64,000 nt of DNA from Microbacterium oryzae (lineage in GTDB: Bacteria; Actinomycetota; Actinomycetes; Actinomycetales; Microbacteriaceae). This document shows positions 1 to 64,000 of the stretch, one piece after another; position 1 is the stretch's first letter, and every line of letters begins with the position of its first letter. The notes below the pieces were generated by a model. The model ran no database searches, was not told where the DNA came from, and was given only the letters and a program-made list of their open reading frames with translations. The stretch spans positions 310,001 through 374,000 of the forward strand of contig NZ_CP032550.1 of assembly GCF_009735645.1 (NCBI RefSeq), read 5' to 3'. Position numbers and translations under genes: made by a program.

Positions 1-740
1 TCGTGCACGTCGACGGCAAGGTCGACCCCGCGAGCGACATGGAGACGATCAACACCGAGCTGATCCTCGCCGACCTCCAGACTCTCGAGAAGGCGCTGCC
101 GCGCCTCGAGAAGGAGGTCAAGGGCAAGAAGACCGACCCCGCCGTCTTCGCCGCCGCGCAGGAGGCGAAGGCCGTGCTCGACACCGGGAAGACGCTCTTC
201 CAGGCCGGCTTCGACGTCGCCCCCATCAAGGAGCTCGGCCTGCTCACGGCGAAGCCGACCCTCTACGTCTTCAACGTCGACGAGGGCGTCCTGACGGACG
301 CCGATCGGATGGCCGAGCTCGCGTCGCTCGTCGCCCCCGCGAAGGCGGTCTTCCTGGACGCCAAGGTGGAGTCCGAGCTCATCGACCTCGAGCCCGCCGA
401 GGCGCTCGAGCTCCTCCAGTCGCTCGGCCAGGAGGAGTCCGGTCTCGACCAGCTCGCGCGCGTGGGCTTCCAGACCCTGGGCCTCCAGACCTACCTCACG
501 GCGGGGCCGAAGGAGGCGCGTGCGTGGACCATCCGCAAGGGATGGACCGCCCCGCAGGCCGCCGGCGTCATCCACACCGACTTCGAGCGCGGCTTCATCA
601 AGGCCGAGATCGTGTCGTTCGCCGACCTCGACGAGGCCGGCTCGATGAGCGAGGCGAAGTCCAAGGGCCGCGTGCGCATCGAGGGCAAGGACTACGTCAT
701 GCAGGACGGCGACGTGGTGGAGTTCCGCTTCAACGTCTGA
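1..740 (+). CDS. ychF: YchF/OLA1 family ATPase, C-terminal part (5' end outside window)
   Basis: The reading frame is already open at the left edge, so the N-terminal part with the G1 loop is missing; 246 codons remain of a family of about 360 residues. The part seen is the end of the G domain, the helical coiled-coil insertion (from about ETINTELILADLQ) and the C-terminal TGS domain, ending in the typical VVEFRFNV. YchF is a cytosolic P-loop ATPase of the Obg-HflX group that binds ribosomes and is linked to redox stress. Family assignment is firm; the cellular role here is inferred from the family. Confidence 0.95.
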   Translation, partial: VHVDGKVDPASDMETINTELILADLQTLEKALPRLEKEVKGKKTDPAVFAAAQEAKAVLDTGKTLFQAGFDVAPIKELGLLTAKPTLYVFNVDEGVLTDADRMAELASLVAPAKAVFLDAKVESELIDLEPAEALELLQSLGQEESGLDQLARVGFQTLGLQTYLTAGPKEARAWTIRKGWTAPQAAGVIHTDFERGFIKAEIVSFADLDEAGSMSEAKSKGRVRIEGKDYVMQDGDVVEFRFNV

Positions 741-779
741 CTCGGGGCGAGGTCCGGTCGGGCTGCCCGCGCGGCTCGC

Positions 780-1163
780 CTACTCCTGGTAGCTCGGCGA
801 CCACTCCGGCAGCTGCTGCAGGGCCCAGCCGTTGCCGTCGGGGTCCGAGAAGTACACGAACGTTCCCCATGCCTGCTCGTCCAGCTCGCTCGGCTCGACG
901 CCCGCTGCGAGGAGGGACTCGCGGGCTGCGGCGGCGTCCTTGACGACGCACTGCAGGCCCTTCACCGAGCCAGGGGGCATCTCGGTGAAGTTCGTGTCGA
1001 GCACGATGGAGCAGGCCGATCCCGGGGGCGTGAGCTGGATGAAGCGCACCTCCTCCGACACGGTGTGATCGTGGTCGGCGTTGAAGCCGATCTTCACGTA
1101 GAAGTCCTTCGCTCGGTCGAGGTCGCTCACCGGCACGGCGATGAGCTCGAGCTTCCAGTCCAT
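780..1163 (-). CDS. VOC (glyoxalase/bleomycin-resistance fold) family protein
   Basis: The protein has 127 residues, one typical vicinal-oxygen-chelate domain of two beta-alpha-beta-beta-beta halves. It starts MDWKLELIAVPVSDLDRAKD, where D-RAKDFY is the family hallmark, and ends FSDPDGNGWALQQ, the usual last strand. The ATG at 1163 is chosen because GGAAGG lies about 8 bases upstream and the homologous domain starts there; the frame stays open further upstream without supporting signals. VOC proteins include glyoxalases, dioxygenases and drug-binding proteins, and the substrate cannot be read from the sequence. It converges on ychF with 39 bases between. Confidence 0.85.
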   Translation of the reverse strand: MDWKLELIAVPVSDLDRAKDFYVKIGFNADHDHTVSEEVRFIQLTPPGSACSIVLDTNFTEMPPGSVKGLQCVVKDAAAARESLLAAGVEPSELDEQAWGTFVYFSDPDGNGWALQQLPEWSPSYQE

Positions 1164-1283
1164 GCCCAGATCCTTCCGTTGCGGACGATGCGTCGTCGCT
1201 CCGCCCCTCACGCTCACATATCGTCCTCGGCGCGGTGCCGGCCCGCAATGGCGGCTGTGCTTTGGTGCCCCCGGCGCGCGGCG

Positions 1284-1289
1284 TACGCT
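1284..1289 (+). promoter_or_regulatory. -10 box of the small acidic protein gene
   Basis: TACGCT fits the TANNNT actinobacterial -10 and would start transcription near 1296, leaving a short leader that carries the AAGG ribosome binding site before the GTG at 1318. Confidence 0.45.
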
Positions 1290-1317
1290 GTGGGTGCCGC
1301 CGACGTAAGGATGCACC

Positions 1318-1488
1318 GTGACCGATCACGACGAGAGCTCTTCGCACCGACACGTTCCCGCTCCGGGCGAGCCGGAGATCCCCGAACTCGAGGAGGACGA
1401 GACGATCGCGCCGCGTCCGGAGGAGGAGATCGCCGACGCTCTCCGCGCCACCCCCGACGTCGAGGACCACGGTCAGCACACCGGGTGA
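1318..1488 (+). CDS. small acidic protein of 56 residues, unknown function
   Basis: A short frame opens with GTG at 1318, preceded by TAAGGATG at a good Shine-Dalgarno distance, and ends with TGA at 1486-1488. The product is very acidic and proline-rich (about one third Asp/Glu; PEIPELEEDE, then RPEEEIADAL) with no membrane segment or cysteine. It looks like a small disordered cytosolic protein. A -10 box lies at 1284-1289 and codon use is high-GC throughout, which supports a real gene, but I do not recognise a family. It could be a local short ORF without function. Confidence 0.55.
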   Translation: MTDHDESSSHRHVPAPGEPEIPELEEDETIAPRPEEEIADALRATPDVEDHGQHTG

Positions 1489-1535
1489 GGCCCGCGGCCG
1501 CGGTCAGCTCGAGATCGCCGGTGTCGGTGTTCTGG

Positions 1536-1541
1536 CATGCT
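1536..1541 (+). promoter_or_regulatory. -10 box of a predicted leaderless GNAT mRNA
   Basis: CATGCT ends exactly 6 bases before the ATG at 1548. The GGAGG in the gap touches the ATG and so cannot act as a normal Shine-Dalgarno site. Confidence 0.4.
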
Positions 1542-1547
1542 CGGAGG

Positions 1548-2066
1548 ATGGCTGAACTCGTCGTGCCCGACGTCCGCTTCCACACGTCTTTTCTCGAGTC
1601 TCACCGCGAATGGGCGGGTGCGGGGCAGGACGGCGCCGGGCTCCATGAGGACGATGACATCGTGACCCCGGGCGGGTTCGAGCGGTGGGTCGCGGAACTC
1701 GTCGCCTCGGAGCACACCCCTCGACGGCCCGGTCTCGTGCCGGACACGTATCGCTGGATCGTCGAGGGAGACGAGTACCTCGGCGCCGTGTCGTTCCGGC
1801 ACGAGCTCACGGAATGGCTGCATGATTTCGGCGGGCACATCGGGTACGGCGTGCGGCCATCCGCGCGGGGCAGGGGACTGGCCTCGTGGGCCCTGGGGTG
1901 CACGCTCGACCTGGCGCGGGAGCGAGGCTACCCCCGTGTTCTGCTGGTGTGCCGGGACGACAACGCGGCGTCCGCGCGCGTGATCGAGAAGAACGGCGGG
2001 ATTCTGGAGGACAAGCGCCGTGACGGCGACACGCTCCTGCGCCGGTACTGGGTGAATCTGCGCTGA
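1548..2066 (+). CDS. GNAT family N-acetyltransferase
   Basis: The 172-residue protein has the GNAT acetyl-CoA signature: a strand with EYLGAVSFRHEL, then GYGVRPSARGRGLASWALG (the R-G-R-G pyrophosphate loop), then the N-A-A-S-A-R-V-I-E-K-N-G motif of strand 5 and helix 4. The C-terminal IEKNGGILEDKR resembles acetyltransferases acting on small amines or protein N-termini, but the acceptor is unknown. The ATG at 1548 sits 6 bases after a CATGCT hexamer, which favours leaderless initiation; a GTG at 1563 is the main alternative. The gene stands alone, with a convergent neighbour 25 bases downstream. Confidence 0.88.
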   Translation: MAELVVPDVRFHTSFLESHREWAGAGQDGAGLHEDDDIVTPGGFERWVAELVASEHTPRRPGLVPDTYRWIVEGDEYLGAVSFRHELTEWLHDFGGHIGYGVRPSARGRGLASWALGCTLDLARERGYPRVLLVCRDDNAASARVIEKNGGILEDKRRDGDTLLRRYWVNLR

Positions 2067-2091
2067 GGGCCCTCCTGTCTCGCGGGCATGC

Positions 2092-2382
2092 TCAGGCGAT
2101 CTCCCCGCGCAGCCGCACCACGCCGCCGACGACGTCGCCGACGTCGATGCGCTCGGCGCGCTGGACGGCGACCTTCACCGGCAGCAGGAATCGGCCCTCA
2201 CGCGGCCACATCGCGGTGTCGAACTCGGTGTCGCCGATCGTCGCGGTCACCGGCACCTGACCCCAGTACACCAGCCCTCGCGCGGCCTCCTTGATGTCCT
2301 CGGAGACGTCGCTCGACAGCGGTGCGAAGACGAACGGCGCCGGGCCTCGCCATTCGATCAGCTCTGCTTCGAATTCCCACAC
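2092..2382 (-). CDS. DUF1905 domain protein
   Basis: This 96-residue protein is a complete DUF1905 domain: it begins with a strand ending in WRGPAPFVFAPL, has VYWGQVPVTATIGDTEFDTAMWPREGRFLLPVK in the middle and ends with GDVVGGVVRL. DUF1905 is a small beta-barrel of unknown biochemical function, often fused to or near YdeI/OmdA-type proteins. Its ATG lies 13 bases after the stop codon of the reductase-like gene upstream, so the two are probably one operon. No signal peptide or membrane helix is seen. Confidence 0.85.
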   Translation of the reverse strand: MWEFEAELIEWRGPAPFVFAPLSSDVSEDIKEAARGLVYWGQVPVTATIGDTEFDTAMWPREGRFLLPVKVAVQRAERIDVGDVVGGVVRLRGEIA

Positions 2383-2395
2383 CGTCGGCCCTGCC

Positions 2396-2941
2396 TCACC
2401 GCTCGAGGACGCGGAAGCGCAGGTGCGTCTCGCTGGCGAACGCCGAGGTCTCCAGCCGCTCGAGATCGACCCGGATGCCGAGGCCGGCGAACAGGGAGAT
2501 CCCGTCGCCGAGCAGCACGGGCACCACGTCCAGGTGGATCTCGTCGACGAGACCGAGCCGCAGGCACTGGCGGGAGATGCTGCCGCCGAGCAGGCTCACC
2601 CATCCGTCTCCCGCCGCCTCCTTCGCGGTCGCCACCGCCGCGGCGATGTCGTCCACGACGAACGTGTAGGTGACGCCGTCCCTCTCGATCGGGTCGGTCG
2701 CCTGATGCGTCATGAGGAACACCGGCACCTCGAGCATGCCGCCGTACGGGATCTCGCCCTCCTCGATCGTCCGGCTCCTGTTCGCGCCGCCTACGATGGC
2801 GCCGATCCGCTCGCAGACGCGCGCGACGACATCCCCGTCTTCCGGGGCCGACGGGAAGTCGAACATCCAGTCCACGCCGCCGTCGGGATCGGCGAGGTAC
2901 CCGTCGAGCGTCACGGTGGCGTGAATCATCACGGTGGCCAT
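2396..2941 (-). CDS. dihydrofolate reductase family (RibD C-terminal-like) protein
   Basis: The 181-residue protein has the RibD-C/DHFR-like fold: strand 1 with TVTLDGYLADPDGG, the motif GGANRSRTIEEG where a nucleotide would bind, and the late VSLLGGSISRQCLRLGLVDEIHLDVVP that is near invariant in the family. Such proteins use NADPH, but most single-domain bacterial members have no proven substrate and are not the folate enzyme. The ATG follows GGAGGG at about 7 bases. A -10 box lies at 2987-2992 and a hairpin sits in the leader. It is the first gene of a two-gene operon with DUF1905. Confidence 0.88.
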   Translation of the reverse strand: MATVMIHATVTLDGYLADPDGGVDWMFDFPSAPEDGDVVARVCERIGAIVGGANRSRTIEEGEIPYGGMLEVPVFLMTHQATDPIERDGVTYTFVVDDIAAAVATAKEAAGDGWVSLLGGSISRQCLRLGLVDEIHLDVVPVLLGDGISLFAGLGIRVDLERLETSAFASETHLRFRVLER

Positions 2942-2959
2942 CGTCGTCCCTCCGTCGGT

Positions 2960-2977
2960 CGCGGTCGCCCGACCGCG
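2960..2977 (-). other. 5' leader hairpin of the reductase-like gene
   Basis: CGCGGTCG and CGACCGCG are perfect 8-base arms with CC between. The structure falls close to the predicted transcript 5' end, just upstream of the ribosome binding site. Confidence 0.45.
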
Positions 2978-2986
2978 ATGACGCCC

Positions 2987-2992
2987 AGGGTA
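2987..2992 (-). promoter_or_regulatory. -10 box of the reductase-DUF1905 operon
   Basis: TACCCT on the minus strand, about 46 bases before the ATG at 2941, predicts a short leader containing the hairpin and the GGAGGG site. Confidence 0.4.
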
Positions 2993-3031
2993 CGCGCGCG
3001 TTCGCGGCCGCGCACCGCCCTCGCGACGCGC

Positions 3032-3415
3032 TCAGCGCAGCTCGAGCCGGACGCCCGGGTGCCCGGCGAAGACCTCGACGACGAGATCGAAGTACGTCGG
3101 GCCGCTGCCGGCCGCCAGCGCGGTCAGCTGGCGGCGGATGCGCTGGTCGTCGAACACGCCGGGGCGGTCGAGCTTGCCCTGCAGCCACTCTCGCGTCGCC
3201 GCGACTCCGAGCGCCTGCCGACTGCGCTCGTGATCGGCCCAGATGAACATCGCGGCCGGCTCCGGGGCGCTTTCGAAGCGATACAGCACGTCATCCAGAG
3301 CATCGAGGCTCGCGCCCATGCGCCAGTCCTCCCCGGTCATGAGCAGGTCGTTGAGCTGCTCGTAGAGGTCGTCGATCGACGCGATCGCGGCGCCGTCGAC
3401 GCGGAAGATCTCCAT
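3032..3415 (-). CDS. barstar-like ribonuclease-inhibitor family protein
   Basis: The 127-residue protein follows the barstar pattern: an N-terminal strand MEIFRVDGAAIASIDDLYEQL, then GASLDALDDVLYRF (the conserved N/S-L-D-A-L-D-D helix that plugs the barnase active site), and a final strand. Barstars neutralise secreted guanyl-specific RNases inside the cell. No RNase partner gene is present nearby. It begins 10 bases after the stop of the penicillin-binding protein gene, so it is probably co-transcribed with it. The length is greater than the 90 residues of classical barstar, and the residues between about 60 and 110 are specific to this group. Confidence 0.8.
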   Translation of the reverse strand: MEIFRVDGAAIASIDDLYEQLNDLLMTGEDWRMGASLDALDDVLYRFESAPEPAAMFIWADHERSRQALGVAATREWLQGKLDRPGVFDDQRIRRQLTALAAGSGPTYFDLVVEVFAGHPGVRLELR

Positions 3416-3425
3416 GCCGGTCGCC

Positions 3426-5330
3426 TCAGAACCTCTCGAACAGCGCCTGCAGCAGCGGTCCGGCGGTCTCCGCGCCAGACGTGCCGTCCTCCACGAAGAC
3501 GGCGGCGGCGAGGTCGCCGTGCGTTCCCACCATCCAGCTGTGCTTCGGGTACTCGCCATCGCCATCCGGCTCGCCGTACTCGGCCGTGCCCGTCTTCGCT
3601 CCCACCGGCTCGCCGGGGATGCCGGCGAGGAACGTCGCCGAGCCCTCCGTCACCACGGCGCGCATGAGCTCCCGCAGAGCCGAGGCTTCCTCGGGAGCGA
3701 GGGGCTGCGCGGGCTGCGCCGTCGCGTCCGCCTCGGGCTTCGCCGATGCATCCGTGTCGTCGTCGGCGATGAGCTGCGGGGCGACCGTGTGGCCGGCGCC
3801 GATGGAGGCGGCGACCGTGGCCATCCCGAGCGGCGTGGCGAGGATGCGACCCTGTCCGATGAGGTCGGCCGCGCGCTCGGTCTCGCCCTCGGGCTCGGGC
3901 ACCTGACCGAGAGAGGCGGGGTAGCCGAGGTCGGCGTCGGGCGCGAGTCCGAGTGACGCGGCCGCGGCGGCGAGCTCGCCGTCTCCGATGCGGTCGCGCG
4001 CGCCGATCACGGCCGTGTTGCAGGAGTTTGCGATCGCCGTGCGGAAGGTGACGTCGCCGAGCGCCGACGCGGGGTAGTCGTCGTAGTTGCGGAAGGTGAA
4101 GCCGTCGACCTCGAGCGACTCGGGGCACGACAGCACGTCGTCGAGCGACGCGCCCGCGCGGATCAGCGCGAGCGAGGTCACCAGCTTGAAGGTCGACCCC
4201 GGCGGGTACTGCCCGGTCGAGGCGATGTCGAGACCGCCGGCGCCGTTCGCGAGCGCCAGCACCTCTCCGGTCGACGGGCGGATGGTCACGATCGCACTGG
4301 CGGGCGCATCCTCGCCGAGCCCTGCGACGATCTCCTCCGCGGCCGACTGGATGGCCGGATCGAGCGTCAGGGACAGCGGCCGGCCATCCGCGCCGTCGAA
4401 CTCCGCCAGCGTGCGCCGCTCGTCGTCGTCGCCCACGGCCTCGATCGCGATGCTCGGCGTGCCGCGCAGCTGGGCGTCGAACGTCTGCTGCAACCCGGAG
4501 AGCCCGACGACGTCGCCGGCGCGCACCGAGCCATCCGACGCCTCGACGATCTCGGCCGTGGCGTCGCCGACCGCACCGAGCAGCTCGCGCGCGAAGTCGC
4601 GCGTCGGCGCGAGCGGCAGGGTGTCGGGTACCACGATCGCACCGGGGATCTCCAGGAAGTCGGGGGCGACGTGCTGGTCCTCCTCGCCCTCCCGCACGAC
4701 GATCGCCTCGACGAAGGCCTGCGGGCCGGCGCTCTCGGCCGAGGCGCGGAAGGCCGCAGGGTCGATGCCGACGGCGCCGGCGATCCGCTCGGCGGACGCG
4801 CCGACCTCATCCGCCGTGATGCGCGTCCTGTCGAGTCCGTAGCGGCCGACCGGGCGCTCGGCGACGATCGGCTCGGAGCCTTCGCCGAGGATGCCGGCGC
4901 GCTCGCCGAACTCGCGGCTCACCTCGATCCGCTCGCCCGCGGCGAGATCCGGAGCGAGGGCCGCCGGGTCCCACTGCACGACCCACTCGTCCTCACCCTC
5001 CGCGAGCGCCGTGGTCGTGTCGTACGCCCACTCGTGACCCTCGACGTCCCACGTCCAGTGCAGGGCGACCGTTCCCTCATCGCCCTCGCGCTCGACCTCG
5101 TCGGCAGACACCTCGACGTCGTAGTCGGCCAGCGGCGCGACCTGCTCCTCGAACGCGGCTGCCGCCGCGGGGTCGGCGAGGGAGACGCCGCCGAGCGTGT
5201 GCTCGCTCAGCGCCGCGGTCAGATCAGCTGCGGCAGCCTCGGCCTGATCGTCCGCTTGAGAGCACGCGGCGAGGGGGAGGAGAAGGGCGAGGATGGCCGC
5301 GCTGGCGCCGCGCCGGAGCGGGAAGGGCAT
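3426..5330 (-). CDS. lipoprotein penicillin-binding protein with MecA_N-like (NTF2) domain
   Basis: The 634-residue protein starts with a lipoprotein signal (hydrophobic ILALLLPLAAC, Cys at about residue 24). Next come an NTF2-like MecA_N domain (about 30-150), a PBP dimerisation domain (about 160-330) and a transpeptidase domain. Its three active-site motifs are visible: STFK with Ser379 as nucleophile, SCN at 436-438 and KTG at 579-581. It cross-links peptidoglycan outside the membrane; whether it has low beta-lactam affinity like MecA cannot be told. The ATG at 5330 has AAAGGA 7 bases upstream. The barstar-like gene follows 10 bases downstream. Confidence 0.9.
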   Translation of the reverse strand: MPFPLRRGASAAILALLLPLAACSQADDQAEAAAADLTAALSEHTLGGVSLADPAAAAAFEEQVAPLADYDVEVSADEVEREGDEGTVALHWTWDVEGHEWAYDTTTALAEGEDEWVVQWDPAALAPDLAAGERIEVSREFGERAGILGEGSEPIVAERPVGRYGLDRTRITADEVGASAERIAGAVGIDPAAFRASAESAGPQAFVEAIVVREGEEDQHVAPDFLEIPGAIVVPDTLPLAPTRDFARELLGAVGDATAEIVEASDGSVRAGDVVGLSGLQQTFDAQLRGTPSIAIEAVGDDDERRTLAEFDGADGRPLSLTLDPAIQSAAEEIVAGLGEDAPASAIVTIRPSTGEVLALANGAGGLDIASTGQYPPGSTFKLVTSLALIRAGASLDDVLSCPESLEVDGFTFRNYDDYPASALGDVTFRTAIANSCNTAVIGARDRIGDGELAAAAASLGLAPDADLGYPASLGQVPEPEGETERAADLIGQGRILATPLGMATVAASIGAGHTVAPQLIADDDTDASAKPEADATAQPAQPLAPEEASALRELMRAVVTEGSATFLAGIPGEPVGAKTGTAEYGEPDGDGEYPKHSWMVGTHGDLAAAVFVEDGTSGAETAGPLLQALFERF

Positions 5331-5407
5331 GAGCAGGTCCTTTCGGAGGCGACGGTCCTCCGTCATCCTGTCATGTCGGTACGACGCCCGCGCGGGCGGG
5401 GTCGGCG

Positions 5408-6061
5408 TCACACGGGGCGCCCCGCCCGCGACATGGCGTCGGCGAAGCCGTCGAGAAGCAGCTCCAGACCGTACTCGAACTCGGCCGTATCGTCCTGCCC
5501 ATTGAGAGTGGGGCCGATCTCCGTGACGAGAGGGAGGAGCCTGGCGGCACTCAGCTCGTCGATGCTCTCGCGCGCGGGAGGAGTGATGCGCCGCGCCTCC
5601 GCCCCGAAGTAGCCGCCCAGCTCGACGTCGATGGTGCCGAGCGAGTATGCGGCGAGGGCCCGGTAGCAGCGGGCGGTGCTCAGCGCGTCGAAGCCGGCTC
5701 GACGGAAGCAACGGAACCCTGCTTCCACGAAGGCGAGAGCGTCCGGGGTGTGGGGCGGGAACCGGCGGATGAGAGTCGCGGCTCGCGGATGACGCAGCGC
5801 GACGTCGCGCACCGATCGCATGATGAAGCGCATCGCGTCGCGCCAGTGGAGCTCATCGGTCGGAGTCGCGACCTCGGCCAGGAGCAGCTGCGTGACGCCG
5901 TCGAGGAGCGCCTGTTTGTCGGGGAAGTAGGTGTAGATCGACATCGCCGACGAGCCGAGGGTCTGCGCGAGCTTCCGCATGCTCAGCGCGTCCTCGCCCT
6001 CGGCATCGATCACGGCCAGCGCGGCTTCCGCGATGGTCCGTTGCGAGAGCTTCTCCGCCAT
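5408..6061 (-). CDS. TetR family transcriptional regulator
   Basis: The 217-residue protein has an N-terminal TetR helix-turn-helix (about residues 7-50: TIAEAALAVIDAEGEDALSM, then SSAMSIYTYFPDKQALLDGV) and a TetR_C_1-like ligand domain rich in Ala, Leu and Arg. The ATG at 6061 follows GGGGGAGG at about 6 bases. It is transcribed away from the GNAT-ABC-FtsX-MFS genes across a 97-base region packed with GTAC half sites, so it very likely represses that cassette and itself. The inducer is unknown; by analogy it would be a compound exported or modified by the cassette. Confidence 0.9.
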   Translation of the reverse strand: MAEKLSQRTIAEAALAVIDAEGEDALSMRKLAQTLGSSAMSIYTYFPDKQALLDGVTQLLLAEVATPTDELHWRDAMRFIMRSVRDVALRHPRAATLIRRFPPHTPDALAFVEAGFRCFRRAGFDALSTARCYRALAAYSLGTIDVELGGYFGAEARRITPPARESIDELSAARLLPLVTEIGPTLNGQDDTAEFEYGLELLLDGFADAMSRAGRPV

Positions 6062-6081
6062 ATCGACCTCCCCCTTGACAG

Positions 6082-6127
6082 CGTACACCGTACGGATCAC
6101 TATGTACGTCGTACCGTACGCCGTACG
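6082..6127. promoter_or_regulatory. repeated TetR-type operator
   Basis: Three dyads lie between the divergent starts: CGTAC-ACC-GTACG at 6082-6094, GTAC-GTC-GTAC at 6104-6114 and CGTAC-GCC-GTACG at 6115-6127. The two full sites are 33 bases apart, about three helical turns. They overlap the expected promoter zone of both the regulator and the cassette; TTGACA occurs at 6075-6080 and again at 6136-6141. Confidence 0.65.
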
Positions 6128-6158
6128 GCTGCAGATTGACACCGTAAGGGAGCATGTC

Positions 6159-6632
6159 ATGATCAGGATCCGCCAGGCGGGCACGGCCGATGCCCGCGAG
6201 ATCGACGCGATGGTGCGCGAGCTCGCTGCGCACGAGAATTCGCTCGAGCACGTGCAGGTCGACGCGACCGGATGGCAGAGGCAGCTCGCTCGTCCCGATG
6301 TCGTCGTCCTCCTCGCCGAAGACGACGACGAAGCGGTCGGATTCGCCTCGACCACGCGTCGACTGCATCTCTGGAGCGGGGGCGACCTCCTGGCCCTCGA
6401 CGACCTCTACGTGCGCCCCGAGCGCCGCGACCGCGGCGTGGGAGCGCAGCTGATGACCGCGGTCGCGCGTCTCGCCGCGGCGGACGACCTCCTCGTCGTG
6501 TGGGGCGTGCGGCTCGACAACAGCGCCGGCCAGCGCTTCTATGCCCGGCTCGGCGCCACTCTCAGCACCAAGATGACGGCCGCGTGGGCCCCCGAGGGGT
6601 ACCGACGGCACCTCGCGGCGACGAGCCGCTGA
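6159..6632 (+). CDS. GNAT family N-acetyltransferase, first gene of TetR-controlled cassette
   Basis: The 157-residue GNAT shows LLALDDLYVRPERRDRGVGAQLM with the R-x-x-G-x-G acetyl-CoA loop, and WGVRLDNSAGQRFYARLGATL at the C-terminal motif. The ATG at 6159 has AAGGGAG 7 bases upstream. It leads the cassette, followed after 21 bases by the ABC ATPase, which fits a role in acetylating the same toxic compound that the transporters export. That is inference from position; the acceptor substrate cannot be read from the sequence. Confidence 0.88.
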   Translation: MIRIRQAGTADAREIDAMVRELAAHENSLEHVQVDATGWQRQLARPDVVVLLAEDDDEAVGFASTTRRLHLWSGGDLLALDDLYVRPERRDRGVGAQLMTAVARLAAADDLLVVWGVRLDNSAGQRFYARLGATLSTKMTAAWAPEGYRRHLAATSR

Positions 6633-6653
6633 CGATTGGAAAGGTCGACGACG

Positions 6654-7406
6654 ATGTTCACCTCGCCCGTCATCGAGGCCCTCGGCCTCGAGAAGACCTA
6701 CGGCACCGGAGCGAGCGCGGTGCGTGCGCTCGACGGCGCCTCCCTGTCCATTCCCGGCGGGCGCCTGACGGCGATCATGGGGCCCTCCGGATCGGGAAAG
6801 TCCACGATGATGCACGCGATGGCCGGGCTCGACGCCGTGGACTCCGGCAGCATCCGGATCGGCGATCTCGAGATCGTCGGCATGAGCGAGCGGCAGCGCA
6901 CGGCACTGCGGCGAACGCGCATCGGCTTCGTCTTCCAGCAGTTCAACCTCGTGCCCGCACTCACCGCCCAGGAGAACATCGAGCTGCCGTTGCGGCTCGC
7001 CCGACGCCGCGTCGAGCCGGAGTGGCTGCGCGAGCTCACGACCATCCTCGGCATCGACGATCGGCTCGCGCATCGGCCCGCCGAGCTCTCCGGCGGACAG
7101 CAGCAGCGCGTGGCAGTGGCCCGCGCCCTGGCCGCGCGGCCGGAGGTCGTGTTCGCGGACGAGCCCACCGGGGCTCTCGACTCGCGAGCGAGCCATGCTC
7201 TGCTCGCCTTCCTTCGCCGTGCGGCTCACGAATTCGGCCAGACCATCGTGATGGTGACCCACGACCCCTCGGCGGCGGGCTACGCGGACCGCGTCGAGTT
7301 CCTGTCGGATGGCCGTGTGCGCGCGGCGCTGGACGACCCGACTCCCGAGACGGTGCTGGCCCGCATGGCAGAGGTCGAGCGCGGTGCCGAGGCGGTGACG
7401 GCATGA
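6654..7406 (+). CDS. ABC transporter ATP-binding protein, MacB/LolD type
   Basis: The 250-residue ATPase has Walker [10 protein letters not shown] (from about residue 43), Q-loop [22 protein letters not shown], signature [15 protein letters not shown], Walker [14 protein letters not shown] and the H-loop VTHD. The LDS after Walker B and the Q-loop sequence are typical of MacB/LolD/FtsE-like ATPases that pair with FtsX-type permeases. The ATG at 6654 follows GGAAAGG at 9 bases; a TTG at 6636 is possible but less likely. Its stop codon overlaps the permease start (ATGA), so the two are translationally coupled. Confidence 0.93.
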
Positions 7407-9916
7407 TCCGGTTCGCCTTCGCGCAGGTGATCGCGCACCGTGTCCGGCTCGCGCTGACGGTGATCGCGGTGCTGCTCGGCGTCGCATTCGTCACGGGCGC
7501 GCTCGTGCTGAGCGGCACCGCGCAGAAGCTCTTCGACGAGCAGTTCGCGACCGCGGCAGCCGGCGTGGACGTGACTGTCCGCACCGCCACCGCATTCGAC
7601 TCGGGGATGGGCGTGGAGGTCGAGCGGGACCCGCTGCCGGCCGACGTCCTGCCGCGAGTCGCCGATGCGGAGGGGGTGACCGCGGCCGTCCCCGTGGCGA
7701 AGGGAGCCGCTCGTCTCGCACGGGACGGCGCAGACCTCGGCAGCGTGCAGCTGAGCACGTGGGTGGACGAGCCGACCGGCGCGTACCCGCTTCTCGAGGG
7801 GCGGGCGCCCGCTGCGGCGGACGAGATCGTCGTCGACCGCGCGGCTGCCGGCACTCTCGGGCTTCGCATCGGCGACGAGGTCGAGGTGCTCGGCGATGGT
7901 CGGACGGCCGCACGGATCGTCGGACTCGTCGGGTTCGGAGACGGCGACGGTCCCCCCGTCGGCGTCGTGGTCCTGTCCACGCTCGCCGGCGCTCAGCACG
8001 CCCTCGGGATGGGCGACAGGATCTCCGAGGTGCTCGTCACCTCCGACCTCCCGGTGGCACGACTGCAGCCGCTCCTCACCGACGCCCTCGGCGACGCGGT
8101 GCAGGTCGCGACCGCTCAGGACCTGGCGGCTGCCGGGCGCGAGCAGGCGGCATCGAGTCTGCAGATGCTGCAGGTGGTGCTCGTGGCCCTGAGTATCGCG
8201 TCTCTGGTCATCGGCTCCTTCCTCATCGCCAACACGTTCACGATCGTCATCGCGCACCGCACCCGCGAGCTCGCGCTGGTGAGGGCGGTCGGAGCCACCG
8301 CGGCGCAGGTGCGCACGTCGGTGCTGGTCGAGGCCCTCGTCGTGGGCGTCGTCGCCTCTGCCGCCGGCGCGGCGGCGGGCGTGCTGGGCGCACACGGGCT
8401 GCGCGGCCTCGCGCGCACCTTCGGCGTGCTCATCCCCGACGGCGACCTCGTCGTCGAGCCGGGAACCGTGCTGCTCGCTCTGGGCTTCGGCATCGCGGTG
8501 ACCGTGGGGGCCGCTCTGGCTCCGGCCGCCCGAGCAGCGGCCGTGTCGCCGCTCGCGGCGCTCCGGGCGAGCGCCGCGGAGGCGCCGCATCTCGGGCGGG
8601 CGCGGGTCGGCGCCGGTGCCGTGCTCGTCGCCCTCGGCACCACCGCCGCCGCGGCGCCCGCGTTCGGCGGTCCGCTGGTCCTCCTGGGCGGAGGACTGGT
8701 CGCCGCGCTCGCCGGAATCGTCCTGGTGGCGCCGCTGGTCCTGCGTCCCCTCGTGTCCGCCATCGGAGGGGTCGCGTCCCGCCACCTCACCGGCCAGCTC
8801 GCGCGCGAGGCGGCGCTGCGCTCGCCGCGGCGGACGGCCACGACCGCCATGGCCCTCGCTCTCGGGCTCGCGATGCTCACCTTCGTGTCGGTCGTCGGCG
8901 CCTCCGTCAAGACCGCGACCGGGGCCCAGTATCGCGAGGTCGTCTCCGCGGACGCGGTGGTCGAGAGCGCAGGACAGGAGATGCTCGGGGGTGTGCACGC
9001 CGCGGTGTTCGATGAGATCGCCGAGGTGGCCGAGGTCGGCAGCGTGAGCCGACTGAAGTACGGGCACTGGCGGGACGGCGAGACCACGAGCGCGCTGACC
9101 GCGTTCGATCCCGCCTCGATCGGCGAGGTCGCGGCCATCCGGATGACGATGGGAGACCTCTCCGCCCTCGAGGCGGGCGGTGTGGCGATCGCCGAGCGCG
9201 TGGCACGGGACCGGAGCCTCTCCATCGGCGACGAGCTGCCGATGACGTTCGCTCGTACCGGCGAACGTGCGCTGACCGTCGTGGGAGTCGTCGAGGACGG
9301 TTCCGCCCAGGCGCTGCAGACGGACTACTTCGTGTCGCTGCGCACCTACGCGGGGCTCTACACCGAGGACATGGACGCGAGCGTCTTCGTGCGCGCTGCC
9401 GACGGCGTCGCGCCCGCGCGGCTCGCCGCCGCCCTCGAGAGCGCCCTGGCGGACCATCCGTCGGTTCAGGTCCGCGATCAGGCGGCCGTCGTCGCCGGCC
9501 GCACTCAGGCCGTGGACCAGATCTTCGGGCTGGTCAGCGTTCTGCTCGCCTTCGCCCTGCTGATCGCGGCGCTGGGCGTCGCCAACACGCTCGCGCTCTC
9601 CATCGCTGAGCGGACGCGCGAGATCGGATTGCTGCGCGCGATCGGGATGGGTCAGCGCGCCGTCGCGCGGATGGTGCGGATCGAGACGGGCATCGTCTGC
9701 GTGGTCGCTGGACTCCTCGGATCGGCGCTGGGCCTCGCGGCGAGTGCCGCCGGTGTGGCGGCACTGTCCGCCGTCGCGCCGTTGCACATGGTCATCCCTT
9801 GGCCGCAGATCATCGTCGTCGCGGCGGTCGTCGTGGCGGCCGGATTGCTCGCCGGCGTGCTTCCCGCCCGTCGCGCGGCCCGGGTGCCCGTTCTGGAGGC
9901 GACCGCGCATGTCTGA
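7403..9916 (+). CDS. FtsX-like ABC transporter permease, double MacB_PCD/FtsX
   Basis: The 837-residue membrane protein has a first helix at about 12-35, an extracellular MacB-type domain to about 250, three helices (SIASLVIGSFLIANTFTIVIAHR and on), a pair of central helices, a second extracellular domain (about 490-700) and a final three-helix FtsX domain (FALLIAALGVANTLALSIAERTREIGLLRAIG). The repeated ANT-ERTRE-L-RA-G motif marks two FtsX units in one chain, as in exporters of peptides, lipids or antimicrobials. It is coupled to the ATPase before it and overlaps the MFS gene after it by 8 bases. Confidence 0.92.
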   Translation: MIRFAFAQVIAHRVRLALTVIAVLLGVAFVTGALVLSGTAQKLFDEQFATAAAGVDVTVRTATAFDSGMGVEVERDPLPADVLPRVADAEGVTAAVPVAKGAARLARDGADLGSVQLSTWVDEPTGAYPLLEGRAPAAADEIVVDRAAAGTLGLRIGDEVEVLGDGRTAARIVGLVGFGDGDGPPVGVVVLSTLAGAQHALGMGDRISEVLVTSDLPVARLQPLLTDALGDAVQVATAQDLAAAGREQAASSLQMLQVVLVALSIASLVIGSFLIANTFTIVIAHRTRELALVRAVGATAAQVRTSVLVEALVVGVVASAAGAAAGVLGAHGLRGLARTFGVLIPDGDLVVEPGTVLLALGFGIAVTVGAALAPAARAAAVSPLAALRASAAEAPHLGRARVGAGAVLVALGTTAAAAPAFGGPLVLLGGGLVAALAGIVLVAPLVLRPLVSAIGGVASRHLTGQLAREAALRSPRRTATTAMALALGLAMLTFVSVVGASVKTATGAQYREVVSADAVVESAGQEMLGGVHAAVFDEIAEVAEVGSVSRLKYGHWRDGETTSALTAFDPASIGEVAAIRMTMGDLSALEAGGVAIAERVARDRSLSIGDELPMTFARTGERALTVVGVVEDGSAQALQTDYFVSLRTYAGLYTEDMDASVFVRAADGVAPARLAAALESALADHPSVQVRDQAAVVAGRTQAVDQIFGLVSVLLAFALLIAALGVANTLALSIAERTREIGLLRAIGMGQRAVARMVRIETGIVCVVAGLLGSALGLAASAAGVAALSAVAPLHMVIPWPQIIVVAAVVVAAGLLAGVLPARRAARVPVLEATAHV

Positions 9917-11366
9917 GCCTCGCAGCCTGCCGCTCATCTTCGCCCTCGTCTGCGCGCAGTTCGTCGTGATGATGGACACGAGCATCCTCAATGTCGCCCT
10001 GCCGTCCCTCGGGCGCGACCTGCAGCTGGACGCCGTCGGGGCGGCATGGGTCGTCAACGCGTACCTCCTGACCTTCGGCGGCCTGCTTCTGCTCTCCGGC
10101 CGTGCCGCCGATGTCCTGGGCCGCCGTCGCATGATGCTCATCGGGACGGCGGTCCTCGTCGCCGGGTCGATCCTCGGCGCGGCGGCTGCCTCCGGCACGG
10201 CGCTCGTCGTGGCGCGCGTCCTGCAGGGCGCGGGAGCCGCGATGCTGAGTCCCGCCGCGATGTCGGTTCTGCTCGCGCGGTTCAGCGGACCCGCGCGCGC
10301 GTGGGCGATGAGCTGCTGGGGCGCCGCCTCCACCGCCGGCGGTGCAGCCGGCGTCGCCTTCGGGGGAGTGCTCACGGCGGCGCTCGGATGGCGGAGCGTG
10401 CTCGTCCTGACGGCCGCGGTGGCCATCCTGACGGGTGCCGCCGCCCGCGCTCTGGTGCCGCTCGACGTTCCGGCACCCCGCCGCCGCTTCGACGTGGCCG
10501 GTGCGGGGCTGCTCACCGGCGGCGCGGTGGCGACCGCGTTCGGGATCCTCGGACTCCCGCGAGCGGGACTCCTCGGCGGCGAGACCGTGCTCGCCGGACT
10601 GGTCGTGGCGGGGTGTCTGGTCGGCTTCGCGCTCGTGGAGCGTCGCAGCGCGGATCCGGTGCTTCCCCTGTCGACGTTCCGCGACGCGCGCGTGGTCGGC
10701 GGCATCGTCGCCAATCTGCTCGGCGGGGCCGCGCGCATCGGATGCTTCTTCCTCGTCGCGCTCCTTCTGCAGCAGGTGCTCCGATACGGCCCCGACCAGG
10801 CGGGATGGGCCATGGTCCCCACCTCGCTCGCCGGGTTCGCCGTGAGCACCCTGCTCCTTCCGCGGGCACTCGCCCGGCTGGGTGCCGGCCGGGTGGCCGT
10901 CCTCGGGCTCGTACTCCTGTGCGCCGCGCACCTGCTTTTGGCGACGATCCGCGCCGGTGACGCGTACCCGACGACCGTGCTGCCGGCCCTGGTGCTGGCC
11001 GCGGCGGGCGTGGCGTTCAGCTTCACGCCGACGACGCTCGTCATCGCGGAGGGGATCGCCGCCCGCAACGCCGGTGCCGGCTCCGGGCTGGCCTCGGCCA
11101 CCGCGCAGCTGGGTGGCGCGATCGGCGTCGCCGTGTTCGGCATGGCGGACGACGGGCGGCGTGCGGCCGTCTCGGCCGCCGGCGGCACCGCCGTCCGGGC
11201 GGCCGAGGCCGGGCTGTCGACGGCATTCCTCGCTGCGGCGATCGCCGCCGCGGGCGGAGCGGCGGCGGCAGGCGGCGCCCTCGCAGTCCATCGGCTGTCC
11301 GCGAGGCGACGGATGGCGCAGCTCGCGATGCCGACGGTCCGCGCGGCGGCGGCGCCGCCGTCGTGA
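9909..11366 (+). CDS. DHA2-type MFS drug exporter
   Basis: The 485-residue protein shows DHA2 features: about 14 hydrophobic segments, motif D1 in helix 1 (MMDTSILNVALPSLGRDLQL), motif A G-x-x-A-D-x-x-G-R-R (GRAADVLGRRRMMLIG) after helix 2, and motif C-like Gly/Ala repeats in helix 5. These proteins exchange protons for cationic or hydrophobic drugs. The ATG lies inside the end of the FtsX-type gene, so it belongs to the same operon. With an acetyltransferase, an ABC exporter and this pump under one TetR gene, the unit looks like a toxin or antibiotic resistance cassette. Confidence 0.92.
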   Translation: MSEPRSLPLIFALVCAQFVVMMDTSILNVALPSLGRDLQLDAVGAAWVVNAYLLTFGGLLLLSGRAADVLGRRRMMLIGTAVLVAGSILGAAAASGTALVVARVLQGAGAAMLSPAAMSVLLARFSGPARAWAMSCWGAASTAGGAAGVAFGGVLTAALGWRSVLVLTAAVAILTGAAARALVPLDVPAPRRRFDVAGAGLLTGGAVATAFGILGLPRAGLLGGETVLAGLVVAGCLVGFALVERRSADPVLPLSTFRDARVVGGIVANLLGGAARIGCFFLVALLLQQVLRYGPDQAGWAMVPTSLAGFAVSTLLLPRALARLGAGRVAVLGLVLLCAAHLLLATIRAGDAYPTTVLPALVLAAAGVAFSFTPTTLVIAEGIAARNAGAGSGLASATAQLGGAIGVAVFGMADDGRRAAVSAAGGTAVRAAEAGLSTAFLAAAIAAAGGAAAAGGALAVHRLSARRRMAQLAMPTVRAAAAPPS

Positions 11367-11443
11367 GCGCTCGCGCATCGCCGAAGGTGCCGCCGCGGTC
11401 AAGCCCCTCGCCACTCCCGCGCGCGTCGCGCGAAAGTGGATCC

Positions 11444-12961
11444 ATGTCGACTCCGCCCTCGCACGCACCCTGGCGCCGCCGCCTGCTCGATCGTCTCCGT
11501 CGCAAGGAGGCCGAGGAGAGGCGCCTCACCATCGACGACGTCACGATCGTCGACCGCCCCATGCTCAAGAAGGCGATCGCCGGCACCGTCGTCGGCAACC
11601 TCATGGAGTGGTACGACATCGGGATCTACGGCTACCTCGCCGTGATCATCGGGCGGATGTTCCTCCCCGACGCCGAGGCCGGCGCGCAGTCCCTCTTCTC
11701 CCTCGGTGTCTTCGCCGTGACCTTCGTAGCGCGACCGCTGGGCGGCGTGGTGCTCGGGCAGCTCGGAGACCGGCTGGGGCGCCAGCGCGTCCTCGCGTTC
11801 ACGCTCATCATGATGGCGGCGGCCACCTTCCTCATCGGCGTGCTGCCCGACTACTCCGTCATCGGCATCTGGGCGCCGATCCTGCTGATCGTGCTGAAGC
11901 TCCTGCAGGGCTTCTCGACGGGCGGCGAGTACGCCGGGGCGACGACGTTCATCACGGAGTACGCGCCCGACCGCCGACGCGGGTTCTACGCCTCGCTCCT
12001 CGACTGCGGCTCCTACATGGGCTTCGCGATCGGCGCCGCGTTCGTCTCCGTGCTCCAGCTGACGCTCTCGCCGGACGCCATGGACAGCTTCGCCTGGCGC
12101 ATCCCGTTCCTCGTCGCGCTGCCCCTCGGCGCCATCGCCATCTACTTCCGGCTGAAGATCGAGGACACCCCGGCCTTCCGGGAGGCTCAGGAGGCGGCGG
12201 AGCGCGCGCAGGAGGAGGCCCGCGACTCCGCGGAGGCGCCGAAGGGCGTGCTCCAGCTGCTGCGCAGCTTCTGGCGCGAGCTCCTCACGGCGTTCGTGCT
12301 CGTCGCCGCCGCGAACACCGTCGGCTACGCCCTCACGTCGTACATGCCCACCTACCTCACCGGCACGCTCGGCTACGACGAGGTGCACGGCACGCTGCTG
12401 ACGCTCCCCGTCCTCGTCGCGATGTCGACGGCCATCCCGTTCACCGGCATGCTCTCCGACCGCATCGGGCGCCGGAAGGTGCTCTTCATCGGCGCGGTCA
12501 CGGCGATCGTGCTCGCCATCCCGTCGTTCCTCTTCATGATGCACGGCGCGATCTGGTCGACGCTGCTCGGGCTCATCCTGCTCGCGGTGCCGGTGACGTT
12601 CTACGTGGCGAACCTCGCCTCGTCGCTGCCGGCGCTGTTCCCGACGAGCTCGCGCTACGGCGGGATGGGCATCTCGTACAACCTGTCCGTGGCGATCTTC
12701 GCCGGCACCGCGCCGTTCATCATGGAGGCGCTCGTGCAGATGACGGGCTCCGCCCTCGCCCCCGCGTTCTACGTGATCGGCACCTCGGCGGCCGGCTTCC
12801 TGGCCATCCTCGCCCTGCGTGAATCGGCGCGACGGCCGCTGCCCGGCGCGATGCCGACCGTGGCCACCCAGCAGGAGGCGATCGACCTCGTCCGCACGCA
12901 GGACGACAACCCCGACCTCGACCTCGACGAGCTGTTCCCCGAGCGGCGCGAGGAGGTCTGA
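11444..12961 (+). CDS. MFS transporter, metabolite:H+ symporter (MHS/ProP-like) family
   Basis: The 505-residue protein has a charged N-terminal tail, then 12 predicted helices with the MHS signature: NLMEWYDIGIYGYLAVIIG in helix 1, GDRLGRQRVLAFT between helices 2 and 3, and GFSTGGEYAGATTFITEYAPDRRRG around helix 4. MHS members import proline/betaine, citrate, ketoglutarate or shikimate with protons; the substrate here is not evident. The C-terminal tail is acidic (DNPDLDLDELFPERREE). The ATG at 11444 is the likely start, but only a weak GTGGA precedes it. It is convergent with the BASS gene, with only 2 bases between stop codons. Confidence 0.9.
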   Translation: MSTPPSHAPWRRRLLDRLRRKEAEERRLTIDDVTIVDRPMLKKAIAGTVVGNLMEWYDIGIYGYLAVIIGRMFLPDAEAGAQSLFSLGVFAVTFVARPLGGVVLGQLGDRLGRQRVLAFTLIMMAAATFLIGVLPDYSVIGIWAPILLIVLKLLQGFSTGGEYAGATTFITEYAPDRRRGFYASLLDCGSYMGFAIGAAFVSVLQLTLSPDAMDSFAWRIPFLVALPLGAIAIYFRLKIEDTPAFREAQEAAERAQEEARDSAEAPKGVLQLLRSFWRELLTAFVLVAAANTVGYALTSYMPTYLTGTLGYDEVHGTLLTLPVLVAMSTAIPFTGMLSDRIGRRKVLFIGAVTAIVLAIPSFLFMMHGAIWSTLLGLILLAVPVTFYVANLASSLPALFPTSSRYGGMGISYNLSVAIFAGTAPFIMEALVQMTGSALAPAFYVIGTSAAGFLAILALRESARRPLPGAMPTVATQQEAIDLVRTQDDNPDLDLDELFPERREEV

Positions 12962-12963
12962 CC

Positions 12964-13986
12964 TCAGGCGGCCGGCGCGGGCGCCCTCTCGGTGAGGGGC
13001 TCCTCGTCGGTCACCGGACGGCGACCCATGATCATGGCGAACACGGCGCCGGAGAGGTTGTGCCAGACGGAGAAGACGGCCGCCGGCAGCGCCGCGAGCG
13101 GCGAGAAGTGCGCGGCCGCGAGCGATGCCGCGAGCCCCGAGTTCTGCATGCCGACCTCGACCGCGATCGCGCGGCGCTCGCGCTGCGTCATGCGCAGCGC
13201 ACGCGCCGCGAGGTAGCCCAGCAGCAGCCCGAGGCCGTTGTGCAGGATGACGGCGACGAGGACGACGAGCCCCGCCTGCACGATGCGGTCGGCGCTGCCG
13301 GCCACGACCGCGGTGACGATGAGCGAGATGGCGACGGTCGAGAGCCACGGGAAGACGCCCTGGATCCGGTCGATGAACCCGCGCAGCACAAGGCGCACGA
13401 TGAGCCCGCCGACGACCGGCAGCAGCACGGTCTGCAGGATCGACACCATCATCGACTGGAACGGCACCTCGAGGAACGTGCCCGCCAGCCACAGCGTGAG
13501 CAGCGGCGTGAGGATGGGCGCGAGCAGCGTCGAGCAGGTCGTGACGGTGACCGACAGAGCCGTGTCGCCGCGGGAGAGGTAGGTCACCACGTTCGACGCG
13601 GTGCCGCCCGGTGCGCAGCCGACGAGGATGACGCCGGCGGCGAGCTCCGGCGGAAGCCCGAGCGCGAAGGCGATGGCCCATGCCGTGAGCGGCATGATGA
13701 GGTACTGCAGCACCACGCCGATGAGCACCATCCACGGGCGCTTGGCGATGCGCGTGAAGTCGGGCAGGGTCAGCGTCAGGCCCATGCAGAACATGATCAC
13801 GCCGAGGAGCCAGGGGACCGCGGGGCCGAGAACGGCCGACGTGCCGGGGAACAGGAACCCGATCACACCCGCGACGAGGACGAGGATCGGGAAGAGCGTG
13901 ACGGCGAGCCGGGCGGTGCGGTCGGGGCCGGGCGATGCGGATGGCCGTGGTGCTGTCGAGCTGTTCACCTCTCCAATGTGCCACAC
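12964..13986 (-). CDS. bile acid:sodium symporter (BASS) family transporter
   Basis: The 340-residue membrane protein has about 10 helices. It carries the BASS hallmarks LLGVIMFCMGLTLTLPDF, VGCAPGGTASNVVTYLSRGD (the crossover region that binds sodium) and EVGMQNSGLAASLA (second crossover). Bacterial members import organic anions such as pantoate or 2-keto acids with sodium; the name does not imply bile acids. GTG at 13986 is chosen because GGGAGGA lies 8 bases upstream; the inner GTG at residue 7 has no proper spacing. The start region uses rare CCA and GCA codons where the GGATGGCC motif crosses it. Confidence 0.92.
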   Translation of the reverse strand: MWHIGEVNSSTAPRPSASPGPDRTARLAVTLFPILVLVAGVIGFLFPGTSAVLGPAVPWLLGVIMFCMGLTLTLPDFTRIAKRPWMVLIGVVLQYLIMPLTAWAIAFALGLPPELAAGVILVGCAPGGTASNVVTYLSRGDTALSVTVTTCSTLLAPILTPLLTLWLAGTFLEVPFQSMMVSILQTVLLPVVGGLIVRLVLRGFIDRIQGVFPWLSTVAISLIVTAVVAGSADRIVQAGLVVLVAVILHNGLGLLLGYLAARALRMTQRERRAIAVEVGMQNSGLAASLAAAHFSPLAALPAAVFSVWHNLSGAVFAMIMGRRPVTDEEPLTERAPAPAA

Positions 13987-14023
13987 CGGCGATGTCCTCC
14001 CGCGCCGGAGATGAGCACTTTGC

Positions 14024-14062
14024 TACGCTCACCCGAGCGGAGCCGGGCGACGAACGCCCGGC
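14024..14062 (+). promoter_or_regulatory. metP -10 box and 5' leader hairpin
   Basis: TACGCT at 14024-14029 is a -10 box. Downstream, GCCGGGCG at 14042-14049 pairs with CGCCCGGC at 14055-14062 (loop ACGAA), immediately before the GGAGGAG ribosome binding site, so folding could affect ribosome access. Confidence 0.45.
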
Positions 14063-14075
14063 GGAGGAGAAGAGC

Positions 14076-15641
14076 ATGTCTCGGACGACGGCAGCCGAAG
14101 CGGTGCCTGCACGGGAGCAGTGGACCGGTCAGATCGGCTTCATCCTGGCGGCACTGGGATCGGCCGTGGGGCTCGGCAACATCTGGCGCTTCCCCGGCGT
14201 CGCCTACGAGAACGGCGGCGGGGCGTTCCTCATCCCGTATCTCGTCGCGCTCCTCACCGCGGGCATCCCCATCCTCTTCCTCGACTATGCGATCGGGCAC
14301 CGGTTCCGCGGGTCTGCGCCCCTGGCCTTCCGGCGCATCGCCGGGAAGCTGGGTGAGGGCGTCGGCTGGTTCCAGGTGATGATCTGCGTGTTCATCGCGA
14401 TCTACTACACGGCCGTCCTCGCGTGGGCGTCGAGCTACTTCGTGTTCTCGTGGGATCTGCGCTGGGGCGACGACCCCGCCGGCTTCTTCACCGGCGACTA
14501 CCTCCAGGTGGCGGCGGCGCCGATCACCTTCGACTTCGTGCCGAGCGTGCTCATCCCGCTCGTCATCATGTGGATCGTCGCGCTCGTCGTCCTCGGCGCG
14601 GGCGTCGTGAAGGGCGTGCAGCGCGCGAACGTCGTCTTCATCCCGCTGCTGGTCATCGGCTTCCTCATCCTCGTCATCCGCGCGCTGTTCCTCCCCGGCG
14701 CGATCGACGGTCTCACCGCGTTCTTCACGCCCGACTTCGCCGCGCTGGCGGACCCGTCGGTGTGGATCGCGGCCTACAGCCAGATCTTCTTCTCGCTGTC
14801 GGTGGCGTTCGGCATCATGGTGACGTACGCCTCGTACCGTCGGCGTCGCGTGAACCTCACAGCGCCCGGCCTGGTGGTCGCCTTCGGCAACTCGTCGTTC
14901 GAGCTGCTGGCCGGCATCGGCGTCTTCTCGACCCTCGGCTTCTTCGCACATCAGCAGGGCATCGGCGTCGGCGAGCTCGAGGGCCTGACCGGCGTCGCGC
15001 TGTCGTTCATGACGTTCCCCGCGATCGTGTCGCAGATGCCGGGCGGCGAGTGGTTCGGCGCCCTCTTCTTCGGCGCGCTCGTCCTCGCGGGCCTGACCTC
15101 GCTCATCTCCATCCTCGAGGTCGTCATCGCGGCCGTCCGCGACAAGTTCGGCCTGACCCGCGCGCAGGTCGTCTACGGTCTCGGCGGCGTGCTCGCGGTC
15201 GTCTCGATCCTCCTCTTCGCGACCACCTCGGGCCTCACCGCGCTCGACACGATCGACAACTGGGCCAACAACATCGGCATCGTCGCCTCCGCGATCGCCG
15301 TGTCGATCGTCATCCTCTGGGTGCGTCGCGCCGGGCCCGAACTCGCGGGGCACCTCAGCGTGCTGTCGACGTTCAAGGTAGGCCGCATCTGGCTGGCCCT
15401 GGTGTCGGTCGTCGCGCCCGTCGTCCTCGTGTACATGCTCGTCTCGAAGATCGTCGAGCTCCTCACCGACGGATACAGCGGGTATCCCACCGCCTACCTG
15501 GGCATCGCGGGCTGGGGTTCGGTCCTCCTCATGATCGTCGGCGCGGTCGTCCTCACCGCCACGCGCTGGCGCCACGACCCCGAGCTGTTCGAGCCCTGGC
15601 CCGCGACGGCCACCCTCACCACGAAGGGAGCACGGCGATGA
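14076..15641 (+). CDS. metP: sodium-dependent methionine/alanine uptake transporter (NSS/SNF family)
   Basis: The 521-residue protein begins with the NSS signature: WTGQIGFILAALGSAVGLGNIWRFPG (helix 1, sodium and substrate site), then YENGGGAFLIPYL. About 12 helices follow. The unwound helix 6 region (SQIFFSLSVAFGIMVTYASY) is intact. It is followed by an overlapping tiny membrane gene of the MetS type, the arrangement known for the MetPS methionine/alanine importer of corynebacteria. The ATG has GGAGGAGA about 6 bases upstream. Substrate is inferred from the MetS partner. Confidence 0.9.
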   Translation: MSRTTAAEAVPAREQWTGQIGFILAALGSAVGLGNIWRFPGVAYENGGGAFLIPYLVALLTAGIPILFLDYAIGHRFRGSAPLAFRRIAGKLGEGVGWFQVMICVFIAIYYTAVLAWASSYFVFSWDLRWGDDPAGFFTGDYLQVAAAPITFDFVPSVLIPLVIMWIVALVVLGAGVVKGVQRANVVFIPLLVIGFLILVIRALFLPGAIDGLTAFFTPDFAALADPSVWIAAYSQIFFSLSVAFGIMVTYASYRRRRVNLTAPGLVVAFGNSSFELLAGIGVFSTLGFFAHQQGIGVGELEGLTGVALSFMTFPAIVSQMPGGEWFGALFFGALVLAGLTSLISILEVVIAAVRDKFGLTRAQVVYGLGGVLAVVSILLFATTSGLTALDTIDNWANNIGIVASAIAVSIVILWVRRAGPELAGHLSVLSTFKVGRIWLALVSVVAPVVLVYMLVSKIVELLTDGYSGYPTAYLGIAGWGSVLLMIVGAVVLTATRWRHDPELFEPWPATATLTTKGARR

Positions 15642-15784
15642 CCCCCATCGCGATCCTGTTCTTCGTCATCGCGGCGGTCCTCATCTGGGGCGGCCTGGCG
15701 GCGAGCATCCTCTTCCTGTCGGCGCGGCCGCAGGTCGCGGCCTATCCGGCAGGAGCGGAGGACGACCTCGACGGCGACGACTGA
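15638..15784 (+). CDS. metS: methionine/alanine importer small subunit MetS
   Basis: The 48-residue protein has one transmembrane helix (IAILFFVIAAVLIWGGLAAS) followed by a short polar, acidic tail (GAEDDLDGDD). The ATG overlaps the metP stop codon (ATGA), so the two are translationally coupled. Length, topology and position match MetS, an essential small partner of the NSS transporter MetP in corynebacteria. It probably sits in the membrane beside MetP and is needed for transport activity. Confidence 0.88.
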   Translation: MTPIAILFFVIAAVLIWGGLAASILFLSARPQVAAYPAGAEDDLDGDD

Positions 15785-15814
15785 CCGCCCGGAGCCGGTG
15801 TCCGCCACCGGGCG

Positions 15815-15820
15815 TAGCAT
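15815..15820 (+). promoter_or_regulatory. -10 box of the 36-residue peptide gene
   Basis: TAGCAT ends 7 bases before the ATG at 15828, which predicts a leaderless mRNA. Confidence 0.5.
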
Positions 15821-15827
15821 GGTCGGC

Positions 15828-15938
15828 ATGTCTCAGAACGAGGAGATCAGGGTGATCCCGCTGCTGCCTGTCGCGACCGACGAGGCGCCCGTCTGCGCAG
15901 ACGGCGTCTGCGGATGGCCGGGAGCCCAGCCGTCCTGA
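15828..15938 (+). CDS. 36-residue peptide with CxxxxC motif, unknown function
   Basis: A short frame runs from ATG 15828 to TGA 15936-15938 and ends 12 bases before a strong terminator. The -10 hexamer TAGCAT lies 7 bases upstream of the ATG, the spacing seen for other predicted leaderless genes here. The peptide begins MSQNEEIRVIPLLPVATDEA and then has PVCADGVCGWPG, with two cysteines four residues apart. It is too short and polar for a membrane or signal peptide. A metal-binding or redox mini-protein, or a translated leader peptide, are both possible; no structural gene follows on this strand. Confidence 0.55.
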   Translation: MSQNEEIRVIPLLPVATDEAPVCADGVCGWPGAQPS

Positions 15939-15950
15939 TCTCAGAACCAC

Positions 15951-15984
15951 GAAGCCCCCGCGACCCGAAGGTCGCGGGGGCTTC
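15951..15984. terminator. bidirectional intrinsic terminator
   Basis: A perfect 15-base stem (GAAGCCCCCGCGACC and its complement) with loop CGAA lies between the 36-residue peptide gene and the convergent MFS gene. A CTTC end rather than a U-tract is usual in this genome. Confidence 0.85.
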
Positions 15985-15997
15985 TGCGTGAAGCGGG

Positions 15998-17491
15998 TCA
16001 GTGCCCGTGCACGGCGGGCATGTCGTCGGTCTCCTCGGGCTTCCGCACGAAGAACGCCAGCACGACCGACACGAGCGAGATGATCGCCGCGATGAGGAAC
16101 GCCGTGCGCGCGCCGGACGCGCCCGCGACCGCCGACGCGACGCCGGCCTGCTCGCCGTCGTGAAGGAAGCTCGAGTACGTCGCGATGAGGATGGCGACGC
16201 CCGCTGCTCCCGCGACCTGCTGCAGGGTGTTCAGCACGGCAGAGCCGTGCGAGTACAGCGAGCGCTCGAGCGACCCGAGCGACGCCGAGAACAGCGGGGT
16301 GAACGACATCGCCATGCCGATCGACATCGCCGTCTGCACGGCCATCAGCAGCCACCACGGGGTGTGCTCGGTGACCGTCGAGTAGGTGAAGATCGCCGCC
16401 GCGACGATGATCGTGCCCGGCACGAGGAGCGTGCGGGGGCCGCGCGCGTCGTAGATGCGGCCGGTGACCGGGCCGAGGAGGCCCATCAGCACGGAGCCGG
16501 GAAGCAGGATGAGGCCGGACTGCAGGGCGTCGAGCTCGACGACGTTCTGCAGGTAGAGCGGCAGCAGCGTGAGCGTGCCGAACATCGTCAGCGCGACCAG
16601 CGACATGATGACGACCGACACGGTGAAGTTGCCGGAGCGGAACACGCGCAGATCGAGCAGGGCGTCGTCCACGCGCTGCAGCACGATCTGGCGCCATACG
16701 AACACGGCCAGCATGACGAGGCCGCCGCCGAGGACGATGGCGCCCGTCGCGATGGGCGAGATGCTCGATCCCGCGGAGTCGCCGCCGTGCCCGCCGCCGA
16801 ACTGGCTGAGGCCGTACACGATGCCGCCGAAGGCGAGCGCCGAGAGCACGATCGACGGCACGTCGATGGGTGCGCTCTTGGTCTCGCCGAGGTTCGTCAT
16901 CCACTTCGCGCCCATGAGGAGCGCCACGACCGCGATCGGCAGCACGATGCCGAAGAGCCAGCGCCAGCTGAGCGTCTCGAGCACGGCGCCCGACAGGGTC
17001 GGGCCGATGGCGGGGGCGAGGGAGATGACGAGGCCGACGCGGCCCATCATCCGACCCCGCGAGCGCGGCGGCACGACGTTCATGATGGTGGTCATCAGCA
17101 GCGGCATCATGATGCCGGTGCCCGCGGCCTGCACGACCCGGCCGACGAGCAGCACGGCGAAGCCGGGCGCGACGAGGCAGATGAGGGTGCCCAGCGAGAA
17201 GGCGGTCATGGCGGCGAGGAACGCCTGGCGCGTGGTGAAGCGCTGCAGCAGGAAGCCGGTGGTCGGGATCACGACGGCCATCGTGAGCATGAAGGCGCTC
17301 GTCAGCCACTGACCGAGCTCGGGAGCGAGACCCAGGTCAGCGTTCAGATGGGGGATGGCGATGCCCATCGTCGTCTCGTTGAGGATGGCGACGAAGGCGG
17401 CGACGAGAAGCAGCCAGATGACGCGCATGCTCTTCGGATCGACGCCGGACTGGGGGCGGGCGCGGATGGCGCCAGTATCGGTGGACGTCAT
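15998..17491 (-). CDS. DHA2 family MFS multidrug exporter (EmrB/QacA type)
   Basis: The 497-residue protein has about 14 membrane helices. Helix 1 carries LNETTMGIAIPHLNADLGL (motif D1), helix 4 LLVGRVVQAAGTGIMMPLL, and helix 5 the motif C-like GLVISLAPAIGPTLSGAVLETLSWRWLF. These define proton-driven EmrB/QacA-type drug exporters; the substrate is unknown. The ATG at 17491 has AGGAG 5 bases upstream. The frame extends further 5' but without family similarity. A -10 box at 17542-17547 is back to back with the promoter of the ABC exporter, so the two transport genes share a 127-base divergent region. Confidence 0.92.
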   Translation of the reverse strand: MTSTDTGAIRARPQSGVDPKSMRVIWLLLVAAFVAILNETTMGIAIPHLNADLGLAPELGQWLTSAFMLTMAVVIPTTGFLLQRFTTRQAFLAAMTAFSLGTLICLVAPGFAVLLVGRVVQAAGTGIMMPLLMTTIMNVVPPRSRGRMMGRVGLVISLAPAIGPTLSGAVLETLSWRWLFGIVLPIAVVALLMGAKWMTNLGETKSAPIDVPSIVLSALAFGGIVYGLSQFGGGHGGDSAGSSISPIATGAIVLGGGLVMLAVFVWRQIVLQRVDDALLDLRVFRSGNFTVSVVIMSLVALTMFGTLTLLPLYLQNVVELDALQSGLILLPGSVLMGLLGPVTGRIYDARGPRTLLVPGTIIVAAAIFTYSTVTEHTPWWLLMAVQTAMSIGMAMSFTPLFSASLGSLERSLYSHGSAVLNTLQQVAGAAGVAILIATYSSFLHDGEQAGVASAVAGASGARTAFLIAAIISLVSVVLAFFVRKPEETDDMPAVHGH

Positions 17492-17541
17492 GGGGCTCCT
17501 GGAGAAGAAAGGCGGCGCAGCGGACTCCGCGCAGACGTAAG

Positions 17542-17547
17542 AGCCTA
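17542..17547 (-). promoter_or_regulatory. -10 box of the EmrB-type exporter gene
   Basis: TAGGCT on the minus strand would give a leader of roughly 45 bases with the AGGAG site near its end. Confidence 0.45.
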
Positions 17548-17605
17548 ACGGCGCTCCCTGCGGCGGTATTCCCGTCAGTTCGGCGCCCGTGCCCACGACG
17601 ATATG

Positions 17606-17611
17606 TATGCT
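17606..17611 (+). promoter_or_regulatory. -10 box of the ABC exporter gene
   Basis: TATGCT ends 7 bases before the ATG at 17619, which predicts a leaderless mRNA. Confidence 0.5.
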
Positions 17612-17618
17612 CTTTGAC

Positions 17619-19502
17619 ATGAGTATGGGGCGAGGGATGGGCGGCGGCCGCGGCGGCAGCCGACCGATCGACGAGGAGGCGCAGCGGCGGCTGAACGCCG
17701 AGGCGCCGCGCGTGCCTGGGCTCGGGCGCCGTGTGGTCGCGCTGTTCCGGCCGTACCGCGCGCGCATCGGCGTCACCGCCGCGCTCGTCGTCGTCGGCGC
17801 GGCGCTCGGCGTCATCCCTCCGCTCGTCATCCAGCGGGTGTTCGACGACGCGCTGTTCCCCACCGACGGCTCGCCGGTGGACATCCCGCTGCTCGTGCGC
17901 CTGGTCGCGCTCATGATCGCGCTGTATCTCGGCAGCGCGATCGTCGGCGTCGCTCAGACCTGGTTCACGTCGAACGTGGGCAACCGCGTCACCGGCGACC
18001 TGCGCGTGCGGATGTTCGAGCATCTGCAGGCGATGGAGCTCGGGTTCTTCACGCGCACGAAGACCGGCATCATCCAGTCGCGGCTGCAGAACGACGTCGG
18101 CGGCGTCTCATCGGTGCTGACGAACACGGTGACGAGCATCCTCGGCAACACCGTGACCGTCATCGCCTCGCTCGTGGCCATGATCCTCATCGACTGGCGT
18201 CTCACCCTCATCGCCGTCGTCATCATGCCCGTGCTCGTCTTCGTGCAGCGGCGCGTGGGGCAGGTGCGCGCGCGGATCGCGGGGGAGACGCAGCAGTCGC
18301 TGTCGGAGCTGACCGCGATCACGCAGGAGACGCTGAGCGTCTCGGGCATCATGCTCTCGAAGTCGTTCAACCGCCAGCGCACGGAGTCCGCGCGCTACGC
18401 GGAGGAGAACGCCAACCAGATCCGGCTGCAGATCCGCCAGGCGATGACGGGGCAGGGGTTCTTCGCCGTCGTGCACGTGCTCATGGCGTCGGTGCCCGCG
18501 ATCATCTACCTCGTCGCTGGCTTCCTCCTCGCCGGCGACACCGGGCTGCTCACCGCGGGCACGATCGTCGCGTTCACGAACGTGCAGGCCCGGCTGCTGC
18601 AGCCGCTGACGAGCCTCATGCGGGTGGCGCTCGACGTGCAGACGTCATCGGCCCTGTTCGCGCGCATCTTCGAGTACCTCGACCTGAAGCCCGCCATCGC
18701 CGACGCCCCCGGTGCGATCGACGTCGCCGCAGCCCCCGGCCCGATCGGGCGCGTGGAGTTCCGCGACGTCTCGTTCCGCTACCCCGACGCCGCGGTCGAC
18801 ACCCGCCCCACCCTGCAGGGCGTCTCTTTCACGGTCGAGCCGGGATCGCACGTGGCGTTCGTCGGGCCGTCCGGAGCGGGCAAGACGACCGTGCTCTACC
18901 TCACGCCGCGCTTCTATGAGGCGTCGGATGGCCAGGTGCTGTTCGCGGGGGAGGATGTGCGCCACCTCAGGCAGGAGTCGATCGTCGACCACGTCGGGAT
19001 CGTGTCGCAGGAGACGTACCTCTTCCACGCGACGGTGCGGGAGAACCTCCGCTACGCGCGTCCGGACGCCACCGACCAGCAGATCGAGGACGCCTGCCGC
19101 CAGGCGAACATCCACCACATCATCGCGGGTTTCGAGGACGGCTACGACACGGTGGTCGGCGAACGCGGCTACCGCCTGTCGGGCGGCGAGAAGCAGCGCA
19201 TCGCCATCGCGCGCGTGCTGCTGAAGGACCCGCCGGTGCTGCTCCTCGACGAGGCGACGAGCGCGCTCGACACGGTCTCCGAGCGCATCGTGCAGGAGGC
19301 CCTCGAGAGCGCGGCCCGCGGTCGCACGACCATCTCGATCGCGCACCGGCTGTCCACCGTCATCGACGCCGACGTGATCCATGTCGTGGACGCCGGCCGG
19401 ATCGTGGAGTCGGGCACCCATGGGCAGCTCGTCGCAGCCGGCGGCCTCTACGCGGAGCTCGCCGCCGAGCAGCTGGCGGCCACGCGCGTGCTGGAGGAGT
19501 GA
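17619..19502 (+). CDS. ABC exporter, fused membrane and ATPase domains (MdlB/MsbA type)
   Basis: The 627-residue half transporter has a Gly/Arg-rich N-terminus, six helices (about 50-340) and one nucleotide-binding domain with Walker A VGPSGAGKTT, Q-loop VSQETYLF, signature LSGGEKQRIAIARVLL, Walker B VLLLDEATSALD and H-loop IAHRLS. It would act as a homodimer exporting lipids, drugs or peptides. The ATG at 17619 is preferred because TATGCT ends 7 bases before it; a GTG at 17589 is in frame but lies upstream of that promoter. Only 3 bases separate its stop from the convergent glycosyltransferase gene. Confidence 0.92.
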   Translation: MSMGRGMGGGRGGSRPIDEEAQRRLNAEAPRVPGLGRRVVALFRPYRARIGVTAALVVVGAALGVIPPLVIQRVFDDALFPTDGSPVDIPLLVRLVALMIALYLGSAIVGVAQTWFTSNVGNRVTGDLRVRMFEHLQAMELGFFTRTKTGIIQSRLQNDVGGVSSVLTNTVTSILGNTVTVIASLVAMILIDWRLTLIAVVIMPVLVFVQRRVGQVRARIAGETQQSLSELTAITQETLSVSGIMLSKSFNRQRTESARYAEENANQIRLQIRQAMTGQGFFAVVHVLMASVPAIIYLVAGFLLAGDTGLLTAGTIVAFTNVQARLLQPLTSLMRVALDVQTSSALFARIFEYLDLKPAIADAPGAIDVAAAPGPIGRVEFRDVSFRYPDAAVDTRPTLQGVSFTVEPGSHVAFVGPSGAGKTTVLYLTPRFYEASDGQVLFAGEDVRHLRQESIVDHVGIVSQETYLFHATVRENLRYARPDATDQQIEDACRQANIHHIIAGFEDGYDTVVGERGYRLSGGEKQRIAIARVLLKDPPVLLLDEATSALDTVSERIVQEALESAARGRTTISIAHRLSTVIDADVIHVVDAGRIVESGTHGQLVAAGGLYAELAAEQLAATRVLEE

Positions 19503-19505
19503 CCG

Positions 19506-20381
19506 TCAGAGCGCCGCGACGTGCGCGGCGAAGGCCGCGAGCAGCGCGCGGTCGTCGTCGGCCAGCGGGAGCGCGGCCAGCCGCGGCACGTCCATCCGCA
19601 GGATCTGGGCGGCGCGGGCGCGACGAGCGGCGCCGTGCGCGGCGAGCACGTCGAGACCGTCGCGCATGGCCGCGAGGCACGCGCGGAGCACCCGCGGGTC
19701 CGCCTCGCGCTGCGTGATCGAGGAGCCGTCGGCGCGCACGCGCCACTGCACGACGACGTCGGGCACCACGTCGAACGCGCGCGCCGCCGTGTACATCCGC
19801 TGCGCGATGGCCTGGTCCTCGTAGAGCGCCGCCTCGGGGAAGCGCAGCCCGTGCTCGCGCCAGAACTCCGTGCGCGACACCTTCGACCACGCGACCACGT
19901 TCGCGGTCACCTCCGGATGCGCGTCGAGGTCGACACCCATCCGACGCGGATCCGTCGACGCCGACACCCACGGCTGCACGGGACCGGGGAGGTACTGCGC
20001 GCCCTCCGGCCGCAGGCGCACGTATGCGCCGACGACGAGGTCGCTGCCGGATGCCTCCAGCGAGCCGACGAGGGTCGCGAGGGCGGCGGGCGTCATCACA
20101 TCGTCGCCGTCGAGGAAGCCCACGTAGCGGGTGTCGACGAGATCGAGCGCGGTGTTGCGCGCGGCGCCGAGCCCCCGCCGGCGACCGTGCCGCACGACGC
20201 GGAAGCGGTCGTCGCGACGGGCGGCGTCGTCGAAGACCCTGCCCGTGCCATCCGCCGACCCGTCGTCGACGAGGATGGCCCGCCAGTGCGGGAGGGTCTG
20301 CGCGCGGAGGGAGTCCAGCGCCTCGGCGGCGTACTCCTCGACGTCGAAGCCGGGGACGATGACGGTGACGAGGGCGCTCAC
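19506..20381 (-). CDS. family 2 glycosyltransferase
   Basis: The 291-residue protein has the GT2/GT-A fold: VTVIVPGFDVEEYAAEALDSL at the start, LVDDGSADGTGRVFDD (first Asp pair), GLGAARNTALDLVDTRYVGFLDGDDVM with the DGDD metal and sugar-nucleotide motif, and EDQAIAQRMY (catalytic E-D-Q). It probably adds a sugar to a wall polymer or polysaccharide; donor and acceptor are unknown. No membrane helix is evident, so it is cytosolic or peripheral. GTG at 20381 has GGTGAG 7 bases upstream within the end of the preceding NUDIX gene, 9 bases from its stop, so they form an operon. Confidence 0.88.
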   Translation of the reverse strand: MSALVTVIVPGFDVEEYAAEALDSLRAQTLPHWRAILVDDGSADGTGRVFDDAARRDDRFRVVRHGRRRGLGAARNTALDLVDTRYVGFLDGDDVMTPAALATLVGSLEASGSDLVVGAYVRLRPEGAQYLPGPVQPWVSASTDPRRMGVDLDAHPEVTANVVAWSKVSRTEFWREHGLRFPEAALYEDQAIAQRMYTAARAFDVVPDVVVQWRVRADGSSITQREADPRVLRACLAAMRDGLDVLAAHGAARRARAAQILRMDVPRLAALPLADDDRALLAAFAAHVAAL

Positions 20382-20390
20382 GTCAGGAGC

Positions 20391-21074
20391 TCACCGTCGC
20401 TCGAGCGGGCCGCGGTCGGCCAGCGCGACGTCGGAGTTGTACCGATACAGGCGTGCGGGGCGGTGCTTGCCCGTGCGGAACGACTCGGTCGGCAGCAGCG
20501 CCTCGGAGCCCTCCAGCAGGCGGCGGAAGTTCGACGGATCCAGACGCCGGCCGAGCACCGCCTCGTACACCTCGCGCAGCTCGGTGAGCGTGAACTCGTC
20601 GGGCAGGAGCCCGTGCGCGATCCGGCTGTAGCCGACCTTGTTGCGGAGGCGCCAGAGCGCGTACTCCACGATGCGGTTGTGGTCGAACGCGAGCGCGGGA
20701 AGGTCGTCGACGTCGAACCACTCGACGTTCTCCGGCGCGTCCTCGGACGCCCGCTGCGCGTCGACGAGGTCGGAGCGCAGCAGCGCCCAGTAGACGACGG
20801 ACACCACGCGCGTGGGGGAGCGGTCGACGTCGCCGAACGCGTACAGCTGCTCGAGGTAGCTCGGGCTGAGCGCGGTGGTCTCCGCGAGGGTGCGCGATGC
20901 CGCATCGTCGAGGCCCTCGCGCTCGTCCAGCCATCCGCCGGGGAGGGCCCACGCGTCGGCGAACGGATCGCGGGTGCGACGCACCAGCGGGATCATCAGC
21001 GTGTCGGCCTCGGGTCGCGATCGCAGCGAGAAGATCACCGTCGACACGGCGACGCGGATCGGGGAAGCGCTCAC
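20391..21074 (-). CDS. NUDIX domain plus winged helix, NrtR-like regulator
   Basis: The 227-residue protein has a NUDIX fold (about 1-140) followed by a winged-helix domain (LWRLRNKVGYSRIAHGLLPDEFTLTELREVYEAVLGRRLDPSNF), the layout of NrtR regulators, which sense ADP-ribose and repress NAD metabolism genes. The Nudix box GGWLDEREGLDDAASRTLAE departs from GX5EX7REUXEEXGU (RTLAETTAL instead of RELxEETGL), so hydrolysis is probably lost, in line with a regulatory role. GTG at 21074 lies 6 bases after TACGCT, predicting a leaderless mRNA. Target genes are not evident in this window. Confidence 0.82.
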   Translation of the reverse strand: MSASPIRVAVSTVIFSLRSRPEADTLMIPLVRRTRDPFADAWALPGGWLDEREGLDDAASRTLAETTALSPSYLEQLYAFGDVDRSPTRVVSVVYWALLRSDLVDAQRASEDAPENVEWFDVDDLPALAFDHNRIVEYALWRLRNKVGYSRIAHGLLPDEFTLTELREVYEAVLGRRLDPSNFRRLLEGSEALLPTESFRTGKHRPARLYRYNSDVALADRGPLERR

Positions 21075-21080
21075 CCCTCG

Positions 21081-21086
21081 AGCGTA
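21081..21086 (-). promoter_or_regulatory. -10 box of the NrtR-like gene
   Basis: TACGCT on the minus strand ends 6 bases before the GTG at 21074. Confidence 0.5.
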
Positions 21087-21118
21087 GGCGACGGGCGACG
21101 CGGCTTCCGCGCACCCGC

Positions 21119-21124
21119 TATGCT
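21119..21124 (+). promoter_or_regulatory. -10 box of the thi operon
   Basis: TATGCT predicts a transcript starting near 21131, just before the TPP riboswitch. Confidence 0.5.
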
Positions 21125-21133
21125 CCTTCGCAG

Positions 21134-21207
21134 TGGCACGGGGTGTCCCCTTCCGGGGACTGAGATCACACCCGTATGCACCTGATCTCGTTAGAACGAG
21201 CGGAGGG
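21134..21207 (+). ncRNA. TPP (THI-element) riboswitch
   Basis: The conserved cores are present in order: GGGGTG, a GTCCCCTTCCGGGGAC stem, CTGAGAT, ACCC, ACCTGATCT, a short GTTAGAAC turn and CGGAGGGA. The last part contains the ribosome binding site of thiM, so TPP binding would hide it and reduce translation of the thiamine salvage and synthesis operon. The sequence is compact and has no separate terminator. Confidence 0.95.
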
Positions 21208-21216
21208 ATGTCGCTG

Positions 21217-22110
21217 ATGAGTGACGCGCACCTGTCGGTATCCGAAGGCCCCGGGGCCGTGCTGTGGAGACTGCGCGAGACCGCGCCGCTCGTGCAGTGC
21301 ATCACGAACGCCGTGGTGGTGAACTTCACCGCCAACGCGCTGCTGGCCGTGGGCGCAGCGCCCATCATGGCCGATGTGCCCGAGGAGGCGGGGGAGTGCG
21401 CGGCGTTCGCGTCGGCCCTGCTCGTGAACCTCGGCACGCCGACCGCGGCGCAGCGCGACGCCATGATCGAGGCCGTGACCGCCGCGCGCGCCGCGCGCAC
21501 CCCGTGGGTGCTCGACCCGGTCGGCGTCGGCGCGCTCGCCCTGCGCACGGACTTCGCGCAGGGCCTGCTCGAGCTCGGGCCCGCCGTCATCCGTGGCAAC
21601 GCCTCGGAGATCCTCGCGCTCGCCGCGGCGGGCGCCGGCGGCCGCGGCGTGGATGCCGCCCATGCCGTCGACGACGCGGTCGCGGCCGCGCACGACCTCG
21701 CGCGCCGCACCGGAGCGGTCGTCGCCATCTCCGGCCCCGTCGACGCGGTGTGCGACGGCGCTCGCACGGTCCGCGTGACCGGCGGCAGCGCCCTGCTGAC
21801 GAGGGTCACCGGCGGCGGCTGCTCCCTGGGGGCGGTCGTCGCGGCCTGCCTGGCCGCGGCGGATGGCCTCGTCTCGGGTGGCCAGGTCTCGGATGGCCGG
21901 GGTTCCGATGGCCAGGTTTCGGATGGCGAGAGCGCGGCCTTCGCGGGCGCGGTCGCCGCGCACGCGCTGTACGCCGCGGCGTCCGAGCGCGCCGCTGCCC
22001 GAGCGGAGGGCCCCGGCTCCTTCGCGGTGGGGTTCCTCGACGCGCTCGCCGCGGTCGAGCCGGCCGATGTCGCGCGTCCCGAGCGCTTCACGACGGCGGT
22101 GCCCGCATGA
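21217..22110 (+). CDS. thiM: hydroxyethylthiazole kinase
   Basis: The 297-residue ribokinase-fold protein phosphorylates 4-methyl-5-hydroxyethylthiazole with ATP. Visible motifs are [47 protein letters not shown] and [19 protein letters not shown] with the catalytic GGGC loop. ATG 21217 is chosen because GGAGGG of the riboswitch lies 9 bases upstream; the ATG at 21208 touches that site. Residues 219-238 are encoded by four tandem 15-bp units, an insertion not expected in ThiM and sited in a loop after the active site. The gene overlaps thiE by 4 bases. Confidence 0.93.
21871..21930 (+). repeat. 15-bp coding minisatellite, four units
   Basis: Four tandem 15-base units resemble GTCTCGGATGGCCAG and encode [15 protein letters not shown] and VSDGE within thiM. 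The units are in frame and differ by one to four bases. Confidence 0.85.
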
Positions 22111-22778
22111 GCGCGCGTCGCCCCGACCTCTCGGTCTATCTCGTCGCCGACGCCGCGACGATCGGCGCCCGCTCTCTCGTCGACGTCGTCGCCGCCGCCG
22201 TCGACGGCGGCGCGTCCACGGTGCAGATCCGCGGCAAGGACCTCCCCGCGGCGGACCTCCTCGCCCTCGTCGAGGCCGCGGCCGATCAGGTCCGCGGCCG
22301 AGCGACGCTGCTCGTCAACGACCGCGTCGACGTCTACCTCGCCGCGCGCGCGGCGGGCGCGGCCGTCGACGGCGTGCACGTCGGCCAGAGCGACCTGCCG
22401 GTCGATCGCGTGCGACGCCTCGTCGGCGACGGCGCGATCATCGGACTGAGCGCGAGCCTCCCGGCCGAGCTCGAGGCGCTCCGCCGGCTGCCGGCCGGCA
22501 CCGTCGACTACCTGGGCGTGGGCGCCGTGCGCGCCACGCCCACGAAGAAGGACCATCCCACCCCCATCGGATGGGAGGGGTTCGGCTCCTTCGCCCGACT
22601 CGCGCACGAGTTCCCCTGCGTGGCGATCGGCGGCGTGGGCCCGGGCGACGCGGCGGCCGCGCGACGAGCGGGCGCCGCGGGCATCGCGGTCGTCCGCGCC
22701 ATCTGCTCGGCGGAGCTCCCCGCGGCGGCGGCGGCCGCCCTGCGCTCCGAGTGGGCGGATGCGGAGGCGGCGGCATGA
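22107..22778 (+). CDS. thiE: thiamine-phosphate synthase
   Basis: The 223-residue TIM-barrel enzyme joins HMP-PP and thiazole phosphate to give thiamine monophosphate. It shows [13 protein letters not shown] (phosphate and thiazole binding), [23 protein letters not shown], the G-x-G-x-x strand [16 protein letters not shown] and the C-terminal [28 protein letters not shown]. The canonical loop here usually reads PIFPTxTK; this copy has AVRATPTKK. It is coupled to thiM upstream and thiD-tenA downstream by ATGA overlaps, all under the TPP riboswitch. Confidence 0.95.
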
Positions 22779-24289
22779 GCGCCGTCCCGAACATCCTCGC
22801 GATCGCCGGCTCCGACCCCTCGGGCGGGGCGGGCGTCCAGGCCGATCTCAAGTCCATCGCGGCGTGCGGCGGCTACGGCATGGCGGCGATCACCGCGCTC
22901 ACCGCGCAGAGCACGCAGGGGGTGAGCGGCGTGCACGTGCCGCCGGCGCCGTTCCTCCGCGCCCAGCTCGACGCGATCGCGGCCGACATCCGCATCGACG
23001 CCGTGAAGGTCGGCATGCTCGGCAGCGCCGAGATCGTCGACGAGGTCGCCGCCTTCCTCCGCGGCCTCCCGGGCCGGCCACCGGTCGTGCTCGACCCCGT
23101 CATGGTCGCCACGAGCGGCGACCGGCTGCTCGACGTCGACGCCGAGCGCGCCCTGCACGACCTGCTCGCGCTCGCCGACGTCGTCACGCCCAACCTGCCC
23201 GAGCTGGCGGTGCTCTGCGGAGTGCCGCGCATCGACTCGTGGGCAGAGGCCCTGGCACATGCCGCGGACCTCGCCCGCCGGCACGACGTGCTCGTGCTCG
23301 CGAAGGGCGGGCACCTCGACGGTCCGGCCTGCCCCGACGCGCTCGTCGGAGCGGACGGCGTGCGAGCCGAGTTCGTGGCGGATCGCATCGAGACGACCAG
23401 CACCCACGGCACCGGCTGCTCGCTCTCGGCGGCGCTCGCGACCCTCGTCGCCCGCGAGCGCGACTGGGTCTGGGCGGCCCGTCTCGCCCGCGGATGGCTG
23501 CGCGACGCGATCGCGTCGGCCGCCGATCTCGAGGTGGGCGCTCCCGGCGGCCACGGGCCGCTGCACCACGCCGCCGCCCTCTGGCGCACCGGCGGGCTGC
23601 CCCGGCGCGACGCCGAGCTCGACGCGTGGTGGGAGGACATCGCGCCGCTCCGCGCGGCGATCGACGACGTCTGGTTCGTCCGGGCGCTCGGCGACGGGAG
23701 CCTGGACCGGGCCGACTTCGCGCACTATCTCGCGCAGGACTCCCGCTACCTCCGCACGTACGCCCGGGTGCTGAGCCGTGCCGCCGAGCTCGCGCCGTCG
23801 CTCGAGGAGCAGACGTTCTGGGCGGCCTCCGCGCACCGGTGCCTCGAGACCGAGCTCGCCCTGCACCGATCCCGGCTCGGCGACGACGAGGTCGACCCGG
23901 CGCCGGCCTCGCCGGAGACCGTCGCGTACCTCGACCATCTGCGGGCGATCGCGGCGGCCGGCGACCTCGGCGTCCTCGCCGCGGCCGTCCTGCCGTGCTA
24001 CTGGCTCTATCAGGATGTCGGGGCGCGACTGGCCGCGGCGAATCGCCCCGGCCATCCGTATGCCGACTGGCTCGCGACCTACGCGTCGGACGGCTTCGAT
24101 CTCGCGACGCGCGAGGCCATCCGCTGGACGCAGGGCCATGCCCGGGCAGCCGACGACGCGCGGCTCGCGCGCATGCGCGCGGCCTTCGACGCGTCGTCGC
24201 GTCACGAGCTCGCGTTCTTCGCCCAGCGGCGGGTCGCGGCGGCTGATCCGGCGGCGGACCGGTCGCGAGAGCGGGTGGCCGCCGGGTAG
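22775..24289 (+). CDS. thiD: ThiD-TenA fusion: HMP(-P) kinase with thiaminase-II-like domain
   Basis: The 504-residue protein fuses two enzymes. Residues 1-260 are ThiD, which phosphorylates hydroxymethylpyrimidine and its phosphate (IAGSDPSGGAGVQADLKSI, VLDPVMVATSGDRLL, TTSTHGTGCSLSAALA). Residues about 285-500 are TenA, which recovers the pyrimidine from thiamine breakdown products; LPCYWLYQDVG carries the catalytic Cys, placing it in the TenA_C group. Linking the two would pass salvaged pyrimidine straight to the kinase. It is the last gene of the thi operon. Its TAG stop overlaps the -10 box of the next transcription unit. Confidence 0.93.
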   Translation: MSAVPNILAIAGSDPSGGAGVQADLKSIAACGGYGMAAITALTAQSTQGVSGVHVPPAPFLRAQLDAIAADIRIDAVKVGMLGSAEIVDEVAAFLRGLPGRPPVVLDPVMVATSGDRLLDVDAERALHDLLALADVVTPNLPELAVLCGVPRIDSWAEALAHAADLARRHDVLVLAKGGHLDGPACPDALVGADGVRAEFVADRIETTSTHGTGCSLSAALATLVARERDWVWAARLARGWLRDAIASAADLEVGAPGGHGPLHHAAALWRTGGLPRRDAELDAWWEDIAPLRAAIDDVWFVRALGDGSLDRADFAHYLAQDSRYLRTYARVLSRAAELAPSLEEQTFWAASAHRCLETELALHRSRLGDDEVDPAPASPETVAYLDHLRAIAAAGDLGVLAAAVLPCYWLYQDVGARLAAANRPGHPYADWLATYASDGFDLATREAIRWTQGHARAADDARLARMRAAFDASSRHELAFFAQRRVAAADPAADRSRERVAAG

Positions 24290-24292
24290 GAT
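24287..24292 (+). promoter_or_regulatory. -10 box of the glycine riboswitch transcript, overlapping the thiD stop codon
   Basis: TAGGAT begins with the TAG stop of thiD-tenA and would start transcription near 24299, just ahead of the riboswitch. Confidence 0.5.
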
Positions 24293-24321
24293 CGGCTCCA
24301 CAACTGCACATGACCGTCCAC

Positions 24322-24499
24322 CCGTCACGGGAGAACGCAGCGCTCGCGCTGCTGCCGTAGGAGCAACCCCTCCCGGAATCTCTCAGGCCCACGTACCGTG
24401 GCGGCAGGTCACTCTGGAAAGCGGCGCACCTGCGCCCGCCGACGGGGCAAGCGGCGCTCCGGCGCCGTGGAAACTCTCAGGCCTATGACAGAGCGGGAG
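24322..24499 (+). ncRNA. tandem glycine riboswitch (two gcvT aptamers)
   Basis: The first aptamer contains GGGAGAAC, ATCTCTCAGGC and the closing TCACTCTGGAAAGC. The second contains GGCAAGCGGCGC, AAACTCTCAGGCC and ATGACAGAGCGGGAGG. A short linker joins them. It precedes sdaA-gcvTHP, so high glycine should switch on its own disposal. A hairpin follows at 24509-24528. Confidence 0.93.
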
Positions 24500-24508
24500 G
24501 AACTCGAC

Positions 24509-24528
24509 GCACCCTCGCCCGAGGGTGC
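24509..24528 (+). other. hairpin between riboswitch and sdaA, possible expression platform
   Basis: GCACCCTCG and CGAGGGTGC are perfect 9-base arms. No U-tract follows, and the structure lies 6 bases before the GGGAG site of sdaA, so control of translation is as likely as termination. Confidence 0.5.
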
Positions 24529-24547
24529 CGAAGACGGGAGTTCCTCG

Positions 24548-25975
24548 ATGACGCACACGACAGACGACGACGTCGGCCGTGCACCGAGCGCCCTCGACGA
24601 CCGGCCGCCGTTCGTCGGGGTGTTCGACCTCTTCACGATCGGCGTCGGACCGTCGAGCTCGCACACGGTGGGTCCCATGCGCGCCGCGGGCGCGTTCATC
24701 GCGTGCCTCGGCGACCGGCTCGCCGACGTCGCCCGCGTCGACGTCGACCTGTTCGGATCGCTCGCCGCCACGGGCGCCGGGCACGGCACCTTCACGGCGG
24801 TGCTCGTCGGGCTCGAGGGGTGCCGCCCCGAGGCGGTCCGCGCCGACGAGATCGCCGCCCGTGCCGCCCGCATCGAACGCGAGGGCACCGTCCTGCTGGG
24901 CGGGGTCGTCGCGGTGCCGCTGCGCGCGGCCGACATCCGGCTCCGGCCGCTGACCATCCTCGCCCGCCACACCAACGCGATGCGGTTCACCGCGCGGGAT
25001 GGCCGGGGCGAGGTCGTCGAGGAGGGCGTCTGGTACTCGGTCGGCGGCGGCTTCATCGTGCGCGACGGCGAGGAGGCGGCGGGTCGGGCCGCGCCGGTGC
25101 CGCACCCGTTCGGCACCGCCGCCGAGCTGCTGACGATCTGCGCCGCCGAGGGCGCGGGGGTGGCGGAGATCGCGCACCGGAACGAGTGCGCGCTGCGCTC
25201 CGCGCATGACGTGCGCGAGGGCATCCTGCGCATCCGCGACGCCATGGACGAGTGCATCGCCGCGGGCACCCGTCACACCGGCGACCTGCCGGGCGGCCTC
25301 GGCGTGCATCGACGCGCGCCGGGATGGCACGCGCGCCTGCTGCAGGAGGACGCCGACCGCGGACCGGGCTTCGCGCAGGAATGGGTCAACCTCGTCGCGC
25401 TGGCCGTCAACGAGGAGAACGCCGCAGGCGGCCGCGTCGTGACGGCGCCCACGAACGGCGCGGCCGGGATCATCCCCGCCGTCCTCCACTACGCCACGCA
25501 CTACACGCCCGCGGCGGCCGCCGGCCGGCACCGGGATGACATCGCCGTCGAGTTCCTGCTGACCGCCGCCGCGATCGGGTCGATCTACAAGAACCGCGCG
25601 TCGATCTCCGGCGCCGAGGTCGGGTGCCAGGGCGAGGTGGGCTCGGCGTCGTCGATGGCGGCGGGCGCGCTCGCCGCGGTCCTCGGCGGCACGCCGGCGC
25701 AGGTCGAGAACGCGGCCGAGATCGCGATGGAGCACAACCTCGGCCTCACGTGCGACCCCGTCGGGGGTCTGGTGCAGATTCCCTGCATCGAGCGCAATGC
25801 GATCGGATCGGGCAAGGCCGTCAACGCCGCGCGGATGGCCCTCTGGGGAGATGGGACGCACCGCGTCTCGCTGGATGCCGTCATCGAGACCATGCGGCAG
25901 ACCGGCCGCGACATGAGCGACAAGTACAAGGAGACCGCGCGGGGCGGACTGGCCGTCAACGTGGTCGAATGCTGA
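24548..25975 (+). CDS. sdaA: L-serine ammonia-lyase, iron-sulfur type
   Basis: The 475-residue single-chain enzyme deaminates L-serine to pyruvate. The N-terminal beta domain starts [22 protein letters not shown], typical of the family. The alpha domain holds the catalytic [4Fe-4S] cluster ligands: Cys in [13 protein letters not shown] and two in [14 protein letters not shown]. The ATG at 24548 has GGGAG 8 bases upstream; an earlier in-frame ATG at 24485 lies inside the riboswitch. Its place under the glycine riboswitch and before gcvTHP suggests glycine, serine and one-carbon units are degraded together. Confidence 0.95.
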
Positions 25976-25985
25976 GGAGAAACGC

Positions 25986-27109
<1,124 letters not shown>

Positions 27110-27113
<4 letters not shown>

Positions 27114-27490
27114 CCGACCTCAACGCGCTGCTCTACACCCCCGAGCACGAGTGGATCCGCATCGACGACGACATCGCGACGATCGGAATCACCGACTACG
27201 CCGCCGACCAGCTGGGCGACGTCGTCTACGTCGACCTGCCGCAGGCCGGCGCCGCCGTGACCGCGGGCCAGGTCATGGGCGAGATCGAGTCGACGAAGTC
27301 GGTCTCGGAGCTCTACGCGCCCGTCGACGGCACCGTCGTCGAGGTGAACGAGGCCGTGGACGCGGACCCCGACACGGTCAACGCCTCGCCGTTCGAGGAC
27401 GCGTGGCTCGTGAAGGTGCGCCTCTCGGGCGCCCCCGCCGGCCTCCTCGACCGCGCCGCGTACACCGCTCTCACGGGTGCCGAGGCGTGA
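27110..27490 (+). CDS. gcvH: glycine cleavage system H protein
   Basis: The 126-residue lipoyl carrier shuttles the aminomethyl group between GcvP and GcvT. It has [36 protein letters not shown] and the lipoylation site in [18 protein letters not shown], with Lys at about residue 63. The tail continues about ten residues past the usual helix. ATGA overlap with gcvT and GTGA overlap with gcvP show tight coupling. A lipoyl ligase or synthase is not present in this window. Confidence 0.96.
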
Positions 27491-30387
27491 GCGCCGGCGC
27501 CTTCGGAGAGTACGCCGCCCGCCACATCGGGACGAGCGCCGACGACCAGCAGCGGATGGCCGCCGCCGTCGGCGTGCGCGCCGGCGACACCGTCATGTCC
27601 ACCGCCGTCCCCGGGGTCATCCGCGGCCTCGGCGAGGCGGGCACGGCCATCCCGCAGGAGGGGGTGTCGGAGGCGGCCGCACTGGCGGAGCTCCGCGAGC
27701 TCGCCGGCCGCAACCGCGTGCTCTCGCCCATGATCGGGCTGGGCTACAGCGACACGCTCACGCCGTCGGTCATCCAGCGGAACGTGCTGGAGAACCCGTC
27801 CTGGTACACCGCGTACACGCCGTACCAGCCGGAGATCTCGCAGGGGCGCCTCGAGGCACTGCTGAACTTCCAGACCATGGTCGCCGACCTCGCCGGGCTG
27901 CCCGTCGCGAACGCGTCCATGCTCGACGAGGCCACCGCCGCCGTCGAGGGCATGCTCGTCGCGCGCCGTGCGGTGCGCGGCGGCTCCGATGTGTTCGTCG
28001 TGGACGCCGACGCGCTGCCGCAGACGAAGGCCGTGCTGCGCGTGCGCGCGGAGGCCGTGGGCGTCGAGCTCGTCGAGGTGGACCTCGCCGGCGGCGCCGA
28101 GCTGCCGGAGTCGGTGTTCGGCGCGCTCGTGCAGTACCCGGGAGCCTCGGGCCGCGTGTGGAACCCGCAGGGCGTCATCGACGCCGTGCACGTCGCGGGC
28201 GGGCAGGCCGTCGTCGCGGCGGACCTCCTCGCGCTCACGCTCATCGCCTCGCCCGGCTCGCTCGGCGCGGACATCGTCGTGGGATCCTCGCAGCGCTTCG
28301 GCGTCCCGCTCGGCTTCGGCGGCCCGCACGCGGGCTACATGGTCGTGCGCCAGGGCCTCGAGCGGCAGCTGCCGGGGCGCCTCGTCGGCGTCTCGAAGGA
28401 CGCCGACGGGCAGCTCGCCTACCGGCTCGCGCTGCAGACGCGCGAGCAGCACATCCGCCGCGAGAAGGCGACGAGCAACATCTGCACCGCGCAGGTGCTG
28501 CTGGCCGTGATGGCGGCGATGTACGCCGTCTATCACGGGCCGGATGGCCTCCGCGCGATCGCCGCGGACGTGCAGGACAAGACGGCGCGGCTGCGCGCGG
28601 CGCTCGTGGCCGCGGGCGCGGACGTCGTCGACGGCGCGCACTTCGACACGCTGCGCGTGCGCGTGCCGGGTCGCGCGGCCGAGGTCGTCGCCGCCGCGCA
28701 CGACGCCGGCGTGCTGCTGCACCGCGCGGACGCCGACACAGTCGGGGTCTCCGTCGGCGAGGCGACGACGGAGGCGGACCTCGCCGCCGTCGCGCGCGCG
28801 TTCGGGGCTGCGGATGCCGGGGCCGCTTCCGATTCGCCAGTGCGGGGGAGCCGCGAAACCGCCGCGGATCGTGTCGCCCGCACTGGCGAGTCGATCCGGG
28901 AGGAGCTGCGCCGCACCGAGCCGTTCCTCACGCACCCGGTCTTCACGAGCCACCGCTCGGAGACCGCCATGATGCGCTACCTCAAGCGGCTCGCCGACAA
29001 GGACTACGCGCTCGACCGCGGCATGATCCCGCTCGGATCCTGCACGATGAAGCTCAACGCGGCCACCGCGATGGCGTCGATCACGTGGCCCGAGTTCGGG
29101 CGCATCCACCCGTTCGCGCCGCGGGAGGACGTCGCGGGCTACCTCGAGCTCATCGACCAGCTCGAGGGATGGCTCGCCGACCTCACCGGCTACGACGCGG
29201 TCTCGCTGCAGCCGAACGCCGGGTCGCAGGGCGAGCTCGCCGGGCTCCTCGCCATCCGCGGCTACCACCGCTCGCGCGGCGATGAGAACCGCGACGTGTG
29301 CCTTATCCCCTCGTCCGCGCACGGTACGAACGCCGCGTCCGCGGTGCTCGCCGGCATGCGGGTCGTCGTGGTGGCGTGCGACGAGCAGGGCAACGTCGAC
29401 CTCGACGACCTGCGCGCGAAGATCGCCGCGCACGCCGAGGCGCTGTCGGCGCTCATGATCACCTACCCGTCCACGCACGGCGTGTACGAGCACGACGTGC
29501 TCGACATCACCGCGGCCGTGCACGACGCCGGCGGTCAGGTGTACATCGACGGTGCGAACCTCAACGCGCTGCTCGGGCACGCCCGCTTCGGCGACCTCGG
29601 CGGCGATGTCTCGCACCTCAACCTGCACAAGACGTTCGCCATCCCGCACGGCGGCGGCGGACCGGGCGTCGGCCCGGTCGCGGCGAAGGCGCACCTCGCG
29701 GCGTTCCTGCCGTCGCACGCGTTCGCGCAGGGCGAGGGCGACACCGAGGGGATCGGCCCCGTCTCGGCAGCGCCCTACGGCTCCGCCGGCATCCTGCCGA
29801 TCTCGTGGGCGTACGTGCGGATGATGGGGCTCGAGGGCCTCACGCAGGCGACCGACGCCGCGGTCCTCGCGGCGAACTACGTCGCCGCGCGCCTCGCCGA
29901 GCACTACCCGGTGCTCTACGCGGGCGAGGAGGGGCGCGTGGCGCACGAGTGCATCCTCGACCTGCGGCCGCTCAAGGCCGAGACCGGCGTGAGCGTCGAC
30001 GACGTGGCCAAGCGCCTCATCGACTACGGCTTCCACGCGCCGACCATGTCGTTCCCCGTCGCGGGAACCCTCATGGTCGAGCCGACGGAGTCGGAGGACC
30101 TCGCCGAGCTCGACCGCTTCGTCGACGCGATGATCGCCATCCGCCGCGAAGCCGAGCGCGTGCACGCGGGGGAGTGGCCGCACGACGACAACCCGCTGGC
30201 GAACGCGCCGCACACCGCAGCGTCGGCGCTCGTCGGCGAGTGGAGCCATCCGTACTCGCGGGAGACGGGCGTGTACCCGGCCGGCGTCGGCGAGGCGAAG
30301 TACTGGCCGCCGGTGCGCCGGATCGACCAGGCCTACGGCGACCGCAACCTCGTCTGCGCCTGCCCGCCGATCGACGCGTTCGCCTAA
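27487..30387 (+). CDS. gcvP: glycine dehydrogenase (decarboxylating), P protein
   Basis: The 966-residue PLP enzyme decarboxylates glycine and loads the aminomethyl group on GcvH. Both halves of the long form are present: the N half starts [19 protein letters not shown] and the C half begins near [23 protein letters not shown]. The PLP lysine is in [18 protein letters not shown]. Residues 449-469, in the linker between the halves, are encoded by an imperfect palindrome, and the linker diverges from other GcvP proteins there; the frame stays open. The start GTG overlaps the gcvH stop. Confidence 0.96.
28831..28892 (+). repeat. palindromic insertion element inside gcvP
   Basis: GATTCGCCAGTGCGGG at 28831-28846 and CCCGCACTGGCGAGTC at 28877-28892 pair at 15 of 16 positions around a 30-base centre. 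The element begins exactly on a codon boundary and encodes residues 449-469. Confidence 0.75.
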
Positions 30388-30402
30388 CCCCGGCGCTTCC
30401 TC

Positions 30403-30475
30403 CCGCGAGACCTCATCCCGGGCGCGAGACCTCCACGGCCACGTGGGGTCTCGCGCCGGGGGTGAGGTCTCGCGG
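30403..30475. terminator. 73-base nested hairpin, bidirectional terminator or repeat element
   Basis: CCGCGAGACCTCA pairs with TGAGGTCTCGCGG over 13 bases; inside it GGCGCGAGACC pairs with GGTCTCGCGCC over 11 bases, and CCACG with CGTGG at the tip. The outer and inner arms repeat the same CGCGAGACCTC. It lies between convergent gcvP and the NUDIX gene. Confidence 0.8.
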
Positions 30476-30489
30476 CGTGAACGGACCCG

Positions 30490-30969
30490 TCAGCGCTCGA
30501 AGCGGGCGCGATCCGAGCCGGCCACGGCCATCCGGATGCGCTCGCGCATCTCGGGGTCGACGTCGTCGAGGTCGTCCACGCGGCGCCACAGCGCCTCGGT
30601 GTTCTCGCCGTCGGCGGGGCGCGGCTCGCCGGCGACGTACCGGAAGCGGAAGACGAGGTCGAGGTACTGCGAGCGGTCGCCGTTCGGGTAGACCATCGGC
30701 GGCAGGGTGTTCACCCACACGAGGGTCTCGGGCTCGGCGATGACGTCGGCCTCCTCGAGCACCTCGCGCGCGGCGGCCGCTGCGGGCTGCTCGCCCGGAT
30801 CGATGATCCCGGTGACGGGCGTGAGGCGCGCGTTGTCGGTGCGGCGGACGAGGAGGACCTCCTGCTCCGCGCCCTCGCCGCGCAGGACGACCGCGGTGAC
30901 GCCGGTCAGCCACAGCAGCTCCGTCCCGATCTTCTCGCGCAGCCGGAGGATGAAGTCGGGGGTCGCCAT
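30490..30969 (-). CDS. NUDIX hydrolase
   Basis: The 159-residue protein carries a Nudix fold with GVTAVVLRGEGAEQEVLLVRRTDNARLTPVTGIIDPGEQPAAAAAREVLEEADV. The catalytic R-E-x-x-E-E is intact in AREVLEEADV, so hydrolysis of a nucleoside diphosphate linked to another moiety is likely. The substrate is unknown. Its ATG lies 6 bases after TAGGAT on the minus strand, so the mRNA should be leaderless, and only 38 bases separate it from the divergent GNAT start. Confidence 0.88.
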   Translation of the reverse strand: MATPDFILRLREKIGTELLWLTGVTAVVLRGEGAEQEVLLVRRTDNARLTPVTGIIDPGEQPAAAAAREVLEEADVIAEPETLVWVNTLPPMVYPNGDRSQYLDLVFRFRYVAGEPRPADGENTEALWRRVDDLDDVDPEMRERIRMAVAGSDRARFER

Positions 30970-30975
30970 GGCCCG

Positions 30976-30981
30976 ATCCTA
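30976..30981 (-). promoter_or_regulatory. -10 box of the NUDIX gene
   Basis: TAGGAT on the minus strand ends 6 bases before the ATG at 30969 and occupies the expected -35 zone of the divergent GNAT promoter. Confidence 0.6.
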
Positions 30982-30995
30982 TGCGGCCGCCCCGA

Positions 30996-31001
30996 TAGCG
31001 T
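30996..31001 (+). promoter_or_regulatory. -10 box of the GNAT pair
   Basis: TAGCGT ends 6 bases before the GTG at 31008 and lies in the expected -35 zone of the NUDIX promoter. Confidence 0.6.
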
Positions 31002-31007
31002 GGACGC

Positions 31008-31607
31008 GTGGACTTCGCTGCGACCCCCGTGCTCGAGAACGACTTCGTGCGGCTGGAGCCGCTGCGCCCCGCGCACTCCGACGACCTCGCCGCGGCGGTG
31101 GCGGTGGACGACCTCTGGCGCACCTGGTACACGCGCATCCCTGCACCCGAGCGGATGGCCGAGGAGATCGTGCGCCGTCTGGCCGAGCAGGAGGCGGGGC
31201 GGATGGCGCCGTGGGCGATCGTCGACGCCGCCTCAGGTCGGGCGGTGGGGATGACCACGTACCTGCACATCGAGCCGGATCACCGGCGCCTGGAGATCGG
31301 GTCGACGTGGATCGGCACGGCAGCGCAGGGGACCGGCATCAACCCCGCCGCCAAGCTGCTGCTCCTCGAGCGGGCGTTCGACGTGCTCGGCTGCATCTGC
31401 GTGCAGCTCTGCACGCACTGGCACAACCACCAGTCGCGTGCGGCCATCGCCCGGCTCGGCGCGAAGCAGGACGGCGTGCTCCGCAGCCACGCGATCTTCC
31501 CGGACGGCCACGTCCGCGACACCGTGATGTTCTCGATCATCGAGCCGGAGTGGCCCGCCGTGCGCCGGGGTCTCGAGGCGCGTCTGGCGCGGCGGGGCGC
31601 GGCGTGA
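31008..31607 (+). CDS. GNAT family acetyltransferase, RimJ/RimL type
   Basis: The 199-residue protein resembles RimJ/RimL-type acetyltransferases: VLENDFVRLEPLRPAHSDDL at the start, EIGSTWIGTAAQGTGINPAAKLLLL for acetyl-CoA binding (Q-G-T-G instead of R-G-x-G) and THWHNHQSRAAIARLGAKQDGVLRSH. The family acetylates protein N-termini or small amines; the acceptor here is not known. GTG at 31008 is fixed by TAGCGT ending 6 bases upstream. Its stop overlaps the start of a second GNAT gene. Confidence 0.88.
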   Translation: MDFAATPVLENDFVRLEPLRPAHSDDLAAAVAVDDLWRTWYTRIPAPERMAEEIVRRLAEQEAGRMAPWAIVDAASGRAVGMTTYLHIEPDHRRLEIGSTWIGTAAQGTGINPAAKLLLLERAFDVLGCICVQLCTHWHNHQSRAAIARLGAKQDGVLRSHAIFPDGHVRDTVMFSIIEPEWPAVRRGLEARLARRGAA

Positions 31608-32035
31608 CCTCCGACGCCGCCGCGACCACGGCCATCCGCCCCCTCGTCGACGCGGACGTGGACGCCGTCTTCGCGCTGTGGCACGCCGTCGGTCTCACGC
31701 GCCCGTGGAACGACCCGCATGAGGACATCCGGCGAGCCCGCGCCGTGTCGCCCGAGCTCCTGCTCGTCGCGGAGCATGATGGTGCGGTCGTGGGCACGGT
31801 GATGGCGGGCTACGACGGTCACCGCGGCTGGCTCCACTACGTCGCGAGCGCGCGACCCGGTGCCGGGCGCGCCCTCGTGGCGGAGGCGGAGCGGCGCCTC
31901 GTCGCCCTCGGCTGCCCCAAGGTCATGCTCATGGTGCGCTCGGACAACGCCGGCGTCCTCGGCTACTACGACTCCCTCGGCTACGACCGCGACGCGGTCC
32001 TGGTGGCGGGGAAGCGGCTGATCCCCGACGCGTGA
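31604..32035 (+). CDS. GNAT family acetyltransferase, YpeA-like
   Basis: The 143-residue protein shows IRPLVDADVDAVFALWHAVGLTRPWNDPHEDI, VVGTVMAGYDGHRGWLHYVAS and LGCPKVMLMVRSDNAGVLGYYDSLGY, matching YpeA-type acetyltransferases, though the acetyl-CoA loop is shortened (ARPGAGRALVAEAERRL). GTG at 31604 overlaps the upstream GNAT stop, so the two are coupled. The TGA stop at 32033-32035 lies in the outermost bases of the left repeat array of the neighbouring element, so the array's insertion or growth has not cut the gene. Confidence 0.88.
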   Translation: MTSDAAATTAIRPLVDADVDAVFALWHAVGLTRPWNDPHEDIRRARAVSPELLLVAEHDGAVVGTVMAGYDGHRGWLHYVASARPGAGRALVAEAERRLVALGCPKVMLMVRSDNAGVLGYYDSLGYDRDAVLVAGKRLIPDA

Positions 32036-32134
32036 CGAGCGTTCGGAGCACTGGGGCTAGCGCTCGGAGCGCTAGGACTAGCGTCGGGCGGCGAGGCTAG
32101 CGCTCGGAGCGCTAGTCTCGGCGACGAACGCTAG
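32036..32134 (+). repeat. left array of five 19-bp palindromic units
   Basis: Units start at 32036, 32057, 32078, 32097 and 32116. Those at 32057 and 32097 are identical perfect palindromes with a single central G (CTAGCGCTCGGAGCGCTAG). The others are degenerate or keep one half. CTAG, rare elsewhere in this window, occurs six times. Confidence 0.9.
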
Positions 32135-32279
32135 TCGCGTGTCGGTGCGGGGCGTATCGCGACACGTTCGGACATCTCGGCGGCAGCGCGGGAGCCCCAC
32201 GGCGCGTGCACAGCCGCGCCGCGCAGCGTGTCGACGTCCACAGATTCCCTGTCGCGCATGTCGCGGGGGCGCGGCTCGT

Positions 32280-32285
32280 CATGCT
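32280..32285 (+). promoter_or_regulatory. possible -10 box of the AbiEi/DUF559-like gene
   Basis: CATGCT ends 6 bases before ATG 32292, the same spacing as other predicted leaderless genes, though its first base is not T. Confidence 0.4.
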
Positions 32286-32291
32286 CCTCCT

Positions 32292-33242
32292 ATGACGGAG
32301 GAGATGCAGCTGCACCGCACGGGCCGCGATTCGAGCGTCCGGGCGCTTCGACAGGAGCTCGGGCCGCTCGAAGACCTGCGGCGAGGCATGCACGCGTCGA
32401 GTGAGGAATGGCATGTGCTGCCGTCACACGAGCGCTACGCCCTGCGCGTCGCCGCGGCTATCGCGGTGCTGCGCGACCCGATCCTGTGTCTCGAGTCCGC
32501 GGCTGTGGTCTGGGGCCTGCCCGTATTCGGCGAGCCGAACGAAATCCACACGCTGCACGTCGGGCGCGGGCACTCCTACCGCCGGAAGGACGTCTTCGCA
32601 CATACCAGCAGCAGGAGTCGGGATATCGTCCGCATCCGCGGGGTGCGCGTCACGTCTCTTCTCGAGACGACGATCGATCTCGCGCGCGTGATGCCCCTGG
32701 CATTCGCGGTCGCCGTGTTCGACCGAGCCCTTCGGATGGGTCTCCTGGTGGGAGACATCGAGGGCCGAGTCCAGCAGGCCGTCGGGTGCCGCGGGACGCA
32801 AGCGCTGCGGCGGGCGCTGGAGATGTCCGATGTCCGATCGGAGTCGGTCCTCGAGAGCATCAGCCGCGTGGTGATCCATCTCCTGGGGTTCGAGGCACCC
32901 GAGTTGCAGGTCGAGTTCGAGATCGACGGCGAGATCCGCCGGGTCGACGCGTGGTGGCCATCCGTCGGTGTGATCGGCGAAGCGGATGGCAAGGTCAAGT
33001 ACCAGCAGGACGACCCGTCGCTCACGTCCGCGGTCCTCGTCGATGAGCGCCGACGAGAGAAGCAGCTTCAGGTCGCCGCCGGCCGAGTGATCCGCTGGGA
33101 CTGGTCGGACGTCGTGCGCGTGACACCGCTGGAGCGCATTCTGCTCGCGGCCGGCGTGCCGCGTCCGCGCCCAGCCGCGCCCAACATCCACGCGGCGCTG
33201 CGAAATCCGCGTTCCGATCAGCCGCAGCGCCCACGAGGCTAG
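32292..33242 (+). CDS. AbiEi-like / DUF559 (Vsr-like nuclease fold) protein inside repeat element
   Basis: The 316-residue protein has an N-terminal part like actinobacterial AbiEi-family proteins (YALRVAAAIAVLRDPILCLESAAVVWGLPV, then VRVTSLLETTIDLARVMPLAFAVAVFDRAL). The C-terminal part resembles DUF559/Vsr-type nucleases: a strand ending RRVDAWW, then VIGEADGKVKY (E-x-D-G-K, possible PD-(D/E)XK metal site), DERRREKQLQ and RVIRWDWSDV. Full activity is unproven. No AbiEii toxin gene is adjacent. The TAG stop at 33240-33242 lies in the first unit of the right repeat array. Start ATG 32292 is uncertain; ATG 32304 is the alternative. Function is not known. Confidence 0.72.
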   Translation: MTEEMQLHRTGRDSSVRALRQELGPLEDLRRGMHASSEEWHVLPSHERYALRVAAAIAVLRDPILCLESAAVVWGLPVFGEPNEIHTLHVGRGHSYRRKDVFAHTSSRSRDIVRIRGVRVTSLLETTIDLARVMPLAFAVAVFDRALRMGLLVGDIEGRVQQAVGCRGTQALRRALEMSDVRSESVLESISRVVIHLLGFEAPELQVEFEIDGEIRRVDAWWPSVGVIGEADGKVKYQQDDPSLTSAVLVDERRREKQLQVAAGRVIRWDWSDVVRVTPLERILLAAGVPRPRPAAPNIHAALRNPRSDQPQRPRG

Positions 33243-33337
33243 CGCTCGTCGTCGAGGCTAGCGTTCCGAGCGCTAGCTTGAGCGACCAGCACTAGCCCTA
33301 GCGTTCCGAACGCTAGCCCTGGTGCTCCGAGCGCTAG
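33239..33337 (-). repeat. right array of five 19-bp palindromic units, inverted copy
   Basis: Units start at 33239, 33258, 33277, 33298 and 33319. The unit at 33298 is a perfect palindrome (CTAGCGTTCCGAACGCTAG) with central C, where the left array has central G. CTAG occurs seven times. It also lies between convergent genes and may act as a terminator. Confidence 0.9.
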
Positions 33338-33378
33338 TCACCGGAATCCACCGGCCCGGGGGGCCCGCCCCGAGCGCC

Positions 33379-34128
33379 TCACGGGAGGAACGGGGCCACC
33401 AGCGGATAGCCCACGAATGCGAAGACGTCGATCAGCGCGTGGGCGAGCACCAGCGGCATCACGCGTCCCCAGCGGCGGTAGCACCAGCCGAACACGACGC
33501 CCATCGCGAAGTTCCCGACGATCGCGCCGAAGCCCTGGTACGCGTGATACGCCGCGCGCAGGCCCGCGACCGCGAGGATGATCGTCCACGGCCGCCATCC
33601 GATGCGGCCGAGCCGGTCGAAGAGGTAGCCGCCGAGGATCACCTCCTCGAGGAGTCCCGCGCGCAGGGCCGACAGCACGAGCACGGGCACGAGCCACGCG
33701 TCGATCCCCGACGACGCCTGCACGTCGACGTTGAGTCCGAGCAGGCGCGCTCCGACGTAGAGCGCGATCCCCGGCACGCCGATGACGACCAGCAGGATGG
33801 CCGCTCGGCCGAGATCCCGAGGGAGGGAACGGAGATCCAGGCCGATGCGCCGGAGCGCGCTGCGACCGGGCTCCCAGAGCAGGTAGACCACCAGCGCGAC
33901 GAGGCAGAGGTCGAACCCGATGTCGAGGAGACGGTAGACGACGTCCCACACCGGCTCCTCCGCGCGCGACGGATTGAGCGCCGCGGACTGCTCGGACAGC
34001 GCCTCCGGGCGCAGCAGCGCGCGCACGAGCGAGAGCACGGCGTAGAGCGCGGACTGCCCGAGCGAGAGCGCGAGCACGATCGCCACCTCCCACGCGAATC
34101 GGCGACGAGTGGGGGAGGGGACGCTCAC
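33379..34128 (-). CDS. CPBP (Abi/CAAX-like) family intramembrane protein, altered motif 1
   Basis: The 249-residue protein has about seven membrane helices and the CPBP layout: LLEEVILGGYLFDRLG as motif 1, AAYHAYQGFGAIVGNFAMGVVFGWCY as motif 2 and LVLAHALIDVFAFVGYP as motif 3. The two motif-1 glutamates and the histidines of motifs 2 and 3 are present, but the usual Arg in EExxxR is Gly here, so protease activity may be changed. CPBP proteins process prenylated peptides or give bacteriocin immunity. GTG at 34128 lies 6 bases after CAGGCT. Confidence 0.82.
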   Translation of the reverse strand: MSVPSPTRRRFAWEVAIVLALSLGQSALYAVLSLVRALLRPEALSEQSAALNPSRAEEPVWDVVYRLLDIGFDLCLVALVVYLLWEPGRSALRRIGLDLRSLPRDLGRAAILLVVIGVPGIALYVGARLLGLNVDVQASSGIDAWLVPVLVLSALRAGLLEEVILGGYLFDRLGRIGWRPWTIILAVAGLRAAYHAYQGFGAIVGNFAMGVVFGWCYRRWGRVMPLVLAHALIDVFAFVGYPLVAPFLP

Positions 34129-34134
34129 GCGGAG

Positions 34135-34140
34135 AGCCTG
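34135..34140 (-). promoter_or_regulatory. possible -10 box of the CPBP gene
   Basis: CAGGCT on the minus strand ends 6 bases before GTG 34128; the first T of the consensus is missing. Confidence 0.35.
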
Positions 34141-34213
34141 TCATGCCCTCCGGAGCACCCCCCGCGCGCCACTCGGCGTGTTCTCGATGCGGTCGCATAA
34201 GAGGCGGCTGCGA

Positions 34214-34230
34214 TTGGCGCATATTGCCAA
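34214..34230. promoter_or_regulatory. operator-like palindrome upstream of the peptide transporter
   Basis: TTGGC and GCCAA arms around gcatatt form a 17-base dyad centred about 90 bases before the predicted transcription start, in a locally AT-richer stretch. Confidence 0.35.
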
Positions 34231-34277
34231 ATCACGAGTCGTGCCCGTAAAGGGTCTGTAACGGTTCTGCTGAAAGT

Positions 34278-34306
34278 TTGGAACACACCGTCGGTGAGTT
34301 TAGATT
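34278..34306 (+). promoter_or_regulatory. promoter of the peptide ABC transporter operon
   Basis: TTGGAA at 34278-34283 and TAGATT at 34301-34306 are 17 bases apart, the best sigma70-type pair in the window. The start would be near 34313, giving a 60-base leader with GGAGGA before the GTG. Confidence 0.65.
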
Positions 34307-34372
34307 TCAGACATCGCTTACCGGGGCCTCGCGCCCCGCGGCACCCCCATCCCCTTCCATCGGAGGAACACA

Positions 34373-36007
34373 GTGAAGCGCAACAAGATCGCCCTCTCGG
34401 GTCTCGCGCTCCTCGGCGTCGGGAGCCTCGCGCTCGCCGGCTGCGCGAGCGACGGCGGCGGCTCGACCGGGGAGGACACGGCTTCGGACGGCGGCTCGTC
34501 GACGGCCATCGTCACGACGAACGGCAACGAGCCCCAGAACCCGCTCATTCCGACGAACACCAACGAGGTCGGCGGCGGCAAGGTGCTCGACAGCATCTTC
34601 GCCGGCCTGATCTCGTACGAGGCCGACGGCGCGGTCGTCAACGATGTCGCAGAGGACATCACGGTCGACTCGCCCACGCAGCTCACCGTGAAGATCCGCG
34701 AGGGCCTGAAGTTCACGAACGGCGAAGAGGTCACCGCCGACAACTTCATCAAGGCGTGGAACTACGGCGCGCTCGCCTCCAACGGCCAGCTGTCGAGCTA
34801 CTTCTTCGAGGACATCGAGGGCTTCAGCTACGACGAGGACTCCGAGCTCAACGGTCTCGAGCAGGTCGACGACTACACGTTCACGATCACGCTCAACAAG
34901 CCCGCCTCGGACTTCGCGCAGCGGCTGGGCTACTCCGCGTACTACCCGCTTCCCGACGTCGCGTTCGACGACATGGAGGCGTTCGGCGAGAACCCGATCG
35001 GCAACGGCCCCTACAAGCTGGCCGACGAGGGCGCGTGGCAGCACGACGTGCAGATCGACCTCGTCAAGAACGAGGACTACGACGGCGTGCGCGAGGCGGC
35101 CAACGGCGGCCTCCGCATCGTCTTCTACGCGACGCAGGACGCCGCGTACCAGGACCTGCTCGCGGGCAACCTCGACATCCTCGACCAGATCCCGGACTCC
35201 GCGTTCGAGACCTACCAGGACGAGCTCGGCGAGAACTGGGTCAACCAGCCCGCCGCGATCTTCCAGTCGTTCACCATCCCCCAGTACTTCGAGCACTTCG
35301 AGGGCGAAGAGGGCCAGCTGCGCCGCCAGGCGATCTCGATGGCCATCAACCGCGAGGAGATCACCGACGTGATCTTCCAGGGCACCCGCACCCCCGCCAG
35401 CGACTTCACGTCGCCGGTCATCGACGGCTGGAGCGAGTCGCTCGAGGGCGGCGAGGTCCTCGACTACGACCCCGAGCAGGCCAAGGAGCTCTGGGCGCAG
35501 GCTGACGAGATCAGCCCGTGGGACGGTGAGTTCAAGATCGCCTACAACGCCGACGGCGGCCACCAGGCCTGGGTCGACGCGACCGTGAACTCGATCTCCG
35601 GCGTGCTCGGCATCGATGCGGTGGGCGAGCCCTACCCCGACTTCGCGGGTCTCCGCGACGAGATCACGAACCGCACCATCACCTCGGCCTTCCGCACCGG
35701 CTGGCAGGCGGACTACCCGGGTCTGTACAACTTCCTCGGCCCGATCTACGCCACGAACGCCGGCTCCAACGACGGCGACTACTCGAGCGAGGAGTTCGAC
35801 TCGCTCCTGGCCGAGGGCATCTCGGAGACGGACGCGGACGCGGCCAACGAGCTGTTCGCCCAGGCGCAGACGGTCCTCCTGAAGGACCTCCCGGCCATCC
35901 CGCTCTGGTACTCGAACGTGACCGGCGGATGGGCTGACACCGTCGACAACGTCGAGTTCGGCTGGAACTCGGTGCCGCTCTACTACGAGGTCACCAAGGC
36001 CGAGTAA
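34373..36007 (+). CDS. peptide ABC transporter substrate-binding lipoprotein (OppA/DppA family)
   Basis: The 544-residue lipoprotein has a signal sequence with lipobox LALAGC (Cys at 24) and a Ser/Gly-rich linker. The SBP family 5 fold follows, with the motifs ITVDSPTQLTVKIREGLKFTNGEEVTADNF and NPIGNGPYKL, and a C-terminal lobe around LPAIPLWYSN. It captures oligopeptides outside the membrane and passes them to the two permeases encoded downstream. GTG at 34373 has GGAGGA 6 bases upstream. A long hairpin after the stop codon separates it from the permeases, as is common where the binding protein is made in excess. Confidence 0.94.
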   Translation: MKRNKIALSGLALLGVGSLALAGCASDGGGSTGEDTASDGGSSTAIVTTNGNEPQNPLIPTNTNEVGGGKVLDSIFAGLISYEADGAVVNDVAEDITVDSPTQLTVKIREGLKFTNGEEVTADNFIKAWNYGALASNGQLSSYFFEDIEGFSYDEDSELNGLEQVDDYTFTITLNKPASDFAQRLGYSAYYPLPDVAFDDMEAFGENPIGNGPYKLADEGAWQHDVQIDLVKNEDYDGVREAANGGLRIVFYATQDAAYQDLLAGNLDILDQIPDSAFETYQDELGENWVNQPAAIFQSFTIPQYFEHFEGEEGQLRRQAISMAINREEITDVIFQGTRTPASDFTSPVIDGWSESLEGGEVLDYDPEQAKELWAQADEISPWDGEFKIAYNADGGHQAWVDATVNSISGVLGIDAVGEPYPDFAGLRDEITNRTITSAFRTGWQADYPGLYNFLGPIYATNAGSNDGDYSSEEFDSLLAEGISETDADAANELFAQAQTVLLKDLPAIPLWYSNVTGGWADTVDNVEFGWNSVPLYYEVTKAE

Positions 36008-36022
36008 GCACCCCTTACCCCC

Positions 36023-36056
36023 GCGAGGCGGTGACGTCACCACGTCACCGCCTCGC
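36023..36056 (+). terminator. hairpin after the substrate-binding protein gene
   Basis: GCGAGGCGGTGACGT pairs perfectly with ACGTCACCGCCTCGC around CACC. It lies inside the operon and has no U-tract, so partial termination or 3'-end protection of the upstream mRNA is likely. Confidence 0.7.
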
Positions 36057-36124
36057 ATCATGCTCCAGCCGTTTCACCCCTCTCCCAGAAAAAGAGGGGG
36101 AGGATGAGTGGCTGGGGCTCCGTC

Positions 36125-36155
36125 GTGCGGGCCCCTTATCGCTGTGTGCCCGCAC
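36125..36155 (+). other. second intercistronic hairpin
   Basis: GTGCGGGC and GCCCGCAC flank 15 bases, upstream of the GGAGGGAGG site of the first permease gene. A weaker CCCCTC/GAGGGG pairing lies at 36077-36099. Confidence 0.5.
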
Positions 36156-36186
36156 GGACGATAGAACCCCCGGAGGGAGGTCGAGG

Positions 36187-37116
36187 ATGGCCACTTACAT
36201 CCTCAGACGGATCCTGCAGGTCATTCCGGTTTTCCTGGGTGCCACTCTGCTGATCTACTTCATGGTCTTCGCGATGCCCGGAGACCCCATCGCCGCACTG
36301 TTCGGCGACAAGCAGCCGCCGCCGGCGGTGCTCGAGCGCCTGCGCGCCCAGTATCTGCTGGACCAGCCGTTCATCGTGCAGTACCTGAACTACCTGGGCG
36401 GCATCTTCCGCCTCGACTTCGGCGTGACGTTCTCGGGGCAGGACGTGCTCGACGTGCTCGCCCGCACGTTCCCCGTGACGCTCCGCCTCGCGGTGCTGGC
36501 CATCCTCATCGCGTTCGTCCTGGCGATCGCCGTGGGCGCGGGCTCCGCGCTGCTGAAGGGGACGATCTTCGATCACGCGATGCTGGTCGTCGCGCTGATC
36601 TTCGTCGCCGTGCCGATCTTCGTGCTGTCGTTCATCGCGCAGTTCTTCCTCGGCGTGAAGCTCGGCTGGTTCAGCCCGACGGTGGGAGCGAACAACGACT
36701 GGGGCGACCTCTGGCTGCCGGCGATCGTGCTGGCGCTCAGCATCTACGCCACCAGCATGCGCCTGACCCGCTCGTCGACGATCGAGACGCTGGGCCAGGA
36801 CTGGGTGCGGACGGCGTACAGCAAGGGCCTCTCGCGCGGCCGGGTCATCCCCGTGCACGTGCTGCGGAACTCGCTCATCCCGATGGTCACCGACACCGCC
36901 ACGCAGTTCGGCGTGCTCATGGTCGGCGCGACGGTCACCGAGGGCATCTTCAACGTCCCCGGCGTGGGCAACACGCTGTACCAGGCGATCATCCGGCACG
37001 AGACGCCCACCGTGGTGTCGTTCGTCACGATCTTCGTCGTGGTCTACGTGCTCATCAACCTGCTCATCGACCTGCTCTACGGTCTGCTCGACCCGAGGAT
37101 CCGCTATGTCCGCTAG
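36187..37116 (+). CDS. peptide ABC transporter permease, DppB/OppB type
   Basis: The 309-residue permease has six helices: helix 1 in MATYILRRILQVIPVFLGATLLIYFMVFAMPGDP, an external loop, then the BPD_transp_1 core with the EAA-type motif DWVRTAYSKGLSRGRVIPVHVLRNSLIPM that contacts the ATPase. The ATG has GGAGGGAGG 6 bases upstream, an unusually strong site after a structured 180-base gap. It overlaps the second permease gene by 11 bases. It forms the channel with that protein. Confidence 0.95.
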   Translation: MATYILRRILQVIPVFLGATLLIYFMVFAMPGDPIAALFGDKQPPPAVLERLRAQYLLDQPFIVQYLNYLGGIFRLDFGVTFSGQDVLDVLARTFPVTLRLAVLAILIAFVLAIAVGAGSALLKGTIFDHAMLVVALIFVAVPIFVLSFIAQFFLGVKLGWFSPTVGANNDWGDLWLPAIVLALSIYATSMRLTRSSTIETLGQDWVRTAYSKGLSRGRVIPVHVLRNSLIPMVTDTATQFGVLMVGATVTEGIFNVPGVGNTLYQAIIRHETPTVVSFVTIFVVVYVLINLLIDLLYGLLDPRIRYVR

Positions 37117-38044
37117 TACGCATTACGTGGCGCCCGTGAAGGCGTCCGAGGTCGTCGTCGACGCGGTGCGGGTCGACGGCAAGAAGAGCAACCTGTGGCT
37201 CGACGCATGGCGCGACCTGCGCCGCCGGCCGCTCTTCTGGGCGTCGCTCGCGCTGGCCGCGCTCTTCATCGTGATGGCGGTCGTCCCGACGCTCTTCACC
37301 AGCGTCGCGCCCAGCGGCGGGGCCTGCACCCTCGCGAACAGCAACGGCGACCCGACCGCCGGGCACCCGCTCGGCTTCACGCGCCAGGGCTGCGACATCT
37401 GGTCGCGCCTGGTCTGGGGCACGCGCACGTCGCTCATCGTCGGCCTGCTGGCCACGATCATCGGCACGGTCATCGGCGTCATCATGGGATCCATCGCGGC
37501 GTTCTACGGCGGATGGGTCGACGCGCTGCTCTCGCGCGTCGGCGACGTGTTCTTCACCATCCCCTACATCGTCGCGGCCATCGTCGTGATGACGGTGCTC
37601 TCCACGCAGCGGAACGAGCTCACGCTCGCGTTCGCGATCGGCGGCTTCTCATGGGCTTCGACCGCGCGCATCATCCGCGCCGAGGTGCTGCGCGTGAAGC
37701 AGTCGGACTACGTCATGGCGTCGATCTCGCTCGGCCTCTCGCGGTTCAAGACCCTCGTGGTCCACGTGCTGCCGAACGCCATCGCGCCCGTCATCGTCGT
37801 GGCGACGATCAGCCTCGGAAGCGCGATCGTCGCGGAGTCGACGCTGTCGTTCCTCGGCGTCGGCCTCGGCGGCGGAACCGTGTCGTGGGGCGCCGACATC
37901 AGCCAGGCGCAGACGGCCATCCGCACCGCGCCGATGGCTCTCATCTATCCCTCGCTGGCGCTCACCCTCGCGGTGCTCGCCTTCATCATGCTGGGCGAGC
38001 TCCTCCGCGACGCCCTCGACCCGAAGGCGAGGGCGCAGCGATGA
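37106..38044 (+). CDS. peptide ABC transporter permease, DppC/OppC type
   Basis: The 312-residue permease has a polar N-terminal segment of about 35 residues, helix 1 (LFWASLALAALFIVMAVVPTLF), an outside loop with two cysteines (GGACTLAN and RQGCDIW), and the DppC core with EAA motif SDYVMASISLGLSRFKTLVVHVLPN. OppC_N-type charge (DAWRDLRRRP) precedes helix 1. ATG 37106 overlaps the first permease, and its end overlaps the ATPase start, so the three are translated together. Confidence 0.95.
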   Translation: MSASTHYVAPVKASEVVVDAVRVDGKKSNLWLDAWRDLRRRPLFWASLALAALFIVMAVVPTLFTSVAPSGGACTLANSNGDPTAGHPLGFTRQGCDIWSRLVWGTRTSLIVGLLATIIGTVIGVIMGSIAAFYGGWVDALLSRVGDVFFTIPYIVAAIVVMTVLSTQRNELTLAFAIGGFSWASTARIIRAEVLRVKQSDYVMASISLGLSRFKTLVVHVLPNAIAPVIVVATISLGSAIVAESTLSFLGVGLGGGTVSWGADISQAQTAIRTAPMALIYPSLALTLAVLAFIMLGELLRDALDPKARAQR

Positions 38045-39723
38045 GCGGAATGAAGGACACCACCATGAACGAGCCCCTGCTCCGCATCCGCGGCCTGAAG
38101 GTGGCGTTCGGCACCGGCAAGAAGCAGCGCGAGGTCGTCCACGGCGTCGACCTCGACGTGCACCGCGGCGAGACCGTGGCCATCGTCGGCGAGTCCGGTT
38201 CGGGCAAGTCGACGACCGCGACGGCGATCATCGACCTGCTGCCGGGCACGGGCGAGGTCACCGCAGGGTCGATCCAGCTCGACGGCGTCGAGCTCACCCA
38301 GGTCGGCCGTCGAGAGATGGAGTCGATCCGCGGTCGCCGCATCGGCTACGTGCCGCAGGACCCGATGTCGAACCTCAACCCGGTGTGGTCGATCGGCTTC
38401 CAGGTGAAGGAGGCCGTCCGTGCGAACGGGCTGGCCACCGGGCGCAAGGAGGTCGAGAAGCGTGCGATCGAGGTGCTGCAGCAGGCGGGTCTCGCCGACG
38501 CCGAGCGGCGTCTGCACCAGTTCCCGCACCAGTTCTCGGGCGGCATGCGCCAGCGCGCCCTCATCGGCATCGGCCTCGCGGCCGACCCGGCGCTGCTCAT
38601 CGCGGATGAGCCGACGAGCGCTCTGGACGTCACCGTCCAGCGGGTGATCCTCGACCACCTCGCCTCGCTCACGCGCGAGAAGGGCACCTCGGTGCTCTTC
38701 ATCACGCACGACCTCGGCCTCGCCGCCGACCGCGCCGACACCATCGTCGTGATGAGCCAGGGCGAGGTCGTGGAGTCGGGGCCGAGCCGCGAGATCCTCC
38801 AGAACCCGCAGCACCCCTACACGCAGCGTCTCGTCGCCGCGGCGCCGAGCCTGGCTTCGCAGCGCATCCAGGCGACCGCGGAGGACCGCGGCGTGGCGAC
38901 GACGACCGAGGTGCTGCACACCGCAGCGCCCGTCGTCGAGGTGCGCGATCTCGTCAAGGAGTACAAGATCCGCCGCGGCGGGTTCCGCAGCGAGCCGTTC
39001 CGCGCCGTGGACGCGGTCTCCTTCCAGATCCCCAAGGGCAAGACGCTCGCGCTCGTGGGCGAGTCCGGCTCCGGCAAGTCCACCGTGGCGAAGATGGTGC
39101 TGCAGCTGGAGCCCGCGACGAGCGGGCAGATCCTCATCGACGGCACGGACGCGACGACCCTGTCGTCGCGCGAGGTGTTCGACCTGCGCGGGCGGATGCA
39201 GCCGGTCTTCCAGGACCCGTACGGATCCCTCGACCCGCTGCGCTCGATCGGCGCGCTCATCTCCGAGCCGCTGAACGTGCACAAGGTCGGCGACACGGCG
39301 TCGCGTCGCGAGCGGGTGTTCGAGCTCCTCGAGCAGGTCGCCCTCCCGCGCGAGCTGGCGTGGCGCTACCCGAACGAGCTGTCCGGCGGCCAGCGCCAGC
39401 GCGTGGCGATCGCGCGCGCCCTGGCGCTCAAGCCTGACATCGTCGTCCTCGACGAGGCGGTCTCCGCACTCGACGTGCTCGTGCAGGACCAGATCCTGAA
39501 GCTCCTCGCCGAGCTCCAGGGCGAGCTGGGCCTGACGTACCTGTTCATCACGCACGACCTCGCGGTGGTGCGCGTGGCCGCCGACCTCGTCTGCGTCATG
39601 GAGCAGGGGCGCGTGGTCGAACAGGGTGCGGTGGACACGATCTTCGCCGACCCGAAGCAGGAGTACACGCGTCGGCTCCTCGAGGCCATCCCCGGCCAGA
39701 CGATGGAGATCGGCAGCCGATGA
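38041..39723 (+). CDS. peptide ABC transporter ATPase with two nucleotide-binding domains (DppD-DppF fusion)
   Basis: The 560-residue protein contains two full ABC domains. The first has VGESGSGKST, FSGGMRQRALIGIGL and LLIADEPTSALD and ends with the OppD-type tail NPQHPYTQRLVAAAPS. The second has VGESGSGKST, LSGGQRQRVAIARAL and IVVLDEAVSALD. It combines the DppD and DppF subunits in one chain, common in actinobacteria, and powers peptide import at the inner side of the membrane. The second domain's Walker B continues EAVSALD rather than EPTSALD. ATG 38041 overlaps the permease stop. Confidence 0.94.
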   Translation: MSGMKDTTMNEPLLRIRGLKVAFGTGKKQREVVHGVDLDVHRGETVAIVGESGSGKSTTATAIIDLLPGTGEVTAGSIQLDGVELTQVGRREMESIRGRRIGYVPQDPMSNLNPVWSIGFQVKEAVRANGLATGRKEVEKRAIEVLQQAGLADAERRLHQFPHQFSGGMRQRALIGIGLAADPALLIADEPTSALDVTVQRVILDHLASLTREKGTSVLFITHDLGLAADRADTIVVMSQGEVVESGPSREILQNPQHPYTQRLVAAAPSLASQRIQATAEDRGVATTTEVLHTAAPVVEVRDLVKEYKIRRGGFRSEPFRAVDAVSFQIPKGKTLALVGESGSGKSTVAKMVLQLEPATSGQILIDGTDATTLSSREVFDLRGRMQPVFQDPYGSLDPLRSIGALISEPLNVHKVGDTASRRERVFELLEQVALPRELAWRYPNELSGGQRQRVAIARALALKPDIVVLDEAVSALDVLVQDQILKLLAELQGELGLTYLFITHDLAVVRVAADLVCVMEQGRVVEQGAVDTIFADPKQEYTRRLLEAIPGQTMEIGSR

Positions 39724-40304
39724 CGCACCCGCGGGAGAGGAGCCGAACCATCCGCGGCAACGCCGGCCTGGTCTGGCTCCTCCTCGCGGCCGTCGTCGTG
39801 GCGTTCCTGCTCGGCGACGTCCTCATCCGTGGAAGCGCGGAGCAGGCGGCGCTCATCGCGCCGTGGCTCCTGCTGCCGCTGTGGTTCGTCTGGACCTTCC
39901 TGTACGCGCCGAGCGTCGTCGCCGACCCGCGCGGCGCGATCGTGCGGAACCCCCTGCGCACCACGGACATCCCCTGGGCCGCCGTCGAGAGCATCGCTCT
40001 CACGTGGCAGGTGGCCTTCGTGCTCGACAGCGGGCGGACCGTCCAGGCCTGGGCGATCCCGGCGGGCAAGCCGACCCGCCGCGGGGTGCCGCATCCGTCC
40101 GAGCGCGAGACCGAGATCCTGCGCGAGCTGCACGAGCAGGCGGCGGATGGCGCGGTGTCGGATGGCGCGGTGTCGGATGGCGCGGTGCCGGCGGGTGGGA
40201 GCGGGGCGGCCGGCCGGGTGCGCACGTCGTGGAACGCGCCCCAGCTCATCGTGCTGGCAATTCTCGTCGTGTGGGCCGCCGCGGCGGTGGCGGTCACGTC
40301 GTGA
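39720..40304 (+). CDS. membrane protein with PH-like domain, coding minisatellite
   Basis: The 194-residue protein has two N-terminal helices (AGLVWLLLAAVVVAFLLGDVLI and LIAPWLLLPLWFVWTFLYAPSVV), then a PH-like beta domain (RGAIVRNPLRTTDIPWAAVESIALTWQVAFVLDSGRTVQAW) typical of small actinobacterial PH/DUF proteins, and a C-terminal helix. Residues 143-157 are three tandem DGAVS units coded by a 15-bp repeat. ATG overlaps the ATPase stop by 4 bases. The same fold follows in the next gene. Role unknown; its position suggests expression with the peptide transporter rather than function in it. Confidence 0.75.
   Translation: MTHPRERSRTIRGNAGLVWLLLAAVVVAFLLGDVLIRGSAEQAALIAPWLLLPLWFVWTFLYAPSVVADPRGAIVRNPLRTTDIPWAAVESIALTWQVAFVLDSGRTVQAWAIPAGKPTRRGVPHPSERETEILRELHEQAADGAVSDGAVSDGAVPAGGSGAAGRVRTSWNAPQLIVLAILVVWAAAAVAVTS
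40146..40190 (+). repeat. 15-bp coding minisatellite, three units
   Basis: Three tandem copies of GATGGCGCGGTGTCG (last copy with GTGCCG) encode DGAVS repeats. Confidence 0.85.
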
Positions 40305-40840
40305 GCGCGCCGTCGGCGTACCGGGTCGCGTTCCGGCGGCCATCCGGCTGGGTGGCTTTCGCCGTCGCCGCGGCTCTCTCCCTCTACCTCCTGGGCGACG
40401 CCGTCGTCCGCGGGCGCGCGTTCGACGCGGTCCTCGTCGCCCCGTGGCTCCTCGCGCTCTGCTGGGGCGTGTACGTCCTCCTCGCCGCGCCCAGCGTCGT
40501 GGCCGTCGACGATCGGGTGCGGGTGCGCAACACGCTGCGCACGGCCGACATCCCCTGGTCGCGGATCGCGGCCATCCGCATGCGCTGGCAGCTGGAGCTC
40601 GTCCTCGACGACGGGCGGGTCCTGCCGGCGCTCGGCGCCGCCCCGCGGCACCTGCACGTCAACCGCCGCGAGCAGCCGGGCGACGACCAGGCGGCCACGC
40701 TCGAGCTCTTCCGCGAGCGGGCTCCCGCCTCCGACGAGCCGGTGCGACGCGGGTGGCACGCGCCGTCGCTCGTGCTCCTCGCCGTGATCGTCGTCTGGGC
40801 CCTCTGGTCGCTCGCCGTCACGGGGCTCTTCGGGGGCTGA
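40301..40840 (+). CDS. PH-like membrane protein, paralogue of the preceding gene
   Basis: The 179-residue protein repeats the layout of its neighbour: two helices (GWVAFAVAAALSLYLLGDAVV and APWLLALCWGVYVLLAAPSVV), the PH-like segment RVRVRNTLRTADIPWSRIAAIRMRWQLELVLDDGRVLPA and a C-terminal helix. Shared stretches such as R-N-x-L-R-T-x-D-I-P-W show they arose by tandem duplication. GTG 40301 overlaps the previous stop (GTGA). Function is unknown; the family often senses or shapes membrane proteins. Confidence 0.75.
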   Translation: MSAPSAYRVAFRRPSGWVAFAVAAALSLYLLGDAVVRGRAFDAVLVAPWLLALCWGVYVLLAAPSVVAVDDRVRVRNTLRTADIPWSRIAAIRMRWQLELVLDDGRVLPALGAAPRHLHVNRREQPGDDQAATLELFRERAPASDEPVRRGWHAPSLVLLAVIVVWALWSLAVTGLFGG

Positions 40841-40885
40841 GGCCGCGCCTTCGAGCAGGCTGAGCGCCGTCGCGGAAGCGGGGGA

Positions 40886-40913
40886 TAGGATGGAGCGCCC
40901 CGCTTTCGGGGCG
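40886..40913 (+). promoter_or_regulatory. typA -10 box and leader hairpin
   Basis: TAGGAT at 40886-40891 is the -10 box. CGCCCCG (40896-40902) pairs with CGGGGCG (40907-40913) at or near the predicted 5' end of the mRNA, ahead of the GAAGGA site at about 40927. Confidence 0.5.
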
Positions 40914-40938
40914 AATCCCCACATCAGAAGGACCCTTC

Positions 40939-42840
<1,902 letters not shown>

Positions 42841-42849
42841 GTGCTCTTC

Positions 42850-42885
42850 AGAAGCGCCCCCGGTCCGCGGACCGGGGGCGCTTCT
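42850..42885. terminator. 36-base perfect palindrome terminator after typA
   Basis: AGAAGCGCCCCCGGTCCG and its exact complement follow with no spacer, so the tip opens at GTCCGCGGAC. The next promoter begins 4 bases later. Confidence 0.88.
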
Positions 42886-42888
42886 GCG

Positions 42889-42894
42889 TAGGCT
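42889..42894 (+). promoter_or_regulatory. -10 box of azlCD
   Basis: TAGGCT ends 6 bases before ATG 42901. It lies only 4 bases past the typA terminator, so its -35 region is within the hairpin. Confidence 0.55.
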
Positions 42895-42900
42895 CGAGGG

Positions 42901-43599
42901 ATGACCCGCACGCCCGATGTCCAGAGCGCCTGGCGGCAGGGGATGGCCGTGTCCGCGGCCACGGGGCTGTACGGCATCTCCTTCGGCGCGCTCGGCGTCG
43001 CGGCCGGCCTCGACGTGTGGCAGACCTGCGTGCTGAGCCTGCTGATGTTCACCGGCGGATCGCAGTTCGCGTTCGTCGGGGTCATCGCCTCGGGCGGCCT
43101 CGCCGCGGCGCCCTCCGCCATCGCCTCCGCCGCCCTCCTGGGCGTGCGGAACGCCGTCTACGCGGTGCGCATGAACCCGCTCGTCGGGGGTGGCTGGGGG
43201 CGTCGGCTGCTGGCGGCGACGTTCACGATCGACGAGTCCACGGCCGTCGCGCTCGCGCACCGCACGCCCGAGGGGCGCCGAGCGGGCTTCTGGGTCACGG
43301 GCGTCGGCATCTACCTCGCGTGGAACCTCATGACGCTCGTCGGCGCCCTCGTGGGCGACGTGCTCGGCGACGTCCGCGCGTACGGTCTCGACGCGGCGGC
43401 GGCGGCGGCGATGCTCGGGCTGCTGTGGCCGCGTCTGCGCGACCGGCAGGCCGTCGCCGTCGGCGTCGCGGCGGCCGTGGTGGCGACCGCCACGACGCCC
43501 GCGCTGCCCGCGGGGCTCCCGGTTCTCGCAGCGGCTCTCGTCGCGGTCGTCGTGGGCTGGACGAACGCGTTCGGACGACGAGGAGCAGAACACGCATGA
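42901..43599 (+). CDS. azlC: branched-chain amino acid exporter large subunit, AzlC family
   Basis: The 232-residue protein has about six helices. The AzlC/YgaZ pattern is clear: WRQGMAVSAATGLYGISFGALGVAAGL, SLLMFTGGSQFAFVGVIASGG and LLGVRNAVYAVRMNP, then DESTAVALAHRTPEGRRAGFWVTGVGIYLAWN. With AzlD it exports branched-chain amino acids or analogues, as BrnFE does for methionine and isoleucine in corynebacteria. TAGGCT 6 bases before the ATG predicts leaderless translation. ATGA overlap links it to azlD. Confidence 0.92.
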   Translation: MTRTPDVQSAWRQGMAVSAATGLYGISFGALGVAAGLDVWQTCVLSLLMFTGGSQFAFVGVIASGGLAAAPSAIASAALLGVRNAVYAVRMNPLVGGGWGRRLLAATFTIDESTAVALAHRTPEGRRAGFWVTGVGIYLAWNLMTLVGALVGDVLGDVRAYGLDAAAAAAMLGLLWPRLRDRQAVAVGVAAAVVATATTPALPAGLPVLAAALVAVVVGWTNAFGRRGAEHA

Positions 43600-43910
43600 C
43601 GATGTGGACGCCGATCCTCCTGGCGGCGGTCGCGTGCGCGGCGCTGAAGCTCGTGGGCTACGCCATCCCGCCGCGCTGGTTCGACGCCGCGCGACCCGCG
43701 CGCATCGTCGACCTCCTCACGGTCGCCCTCCTCGGCGCGCTCGTGGCGACCCAGACCCTGGGAGCGGGGCAGGCCATCCGGCTCGACGCGCGTCTGCCGG
43801 CGATCGCCGTCGCACTCGCGCTGCTGCGGATGCGCGCGCCGTTCCTCGTCGTCGTGGTGGGTGCGGCGGTCGCGGCCGCGCTGCTGCGCGCGCTGGGCTG
43901 GGCGGCCTGA
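43596..43910 (+). CDS. azlD: branched-chain amino acid exporter small subunit, AzlD family
   Basis: The 104-residue protein has about four helices and AzlD features: WTPILLAAVACAALKLVGYAIPPRWFD at the start and LRMRAPFLVVVVGAAVAAALLRALG at the end. It completes the two-part exporter with AzlC. Its ATG overlaps the azlC stop. The end is followed after 5 bases by the -10 box of the next gene. Confidence 0.92.
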   Translation: MTMWTPILLAAVACAALKLVGYAIPPRWFDAARPARIVDLLTVALLGALVATQTLGAGQAIRLDARLPAIAVALALLRMRAPFLVVVVGAAVAAALLRALGWAA

Positions 43911-43915
43911 GCGCC

Positions 43916-43921
43916 TACCCT
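43916..43921 (+). promoter_or_regulatory. -10 box of the 134-residue membrane protein gene
   Basis: TACCCT ends 6 bases before ATG 43928. Confidence 0.45.
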
Positions 43922-43927
43922 GGAACC

Positions 43928-44332
43928 ATGGGAATGGACCGCCTCGCGCACGTCATCACCTGGCTCGTCGCGCTGCTCGCCGGCGCCGTGTTCGGGGTCG
44001 CCGGCACGATCGGCCACGCGTACACGTGGGGCGTGCTCCCGGTCGGGATGGCCCTGGCCGCGATCGCGTGCGCGGGCCTCCTCGCCGCGCTGCGACTGCT
44101 CACCGACGACCGCTGGTCCGCCCTCGCGGCCGGACTCGGGATGCTCGCGGCCCTGACGATCTACTCGGGCCGCGGTCCGGGGGGATCGGTCGTCGTCCCG
44201 ATGCCGGCGCCGGGGGACTTCCCCTACGGATACGTGTGGACCTTCCTGCTCGCGGGCATCGTGCTCGTCGCCGTCGCCTGGCCCGACATGGCGAAGCTGC
44301 GCGCCCTCTCCGAGCGCACCCGCGCAGCTTAG
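43928..44332 (+). CDS. four-helix membrane protein of unknown function
   Basis: The 134-residue protein has four clear helices: VITWLVALLAGAVFGVAGTIG, LPVGMALAAIACAGLLAALRLL, SALAAGLGMLAALTIYS and FLLAGIVLVAVAWP. Between helices 3 and 4 lies GRGPGGSVVVPMPAPGDFPYGYVWTF, a conserved-looking external loop seen in small actinobacterial proteins of this position (DUF6113-like; recognised by pattern only). It precedes fdxA with 46 bases between, and ends in a weak hairpin (44342-44360). Confidence 0.65.
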   Translation: MGMDRLAHVITWLVALLAGAVFGVAGTIGHAYTWGVLPVGMALAAIACAGLLAALRLLTDDRWSALAAGLGMLAALTIYSGRGPGGSVVVPMPAPGDFPYGYVWTFLLAGIVLVAVAWPDMAKLRALSERTRAA

Positions 44333-44366
44333 GACCGCCTACCGGGCGGCGCACGCCCGGCACGCG

Positions 44367-44372
44367 TAGGAT
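44367..44372 (+). promoter_or_regulatory. -10 box of fdxA-dapC
   Basis: TAGGAT ends 6 bases before GTG 44379; a CCGGGCG/CGCCCGG hairpin (44342-44360) lies just upstream. Confidence 0.55.
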
Positions 44373-44378
44373 CGAGGG

Positions 44379-44699
44379 GTGACTTACGTGATCGCCCTTC
44401 CCTGCGTGGACGTCAAGGACCGCGCCTGCATCGATGAGTGCCCGGTGGACTGCATCTACGAGGGCGAGCGGTCGCTGTACATCCACCCCGACGAGTGCGT
44501 GGACTGCGGCGCCTGCGAGCCGGTGTGCCCGGTCGAGGCGATCTACTACGAAGACGACCTGCCCGACGAGTGGCAGGACTACTACAAGGCGAACGTGGAG
44601 TTCTTCGACGACATCGGATCCCCCGGCGGCGCGTCGAAGGTCGGCGTGATCCCCAAGGACCACCCGGTCATCGCCGCCCTCCCGCCGCAGGGCGAGTAG
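44379..44699 (+). CDS. fdxA: seven-iron ferredoxin FdxA/FdxC type
   Basis: The 106-residue ferredoxin begins [25 protein letters not shown] and continues with [25 protein letters not shown]. The cysteines fit one [3Fe-4S] and one [4Fe-4S] cluster, the mycobacterial FdxA/FdxC type, with the usual 40-residue C-terminal extension. It carries electrons in the cytosol, for example to cytochromes P450 or in stress. GTG 44379 lies 6 bases after TAGGAT, predicting leaderless translation. dapC follows after 3 bases, as in mycobacteria. Confidence 0.95.
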
Positions 44700-44702
44700 C
44701 CG

Positions 44703-45809
44703 ATGGGCGTCCGGGACCTCGCCGACTACCCCTGGGACGCCGTCGTCCCGTTTCGCGAACGTGCGGCCGCCCATCCCGGCGGTCTCGTCGATCTCTCGAT
44801 CGGCTCGCCCGTCGACCCGACGCCGGAGGTCGTGCGCAGGGCGCTGACCGAGGCGACCGACGCGCACGCCTACCCGCAGACGGTGGGGACGCCCGCCCTT
44901 CGCGAGGCGATCGTCGAATGGTACGCGCGGCGTCGAGGCGTGGACGACCTCGCCCCGCGGAACGTCCTGCCGACGATCGGCTCCAAGGAGCTGGTGGCGC
45001 TGCTGCCGACCCTGCTGGGTCTCGGCCCGGGCGACATCGTCGTGCACCCCCGCGCGGCCTACCCGACGTACGAGGTCGGCGCGCGGGTCGCGGGCGCGAC
45101 CGCGATGGCGGCGGACGACCCGGCCGAGTGGCCGGAAGGCGCGAAACTCATCTGGATCAACACCCCGGGCAATCCCGACGGGCGCACGTGGAGCGTCGAG
45201 GAGCTCGCGGTCGCCGTGAGCCGGGCGCGCGAGCTCGGCGCCGTGCTCGCGAGCGACGAGTGCTACGCCGAGCTGGGGTGGGATGGCCGGTGGGCGGATG
45301 AGCGCGTCCCGTCGGTTCTCGACCCGCGGGCGACGGGCGGCAGCCGCGCGAATCTCCTCAGCGTGTACTCGCTGAGCAAGCAGTCGAACCTCGCGGGATA
45401 CCGGGCGGCGTTCGTCGCCGGCTGCGCGCGCATCGTCGGCGACCTCCTCACCGCGCGCAAGCACCTGGGCCTCATGCCGCCCGCGCCGGTCCAGCACGCG
45501 ATGGCGGTCGCCCTCCGCGACGACGCGCACGTGACGGAGCAGAAGGAGCGGTACCGTGCGCGCCGCGAGACGCTCCGCCCGGCGATCGAGGCCGCCGGCT
45601 TCCGGATCGACCGCAGCGAGGCGGGGCTGTACCTGTGGGCGACCGAGGGGCGCGACGCCTGGGACTCGATGGGTCGGCTCGCCGATCTCGGGATCCTCGC
45701 GGGACCGGGGGTCTTCTACGGGCCGCACTTCCCGCACCACGTGCGCTTCTCGCTCACCGCGACCGACGAGCGGATCGCGGAAGCCGCCCGCCGGCTCGCG
45801 TCCTCGTAG
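44703..45809 (+). CDS. dapC: succinyldiaminopimelate transaminase
   Basis: The 368-residue fold type I aminotransferase makes N-succinyl-2-amino-6-ketopimelate a diamino acid using glutamate, in lysine and cell-wall DAP synthesis. Visible features are LPTIGSKELVALLPTLLGLG, WINTPGNPDGRTW, ASDECYAELGWDG and the PLP lysine in YSLSKQSNLAGYRAAFV. The near-fixed neighbour fdxA supports DapC over other class I aminotransferases. Start ATG 44703 follows the fdxA stop by 3 bases. dapD and dapE are 1.5 kb downstream, so three steps of the succinylase branch lie together. Confidence 0.9.
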   Translation: MGVRDLADYPWDAVVPFRERAAAHPGGLVDLSIGSPVDPTPEVVRRALTEATDAHAYPQTVGTPALREAIVEWYARRRGVDDLAPRNVLPTIGSKELVALLPTLLGLGPGDIVVHPRAAYPTYEVGARVAGATAMAADDPAEWPEGAKLIWINTPGNPDGRTWSVEELAVAVSRARELGAVLASDECYAELGWDGRWADERVPSVLDPRATGGSRANLLSVYSLSKQSNLAGYRAAFVAGCARIVGDLLTARKHLGLMPPAPVQHAMAVALRDDAHVTEQKERYRARRETLRPAIEAAGFRIDRSEAGLYLWATEGRDAWDSMGRLADLGILAGPGVFYGPHFPHHVRFSLTATDERIAEAARRLASS

Positions 45810-45869
45810 GTTTCCTTCATCGGAGCGGGCCATCCTTTGGGCGTTTTCGCAGGTGGGCGACACGACCGT

Positions 45870-45875
45870 TAGGCT
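45870..45875 (+). promoter_or_regulatory. gltA -10 box
   Basis: TAGGCT would start transcription near 45882, leaving a leader of about 105 bases, the longest plain leader in this window. Confidence 0.45.
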
Positions 45876-45987
45876 GTAGAGGCACAGCGTTCGCGCACTC
45901 GACCGAGCATGTGCCGGGCTGCCGATCGGCGGCCGAACGAGATCCAGGCGACAGACAAGTCGCGAAGACGATCCGCCAGGAGGCGCT

Positions 45988-47283
45988 GTGAGCGACGCGG
46001 GAATCCCGGCCGATAAGGCCACCCTCACGATCGGCGACAGGACGGCTGAGTTCCCGGTCCTGCAGGGCAGCTCGGGACTTCCCAGCATCGACATCTCGAC
46101 GCTCATGCGTCAGACCGGCCACACGACCCTCGACTACGGGTTCGTGAACACGGCCTCGACGCAGTCCGCCGTGACGTACATCGACGGCGACCAGGGTATC
46201 CTGCGCTACCGCGGCTATCCGATCGACCAGCTCGCGAAGAACTCGAGCTTCCTCGAGGTCGCCTGGCTGCTCATCTACGGCGAGCTGCCGAACGCCGCGG
46301 AGCTCGCGGACTTCGACGAGCGCATCCGCCGTCACACGCTGCTGCACGAGGACCTCAAGCGCTTCTTCTCCGCGCTGCCCGACGGCGCGCACCCCATGGC
46401 CGTGCTGTCGTCGGCCGTCTCTGCGCTCTCGACCTACTACGAGCACCAGTCCGACCCGGCGAACCCCGAGCACGTCGAGCTCAACATCGTCCGCCTGCTC
46501 GCGAAGCTGCCCGTCATCGCGGCGTACGCGCACAAGAAGTCGATCGGGCAGGCGTTCCTGTACCCGGACAACTCGCTGAGCTTCGTGGACAACTTCCTCC
46601 GCCTGAACTTCGGCGTCATGAGCGAGCCGTACGAGGTGAACCCGGTGATGTCGCGAGCGCTCGAGCGCCTGCTCATCCTGCACGAGGACCACGAGCAGAA
46701 CGCGTCCACGTCGACCGTGCGCCTGGTCGGCTCGACGGGCGCCGACCAGTTCGCGTCGGTCTCCGCCGGCATCCACGCGCTCTCCGGCCCGCTGCACGGC
46801 GGCGCCAACGAGGCCGTGCTCAAGATGCTGGCGCAGATCCGCGACTCGGGTCAGGGCGTGCAGCGCTTCGTCGAGCGCGTGAAGAACAAGGAAGACGGCG
46901 TGAAGCTCATGGGCTTCGGGCATCGCGTCTACAAGAATTACGACCCGCGCGCGAAGCTCGTCAAGGAGTCGGCCGACGAGGTGCTCACCGCGCTCGGCGT
47001 CACCGACCCGCTGCTCGACCTCGCGAAGGAGCTCGAGGAGATCGCCCTCCAGGACGACTACTTCCGCGAGCGTCGCCTGTACCCGAACGTCGACTTCTAC
47101 ACGGGCGTCATCTACAAGGCGATGGGCTTCCCCACGCGGATGTTCACCGTGCTGTTCGCGATGGGACGCCTGCCGGGCTGGCTCGCGCACTGGCGCGAGC
47201 TCACGCTCGACCCGAAGACGAAGATCGGGCGTCCGCAGCAGCTGTTCACGGGAGCGACGGAGCGGCAGTACCCGTCGGCGTGA
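45988..47283 (+). CDS. gltA: citrate synthase
   Basis: The 431-residue type II citrate synthase condenses oxaloacetate with acetyl-CoA. It has an N-terminal beta domain (ATLTIGDRTAEFPVLQGSSG), and the catalytic residues in LSGPLHGGANEAVLK (His), MGFGHRVYKNYDPR (His) and the Asp of NVDFYTGVIYKAMGFP. GTG 45988 has AGGAGG 6 bases upstream. A -10 box at 45870-45875 leaves a leader of about 105 bases. It ends at a 24-base-pair terminator shared with dapD. Confidence 0.97.
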   Translation: MSDAGIPADKATLTIGDRTAEFPVLQGSSGLPSIDISTLMRQTGHTTLDYGFVNTASTQSAVTYIDGDQGILRYRGYPIDQLAKNSSFLEVAWLLIYGELPNAAELADFDERIRRHTLLHEDLKRFFSALPDGAHPMAVLSSAVSALSTYYEHQSDPANPEHVELNIVRLLAKLPVIAAYAHKKSIGQAFLYPDNSLSFVDNFLRLNFGVMSEPYEVNPVMSRALERLLILHEDHEQNASTSTVRLVGSTGADQFASVSAGIHALSGPLHGGANEAVLKMLAQIRDSGQGVQRFVERVKNKEDGVKLMGFGHRVYKNYDPRAKLVKESADEVLTALGVTDPLLDLAKELEEIALQDDYFRERRLYPNVDFYTGVIYKAMGFPTRMFTVLFAMGRLPGWLAHWRELTLDPKTKIGRPQQLFTGATERQYPSA

Positions 47284-47292
47284 CGCGCCCCT

Positions 47293-47342
47293 GATGCCGC
47301 AGAGCCGGTCCCGGGATCTCCCGGGACCGGCTCTGCGGCATC
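47293..47342. terminator. 24-bp-stem bidirectional terminator between gltA and dapD
   Basis: A perfect inverted repeat with 24-base arms (beginning GATGCCGCAGAGCCGGTCCC) and only TC at the centre lies between the convergent genes. Confidence 0.92.
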
Positions 47343-47352
47343 CGCCGTGCGA

Positions 47353-48300
47353 TCAGGCGTGCAGCGCCTCGTTGAGGGTGGCGCCGGCGCCGCGACGACG
47401 CCGCACCTCCACGGCCCCGGTCGTCGAGTTGCGCAGGAACAGCAGGCCGTCGGCGCCGTGCAGCGACGCGGCCTTCACGAAGCGCGGGCGGCCATCCGCC
47501 GTCGGCGCCTCGTCGACGAGCGCGACCTTCGTGCCCGCGGTGACGTACAGACCCGCCTCCACGACGCAGTCGTCGCCGAGCGAGATGCCGATGCCGGCGT
47601 TCGCGCCGAGCAGCGTGCGCGCGCCGATCGACACCCGGTGCGTGCCGCCGCCGGAGAGCGTGCCCATGACCGAGGCGCCGCCGCCGATGTCGCTGCCGTC
47701 GCCGACGACGACGCCCTGCGAGATGCGGCCCTCGACCATCGAGGCGCCGAGGGTGCCGGCGTTGAAGTTCACGAAGCCCTCGTGCATCACGGTGGTGCCG
47801 GGGGAGAGGTGCGCGCCCAGCCGCACGCGCGAGGCATCGGCGATGCGCACACCCGGGGGCAGCACGTAGTCGGTCAGCCGCGGAAACTTGTCGAGGGACT
47901 GCACCTGGATGCCGGCCTGCTGGAGTGCGGGACGCAGGCGCGCGAGGTCCTCCGGGCGCATCGGGCCCGCGTTGGTCCACGCCACGTTCGGCAGGTGCGC
48001 GAAGATGCCGTCGAGGTTCAGCTCGTTGGGGCGCACGAGACGGTGCGAGAGGGCGTGCAGCCGCAGATACGCGTCGGGAGTGGACGCGGGCGCCGCATCG
48101 AGGTCGATCTCGATGCTCACCGGCTCGGTCGAGACCGCGCGGCGCTCATCGCCGCCCGCGAGACCCGCGAGACGCGCGAGCGCCTCGGCGCTGTCGCCCG
48201 CCGCGCCCGTGCCGAGCTCGCCGTACCACGTGTCGAGGACGGTGCCGTCGCCGGCGACCGTCGCGAGGCCGATGCCCCAGACCCTTCGTTCATCGCTCAT
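47353..48300 (-). CDS. dapD: tetrahydrodipicolinate N-succinyltransferase
   Basis: The 315-residue protein is the actinobacterial DapD type: an N-terminal alpha/beta part, then a left-handed beta-helix of hexapeptide repeats ([57 protein letters not shown]). It transfers succinyl from succinyl-CoA to tetrahydrodipicolinate. MEGRIS-type active-site residues (Glu in VEGRISQG) are present. ATG 48300 lies 6 bases after TAGCCT on the minus strand, back to back with dapE. Confidence 0.95.
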
Positions 48301-48306
48301 GCCTCC

Positions 48307-48312
48307 AGGCTA
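48307..48312 (-). promoter_or_regulatory. -10 box of dapD
   Basis: TAGCCT on the minus strand ends 6 bases before ATG 48300. Confidence 0.5.
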
Positions 48313-48347
48313 TCGGGCGGGCGGCGGCGGCCAGGATGGCCCCTGGC

Positions 48348-48353
48348 TAGACT
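48348..48353 (+). promoter_or_regulatory. -10 box of dapE
   Basis: TAGACT ends 7 bases before ATG 48361, in a 60-base divergent region shared with dapD. Confidence 0.5.
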
Positions 48354-48360
48354 CGACGCC

Positions 48361-49437
48361 ATGCCGACGCTCGATCTGTCCTCCTCCGCCGCCGACATCA
48401 CCCGGGCGATCTGCGACATCCCGAGCGTCTCGGACGACGAGCGCGCGCTCGCGGACGCGATCGAGGCGGCCATCCGCCCCCTGCCGCACCTCGAGGTGCA
48501 TCGCGACGGCGACACCATCGTGGCCCGCACCGCCCTCGGGCGCGCGCAGCGCGTGGTCATCGCCGGGCACATCGACACCGTCCCGGTGAATGCGAACCTC
48601 CCCACCCGCGACGTCGAGATCGACGGCGAGGCGTTCATCTGGGGGCGCGGCACCGTCGACATGAAGGCCGGAACCGCGGTGCAGCTCAAGCTCGCCGCCG
48701 AGCTCGCCGATCCCGTCGTCGACGTGACGTGGATCTGGTACGACCACGAGGAGGTCGACGCCTCGCGCAGCGGGCTCACGCGACTGGCCGCGAGCCGCCC
48801 CGACCTGTTCGCCGGCGACTTCGCGATCCTCGGCGAGCCGTCGAACGGGCAGGTGGAGGGCGGCTGCAACGGCACCCTCCGCGTCGTCGTGCGCACACAC
48901 GGGCGCCGCGCGCACTCGGCCAGGGCCTGGATGGGCGAGAACGCCATCCACGCGGCCGCTCCCGTGCTCGCGCGGCTCGCGGCGTACCGGCCGCAGGAGA
49001 TCGTCGTCGACGGCCTCGCCTACCGCGAGGGCCTGAACGCCGTGCGCATCTCCGGAGGCGTGGCGGGCAACGTCATCCCCGACGCCTGCGAGGTGGAGGT
49101 GAACTTCCGCTTCGCCCCCAGCCGCTCGGGCGAGGAGGCGGTGGCTCACGTGCGCGAGGTGCTCGAGGGCTTCGAGGTGGAGGTCACCGACCTCGCCGAG
49201 GGCGCCCGCCCGGGGCTGGATGCGCCGATCGCCCAGGAGTTCGTGCGCGCGGTCGGCGCCGAGCCGCGCCCGAAGTACGGCTGGACCGACGTCGCGCGCT
49301 TCTCCGCGCTGGGCGTGCCGGCGGTGAACTACGGCCCCGGCGACCCGAGCCTCGCGCACCACGACGAGGAGCGCGTGGCGGTCGCGCAGATCGAGAGCGT
49401 GGAGCGGAGCCTGCGCGCGTGGCTGACGGCCGGCTGA
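48361..49437 (+). CDS. dapE: succinyl-diaminopimelate desuccinylase
   Basis: The 358-residue M20 metallohydrolase removes succinate to give LL-diaminopimelate. Metal and catalytic residues are visible: AGHIDTVPVN (His and Asp), GRGTVDMKAG (bridging Asp), WYDHEEVDAS (catalytic Glu and ligand), GEPSNGQVEGGCNGT and the final HHDEERV. The dimerisation domain lies at about 180-290. It starts 7 bases after TAGACT, a predicted leaderless mRNA, divergently from dapD with 60 bases between, so both genes can be controlled together. Confidence 0.95.
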   Translation: MPTLDLSSSAADITRAICDIPSVSDDERALADAIEAAIRPLPHLEVHRDGDTIVARTALGRAQRVVIAGHIDTVPVNANLPTRDVEIDGEAFIWGRGTVDMKAGTAVQLKLAAELADPVVDVTWIWYDHEEVDASRSGLTRLAASRPDLFAGDFAILGEPSNGQVEGGCNGTLRVVVRTHGRRAHSARAWMGENAIHAAAPVLARLAAYRPQEIVVDGLAYREGLNAVRISGGVAGNVIPDACEVEVNFRFAPSRSGEEAVAHVREVLEGFEVEVTDLAEGARPGLDAPIAQEFVRAVGAEPRPKYGWTDVARFSALGVPAVNYGPGDPSLAHHDEERVAVAQIESVERSLRAWLTAG

Positions 49438-50645
49438 CCGCATCCCGCCTGCGGGACGTGCGGTCCTGGCCGGCGGCCGCTCGCGTCGGCGCGATCTACC
49501 TCGCCGCGCGGCTGGTGACGACGGGCATCATGCTCCTCGTCGCGCAGACCTCACCAGCGGACTCGCGCTACGGTCCGGACCCCGGGCTCGTCGACTACAT
49601 CCTCGGCTGGGACGCCCAGTGGTACTGGTCCGTCGCGGCGAGCGGCTATCCGACGGACCTGCCGTTGACGGACACGGGCGACGTGGCGGAGAACGCGTGG
49701 GCGTTCCTGCCGCTCTACGCCTGGCTCGCGGCGTCGATCGGGGGCGTGTTCGGCGCCTGGTGGGCGGGCGCCCTCCTGGTGTCGCTCGCCGCCGGATACG
49801 GCGCGTGCCTCGCGCTGCATGCGCTGCTGCGCGCGCGCTTCGACGACGGCCGCGCGACGTGGGGCGTCGTGCTCCTCGCGGCCGGCCCGCTGGCCGCCCT
49901 GTTCCAGGTGGGCTACGCCGAGTCGCTCTTCCTGGCGCTCCTCATCGCGGCCCTCCTGTGCATCGAGCGCCGCCGGTGGGGCTGGCTGTACCTCCTCATC
50001 CCGATCATGGGCTTCACGCGCCCGGGCGTGCTCGCGCTCGCGCTCCTCATCGGCCTCTACGGGCTGTGGCGGCTCGTCCCCGTCGTGCGCAGGACGATGG
50101 GGGGCCCGACCCGTGCCGAGGTCGGCCACATCCTCGGTTTGGGCGCGCTCGCGACGGTCGTGGGCTTCGCGTGGCCGCGCATCGCCGGCCTCGTCACCGG
50201 TGAGCCCGACGCCTACCTCGAGACCGAACTGGCGTGGCGCCGCGGGTGGACGGGCGACGACGGCGGCTTCGCGCCCTTCTCCGGATGGCCGCAGGCCGCC
50301 GCCGTGTGGGCGGACATCTGGGGCGTCCCCGTCGGGGCCGGGTACGCGCTGCTGGCGGCGCTCGTCGTCGTGGCGGCCGCGGTCATCCTGTGGGGGACGC
50401 GTCGAGCCGGCGCGGTGCTGTCGCTGTGGGGCGCGGCGTACGTCGTCTATCTCCTGGCCGTGTTCTTCCCGCAGTCCAGCGTCTTCCGCCTGCTCCTGCC
50501 GCTCGCACCGCTGGCCTGCGCGCTGCTCGCGTGGCCGCGTTCGCGCGCGCTCCGGGCGGTCGTGCTCGCACTGTGCCTCGTCGGTCAGTGGGCGTGGATC
50601 CACGGCATGTACGGCCTCGGGAACACGTTCTGGCTCATCCCATGA
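49419..50645 (+). CDS. membrane glycosyltransferase-like protein (PIG-V/GT-C type)
   Basis: The roughly 408-residue protein has about 10 helices. Early on it carries VDYILGWDAQWYWSVAASGYP, the W-D-x-x-W-Y motif of PIG-V-like and related GT-C mannosyltransferases, followed by AWAFLPLYAWLAASIGG and the later ALFQVGYAESLFLALLIAALL. Such enzymes use lipid-linked sugars on the outside face. The substrate is unknown. Start GTG 49419 overlaps dapE by 19 bases and has GGAG 9 bases upstream; GTG 49458 is an alternative. Confidence 0.8.
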   Translation: MADGRLTASRLRDVRSWPAAARVGAIYLAARLVTTGIMLLVAQTSPADSRYGPDPGLVDYILGWDAQWYWSVAASGYPTDLPLTDTGDVAENAWAFLPLYAWLAASIGGVFGAWWAGALLVSLAAGYGACLALHALLRARFDDGRATWGVVLLAAGPLAALFQVGYAESLFLALLIAALLCIERRRWGWLYLLIPIMGFTRPGVLALALLIGLYGLWRLVPVVRRTMGGPTRAEVGHILGLGALATVVGFAWPRIAGLVTGEPDAYLETELAWRRGWTGDDGGFAPFSGWPQAAAVWADIWGVPVGAGYALLAALVVVAAAVILWGTRRAGAVLSLWGAAYVVYLLAVFFPQSSVFRLLLPLAPLACALLAWPRSRALRAVVLALCLVGQWAWIHGMYGLGNTFWLIP

Positions 50646-50700
50646 CGTGCCGCGCCGAGCCGGACCGACGCGGTGGTCGTGAGAGCGCGCCCGCGACCGA

Positions 50701-50706
50701 TAAACT
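50701..50706 (+). promoter_or_regulatory. -10 box of the DUF3117 gene
   Basis: TAAACT would start transcription near 50713, with a short leader carrying GGAAAGG before ATG 50739. Confidence 0.45.
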
Positions 50707-50738
50707 GGACATCTGACCACAACGGAAAGGATGCCGCG

Positions 50739-50909
50739 ATGGCAGCGATGAAGCCGAGAACCGGAGACGGACCCATGGAGGCCGTGAAGGAGGGGCGCCT
50801 CATCATCGTGCGCGTCCCGCTCGAAGGGGGCGGGCGGCTGGTCGTCTCCGTCAATGACGAGGAGGCTCGGGAGCTGTACGGCGTCCTGGGCGACGTCGTG
50901 AACGCCTAG
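50739..50909 (+). CDS. DUF3117 family small protein
   Basis: The 56-residue protein reads MAAMKPRTGDGPMEAVKEGR, then LIIVRVPLEGGGRLVVSVNDEEARELYGVLGDVV, the conserved form across actinobacteria. Function is unknown; the short two-strand, one-helix form suggests a binding protein. ATG 50739 has GGAAAGG 8 bases upstream; a second ATG at residue 4 is possible. It is a single gene ended by the hairpin at 50923-50967. Confidence 0.93.
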   Translation: MAAMKPRTGDGPMEAVKEGRLIIVRVPLEGGGRLVVSVNDEEARELYGVLGDVVNA

Positions 50910-50922
50910 CCCAGCACGATCC

Positions 50923-50967
50923 AGAGCGGATGGCCGAAGTCGCGAGACGACATCGGCCATCCGCTCT
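50923..50967. terminator. terminator between DUF3117 and the methyltransferase
   Basis: AGAGCGGATGGCCGA pairs with TCGGCCATCCGCTCT (15 bases); inside it GTCG pairs with CGAC around CGAGA. Both arms contain the GGATGGCC motif. Confidence 0.85.
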
Positions 50968-50969
50968 TC

Positions 50970-51605
50970 TCATGCCCGGGAAGACACGTACAGCTGCAGG
51001 AGCCCTTCCTCGACCGTGGAGAGGGCGGCGATGACGGCGGGCGACGCCTGCGTCTCCTGCAGCAGCGTGCGGTAGCTGCGCGTGATCGGGTCGCGCTGCA
51101 CCGGGTCGGCCACGCGCCCGCCGTTCAGCACGCGCGGCACGAGGACCGTGCCGCCCGGTCGGGCCAGCCGCAGGCCGTGCTCGACGTAGTCGATGACGTT
51201 CGCCGCATCGGCGTCGATGAGGACGATGTCGTATGCCGCATCGTTCATGCGGGGGAGCACATCGGATGCGCGCCCGGTGATGAGACGCGCGCGCGCCATG
51301 GGCACGCGCGCGTGCTGGAAGGCCTCGCGCGCCGCCGAGAGGTGCTCGGGCTCGTTGTCGATGGTGGTCAGCACCGCGCGCGGGGCGCCGTGCAGCATCC
51401 ACAGGCCGGAGACCCCCGCGCCGGTGCCGATCTCGATGATCGCGCGGGCGCCGGTGGCGGCGGCGACCACCGCGCACTGCGCGCCGACGGCGGCGCTGAT
51501 GGGCGCGGCGCCGAGCTCGAGCGCGTGCTGACGCGCACGAGCGATGTGGTCGGGTTCCACGACGGTCTCGCGGGCGAAGCGCGCGACGGCGTCCAGTTCG
51601 CTCAT
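50970..51605 (-). CDS. O-methyltransferase family protein (Rv1220c-like)
   Basis: The 211-residue protein has the class I SAM-dependent O-methyltransferase pattern: IIEIGTGAGVSGLWMLHG (motif I), VLTTIDNEPEHLSAARE, YDIVLIDADAANVIDYVEHGLRLARPGGTVLVPRVL (D-A-D metal/substrate site). It resembles the mycobacterial Rv1220c group next to sigE. The methyl acceptor is not known. ATG 51605 has AGGAGGAA 5 bases upstream. Divergent from tatB across 75 bases. Confidence 0.88.
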   Translation of the reverse strand: MSELDAVARFARETVVEPDHIARARQHALELGAAPISAAVGAQCAVVAAATGARAIIEIGTGAGVSGLWMLHGAPRAVLTTIDNEPEHLSAAREAFQHARVPMARARLITGRASDVLPRMNDAAYDIVLIDADAANVIDYVEHGLRLARPGGTVLVPRVLNGGRVADPVQRDPITRSYRTLLQETQASPAVIAALSTVEEGLLQLYVSSRA

Positions 51606-51668
51606 GGGTTCCTCCTGACGATCCCTCCAGCCTACGTGCCACGCCGGGGGGATCCCACGTCTGCCCGG

Positions 51669-51674
51669 TACGCT
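51669..51674 (+). promoter_or_regulatory. -10 box of tatB
   Basis: TACGCT ends 6 bases before ATG 51681. Confidence 0.5.
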
Positions 51675-51680
51675 GTGATC

Positions 51681-52046
51681 ATGTTCTTCGGGCTGACCAT
51701 CGAGAAGGTGATGGTGATCGGCGTCATCGCCGCTCTCATCATCGGTCCCGAGCGGCTGCCCCGGTATGCGGAGGCGCTCGCGCAGTTCACCCGGCGCACG
51801 CGCGAGTGGGTGCAGGGCGCGCGCACGCGCGTGAAGGACGAGATGGGCGAGGACCTCGACGACGTGGATTGGCGCAAGCTCGATCCGCGTCAGTACGACC
51901 CGCGTCGCATCATCCGCGAGGCTCTCCTCGACGACGCGCCGCCGCCTCCCGCGCCGACGAGGACCGCGGTGCGGCGGACCACCCCGCTCGCGCGGCGCAC
52001 GTTCACCGCCGACGCGCCCCCGCCGTTCGACTCCGAAGCGACCTGA
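51681..52046 (+). CDS. tatB: Sec-independent protein translocase TatB
   Basis: The 121-residue protein has one N-terminal helix (LTIEKVMVIGVIAALIIGPERLPRYAEAL), with Glu early in the helix and the G-P-E-R-L-P turn typical of TatB, then an amphipathic helix (TRRTREWVQGARTRVKDEMGED) and a disordered Pro/Arg tail. With TatA and TatC it moves folded proteins across the membrane. The other tat genes are not here. ATG 51681 lies 6 bases after TACGCT. Confidence 0.9.
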   Translation: MFFGLTIEKVMVIGVIAALIIGPERLPRYAEALAQFTRRTREWVQGARTRVKDEMGEDLDDVDWRKLDPRQYDPRRIIREALLDDAPPPPAPTRTAVRRTTPLARRTFTADAPPPFDSEAT

Positions 52047-52103
52047 TCCGGTCCTGAGCGCCTTCCGGACCGAGGGCCGGCCTCCGGCCGTCTGCGACGC
52101 GCT

Positions 52104-53234
52104 TCAGGCGAGCGAGACCGGCAGCCGGCGACCGGCCAGGCGCCGGGGCTCTGCGGCCAGGCGTGCCGCGACGCCCGCGATCGCGCGTGCGGCGACGTCG
52201 TCCGGGTGCGACACCACGACCGGGTCGCCCGCGTCCCCGCCCTGGCGGAGCGCGGGACTGAGGGGAATCGACGCCAGCAGCGGCACCTCGGCCTCGGCCG
52301 ACGAGAGCGCCGCTGCGACGGCCTGGCCGCCGCCCTCGCCGAACAGCGCGAGCGAACTGCCGTCGGGGAGGGTGAGCGCGGCCATGTTCTCGATAACGCC
52401 GATCACCTTCTGCCCGGTCTGCCGGGCCACCAGACCGCTGCGCACGGCGACGTCGGATGCGGCGGCCTGCGGCGTCGTCACGACGAGCACGTCGGCGTGC
52501 GGGAGGAGCTGACCCACCGAGATGGCGATGTCGCCCGTGCCCGGCGGCATGTCGATGAGGAGCACGTCGATGTCGCCGAAGAACACGTCGGTGAGGAACT
52601 GCTGGACCGTGCGATGCAGCATCGGCCCGCGCCACGCCACCGCCTCGTCGGGGCGCTGCAGGAACATCCCGATCGAGATCGCCTTCACGCCGTGCGCGAC
52701 GGGCGGGAGGATGAGGTCGCCGACCTGGGTGGGCGACGGCGCGACGCCGTCGACGGAGAGCCCCAGGAGCGCGGGGATGGAGAAGCCGTGCACGTCGGCG
52801 TCGATGAGGCCCACCTTCAGCCCGTGCTGCGCGAGCGCGACGGCGAGGTTGGCGGTCACGGTCGACTTGCCGACGCCGCCCTTGCCGCTCGTGACGGCGA
52901 TGACGCGCGTGAGCGAGTCCGGACCGAACGGCATGGCGCGGCTGCCGCGGAGGCGCTCGGTGAGCGCCTTCCGCTGCGCGGGCGTCATGACGCCGATCTC
53001 CAGCGCGACCGGGGTCGATCCCGCCGCGCGCTCGGCGGCCGCGCGCACGTCCTGCTCGATCCGGTCGGCCGCCGGGCATCCGACGATCGTGAGGGCGATC
53101 TCCACGCGCACGGCGCCGCCGTCCGCGCGCACCTCGCGCACCATGTCCAGCTCCGACAGGGGCCGGCGCAGCTCCGGGTCGGACACGCGGCCGACGGCGG
53201 CGCGGACGGCGTCGACGACCTGCTCAGCGCTCAT
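52104..53234 (-). CDS. mrp: Mrp/NBP35 family Fe-S cluster carrier ATPase
   Basis: The 376-residue protein has an N-terminal MIP18/DUF59 domain (about 1-85) and a ParA-like ATPase domain with the deviant Walker A SGKGGVGKST, IDADVHGFSIP and LLIDMPPGTGD. It lacks a CxxC pair in the C-terminal part, so how it holds a cluster is uncertain. It is thought to carry Fe-S clusters to apo-proteins. Start ATG 53234 (GAGG 6 bases upstream) overlaps DUF1003; ATG 53264 is the alternative. It is the last gene of a three-gene operon. Confidence 0.93.
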   Translation of the reverse strand: MSAEQVVDAVRAAVGRVSDPELRRPLSELDMVREVRADGGAVRVEIALTIVGCPAADRIEQDVRAAAERAAGSTPVALEIGVMTPAQRKALTERLRGSRAMPFGPDSLTRVIAVTSGKGGVGKSTVTANLAVALAQHGLKVGLIDADVHGFSIPALLGLSVDGVAPSPTQVGDLILPPVAHGVKAISIGMFLQRPDEAVAWRGPMLHRTVQQFLTDVFFGDIDVLLIDMPPGTGDIAISVGQLLPHADVLVVTTPQAAASDVAVRSGLVARQTGQKVIGVIENMAALTLPDGSSLALFGEGGGQAVAAALSSAEAEVPLLASIPLSPALRQGGDAGDPVVVSHPDDVAARAIAGVAARLAAEPRRLAGRRLPVSLA

Positions 53235-53748
53235 CGCGAGCCTCGTCGGCGTCCGCCCGGCCATCCCGCTCGTCGAGCCGGTCGAGCAGCGAGCGGAGCT
53301 CGTCGCGCAGCACGTCGCGCGAGACCATGCGCTCCTCGACCTCCGTGAGGGCCATCCGCAGCGCCACGATCTCCCGGGCGAGGTACTCGGTGTCGGCGAG
53401 GTTCCGCTCGGCGCGCTGGCGATCCTGCTCCATGCCCACGCGGTCGCGATCGTCCTGGCGGTTCTGCGCGAGCAGGATGAGGGGCGCCGCGTACGACGCC
53501 TGCAGCGAGAGGACGAGCGTGAGCGCGGTGAAGCCGAGGGCCGCCGAGTCGAAGCGCCAGCCCTCCGGCATGAGCGAGTTCCACGCCATCCAGGCGGCGC
53601 AGAACAGGGTGAGCCCGATGAGGAACCAGGGCGTGCCCATCGCGCGGGCGATCCACTCGGTGGCGCGGCCGAAGCGGTCGCGGTCGCGGCCGTCGTAGGC
53701 GGTGTCGATGCGGGGGCGGCGGCCCCGCATCTCGGATGCGCGCGCCAT
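53224..53748 (-). CDS. DUF1003 membrane protein
   Basis: The 174-residue protein has the DUF1003 pattern: DRFGRATEWIARAMGTPWFLIGLTLFCAAWMAWNSL (helix 1) then PLILLAQNRQDDRDRVGMEQDRQRAERNLADTEYLAREI, with helix 2 in between (GFTALTLVLSLQASYAAPLILLAQN), and a C-terminal coiled coil. Function is unknown; the family often occurs with MgtE/CBS proteins. It overlaps both neighbours (TGATG at the start, 11 bases at the end), so the operon is tightly coupled. Confidence 0.92.
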   Translation of the reverse strand: MARASEMRGRRPRIDTAYDGRDRDRFGRATEWIARAMGTPWFLIGLTLFCAAWMAWNSLMPEGWRFDSAALGFTALTLVLSLQASYAAPLILLAQNRQDDRDRVGMEQDRQRAERNLADTEYLAREIVALRMALTEVEERMVSRDVLRDELRSLLDRLDERDGRADADEARDER

Positions 53749-55037
53749 CACCGGCGCACCGTCGGGATCGAGCCGGTCGCGGGGCTCCGCGGGATCTCCT
53801 CATCGGGGTCCTGCGAGCGCCAGTCCTCCGGGAGGAGGTAGTCGAGCACGTCGTCGACGGTCACCGCGCCGACGAGCCGGTGCGCGGCGTCGGTCACGGG
53901 GAGGGCGACGAGGTCGTAGCTCGCGAGCCGACGCGCGACCTCCGACGCCGAGCCGGTCACCGGCACGGCCTCGATGGTGTCGTCGAGGATGGCCCCGATC
54001 CGCTCGTGGGGCGGGTAGCGGAGCATGCGCTGGAAGTGCACGGCGCCGAGGAACCGTCCGGTCGGGGTCTCGTACGGCGGCAGCGTGACGTACACGCTCG
54101 CGGCGAGGGCGGGGTGCAGCTCATGGCGCCGGATGAGCGCGAGCGCCTCGGCGATGGTCGCGTCCGCCGGCAGGATGATCGGCTCGGTCGTCATGAGGCC
54201 GCCCGCGGTGTCGGCGCCGTAGCGCAGCAGCATGCGGACGTCCTCCGCCTCCTCGGGCTCCATGAGGTCGAGGAGCTCCTCGCTGCGCTGCGGGGCGAGC
54301 TCGGCGAGGAGGTCGGCGGCGTCGTCGGGGTCCATGGCGTCGAGCACGTTCGCCGCGCGGGCGTCGCCGAGCTTCTCGAGGATGTGCACCTGGTCGTCCT
54401 CGGGCATCTCCTCGAGGGCGTCGGCGAGGCGGTCGTCGGAGAGCTCCTCGGCCACCTCGATCATCCGCTCCTCGGGCAGATCGAGCAGGGTGTTCGCCAG
54501 ATCGGCCGCGCGCAGCTCGGCGTAGCTCGCGGCCAGGTGCTCGGCGGACTGCGCCTCGCCCGGCGTGTGGTGCTCGCGCACCTGGCTCCACGGCGCGAAC
54601 GTCGTCGGCCCCTTGGCGAACGGCGACGCGCTGGTCTTCGGCTTGCGCAGGAAGAGCTGCCCGACCGACCACTCGCCGATGCGGTTCGGCTCGATAGCGA
54701 CGTCCTCGATCGTGGCCGACCCACTGCCGTCCTTGAAGTGCACGCGGCGGCCGATGAGCTCGGCCATCACCCGCACCTCCTCGGCGCGCGGCTGGAAGCG
54801 GCGCACGTTGATGAGGCCGGTCGTGATGACCTGGCCCTGCGCGATGGAGGTGATGCGGCCGATCGCGACGAACACGTGGCGACGGCCCGGGATCTCGCAC
54901 ACGAGGCCGATGACGCTCGGAGCACCCGTACTTCGATACACGACGACGACGTCGCGGACCCGACCGAGCCGGTCGCCGGTGGGGTCGAAGACAGGGCACC
55001 CGGCCAGGCGCGCCACGAACACCCTCTGCGTACTCAC
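53748..55037 (-). CDS. MgtE N-terminal and CBS domain protein without channel domain
   Basis: The 429-residue cytosolic protein has a PRC-barrel-like start (VFVARLAGCPVFDPTGDRLGRVRDVVVV), an MgtE_N helical domain (LANTLLDLPEERMIEVAEELSDDRLADALEEMPEDD with repeating A-D-L-E), and a CBS pair (GLMTTEPIILPADATIAEALALIRR and VTDAAHRLVGAVTVDDVLDYLLPEDW). It lacks the MgtE membrane channel, so it is probably a magnesium or nucleotide sensor and not a transporter. GTG 55037 lies 6 bases after TACGCT. Confidence 0.88.
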   Translation of the reverse strand: MSTQRVFVARLAGCPVFDPTGDRLGRVRDVVVVYRSTGAPSVIGLVCEIPGRRHVFVAIGRITSIAQGQVITTGLINVRRFQPRAEEVRVMAELIGRRVHFKDGSGSATIEDVAIEPNRIGEWSVGQLFLRKPKTSASPFAKGPTTFAPWSQVREHHTPGEAQSAEHLAASYAELRAADLANTLLDLPEERMIEVAEELSDDRLADALEEMPEDDQVHILEKLGDARAANVLDAMDPDDAADLLAELAPQRSEELLDLMEPEEAEDVRMLLRYGADTAGGLMTTEPIILPADATIAEALALIRRHELHPALAASVYVTLPPYETPTGRFLGAVHFQRMLRYPPHERIGAILDDTIEAVPVTGSASEVARRLASYDLVALPVTDAAHRLVGAVTVDDVLDYLLPEDWRSQDPDEEIPRSPATGSIPTVRR

Positions 55038-55043
55038 CTGCCC

Positions 55044-55049
55044 AGCGTA
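55044..55049 (-). promoter_or_regulatory. -10 box of the MgtE_N/CBS-DUF1003-mrp operon
   Basis: TACGCT on the minus strand ends 6 bases before GTG 55037. Confidence 0.5.
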
Positions 55050-55132
55050 ATGCGCCCGCCCCGGCCTCCGCGGGGCGCGCGACTCACAGGCGGGGCATAG
55101 GCGGGGAAGAGAGGGCCGTCGCATGCCCATGG

Positions 55133-55138
55133 GACAAT
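55133..55138 (+). promoter_or_regulatory. possible -10 box of the GSP17M-like gene
   Basis: GACAAT ends 6 bases before ATG 55145; the first T of TANNNT is replaced. Confidence 0.35.
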
Positions 55139-55144
55139 GCCGCC

Positions 55145-55867
55145 ATGAGCATGTGGAGCGGACTGGGCAAGGCCCCGGAGGTCGGGGAGACGGTCGCGAG
55201 CTTCCGCGACTACGACGGCGCGCTGAAGGCGGTGTCCAAGCTCATCGAGGCGGATGTCCCCGCGCGCGACATCGCGATCGTCGGCACCGCGCTGCGATCG
55301 GTGGAGAAGATCACGGGGCGGCTCGGCTGGGCGCAGGCCGCGTGGTCGGGCGCCCTCAACGGCGTCCTCCTCGGGCTCCTCCTCGGCGCGATGGTCGTCA
55401 TCTGGACCCCGGCGCTGCCGATGGGCGCCTTCGTGGGGATGATCCTCCTCGGCGTGGCGATGGGGATGGTCTTCCGCCTCGTCAGCTACATGATGGTCCG
55501 CCGGCGCCGCGACTTCGCGAGCGTCATGCAGGTGACCGCCGACCACTACGAGATCGCCGTCCAGCGCTCGAGCGCCGGCCGCGCCCGGCAGACGCTCGGC
55601 ATCGCGCCGGAGCGCCCCGTGCGCGTGGACACCGAGTCGCTGAGCGAGCCGCCGCGCTACGGCGTGCGCGTCGACCCCCGCACCGGCACCCCCGTCGCGG
55701 CCCCCGTCGAGCAGGCCGAGGACGGCGCCCCGCTGGCGGCCGAGGACGGCGCCCCGCTGCCCGACGACGGCGAGCGTCCGGCAGCGGTCGCCGTGCCGGA
55801 GCCCGACGAGCAGCACGACCGGCAGCACGACGGGCAGGTCGGCGAGCACCGCGACGAGCGGGCGTGA
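55145..55867 (+). CDS. general stress protein 17M-like membrane protein
   Basis: The 240-residue protein begins with a GSP17M/YflT-like domain (GETVASFRDYDGALKAVSKLIEADVPARDIAIVGTALRSVEKITGRLG), then two helices (LNGVLLGLLLGAMVVIWT and FVGMILLGVAMGMVF), a cytosolic part and a disordered acidic tail. The tail contains a 21-bp direct repeat (55715-55735 and 55739-55759) coding AEDGAPL twice and ends His/Gln-rich. Role unknown. GTGA overlap couples it to the hydrolase gene. Confidence 0.82.
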   Translation: MSMWSGLGKAPEVGETVASFRDYDGALKAVSKLIEADVPARDIAIVGTALRSVEKITGRLGWAQAAWSGALNGVLLGLLLGAMVVIWTPALPMGAFVGMILLGVAMGMVFRLVSYMMVRRRRDFASVMQVTADHYEIAVQRSSAGRARQTLGIAPERPVRVDTESLSEPPRYGVRVDPRTGTPVAAPVEQAEDGAPLAAEDGAPLPDDGERPAAVAVPEPDEQHDRQHDGQVGEHRDERA

Positions 55868-56532
55868 CCGCGGAGATCCCCGCGACCATCCCGGTCGAAC
55901 TGCCGTCGGGGTCCGTGGACCTCCCGGCCGCGGTCGGCGTGCCGGAGGGCGCGTGGGCGACTCTCGCGATCGCCCACGGCGCCGGCGCGGGCAAGGACCA
56001 TCCGTTCCTCGTCGGCTTCGCGGCGGCCGTCCGCGAAGCCGGCATCGCCACCGTGCGCTTCGACTTCCCGTACGTCGCCGCGGGGCGCAGGCTGCCCGGC
56101 CCCGCCGCGCACGCGGTGACGGCATGGCGCGCGGTCGTCGACTTCGCGGCGGGCCTTCCCGGGCCCCTGTGGGCGGCGGGGAAGTCGTACGGCGGGCGGA
56201 TGGCCTCGGTCGCCGCCGCGGAGGGCGGCTTCGACGTCGCGGGGCTCGTCTACCTCGCGTACCCGCTGCACCCGCCCGGCAGACCCGAGAAGCCGCGGGC
56301 GGACCACCTGCCGGCCATCGGCCATCCGCAGCTGTTCGTCTCGGGGGAGAACGACCCGTTCATCCAGCCGCGCGCGCAGTTCGACGAGGCGGTCGCCTCC
56401 TGTCAGGACGCGACCGTGACGTGGGTGCCGGGCGCCGTGCACGGGTTCGAGGTGAAGGGGAGCAGGCGCCCCGCCGACGAGATCGGCGCAGCGCTCGCCG
56501 ATCCCGTCGCCCGGTTCATCCGCGCGCGCTGA
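55864..56532 (+). CDS. alpha/beta-hydrolase (KANL3/Tex30-like dienelactone-hydrolase family)
   Basis: The 222-residue protein has ATLAIAHGAGAGKDHPFL (oxyanion hole), VRFDFPYVAAGRRLPGP, the nucleophile elbow AGKSYGGRMAS and VSGENDPFIQP (catalytic Asp), with His in VPGAVHGFEV. It matches the small KANL3/Tex30-like group of alpha/beta hydrolases. Substrate is unknown. Its GTG overlaps the preceding stop. It is convergent with pepP with 6 bases between. Confidence 0.85.
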   Translation: MTAEIPATIPVELPSGSVDLPAAVGVPEGAWATLAIAHGAGAGKDHPFLVGFAAAVREAGIATVRFDFPYVAAGRRLPGPAAHAVTAWRAVVDFAAGLPGPLWAAGKSYGGRMASVAAAEGGFDVAGLVYLAYPLHPPGRPEKPRADHLPAIGHPQLFVSGENDPFIQPRAQFDEAVASCQDATVTWVPGAVHGFEVKGSRRPADEIGAALADPVARFIRAR

Positions 56533-56538
56533 GGGCGA

Positions 56539-57963
56539 TCAGCTCCGCAGCCGCGCGATCCACGCCTCGACCTCGTCGGCCGTGCGCGGGATGTCGGCGG
56601 AGAGGTTCACCGGGCCGTCTTCGGTCATGAGGATGTCGTCCTCGATCCGCACGCCGATGCCGCGGTACTCCTCCGGCACCGTGAGGTCGTCGATCTGGAA
56701 GTACAGCCCCGGCTCGATCGTGAAGACCATTCCGGGCTCCAGCGCGCCGTCGTAGTACATCTCCCGGCGGGCCTGCGCGCAGTCGTGCACGTCGATGCCG
56801 AGGTGGTGGCTCGTGCCGTGCACCATGTAGCGGCGCTGCTGTCCGCCGCGGTCGGCATCGAGCGCCTCCTCGGCGGTGACGGGGAGGAGGCCCCACTCGG
56901 CGGTGCGGGCGGCGATGACGCCCATCGCGGCCTCGTGCACGGCGCGGAACCTCACGCCGGGGCGCGCAGCGGCGAACGCGGCGTCGGCCGCCTCGCGGAC
57001 GGTCTCGTAGATGCGGCGCTGGATGTCGGTGAACGTGCCGCTCACGGGCAGCGTGCGGGTGACGTCGGCGGTGTAGAGGCTGTCGACCTCCGCGCCGGCG
57101 TCGATGAGGATGAGGTCGCCGGGGCGCACGGCGCCGTCGTTGCGCGTCCAGTGCAGGTAGCACGCGTGCGCGCCGGAGGCCGCGATGGTGTCGTAGCCCT
57201 CCCAGTTGCCGTCGCTGCGGGCGCGCTGGTGGAACACGCCCTCGACCACCCGCTCGCCGCGCGGGTGCGCGACGGCGCGGGGGAGCTCGCGGACGATGTC
57301 GTCGAACCCGGCCGCCGTGACGGCGACGGCGAGCTTCATCTGCTCGATCTCGTACGCGTCCTTCACGAGGCGGAGCTCGGAGACGAAGCGGGTGAGCTCG
57401 GGGTCGTCGTCGAGCACGCGGTCGTCCTCGCCCGCCGTGAACTCCTCGAGGCGGGCGGTCGGCACATCGAGGTCGGCGGCGACCTGCGCAAGCGAGGGGC
57501 GCGGGCCCACCCAGAACTCGCCGATCGACGCGTCGCGGTAGAACTCGGGCGTCTCGCGCGTCGCGCGATCGCGGAGGAAGAGGGTGACGTCGTGGCCGTC
57601 GGCGCTGTCGTCGCGCGGGTCGAAGACGAGGACCGAGTCCGGCACGGCGTCGACGGCCCAGCCGGTGAGGTGGGCGAAGGCGGAGTGCGCGCGGAACGGG
57701 TAGTCGGTGTCGTTGCTGCGCTGCTTGAAGGAGCCCGCCGGGATGACGAGGCGCTGCCCGGGGAACGCCGCGGAGACGGCGGCGCGTCGGCGCGCGGCGT
57801 GCGCGGCCTGCTCGCGCGCGGCGGGGAGCGGCTCGGCGCGCTCGGCCCATCCGCTGGAGATGACGTCGAGGAAGCCCTGCGGGTAGGGCTGGCGACGGTT
57901 CGTGTTGGAGTCGGCGGCCTTCTGCTCGGTCGCGGCCTGGGTGCTCGTCTCGCCGGTGGTCAT
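56539..57963 (-). CDS. pepP: Xaa-Pro aminopeptidase (M24B)
   Basis: The 474-residue enzyme has an N-terminal AMP_N domain (about 70-215) and a pita-bread metallopeptidase domain. The five metal ligands are visible: Asp and Asp in ILIDAGAEVDSLYTADVTRT, His in HGTSHHLGIDVHD, Glu in FTIEPGLYF and Glu in GVRIEDDILM. It removes N-terminal residues before proline. ATG 57963 lies 6 bases after GAGACT on the minus strand, a weak -10. Confidence 0.94.
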   Translation of the reverse strand: MTTGETSTQAATEQKAADSNTNRRQPYPQGFLDVISSGWAERAEPLPAAREQAAHAARRRAAVSAAFPGQRLVIPAGSFKQRSNDTDYPFRAHSAFAHLTGWAVDAVPDSVLVFDPRDDSADGHDVTLFLRDRATRETPEFYRDASIGEFWVGPRPSLAQVAADLDVPTARLEEFTAGEDDRVLDDDPELTRFVSELRLVKDAYEIEQMKLAVAVTAAGFDDIVRELPRAVAHPRGERVVEGVFHQRARSDGNWEGYDTIAASGAHACYLHWTRNDGAVRPGDLILIDAGAEVDSLYTADVTRTLPVSGTFTDIQRRIYETVREAADAAFAAARPGVRFRAVHEAAMGVIAARTAEWGLLPVTAEEALDADRGGQQRRYMVHGTSHHLGIDVHDCAQARREMYYDGALEPGMVFTIEPGLYFQIDDLTVPEEYRGIGVRIEDDILMTEDGPVNLSADIPRTADEVEAWIARLRS

Positions 57964-57969
57964 GCCCTC

Positions 57970-57975
57970 AGTCTC
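57970..57975 (-). promoter_or_regulatory. possible -10 box of pepP
   Basis: GAGACT on the minus strand ends 6 bases before ATG 57963; only A2 and T6 fit. Confidence 0.35.
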
Positions 57976-58006
57976 TCACCGCGCGGGCCGCACCGTCCGT
58001 GCCGCC

Positions 58007-58012
58007 TAGGCT
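58007..58012 (+). promoter_or_regulatory. -10 box of the DUF3054 gene
   Basis: TAGGCT ends 6 bases before ATG 58019. Confidence 0.55.
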
Positions 58013-58018
58013 GGAGGG

Positions 58019-58402
58019 ATGGCCGCACCCGCTCGCTACCGCACCGTCGTCCTCAGCGCGGTCGCCGACATCGTGCTCGTCGTCGTGTTCGCGGCGCTCG
58101 GACTCGCCAGTCACGAGGGCGGCGTCGATGCGGCCGGTCTCGGCCGCGTCGCGTGGCCGTTCCTCGTCGCGCTCGCCGCGGGCTGGGCGATCGCGCGCGC
58201 CTGGCGCCGGCCGCTCGCGCCGCTGCGGACGGGTGCCGTGGTCTGGGCGGTGACGGCCGCCGGAGGACTGCTGCTGCGCGTCGCGACCGGCGGGGGCGCG
58301 GCCATCCCGTTCGTCATCGTGACCGCCGTCGTGCTGGCCGCGTTCCTCATCGGCTGGCGCGCGATCTCCCATGTCTCCCTGCGCGCGGCTGCCCGGCGCT
58401 GA
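58019..58402 (+). CDS. DUF3054 membrane protein
   Basis: The 127-residue protein has four helices (LSAVADIVLVVVFAALGLASH, VAWPFLVALAAGWAIARAW, GAVVWAVTAAGGLLLRV, IPFVIVTAVVLAAFLIGWR). Motifs R-x-x-x-H-E and W-x-x-x-P fit DUF3054, an actinobacterial family of unknown function. TAGGCT 6 bases upstream predicts leaderless translation. Its stop is followed by a hairpin (58425-58439) overlapping the convergent gene's stop. Confidence 0.88.
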   Translation: MAAPARYRTVVLSAVADIVLVVVFAALGLASHEGGVDAAGLGRVAWPFLVALAAGWAIARAWRRPLAPLRTGAVVWAVTAAGGLLLRVATGGGAAIPFVIVTAVVLAAFLIGWRAISHVSLRAAARR

Positions 58403-58430
58403 AACCCGCAGGGAGTGAGAAGCGGCCGGC

Positions 58431-59459
58431 TCAGCCGGCGGGCTCGAGCTGCACGACGAGCGGGCGGTGATCGCTGCCGGCATCGTCGAGGTTGGTGAGC
58501 ACGAGCGACCCGGTCGCGGTCCATGCCGCGGAGTGCATGACGTGGTCGATCGGCGCGGCGAGCAACGCGGGCACGCCGGTCGGCCAGGTGCCGACCCCGC
58601 CGTTCCCGGTCTCGGAGGCCGCGTCCGTGCAGGCGCCGAGGTCGCCGCCGTCGACGCCGAGCGACGCCATGTGGTCGATGGTCGCGTTGAAGTCGCCGGC
58701 GAGGATGACGTTCCCGCCCGCACACTGGTCGGCGACCCAGCGGAGGTCCTCCGCCCAGGCGTCCATGTACTCGGGCTGCGGCGACACCGCGTGCACGGCC
58801 ACGACGATCGGCCCCTCGCCGTCGACGGGCATCGCCACGACGCTCGGCACGACCTCGGTGTTGCTGGTGAGGTCGCTCGACGCCTCGATGACGGAGTAGT
58901 CGCCGAGCTCGGGGGAGATGAGCACCGTGGTCTCCCAGGCCTGCGGGCCGTCCTGCACCTCGGGGCGGAGCGCCACGTGATGCACCCACATCGGGCTGCC
59001 GAGGTCGCGCATCGCGACGGCGACCTCCTCGCCGACGTACTCGGCAGTCTCGGGGAGCGCGACGACGTCCACGCCCATCGCGACGGCGGTCTGCGCGATC
59101 TCGTCGGCGCCCATCGCGTTGCCCTCGGTGTTCCACGTCATGACGCGCACGCTCGTGTCGGTGGCCTCCGGCAGCGAGTCGGTGCCGTAGCCGCGCACGC
59201 CGAGGACGACGCCGCCGCTGATCGCCCCGATCGCCGACACGAGCGCCATCGAGAGCGCGAATCCGCGCATCGGGCGGATGACGGCGAGCAGGAGGAAGAA
59301 GATCGTGACGACCGCGAGGACCACCACCACGGCGCCGCGCAGGGCCGCCAGCTGGGCGACGGGGAAGGTCTGCTCGAGGCGGAAGAAGCTCGGCCACGTG
59401 ACGATGGCGGTGGCGATCGCGAACAGCACGGTCACGAGGATCCCGAGCAAGCGCAGCAC
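58431..59459 (-). CDS. endonuclease/exonuclease/phosphatase family membrane protein
   Basis: The 342-residue protein has three N-terminal helices (LLGILVTVLFAIATAIVTWPS and two more to about residue 90), then an EEP catalytic domain outside or inside the membrane: VMTWNTEGNAMGADEIAQTAV, VVALPETAEYVG (catalytic Glu), GGNVILAGDFNATIDH (Asp, Asn) and IDHVMHS with the final GSDHRPLVVQL. Substrates can be nucleic acids or phospholipids. GTG 59459 lies 7 bases after TAGGGT, which fixes the start; upstream frame sequence is not part of the gene. Confidence 0.88.
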   Translation of the reverse strand: MLRLLGILVTVLFAIATAIVTWPSFFRLEQTFPVAQLAALRGAVVVVLAVVTIFFLLLAVIRPMRGFALSMALVSAIGAISGGVVLGVRGYGTDSLPEATDTSVRVMTWNTEGNAMGADEIAQTAVAMGVDVVALPETAEYVGEEVAVAMRDLGSPMWVHHVALRPEVQDGPQAWETTVLISPELGDYSVIEASSDLTSNTEVVPSVVAMPVDGEGPIVVAVHAVSPQPEYMDAWAEDLRWVADQCAGGNVILAGDFNATIDHMASLGVDGGDLGACTDAASETGNGGVGTWPTGVPALLAAPIDHVMHSAAWTATGSLVLTNLDDAGSDHRPLVVQLEPAG

Positions 59460-59466
59460 GGTCCCG

Positions 59467-59472
59467 ACCCTA
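59467..59472 (-). promoter_or_regulatory. -10 box of the EEP-family gene
   Basis: TAGGGT on the minus strand ends 7 bases before GTG 59459. Confidence 0.45.
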
Positions 59473-59540
59473 GGCAGGCCCGCTGGGAAACCGTCGCAAG
59501 CAGCCGCCGTGCCTGCCGGGAGACCCCTGCGCGCACACCG

Positions 59541-59546
59541 TACGAT
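59541..59546 (+). promoter_or_regulatory. -10 box of the PHP-domain gene
   Basis: TACGAT ends 7 bases before ATG 59554. Confidence 0.5.
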
Positions 59547-59553
59547 GAGGGAC

Positions 59554-60429
59554 ATGGACCAGGCGGGCGCACCGAGTGTGGAGGAGCCGGCCGACCTCCA
59601 TCTCCATTCCAACAGATCGGATGGCACAGAGCCGCCGGCGGATGTCGTGCGGTCCGCGCATGCGCACGGCGTGCGCACGGTCGCCCTCACCGATCACGAC
59701 ACCACCGCCGGCTGGGCCGAGGCCGCGGACGCCGCGGTGTCGCTGGGGATGACCTTCCTGCCGGGCGCGGAGCTCTCCACCCGCCTCGGCGGGCGGAGCG
59801 TGCACCTGCTGGCCTACCTGTTCGACCCGGACGCGGCGGACCTGCGCGCGCAGATGGACGACGTGCGCGGCGACCGGATGGGCCGGGCCGAGCGGATCGT
59901 GGCGAACATCTCGCGCGACTACGACCTCGGCTGGGACGACGTGGTGGCGCAGACGCGCTCGGGGGCGACGGTCGGCCGTCCCCACATCGCCGACGCGCTG
60001 GTCGCGGCGGGCATCGTCGCCGACCGGGGCGAGGCGTTCGCCGGCATCCTCCACCCGCGCGAGGGGTACTACGTCCCGCACGAGGCGCCCGACGTCTTCT
60101 CGGCGATCGCGCTCGTGCGCGAGGCCGGCGGCGTGCCGGTGATGGCGCATCCGGCGACGTCGAGCCGCTCGGGCATGATCCCCCTGCCGACGCTGCACGA
60201 CCTCATCGACGCCGGTCTGGCCGGATTCGAGATCGACCATCGCGAGAACACCGCGAGCGGGCGCCGCATCCTGCAGAAGCTGGTGGCCGAGCGCGACCTC
60301 ATCGCGACCGGCTCGAGCGACTACCACGGCCTGGGCAAGCCGAACCTCCCCGGGGAGAACACGACGCCGGCCGCGATGGTCGAGCGGATCATCGCGGCCG
60401 GCGTCGGGTCTCGTCCGGCTCGGCCCTGA
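59554..60429 (+). CDS. PHP-domain phosphoesterase (RNase AM/YciV type)
   Basis: The 291-residue protein has the PHP metal motifs: ADLHLHSNRSDGTEPP, VALTDHDTTAGWAEA, LPGAELS, VPVMAHPATSS, FEIDHRENT and TGSSDYHG. This matches YciV/RNase AM-like enzymes that act on 3',5'-nucleoside bisphosphates or RNA 5' ends. It is a single gene; its TGA stop at 60427-60429 lies in the base of the hairpin that follows. It starts 7 bases after TACGAT. Confidence 0.9.
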   Translation: MDQAGAPSVEEPADLHLHSNRSDGTEPPADVVRSAHAHGVRTVALTDHDTTAGWAEAADAAVSLGMTFLPGAELSTRLGGRSVHLLAYLFDPDAADLRAQMDDVRGDRMGRAERIVANISRDYDLGWDDVVAQTRSGATVGRPHIADALVAAGIVADRGEAFAGILHPREGYYVPHEAPDVFSAIALVREAGGVPVMAHPATSSRSGMIPLPTLHDLIDAGLAGFEIDHRENTASGRRILQKLVAERDLIATGSSDYHGLGKPNLPGENTTPAAMVERIIAAGVGSRPARP

Positions 60430-60476
60430 GGAGCTCGGCTTCCTGACGCGCGAGGCGCGTCGAGGTCAGCTCCTCA
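60427..60476. terminator. long hairpin between the PHP and DEAD-box genes
   Basis: TGAGGAGCT pairs with AGCTCCTCA, and inside GACGCGC pairs with GCGCGTC around GAG, flanked by a CCT/AGG pair. The PHP gene's stop codon forms part of the stem. Confidence 0.75.
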
Positions 60477-60488
60477 GAGCCCGGGACG

Positions 60489-61889
60489 TCACGCGCCCTG
60501 CGGCGCCTGCCCGGAGGGGCGACGGCGCCGACGGCGCCGCGCGGGTGCCGGCTTGCCGTCGTGGTGCTCGCGGCCCTCGCCATCGTGCGTGCCGGCGCCC
60601 TCGGCGGCGGCAGCCGGCGCGGCGCCGTCCTCGGCGGGACGACGACGGCGCGGCCGCCGCTCGCTCTCGCCCTCGGTCGTGCGGACGGCGGCGGTGATCG
60701 GCGCCTTCGTCAGGCGGCCCTTCGTGCCGGCGGGGATGGCGAGGTCGGTGTAGAGGTGCGGGCTCGACGAGTACGTCTCGGTCGGCTCGGGCTGGCCGAA
60801 GTCGAGCGCGCGGTTGATGAGCGCCCACTTGTGCAGGTCGTCCCAGTCGACGAACGTCACGGCGATGCCGGTGCGGCCCGCGCGCCCCGTGCGGCCGACG
60901 CGGTGCAGGTACGCCTTCTCGTCCTCGGGGATCGTGTGGTTGATCACGTGCGTGACGTCGTCGACGTCGATGCCGCGCGCGGCGACATCCGTCGCGATGA
61001 GCACGTCCTTCTTGCCGGCCTTGAACGACGCCATCGAGCGCTCGCGCTGCTCCTGGCCCATGTCGCCGTGCACGGCGGCGGCGCTGAAGCCGCGGTCGTT
61101 CAGCTCGTCGACGAGCTTCTGCGCCGCGCGCTTCGTGCGCGTGAAGATCACGGTCTTGCCGCGGCCCTCCGCCTGCAGGATGCGCGCGACGATCTCCACC
61201 TTGTCCAGCGCGTGCGCGCGGTAGACGATGTGGCGGATGTTCGCCTGCGTGAGGCCCTCGTCGGGGTCGGTCGCGCGGATGTGGATGGGGTTGACCATGA
61301 ACCGGCGGGCGAGCGCGATGATCGGGCCGGGCATGGTCGCGCTGAACAGCTGCGTGTGCCGCTTCTCGGGCACGCGCTGGAAGATCTTCTCGATGTCGGG
61401 GAGGAACCCGAGGTCGAGCATCTTGTCGGCCTCGTCGAGCACGACCTCGGTCGCGTGCGAGAGGTCGAGGAGCCGCTGGCCGGCGAGGTCGATGAGGCGG
61501 CCGGGCGTGCCGACGACGATCTGCGCGCCGGCCTTCAGCTGGTCGATCTGACCCTCGTAGGCCTTGCCGCCGTAGATGGCGACGACGCTCGTCGAGCGGC
61601 CGGAGGTGAGCAGATCCATGTCCTCGTAGACCTGCACCGCGAGCTCGCGGGTGGGGACGACGATGAGGGCCTTCACGCCCGGCTCCGGGTTCAGCCCGAG
61701 ACGCTGCACGACGGGGATGCCGAAGCCGAAGGTCTTGCCGGTGCCGGTCTTGGCCTGGCCGATCACGTCCTGGCCGGGAAGCGACAGCGGGATCGTCTGC
61801 TCCTGGATGGGGAAGGAGTCGACGATGCCCTTGGCGGCCAGCGTGTCGACGATGTCCTGGTCGATGCCGAGTTCGGCGAATGACGTCAT
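60489..61889 (-). CDS. DEAD-box RNA helicase with basic C-terminal tail
   Basis: The 466-residue helicase has the Q motif (FPIQEQTIP), motif I AKTGTGKT, Ia PTRELAVQV, II VVLDEADKM (DEAD), III SATMP, IV VIFTRTKR, V ATDVAARGID and VI YLHRVGRTGRAGR. It unwinds RNA duplexes in ribosome assembly or mRNA decay (RhlE/CsdA-type). The last 60 residues are Arg- and Gly/Ala-rich, likely RNA binding. ATG 61889 has no clear Shine-Dalgarno site; a -10 (TAAAGT) near 62011 would give a leader of over 100 bases. Confidence 0.94.
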   Translation of the reverse strand: MTSFAELGIDQDIVDTLAAKGIVDSFPIQEQTIPLSLPGQDVIGQAKTGTGKTFGFGIPVVQRLGLNPEPGVKALIVVPTRELAVQVYEDMDLLTSGRSTSVVAIYGGKAYEGQIDQLKAGAQIVVGTPGRLIDLAGQRLLDLSHATEVVLDEADKMLDLGFLPDIEKIFQRVPEKRHTQLFSATMPGPIIALARRFMVNPIHIRATDPDEGLTQANIRHIVYRAHALDKVEIVARILQAEGRGKTVIFTRTKRAAQKLVDELNDRGFSAAAVHGDMGQEQRERSMASFKAGKKDVLIATDVAARGIDVDDVTHVINHTIPEDEKAYLHRVGRTGRAGRTGIAVTFVDWDDLHKWALINRALDFGQPEPTETYSSSPHLYTDLAIPAGTKGRLTKAPITAAVRTTEGESERRPRRRRPAEDGAAPAAAAEGAGTHDGEGREHHDGKPAPARRRRRRRPSGQAPQGA

Positions 61890-62078
61890 GGAGTTGTGTG
61901 CCTGTCTCGGCGGGCCGGTCGACGAATGCCGGGCGGGCCGCGCCGCTGGATGCTTCCACGCCCTCTCAGCCACAGGCGCGGTGCCCCGATCCGTCGCCGG
62001 GGCCGCTCCCACTTTAGCGGAGCAGCCGCCGGAACCAGCGGAAGGGCGGATGGCGCGGTGCCGGCCGCGTGCAGGACG
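61890..62078. other. divergent region upstream of the helicase gene
   Basis: About 190 bases without a gene. TAAAGT on the minus strand near 62011-62016 is the best helicase promoter. The rest is GC-rich leader without repeats I could identify. Confidence 0.35.
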
Positions 62079-62084
62079 TAGGCT
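62079..62084 (+). promoter_or_regulatory. -10 box of the ferritin-like gene
   Basis: TAGGCT ends 7 bases before GTG 62092. Confidence 0.55.
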
Positions 62085-62091
62085 TTCGCAC

Positions 62092-62826
62092 GTGGCGAAC
62101 TGGCAGTTCTGGAAGCGTCGGCCCCCGGTGCGGATGCTGCGCCTGCGACCGCGCGGCGAGCTCTCCGACGCGGTGCGGGTGGACTTCCAGGAGCTCGCGC
62201 CCGATGTGCGCACGTTCCTCGGCCAGGCCGCCTACCTGCAGCTCGGATACTTCGAGACGCTCACCCGGCTCATCCGCGCCACCCCCGACCTCGCGGAGAA
62301 GGAGGCGCTCTCGCTCGCCGCGGGCGCGGCGCTCCGCAAGCACCGCGGCATCCTCGACGTGATCCGCGAGGGCGGCGACGACCCCACGGCGCTCATGGCG
62401 CCGTTCCAGCAGTCGCTCGACGCGTTCCGCCGCGAGACGCTCGGCGCGCGGCCGCGGGAGACGATGCTCACCGTCCACATCACCGCCGGCCTGCTCGACG
62501 ACTTCTACCTCGCGCTGGCCTCCAGCTACGGCGAGCGGGGACGCCGGGTGGCGAAGGTGCTGCGCACCGACCACGATCGGCAGCAGATCGCCGACCTGCT
62601 GCTGCAGACCATCGAGAGCGATGAGGAGTGGCGCGCGCTGCTGTCGATGTGGGCACGGCGCCTCGTGGGCGACACGCTGCTCGTCGCGCGCAGCGCGCTG
62701 CAGATGGGGATGGCCGACGCCGAGGCCCGCGGAGACGAGGACGTCGAGAAGGTGGTCGAGCCGGTCTTCACCGCGCTGATGGCCGCGCACGCGCGGCGGA
62801 TGGACGCCCTCGGTCTCGCCGCCTGA
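62092..62826 (+). CDS. ferritin-like fold protein (actinobacterial, helicase-linked)
   Basis: The 244-residue protein is all-helical: VDFQELAPDVRTFLGQAAYLQLGYFETLTRLI, then DLAEKEALSLAAGAALRKHRGIL (E-x-x-x-x-x-x-x-x-x-H like a ferritin half site) and a second helix pair DRQQIADLLLQTIESDEEWRALLSMWARRLVGDTLLVARSALQM. Family members beside rhlE-type helicases are annotated as ferritin-like; function is unknown. GTG 62092 lies 7 bases after TAGGCT. The C-terminus forms part of a terminator hairpin. Confidence 0.8.
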   Translation: MANWQFWKRRPPVRMLRLRPRGELSDAVRVDFQELAPDVRTFLGQAAYLQLGYFETLTRLIRATPDLAEKEALSLAAGAALRKHRGILDVIREGGDDPTALMAPFQQSLDAFRRETLGARPRETMLTVHITAGLLDDFYLALASSYGERGRRVAKVLRTDHDRQQIADLLLQTIESDEEWRALLSMWARRLVGDTLLVARSALQMGMADAEARGDEDVEKVVEPVFTALMAAHARRMDALGLAA

Positions 62827-62840
62827 GCGGAGGCGAGACC
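62812..62840. terminator. terminator between ferritin-like and DUF3107 genes
   Basis: GGTCTCGCC pairs with GGCGAGACC around 11 bases, starting inside the last codons of the ferritin-like gene. Confidence 0.75.
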
Positions 62841-62849
62841 GAGCGGCGC

Positions 62850-63074
62850 TCAGCCGACGAAGCCGACGCGTCGCGCCTCGCTGGTGCCGATCTCGACGAA
62901 CGCGAGGTTCGCGGAGGGCACGAAGTAGGAGTTGCCCTTGGTGTCGGTGAACGACAGATGGCTCGCGCCCTCGTCCAGGGCGGCGGCGACGGCGGCCTTG
63001 ACCTCGTCGGCGCTCTGCGACGTCTCGAAGGACAGCTCGCGGCCGGAGTTCGTGATGCCGATGCGGATCTCCAC
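62850..63074 (-). CDS. DUF3107 family protein
   Basis: The 74-residue protein reads MEIRIGITNSGRELSFETSQ, then ADEVKAAVAAALDEGASHLSFTDTKGNSYFVPSANLAFVEIG, the conserved form of DUF3107 (mycobacterial Rv3208A type). It is a small cytosolic protein of unknown function. GTG 63074 has GAAAGG about 8 bases upstream. It is convergent with the ferritin-like gene and lies 134 bases from the divergent helicase gene. Confidence 0.93.
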   Translation of the reverse strand: MEIRIGITNSGRELSFETSQSADEVKAAVAAALDEGASHLSFTDTKGNSYFVPSANLAFVEIGTSEARRVGFVG

Positions 63075-63195
63075 GGTGACTGCCTTTCGTCGGGGTTCTC
63101 GTGCATCGAAAGCCTACGGCACCCCGACGGGCGCCCGGCGGCGTGCACGCCCAGGGCGAACACGGCGCGCACAGGGCGATGTCGGCGCCCCTCGA

Positions 63196-63201
63196 TAGCG
63201 T
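63196..63201 (+). promoter_or_regulatory. -10 box of the AdnA-like gene
   Basis: TAGCGT ends 7 bases before ATG 63209. Confidence 0.55.
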
Positions 63202-63208
63202 GGAGGGC

Positions 63209-64000
63209 ATGCCGAGCACCACATGGGATGACAGCCAGCGCGCCGTCCTGACGCTGCCGCTGAGCTCCTCCGGCACGGTGGTCGGCGCGCCGGGCACGGG
63301 GAAGACGGCGGTGCTCGTCGGCCGGGTCGCCGCGCTCGTCGAGTCCGGTGTGGCGCCCGACGAGCTCGTGGTGCTGACTCCCACGCGCGTTTCGGCGACG
63401 CGGCTGCGCGACGAGCTGGGCCTGCGGGTGCCGGTGGCGAGCCCAGGCCCGCTCGCGCGCTCGGTCGGCTCGTTCGCCTTCCAGGTCGTGCGCGCCGAGG
63501 CCGTCCGCCGCGGTGCGGAGCCGCCGCGGCTGCTCACCGGAGCCGATCAGGACCGCATCGTCGCCGACATCCTCGCGGGAGACGAGGAGGACGAGCGCGC
63601 TGGCGCGTCGCGCTGGCCCGCGCATCTCGGTGCTCCCGTGCGCGCGACCCGGGGGTTCCGCTCCGAGCTGCGCGCGTTCGTCGCGGAGATGACCGAGCTC
63701 GGCGCGACGGCCGACGACCTGCGCGCGCTCGACTCCGACTCCTGGGCGGCGGTGGCCGACTTCCTCGGCGACTACCGCGCCGTGCTCGACCGCATGCGCG
63801 CGCCGCACCGCGAGGTCTCCGAGCTGTACGCGGAGGCGGCGGACGCGCTGCGCGAGGGAGTGCGGGTGCCGGGCCTGGAGCGCCTGCGCGTCGTGCTCGT
63901 CGACGACGCGCAGGAGCTCACGCGCGGCGGGGTGGCCGTCGTCGAGGCCCTGCGTGCGCAGGGTGCGGCGGTGCTCGCGTTCGGCGACCCCGACATCGCG
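63209..64000 (+). CDS. UvrD-like helicase, N-terminal part of AdnA-type nuclease/helicase (3' end outside window)
   Basis: The frame opens at ATG 63209 and runs off the right edge with no stop, giving 264 residues. Visible are VVGAPGTGKTAVLVGRVAALVESG (Walker A), VVLTPTRVSATRLRDEL (motif Ia) and LRVVLVDDAQELTRGG (Walker B, D-D-A-Q). This is the start of an SF1A helicase. The actinobacterial AdnA, which resects DNA ends with AdnB, lies in the same neighbourhood of rhlE, the ferritin-like gene and DUF3107. TAGCGT 7 bases upstream fixes the start. Confidence 0.9.
   Translation, partial: MPSTTWDDSQRAVLTLPLSSSGTVVGAPGTGKTAVLVGRVAALVESGVAPDELVVLTPTRVSATRLRDELGLRVPVASPGPLARSVGSFAFQVVRAEAVRRGAEPPRLLTGADQDRIVADILAGDEEDERAGASRWPAHLGAPVRATRGFRSELRAFVAEMTELGATADDLRALDSDSWAAVADFLGDYRAVLDRMRAPHREVSELYAEAADALREGVRVPGLERLRVVLVDDAQELTRGGVAVVEALRAQGAAVLAFGDPDIA

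Follow-up and report, generated by a model that had tools for sequence, protein, structure and literature searches.

A dispersed palindromic repeat family and a candidate cognate nuclease in Microbacterium oryzae

A single gene is found between two inverted arrays of short palindromes in the 64,000-nucleotide stretch of Microbacterium oryzae DNA that was analysed here (the window). This locus raises the question of whether the gene and the repeats belong together and, if so, what kind of element they form. The original prediction, made from the letters of the window, proposed a REP-like element, with a DUF559-type protein possibly acting on its palindromes.

The palindromic arrays and the gene between them

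The left element (32036 to 32134, plus strand) is 99 bp long and is built of units in the order P-P-A-P-A', where P is a 19-bp palindrome (CTAGYGYTCSGARCRCTAG) as derived from an alignment of the copies of this repeat, family 1, in the genome. The first P unit (32036-32054) was recognized in the copy alignment as a degenerate 19-bp palindrome and the second (32057-32075; CTAGCGCTCGGAGCGCTAG) was located by pattern search. These are followed by the A-P-A' core (32078-32134; A 32078-32096, P 32097-32115 and A' 32116-32134), which was delimited by a repeat-finder pair, the copy alignment and a core model (R2). The right element (33239 to 33337, minus strand) belongs to the same family and has the opposite orientation, with its core at 33239-33295 and the two further P units at 33298-33316 and 33319-33337. 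The scores of the left and right elements under the covariance model R1 (105.4 bits, E 2e-17 and 97.4 bits, E 5.6e-16 respectively) are not independent, as both were among the 12 copies used to build the model.

Each array had been described as five 19-bp palindromes. This holds for the three P units but not for A and A', whose sequences are mutually complementary, with the central P between them, and thereby form an imperfect palindrome of 57 nt. The unit-by-unit matches between the two arrays (16, 18, 11, 17 and 15 of 19), the overall match of 80/99 and the outer GTGA/TCAC were all reproduced. That the right array is an inverted copy of the left was also the outcome of an independent repeat finder, which returned one inverted pair (32032-32141 and 33232-33341; 110 nt, 81% complementary). 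With up to three mismatches, the 19-mer gave 10 strand-matches in the window, none of them outside the arrays, whereas 100 shuffles averaged 0.07. No covariation above shuffles was observed among the element copies of the M. oryzae genome (G000) and the signal was weak once the copies of a related genome, G076, were added; the reading as an RNA element was set aside.

The enclosed gene, which we call NUC1 (32292-33242, plus strand), encodes 316 residues and was defined from its open reading frame, its database form, its relatives and a structure comparison. Its start is most likely the ATG at 32292, as in the protein database entry (P0001). The product is predicted to consist of an AbiEi-like part (residues ~2-180) and a domain of the Vsr/homing-endonuclease fold (residues ~182-290) with a predicted active site formed by E188, D219, E230, D232 and K236. 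The acidic residues of this site are kept in all 77 aligned family members. The N-terminal half is predicted to have the AbiEi fold, and the C-terminal domain the Vsr-type fold with a conserved acidic/lysine site. The assignment of both parts comes from a second structural aligner, with an rmsd of 6.9 for the AbiEi match, and Foldseek gave no structural match at E 1e-3 or better. Searches by sequence found no match to the NUC1 product in Pfam and none to P0001 in NCBIfam, where one of 30 family members weakly matches a DUF559 model; the single PDB match (E 0.76) was taken as meaningless.

The first CTAG of the right element contains the stop codon of NUC1 (TAG, 33240-33242). A relative with 85% identity (P0002) has the same C-terminal tail as NUC1 while a relative with 64% identity (P0003) stops a few residues earlier; the right element was therefore probably the source of the present stop codon. 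On the other side, the gene for a GNAT acetyltransferase (31604-32035, plus strand) has a stop codon that abuts the left element, and a CAAX protease gene (Rce1-like/CPBP; 33379-34128, minus strand) is convergent with NUC1. The GNAT gene is kept as a neighbour in G076 and G026, and the CAAX protease gene in G076, G026, G015, G163, G018 and G034.

Dispersal and turnover of the repeat

The composite element was found at 13 sites in the M. oryzae genome with R1 (12 copies), which provides the dispersal expected of a REP-like element. The pair in the window is the only one among the 13 sites that encloses a gene. According to ORF prediction the sites lie outside genes, the one exception being the overlap with the NUC1 stop codon; seven are flanked by convergent genes, six by tandem genes and none by divergent genes, if an IS that has inserted next to one copy is disregarded. 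The left-right identity of 0.81 is unexceptional for the family, where the median over all pairs of the 12 copies is 0.76, and the left array is nearer to the copies at 1308114 (0.85), 2629826 (0.84) and 2466269 (0.83) than to the right array.

Simpler searches gave a graded picture. With one mismatch, an IUPAC pattern of P has 22 matches per strand in this genome against none for the control, and is absent from the other 57 of the 58 genomes scanned. With three mismatches about ten clusters were observed, but the totals of 29 and 32 matches barely exceed the 24 and 23 of the reversed control and the scattered matches are background; therefore the case for family 1 rests on the clusters, the stricter pattern and R1. 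The exact P consensus occurs in two of 366 genomes of the genus, 14 times in M. oryzae and once in G268, where the palindrome (L049 1500-1518) stands alone without an array. A pattern scan of named genomes gave two isolated matches which were taken for chance. R1 found no element in 33 other relatives, and the DNA of the block has no match among plasmid and phage records. The core model R2 has matches in 25 of the 366 genomes, with no more than 14 candidates scored per genome, and a nuclease relative was found inside three of the 30 R2 loci examined (G059, G163 and G015).

Genome G076 keeps the gene order NUDIX, GNAT, GNAT, nuclease (62% identical to NUC1) and CAAX protease, and has an A-P-A' element at both of the places that correspond to the arrays of the window. 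It has 14 element sites. By blastn of the flanks (1e-8), three are common to the 13 sites of M. oryzae, namely the two flanking the nuclease and one other; 11 are not shared, and one site of G076 has a matching flank on one side only. Element sites have thus turned over between the two genomes, whereas the pair around the nuclease was retained.

Flank repeats across the nuclease family

Other members of the gene family were examined by comparing 700 bp before each nuclease gene with 650 bp after it, a score of at least 24 being taken as positive; this threshold was fixed after the first results and then left unchanged for the further loci and for 173 controls. A repeat shared by both sides was found in 63 of 74 loci from 42 genomes, in a statistic that counts related loci separately and uses script-chosen start codons, and 59 of the 74 score at least 30. 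The remaining 11 loci showed no shared flank repeat at the threshold of 24. As controls we used predicted genes of 200-450 aa from 20 arbitrary stretches of 20 of the same genomes, of which 1/173 reaches 24 and 0/173 reach 30. A second set of 28 GNAT-gene loci showed no left/right sharing either (maximum 21.4), a 29th (L094) being too short.

The first-tier loci are positive in 27 of 33 cases and the further loci in 36 of 41. The latter were chosen as 40 of the matches listed, roughly from the top, together with two M. oryzae paralogs, and one of these 42 (L227) was dropped because it ends too near a contig edge; loci shorter than 3,700 bases had been omitted from the first comparison. Four of the 74 were selected because their element or synteny was already known, and without them the count is 59/70. 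Positives make up 52/61 loci in the host's own family and 11/13 in eight other families of the order, one of which (f4, a single locus) is negative. The 63 positives represent 39 repeat clusters, and at least one positive occurs in 21 of the 25 protein clusters. The association of flank repeats with this gene family is thus, with hardly any doubt, a general one, and the suggestion that DUF559/AbiEi-type genes would be found between arrays elsewhere has been borne out.

Measured as medians, the left element ends 113 bp before the start codon and the right element begins 10 bp after the stop codon; the span is 1303 bp. The right-side copy begins within -80 to +100 of the stop codon in 54 of the 63 loci and includes this codon in 22. 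Inverted copies scored above direct ones in 29/63, and the orientation is often ambiguous as most of the repeats are palindromic. Two loci (L241 and L262) depart from simple palindromes: on either side the half-site is repeated in direct tandem (4-5 copies), and the two sides are inverted relative to each other.

Further members of the family have neighbours in common with NUC1. In G015, G163, G018 and G034 the same two genes, CAAX protease and gcvP, enclose a relative (34-37% identical); the one in G015 is flanked by palindromes of another sequence and its stop codon is also inside one of them. In G026 a 39% identical relative (L091 1975-2778) has the same two neighbours as NUC1, GNAT and CAAX protease, but the opposite orientation, and it is adjoined by a different hairpin (TTCATTTCTGGCACATCTCCGG and its complement). 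This orientation hints at inversion of the gene between arrays, yet no shared flank repeat was found at this locus (score 15). G361 lacks the nuclease gene, and there an unrelated hairpin (GTCCGCAAGTCTTC..., L096 1920-1990) comes after the GNAT gene, with gcvP beyond it.

M. oryzae itself has two more genes of the family, 38% and 32% identical to NUC1, and no near-identical second copy. One (L081, C1:871267-872283) lies between RuvC and GatB genes and has a flank score of 33 at unusual distances. The other (L082, C1:2844705-2845592, 32% identical) adjoins genes for a YqaJ exonuclease and ribosomal protein L10. No AbiEii toxin and no intron, intein or mismatch-repair context was observed among the neighbours of the three nuclease genes (GNAT, CAAX protease, YqaJ, ribosomal L10, RuvC and GatB).

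The flank repeat was found to be dispersed in its host in seven of eight tests, with M. oryzae and G076 having one family in two related versions. Site counts were obtained by similarity search over a capped number of candidates and are to be read as lower bounds. As an example, the flank repeat of G007 has at least 66 strand matches at no fewer than 33 sites in that genome and at least 87 strand matches in G006, which has the same repeat type; it was found 11 times in G016, six times in G020 and in none of the other 16 of 20 genomes. Similarly, the repeat of G013 occurs at 18 sites in its own genome, at five in G018 (same type) and at two weak ones in G025, and in none of the other 17 of 20. 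The repeat of L082 occupies about 22 sites in M. oryzae, including one on each side of the gene, and gave only short matches (E 0.001-0.009) in four of 19 other genomes.

Outside the order, a relative is encoded in three of 72,556 plasmid records (E 1e-8), two from Tsukamurella tyrosinosolvens and one from Collinsella aerofaciens, with chromosomal-type genes nearby. These records (NZ_LR134465.1, NZ_LR134451.1 and NZ_OY725717.1) are labelled as plasmids, carry rpmG, hadA, tatB and glutamate synthase, and resemble pieces of chromosome. No relative was found in 50,697 phage records (E 1e-5), and a plasmid search with the more distant relative P0026 gave no match at E 1e-15. All three loci have shared flank repeats (scores 78, 54 and 58, with neighbouring genes at 13-23). 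The Collinsella repeat is found at 21 places in its 900-kb record and in none of the other records, and one Tsukamurella repeat at 10 places in five Tsukamurella records, apparently of one strain, while the other is confined to its two flanks and is the non-dispersed exception among the eight tests.

The sequence of the repeat changes with that of the protein. The flank elements of two loci are alike in 7/7 pairs with a protein score ratio above 0.7, in 28% of 40 pairs at 0.5-0.7, in 8% of 63 at 0.4-0.5, in about 1% of 202 at 0.3-0.4 and in less than 1% below; among the four distant exceptions listed (ratio below 0.3), three involve L240, where a long aligned flank overlaps the gene start. Paralogs of one genome share a repeat in none of 32 pairs (median score 10.3). 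By contrast, G025 and G031 contain two nuclease types each and their repeats match by type across the genomes (58 and 58), and the same applies to G029 and G032 (25 and 35). Arrays that were widespread with no link to such genes would have spoken against the original prediction. Solo copies are indeed common, yet the repeat type follows the nuclease lineage, and the link is further supported by the unlike paralogs and by the second M. oryzae nuclease having a dispersed family of its own.

Conserved flanking proteins (score at least 600) were observed in 44/46 cross-genome pairs with a protein ratio of 0.5 or more, and part of the co-divergence is therefore shared descent. The left and right elements of one locus match with a median score of 44, whereas L020 and L026, with a protein ratio of 0.59 and conserved flanking proteins, have an element score of 12. 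Such a match within the locus together with a difference between species at the same locus points to more than descent alone. Repeat and enzyme co-diverge in this comparison, with a contribution from shared descent at syntenic loci.

A cognate nuclease or other readings

With a probability of roughly two in three, we read the block as a REP-like repeat family with its cognate nuclease, organized like the RAYT/REP systems around an unrelated enzyme, in which the protein would bind half-sites and its nuclease domain would initiate copying or gene conversion of the palindrome. The observations behind this reading are the enclosure of the gene by inverted copies, the recurrence of that arrangement with different repeats, the match between repeat and lineage and the conservation of the predicted nuclease residues. 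In such a mechanism the AbiEi-like part would read a half-site of ~10-13 nt that recurs within each element (units ~19-21 nt apart in M. oryzae), and the Vsr/homing-endonuclease-like domain would nick or cut at or near the palindrome. Repair of the break from another copy could then spread new copies and homogenize old ones. The copies flanking the gene may be held as a matched pair, either for autoregulation or as reference copies, so that both flanks would change together between species while the gene and its neighbours stay in place. Passages of PMC3985639 describe AbiEi as binding inverted repeats at its own promoter, which makes sequence-specific reading of the palindrome plausible.

The strongest alternative is an AbiEi-type autoregulator for which the palindromes beside the gene would be operators and the dispersed copies a regulon or chromosome-organizing sites, with the nuclease domain serving another task, e.g. 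defence. We regard it as unlikely. The N-terminal half of NUC1 does resemble the AbiEi of type IV AbiE toxin-antitoxin systems, but NUC1 differs in its fused nuclease domain, in repeats that stand on both sides of the gene and across the genome, and in having no AbiEii beside the M. oryzae genes. Operators would leave the matched copy at the stop codon unexplained, and the family-1 sites, which differ between species, are found downstream of stop codons and not at divergent promoters.

Still less probable is a conventional transposon, with the nuclease as transposase, the palindromes as its ends and the solo palindromes as MITE-like derivatives moved in trans. A near-identical second unit is lacking in M. 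oryzae, the loci are mostly syntenic between species and the three genes stand beside such genes as those for ribosomal L10, RuvC and GatB. The scarcity of relatives in plasmid records and their absence from the phage records also argue against it.

It is more doubtful again that the palindromes are passive terminators or hairpins which spread by a mechanism of their own and between which nuclease genes settle, e.g. as homing-type genes. Hairpins are common after stop codons, where the family-1 sites lie, and the NUC1 domain resembles a homing endonuclease. On the other hand, passive repeats would not be expected to track the protein, with paralogs unlike within a genome and counterparts alike across genomes, and control genes of the same genomes are so flanked in a single case. 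NUC1 differs from Vsr/EDxHD nucleases, the homing endonuclease I-Bth0305I and DUF559/MTES_1575 in being a free-standing chromosomal gene tied to dispersed palindromes.

The chance landing of two copies of an abundant repeat around an unrelated gene, first suggested by the solo copies and by how rarely the exact motif occurs elsewhere, and compatible with left and right copies that resemble each other no more than other family members do, has a negligible probability given the recurrence at other nuclease loci, each with its own flank repeat, and was dropped once the enclosing pair was also seen in G076, where most sites are unshared.

The cognate-nuclease reading has its closest parallel in RAYTs. 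Passages of PMC2817692 and PMC3116915 describe a RAYT gene between two REPs in inverted orientation, with REPs dispersed in the genome and gene and REP co-diverging. In parts of PMC3116915, genomes are reported to have several distinct single-copy RAYT genes with their own REP each (in SBW25 a different REPIN group beside each), and inheritance is said to be largely vertical at the species level. As far as these descriptions go, the likeness extends to a gene between inverted repeats, dispersed copies, co-divergence and distinct gene-repeat pairs per genome. The difference is in the enzyme, as RAYTs are HUH tyrosine transposases whereas an AbiEi-like protein with a Vsr-fold nuclease is predicted here, and in the hosts, those found here for the present family being Actinomycetota. 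The parallel with an unrelated protein, drawn at the outset, stands: the organization is the same and the Y1_Tnp model (PF01797) has no match in M. oryzae while 5 of 14 control genomes match, so that no RAYT was found in this genome. GTAG, the head of RAYT-associated repeats, is present in 0/12 family-1 copies on either strand. CGTC-tagged REPs offer another comparison; in passages of PMC3733652 they are dispersed palindromes without an associated RAYT and, according to the authors, apparently without a dedicated transposase, and they differ from family 1 in repeat sequence. In the open-access literature, as far as titles, abstract openings and the matches listed extend, no link of DUF559 or AbiEi genes to REP-like repeats was found.

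Somewhat less firmly, we lean towards the wider view that many orphan 'AbiEi antitoxin / DUF559' genes of Actinomycetota are REP-associated nucleases rather than antitoxins. They would form an independently evolved counterpart of RAYTs with rapidly changing specificity, each spreading and homogenizing its own palindrome, with a new palindrome per lineage. In the parts of the cited literature that bear on this point, RAYTs are the one kind of enzyme linked to REP families. An unrelated nuclease organized in the same way would have arrived there by convergence, and comparing the two could show which features a REP system cannot do without. Many actinobacterial genes labelled hypothetical or AbiEi-family antitoxin would then gain a role open to testing, species-specific palindromes in GC-rich genomes would be accounted for, and a recognition code could be derived from dozens of natural protein-palindrome pairs.

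A further observation concerns an insertion sequence of the rve/IS481 type (Pfam; L009 ~5042-6150, G000:C1:1265041-1266149), which is inserted at a CTAG beside one element of M. oryzae. An element at a contig end of G076 (L114 1-98, G076:C10) is bordered by the same end of the IS, and the palindromes may therefore be targets of this IS.
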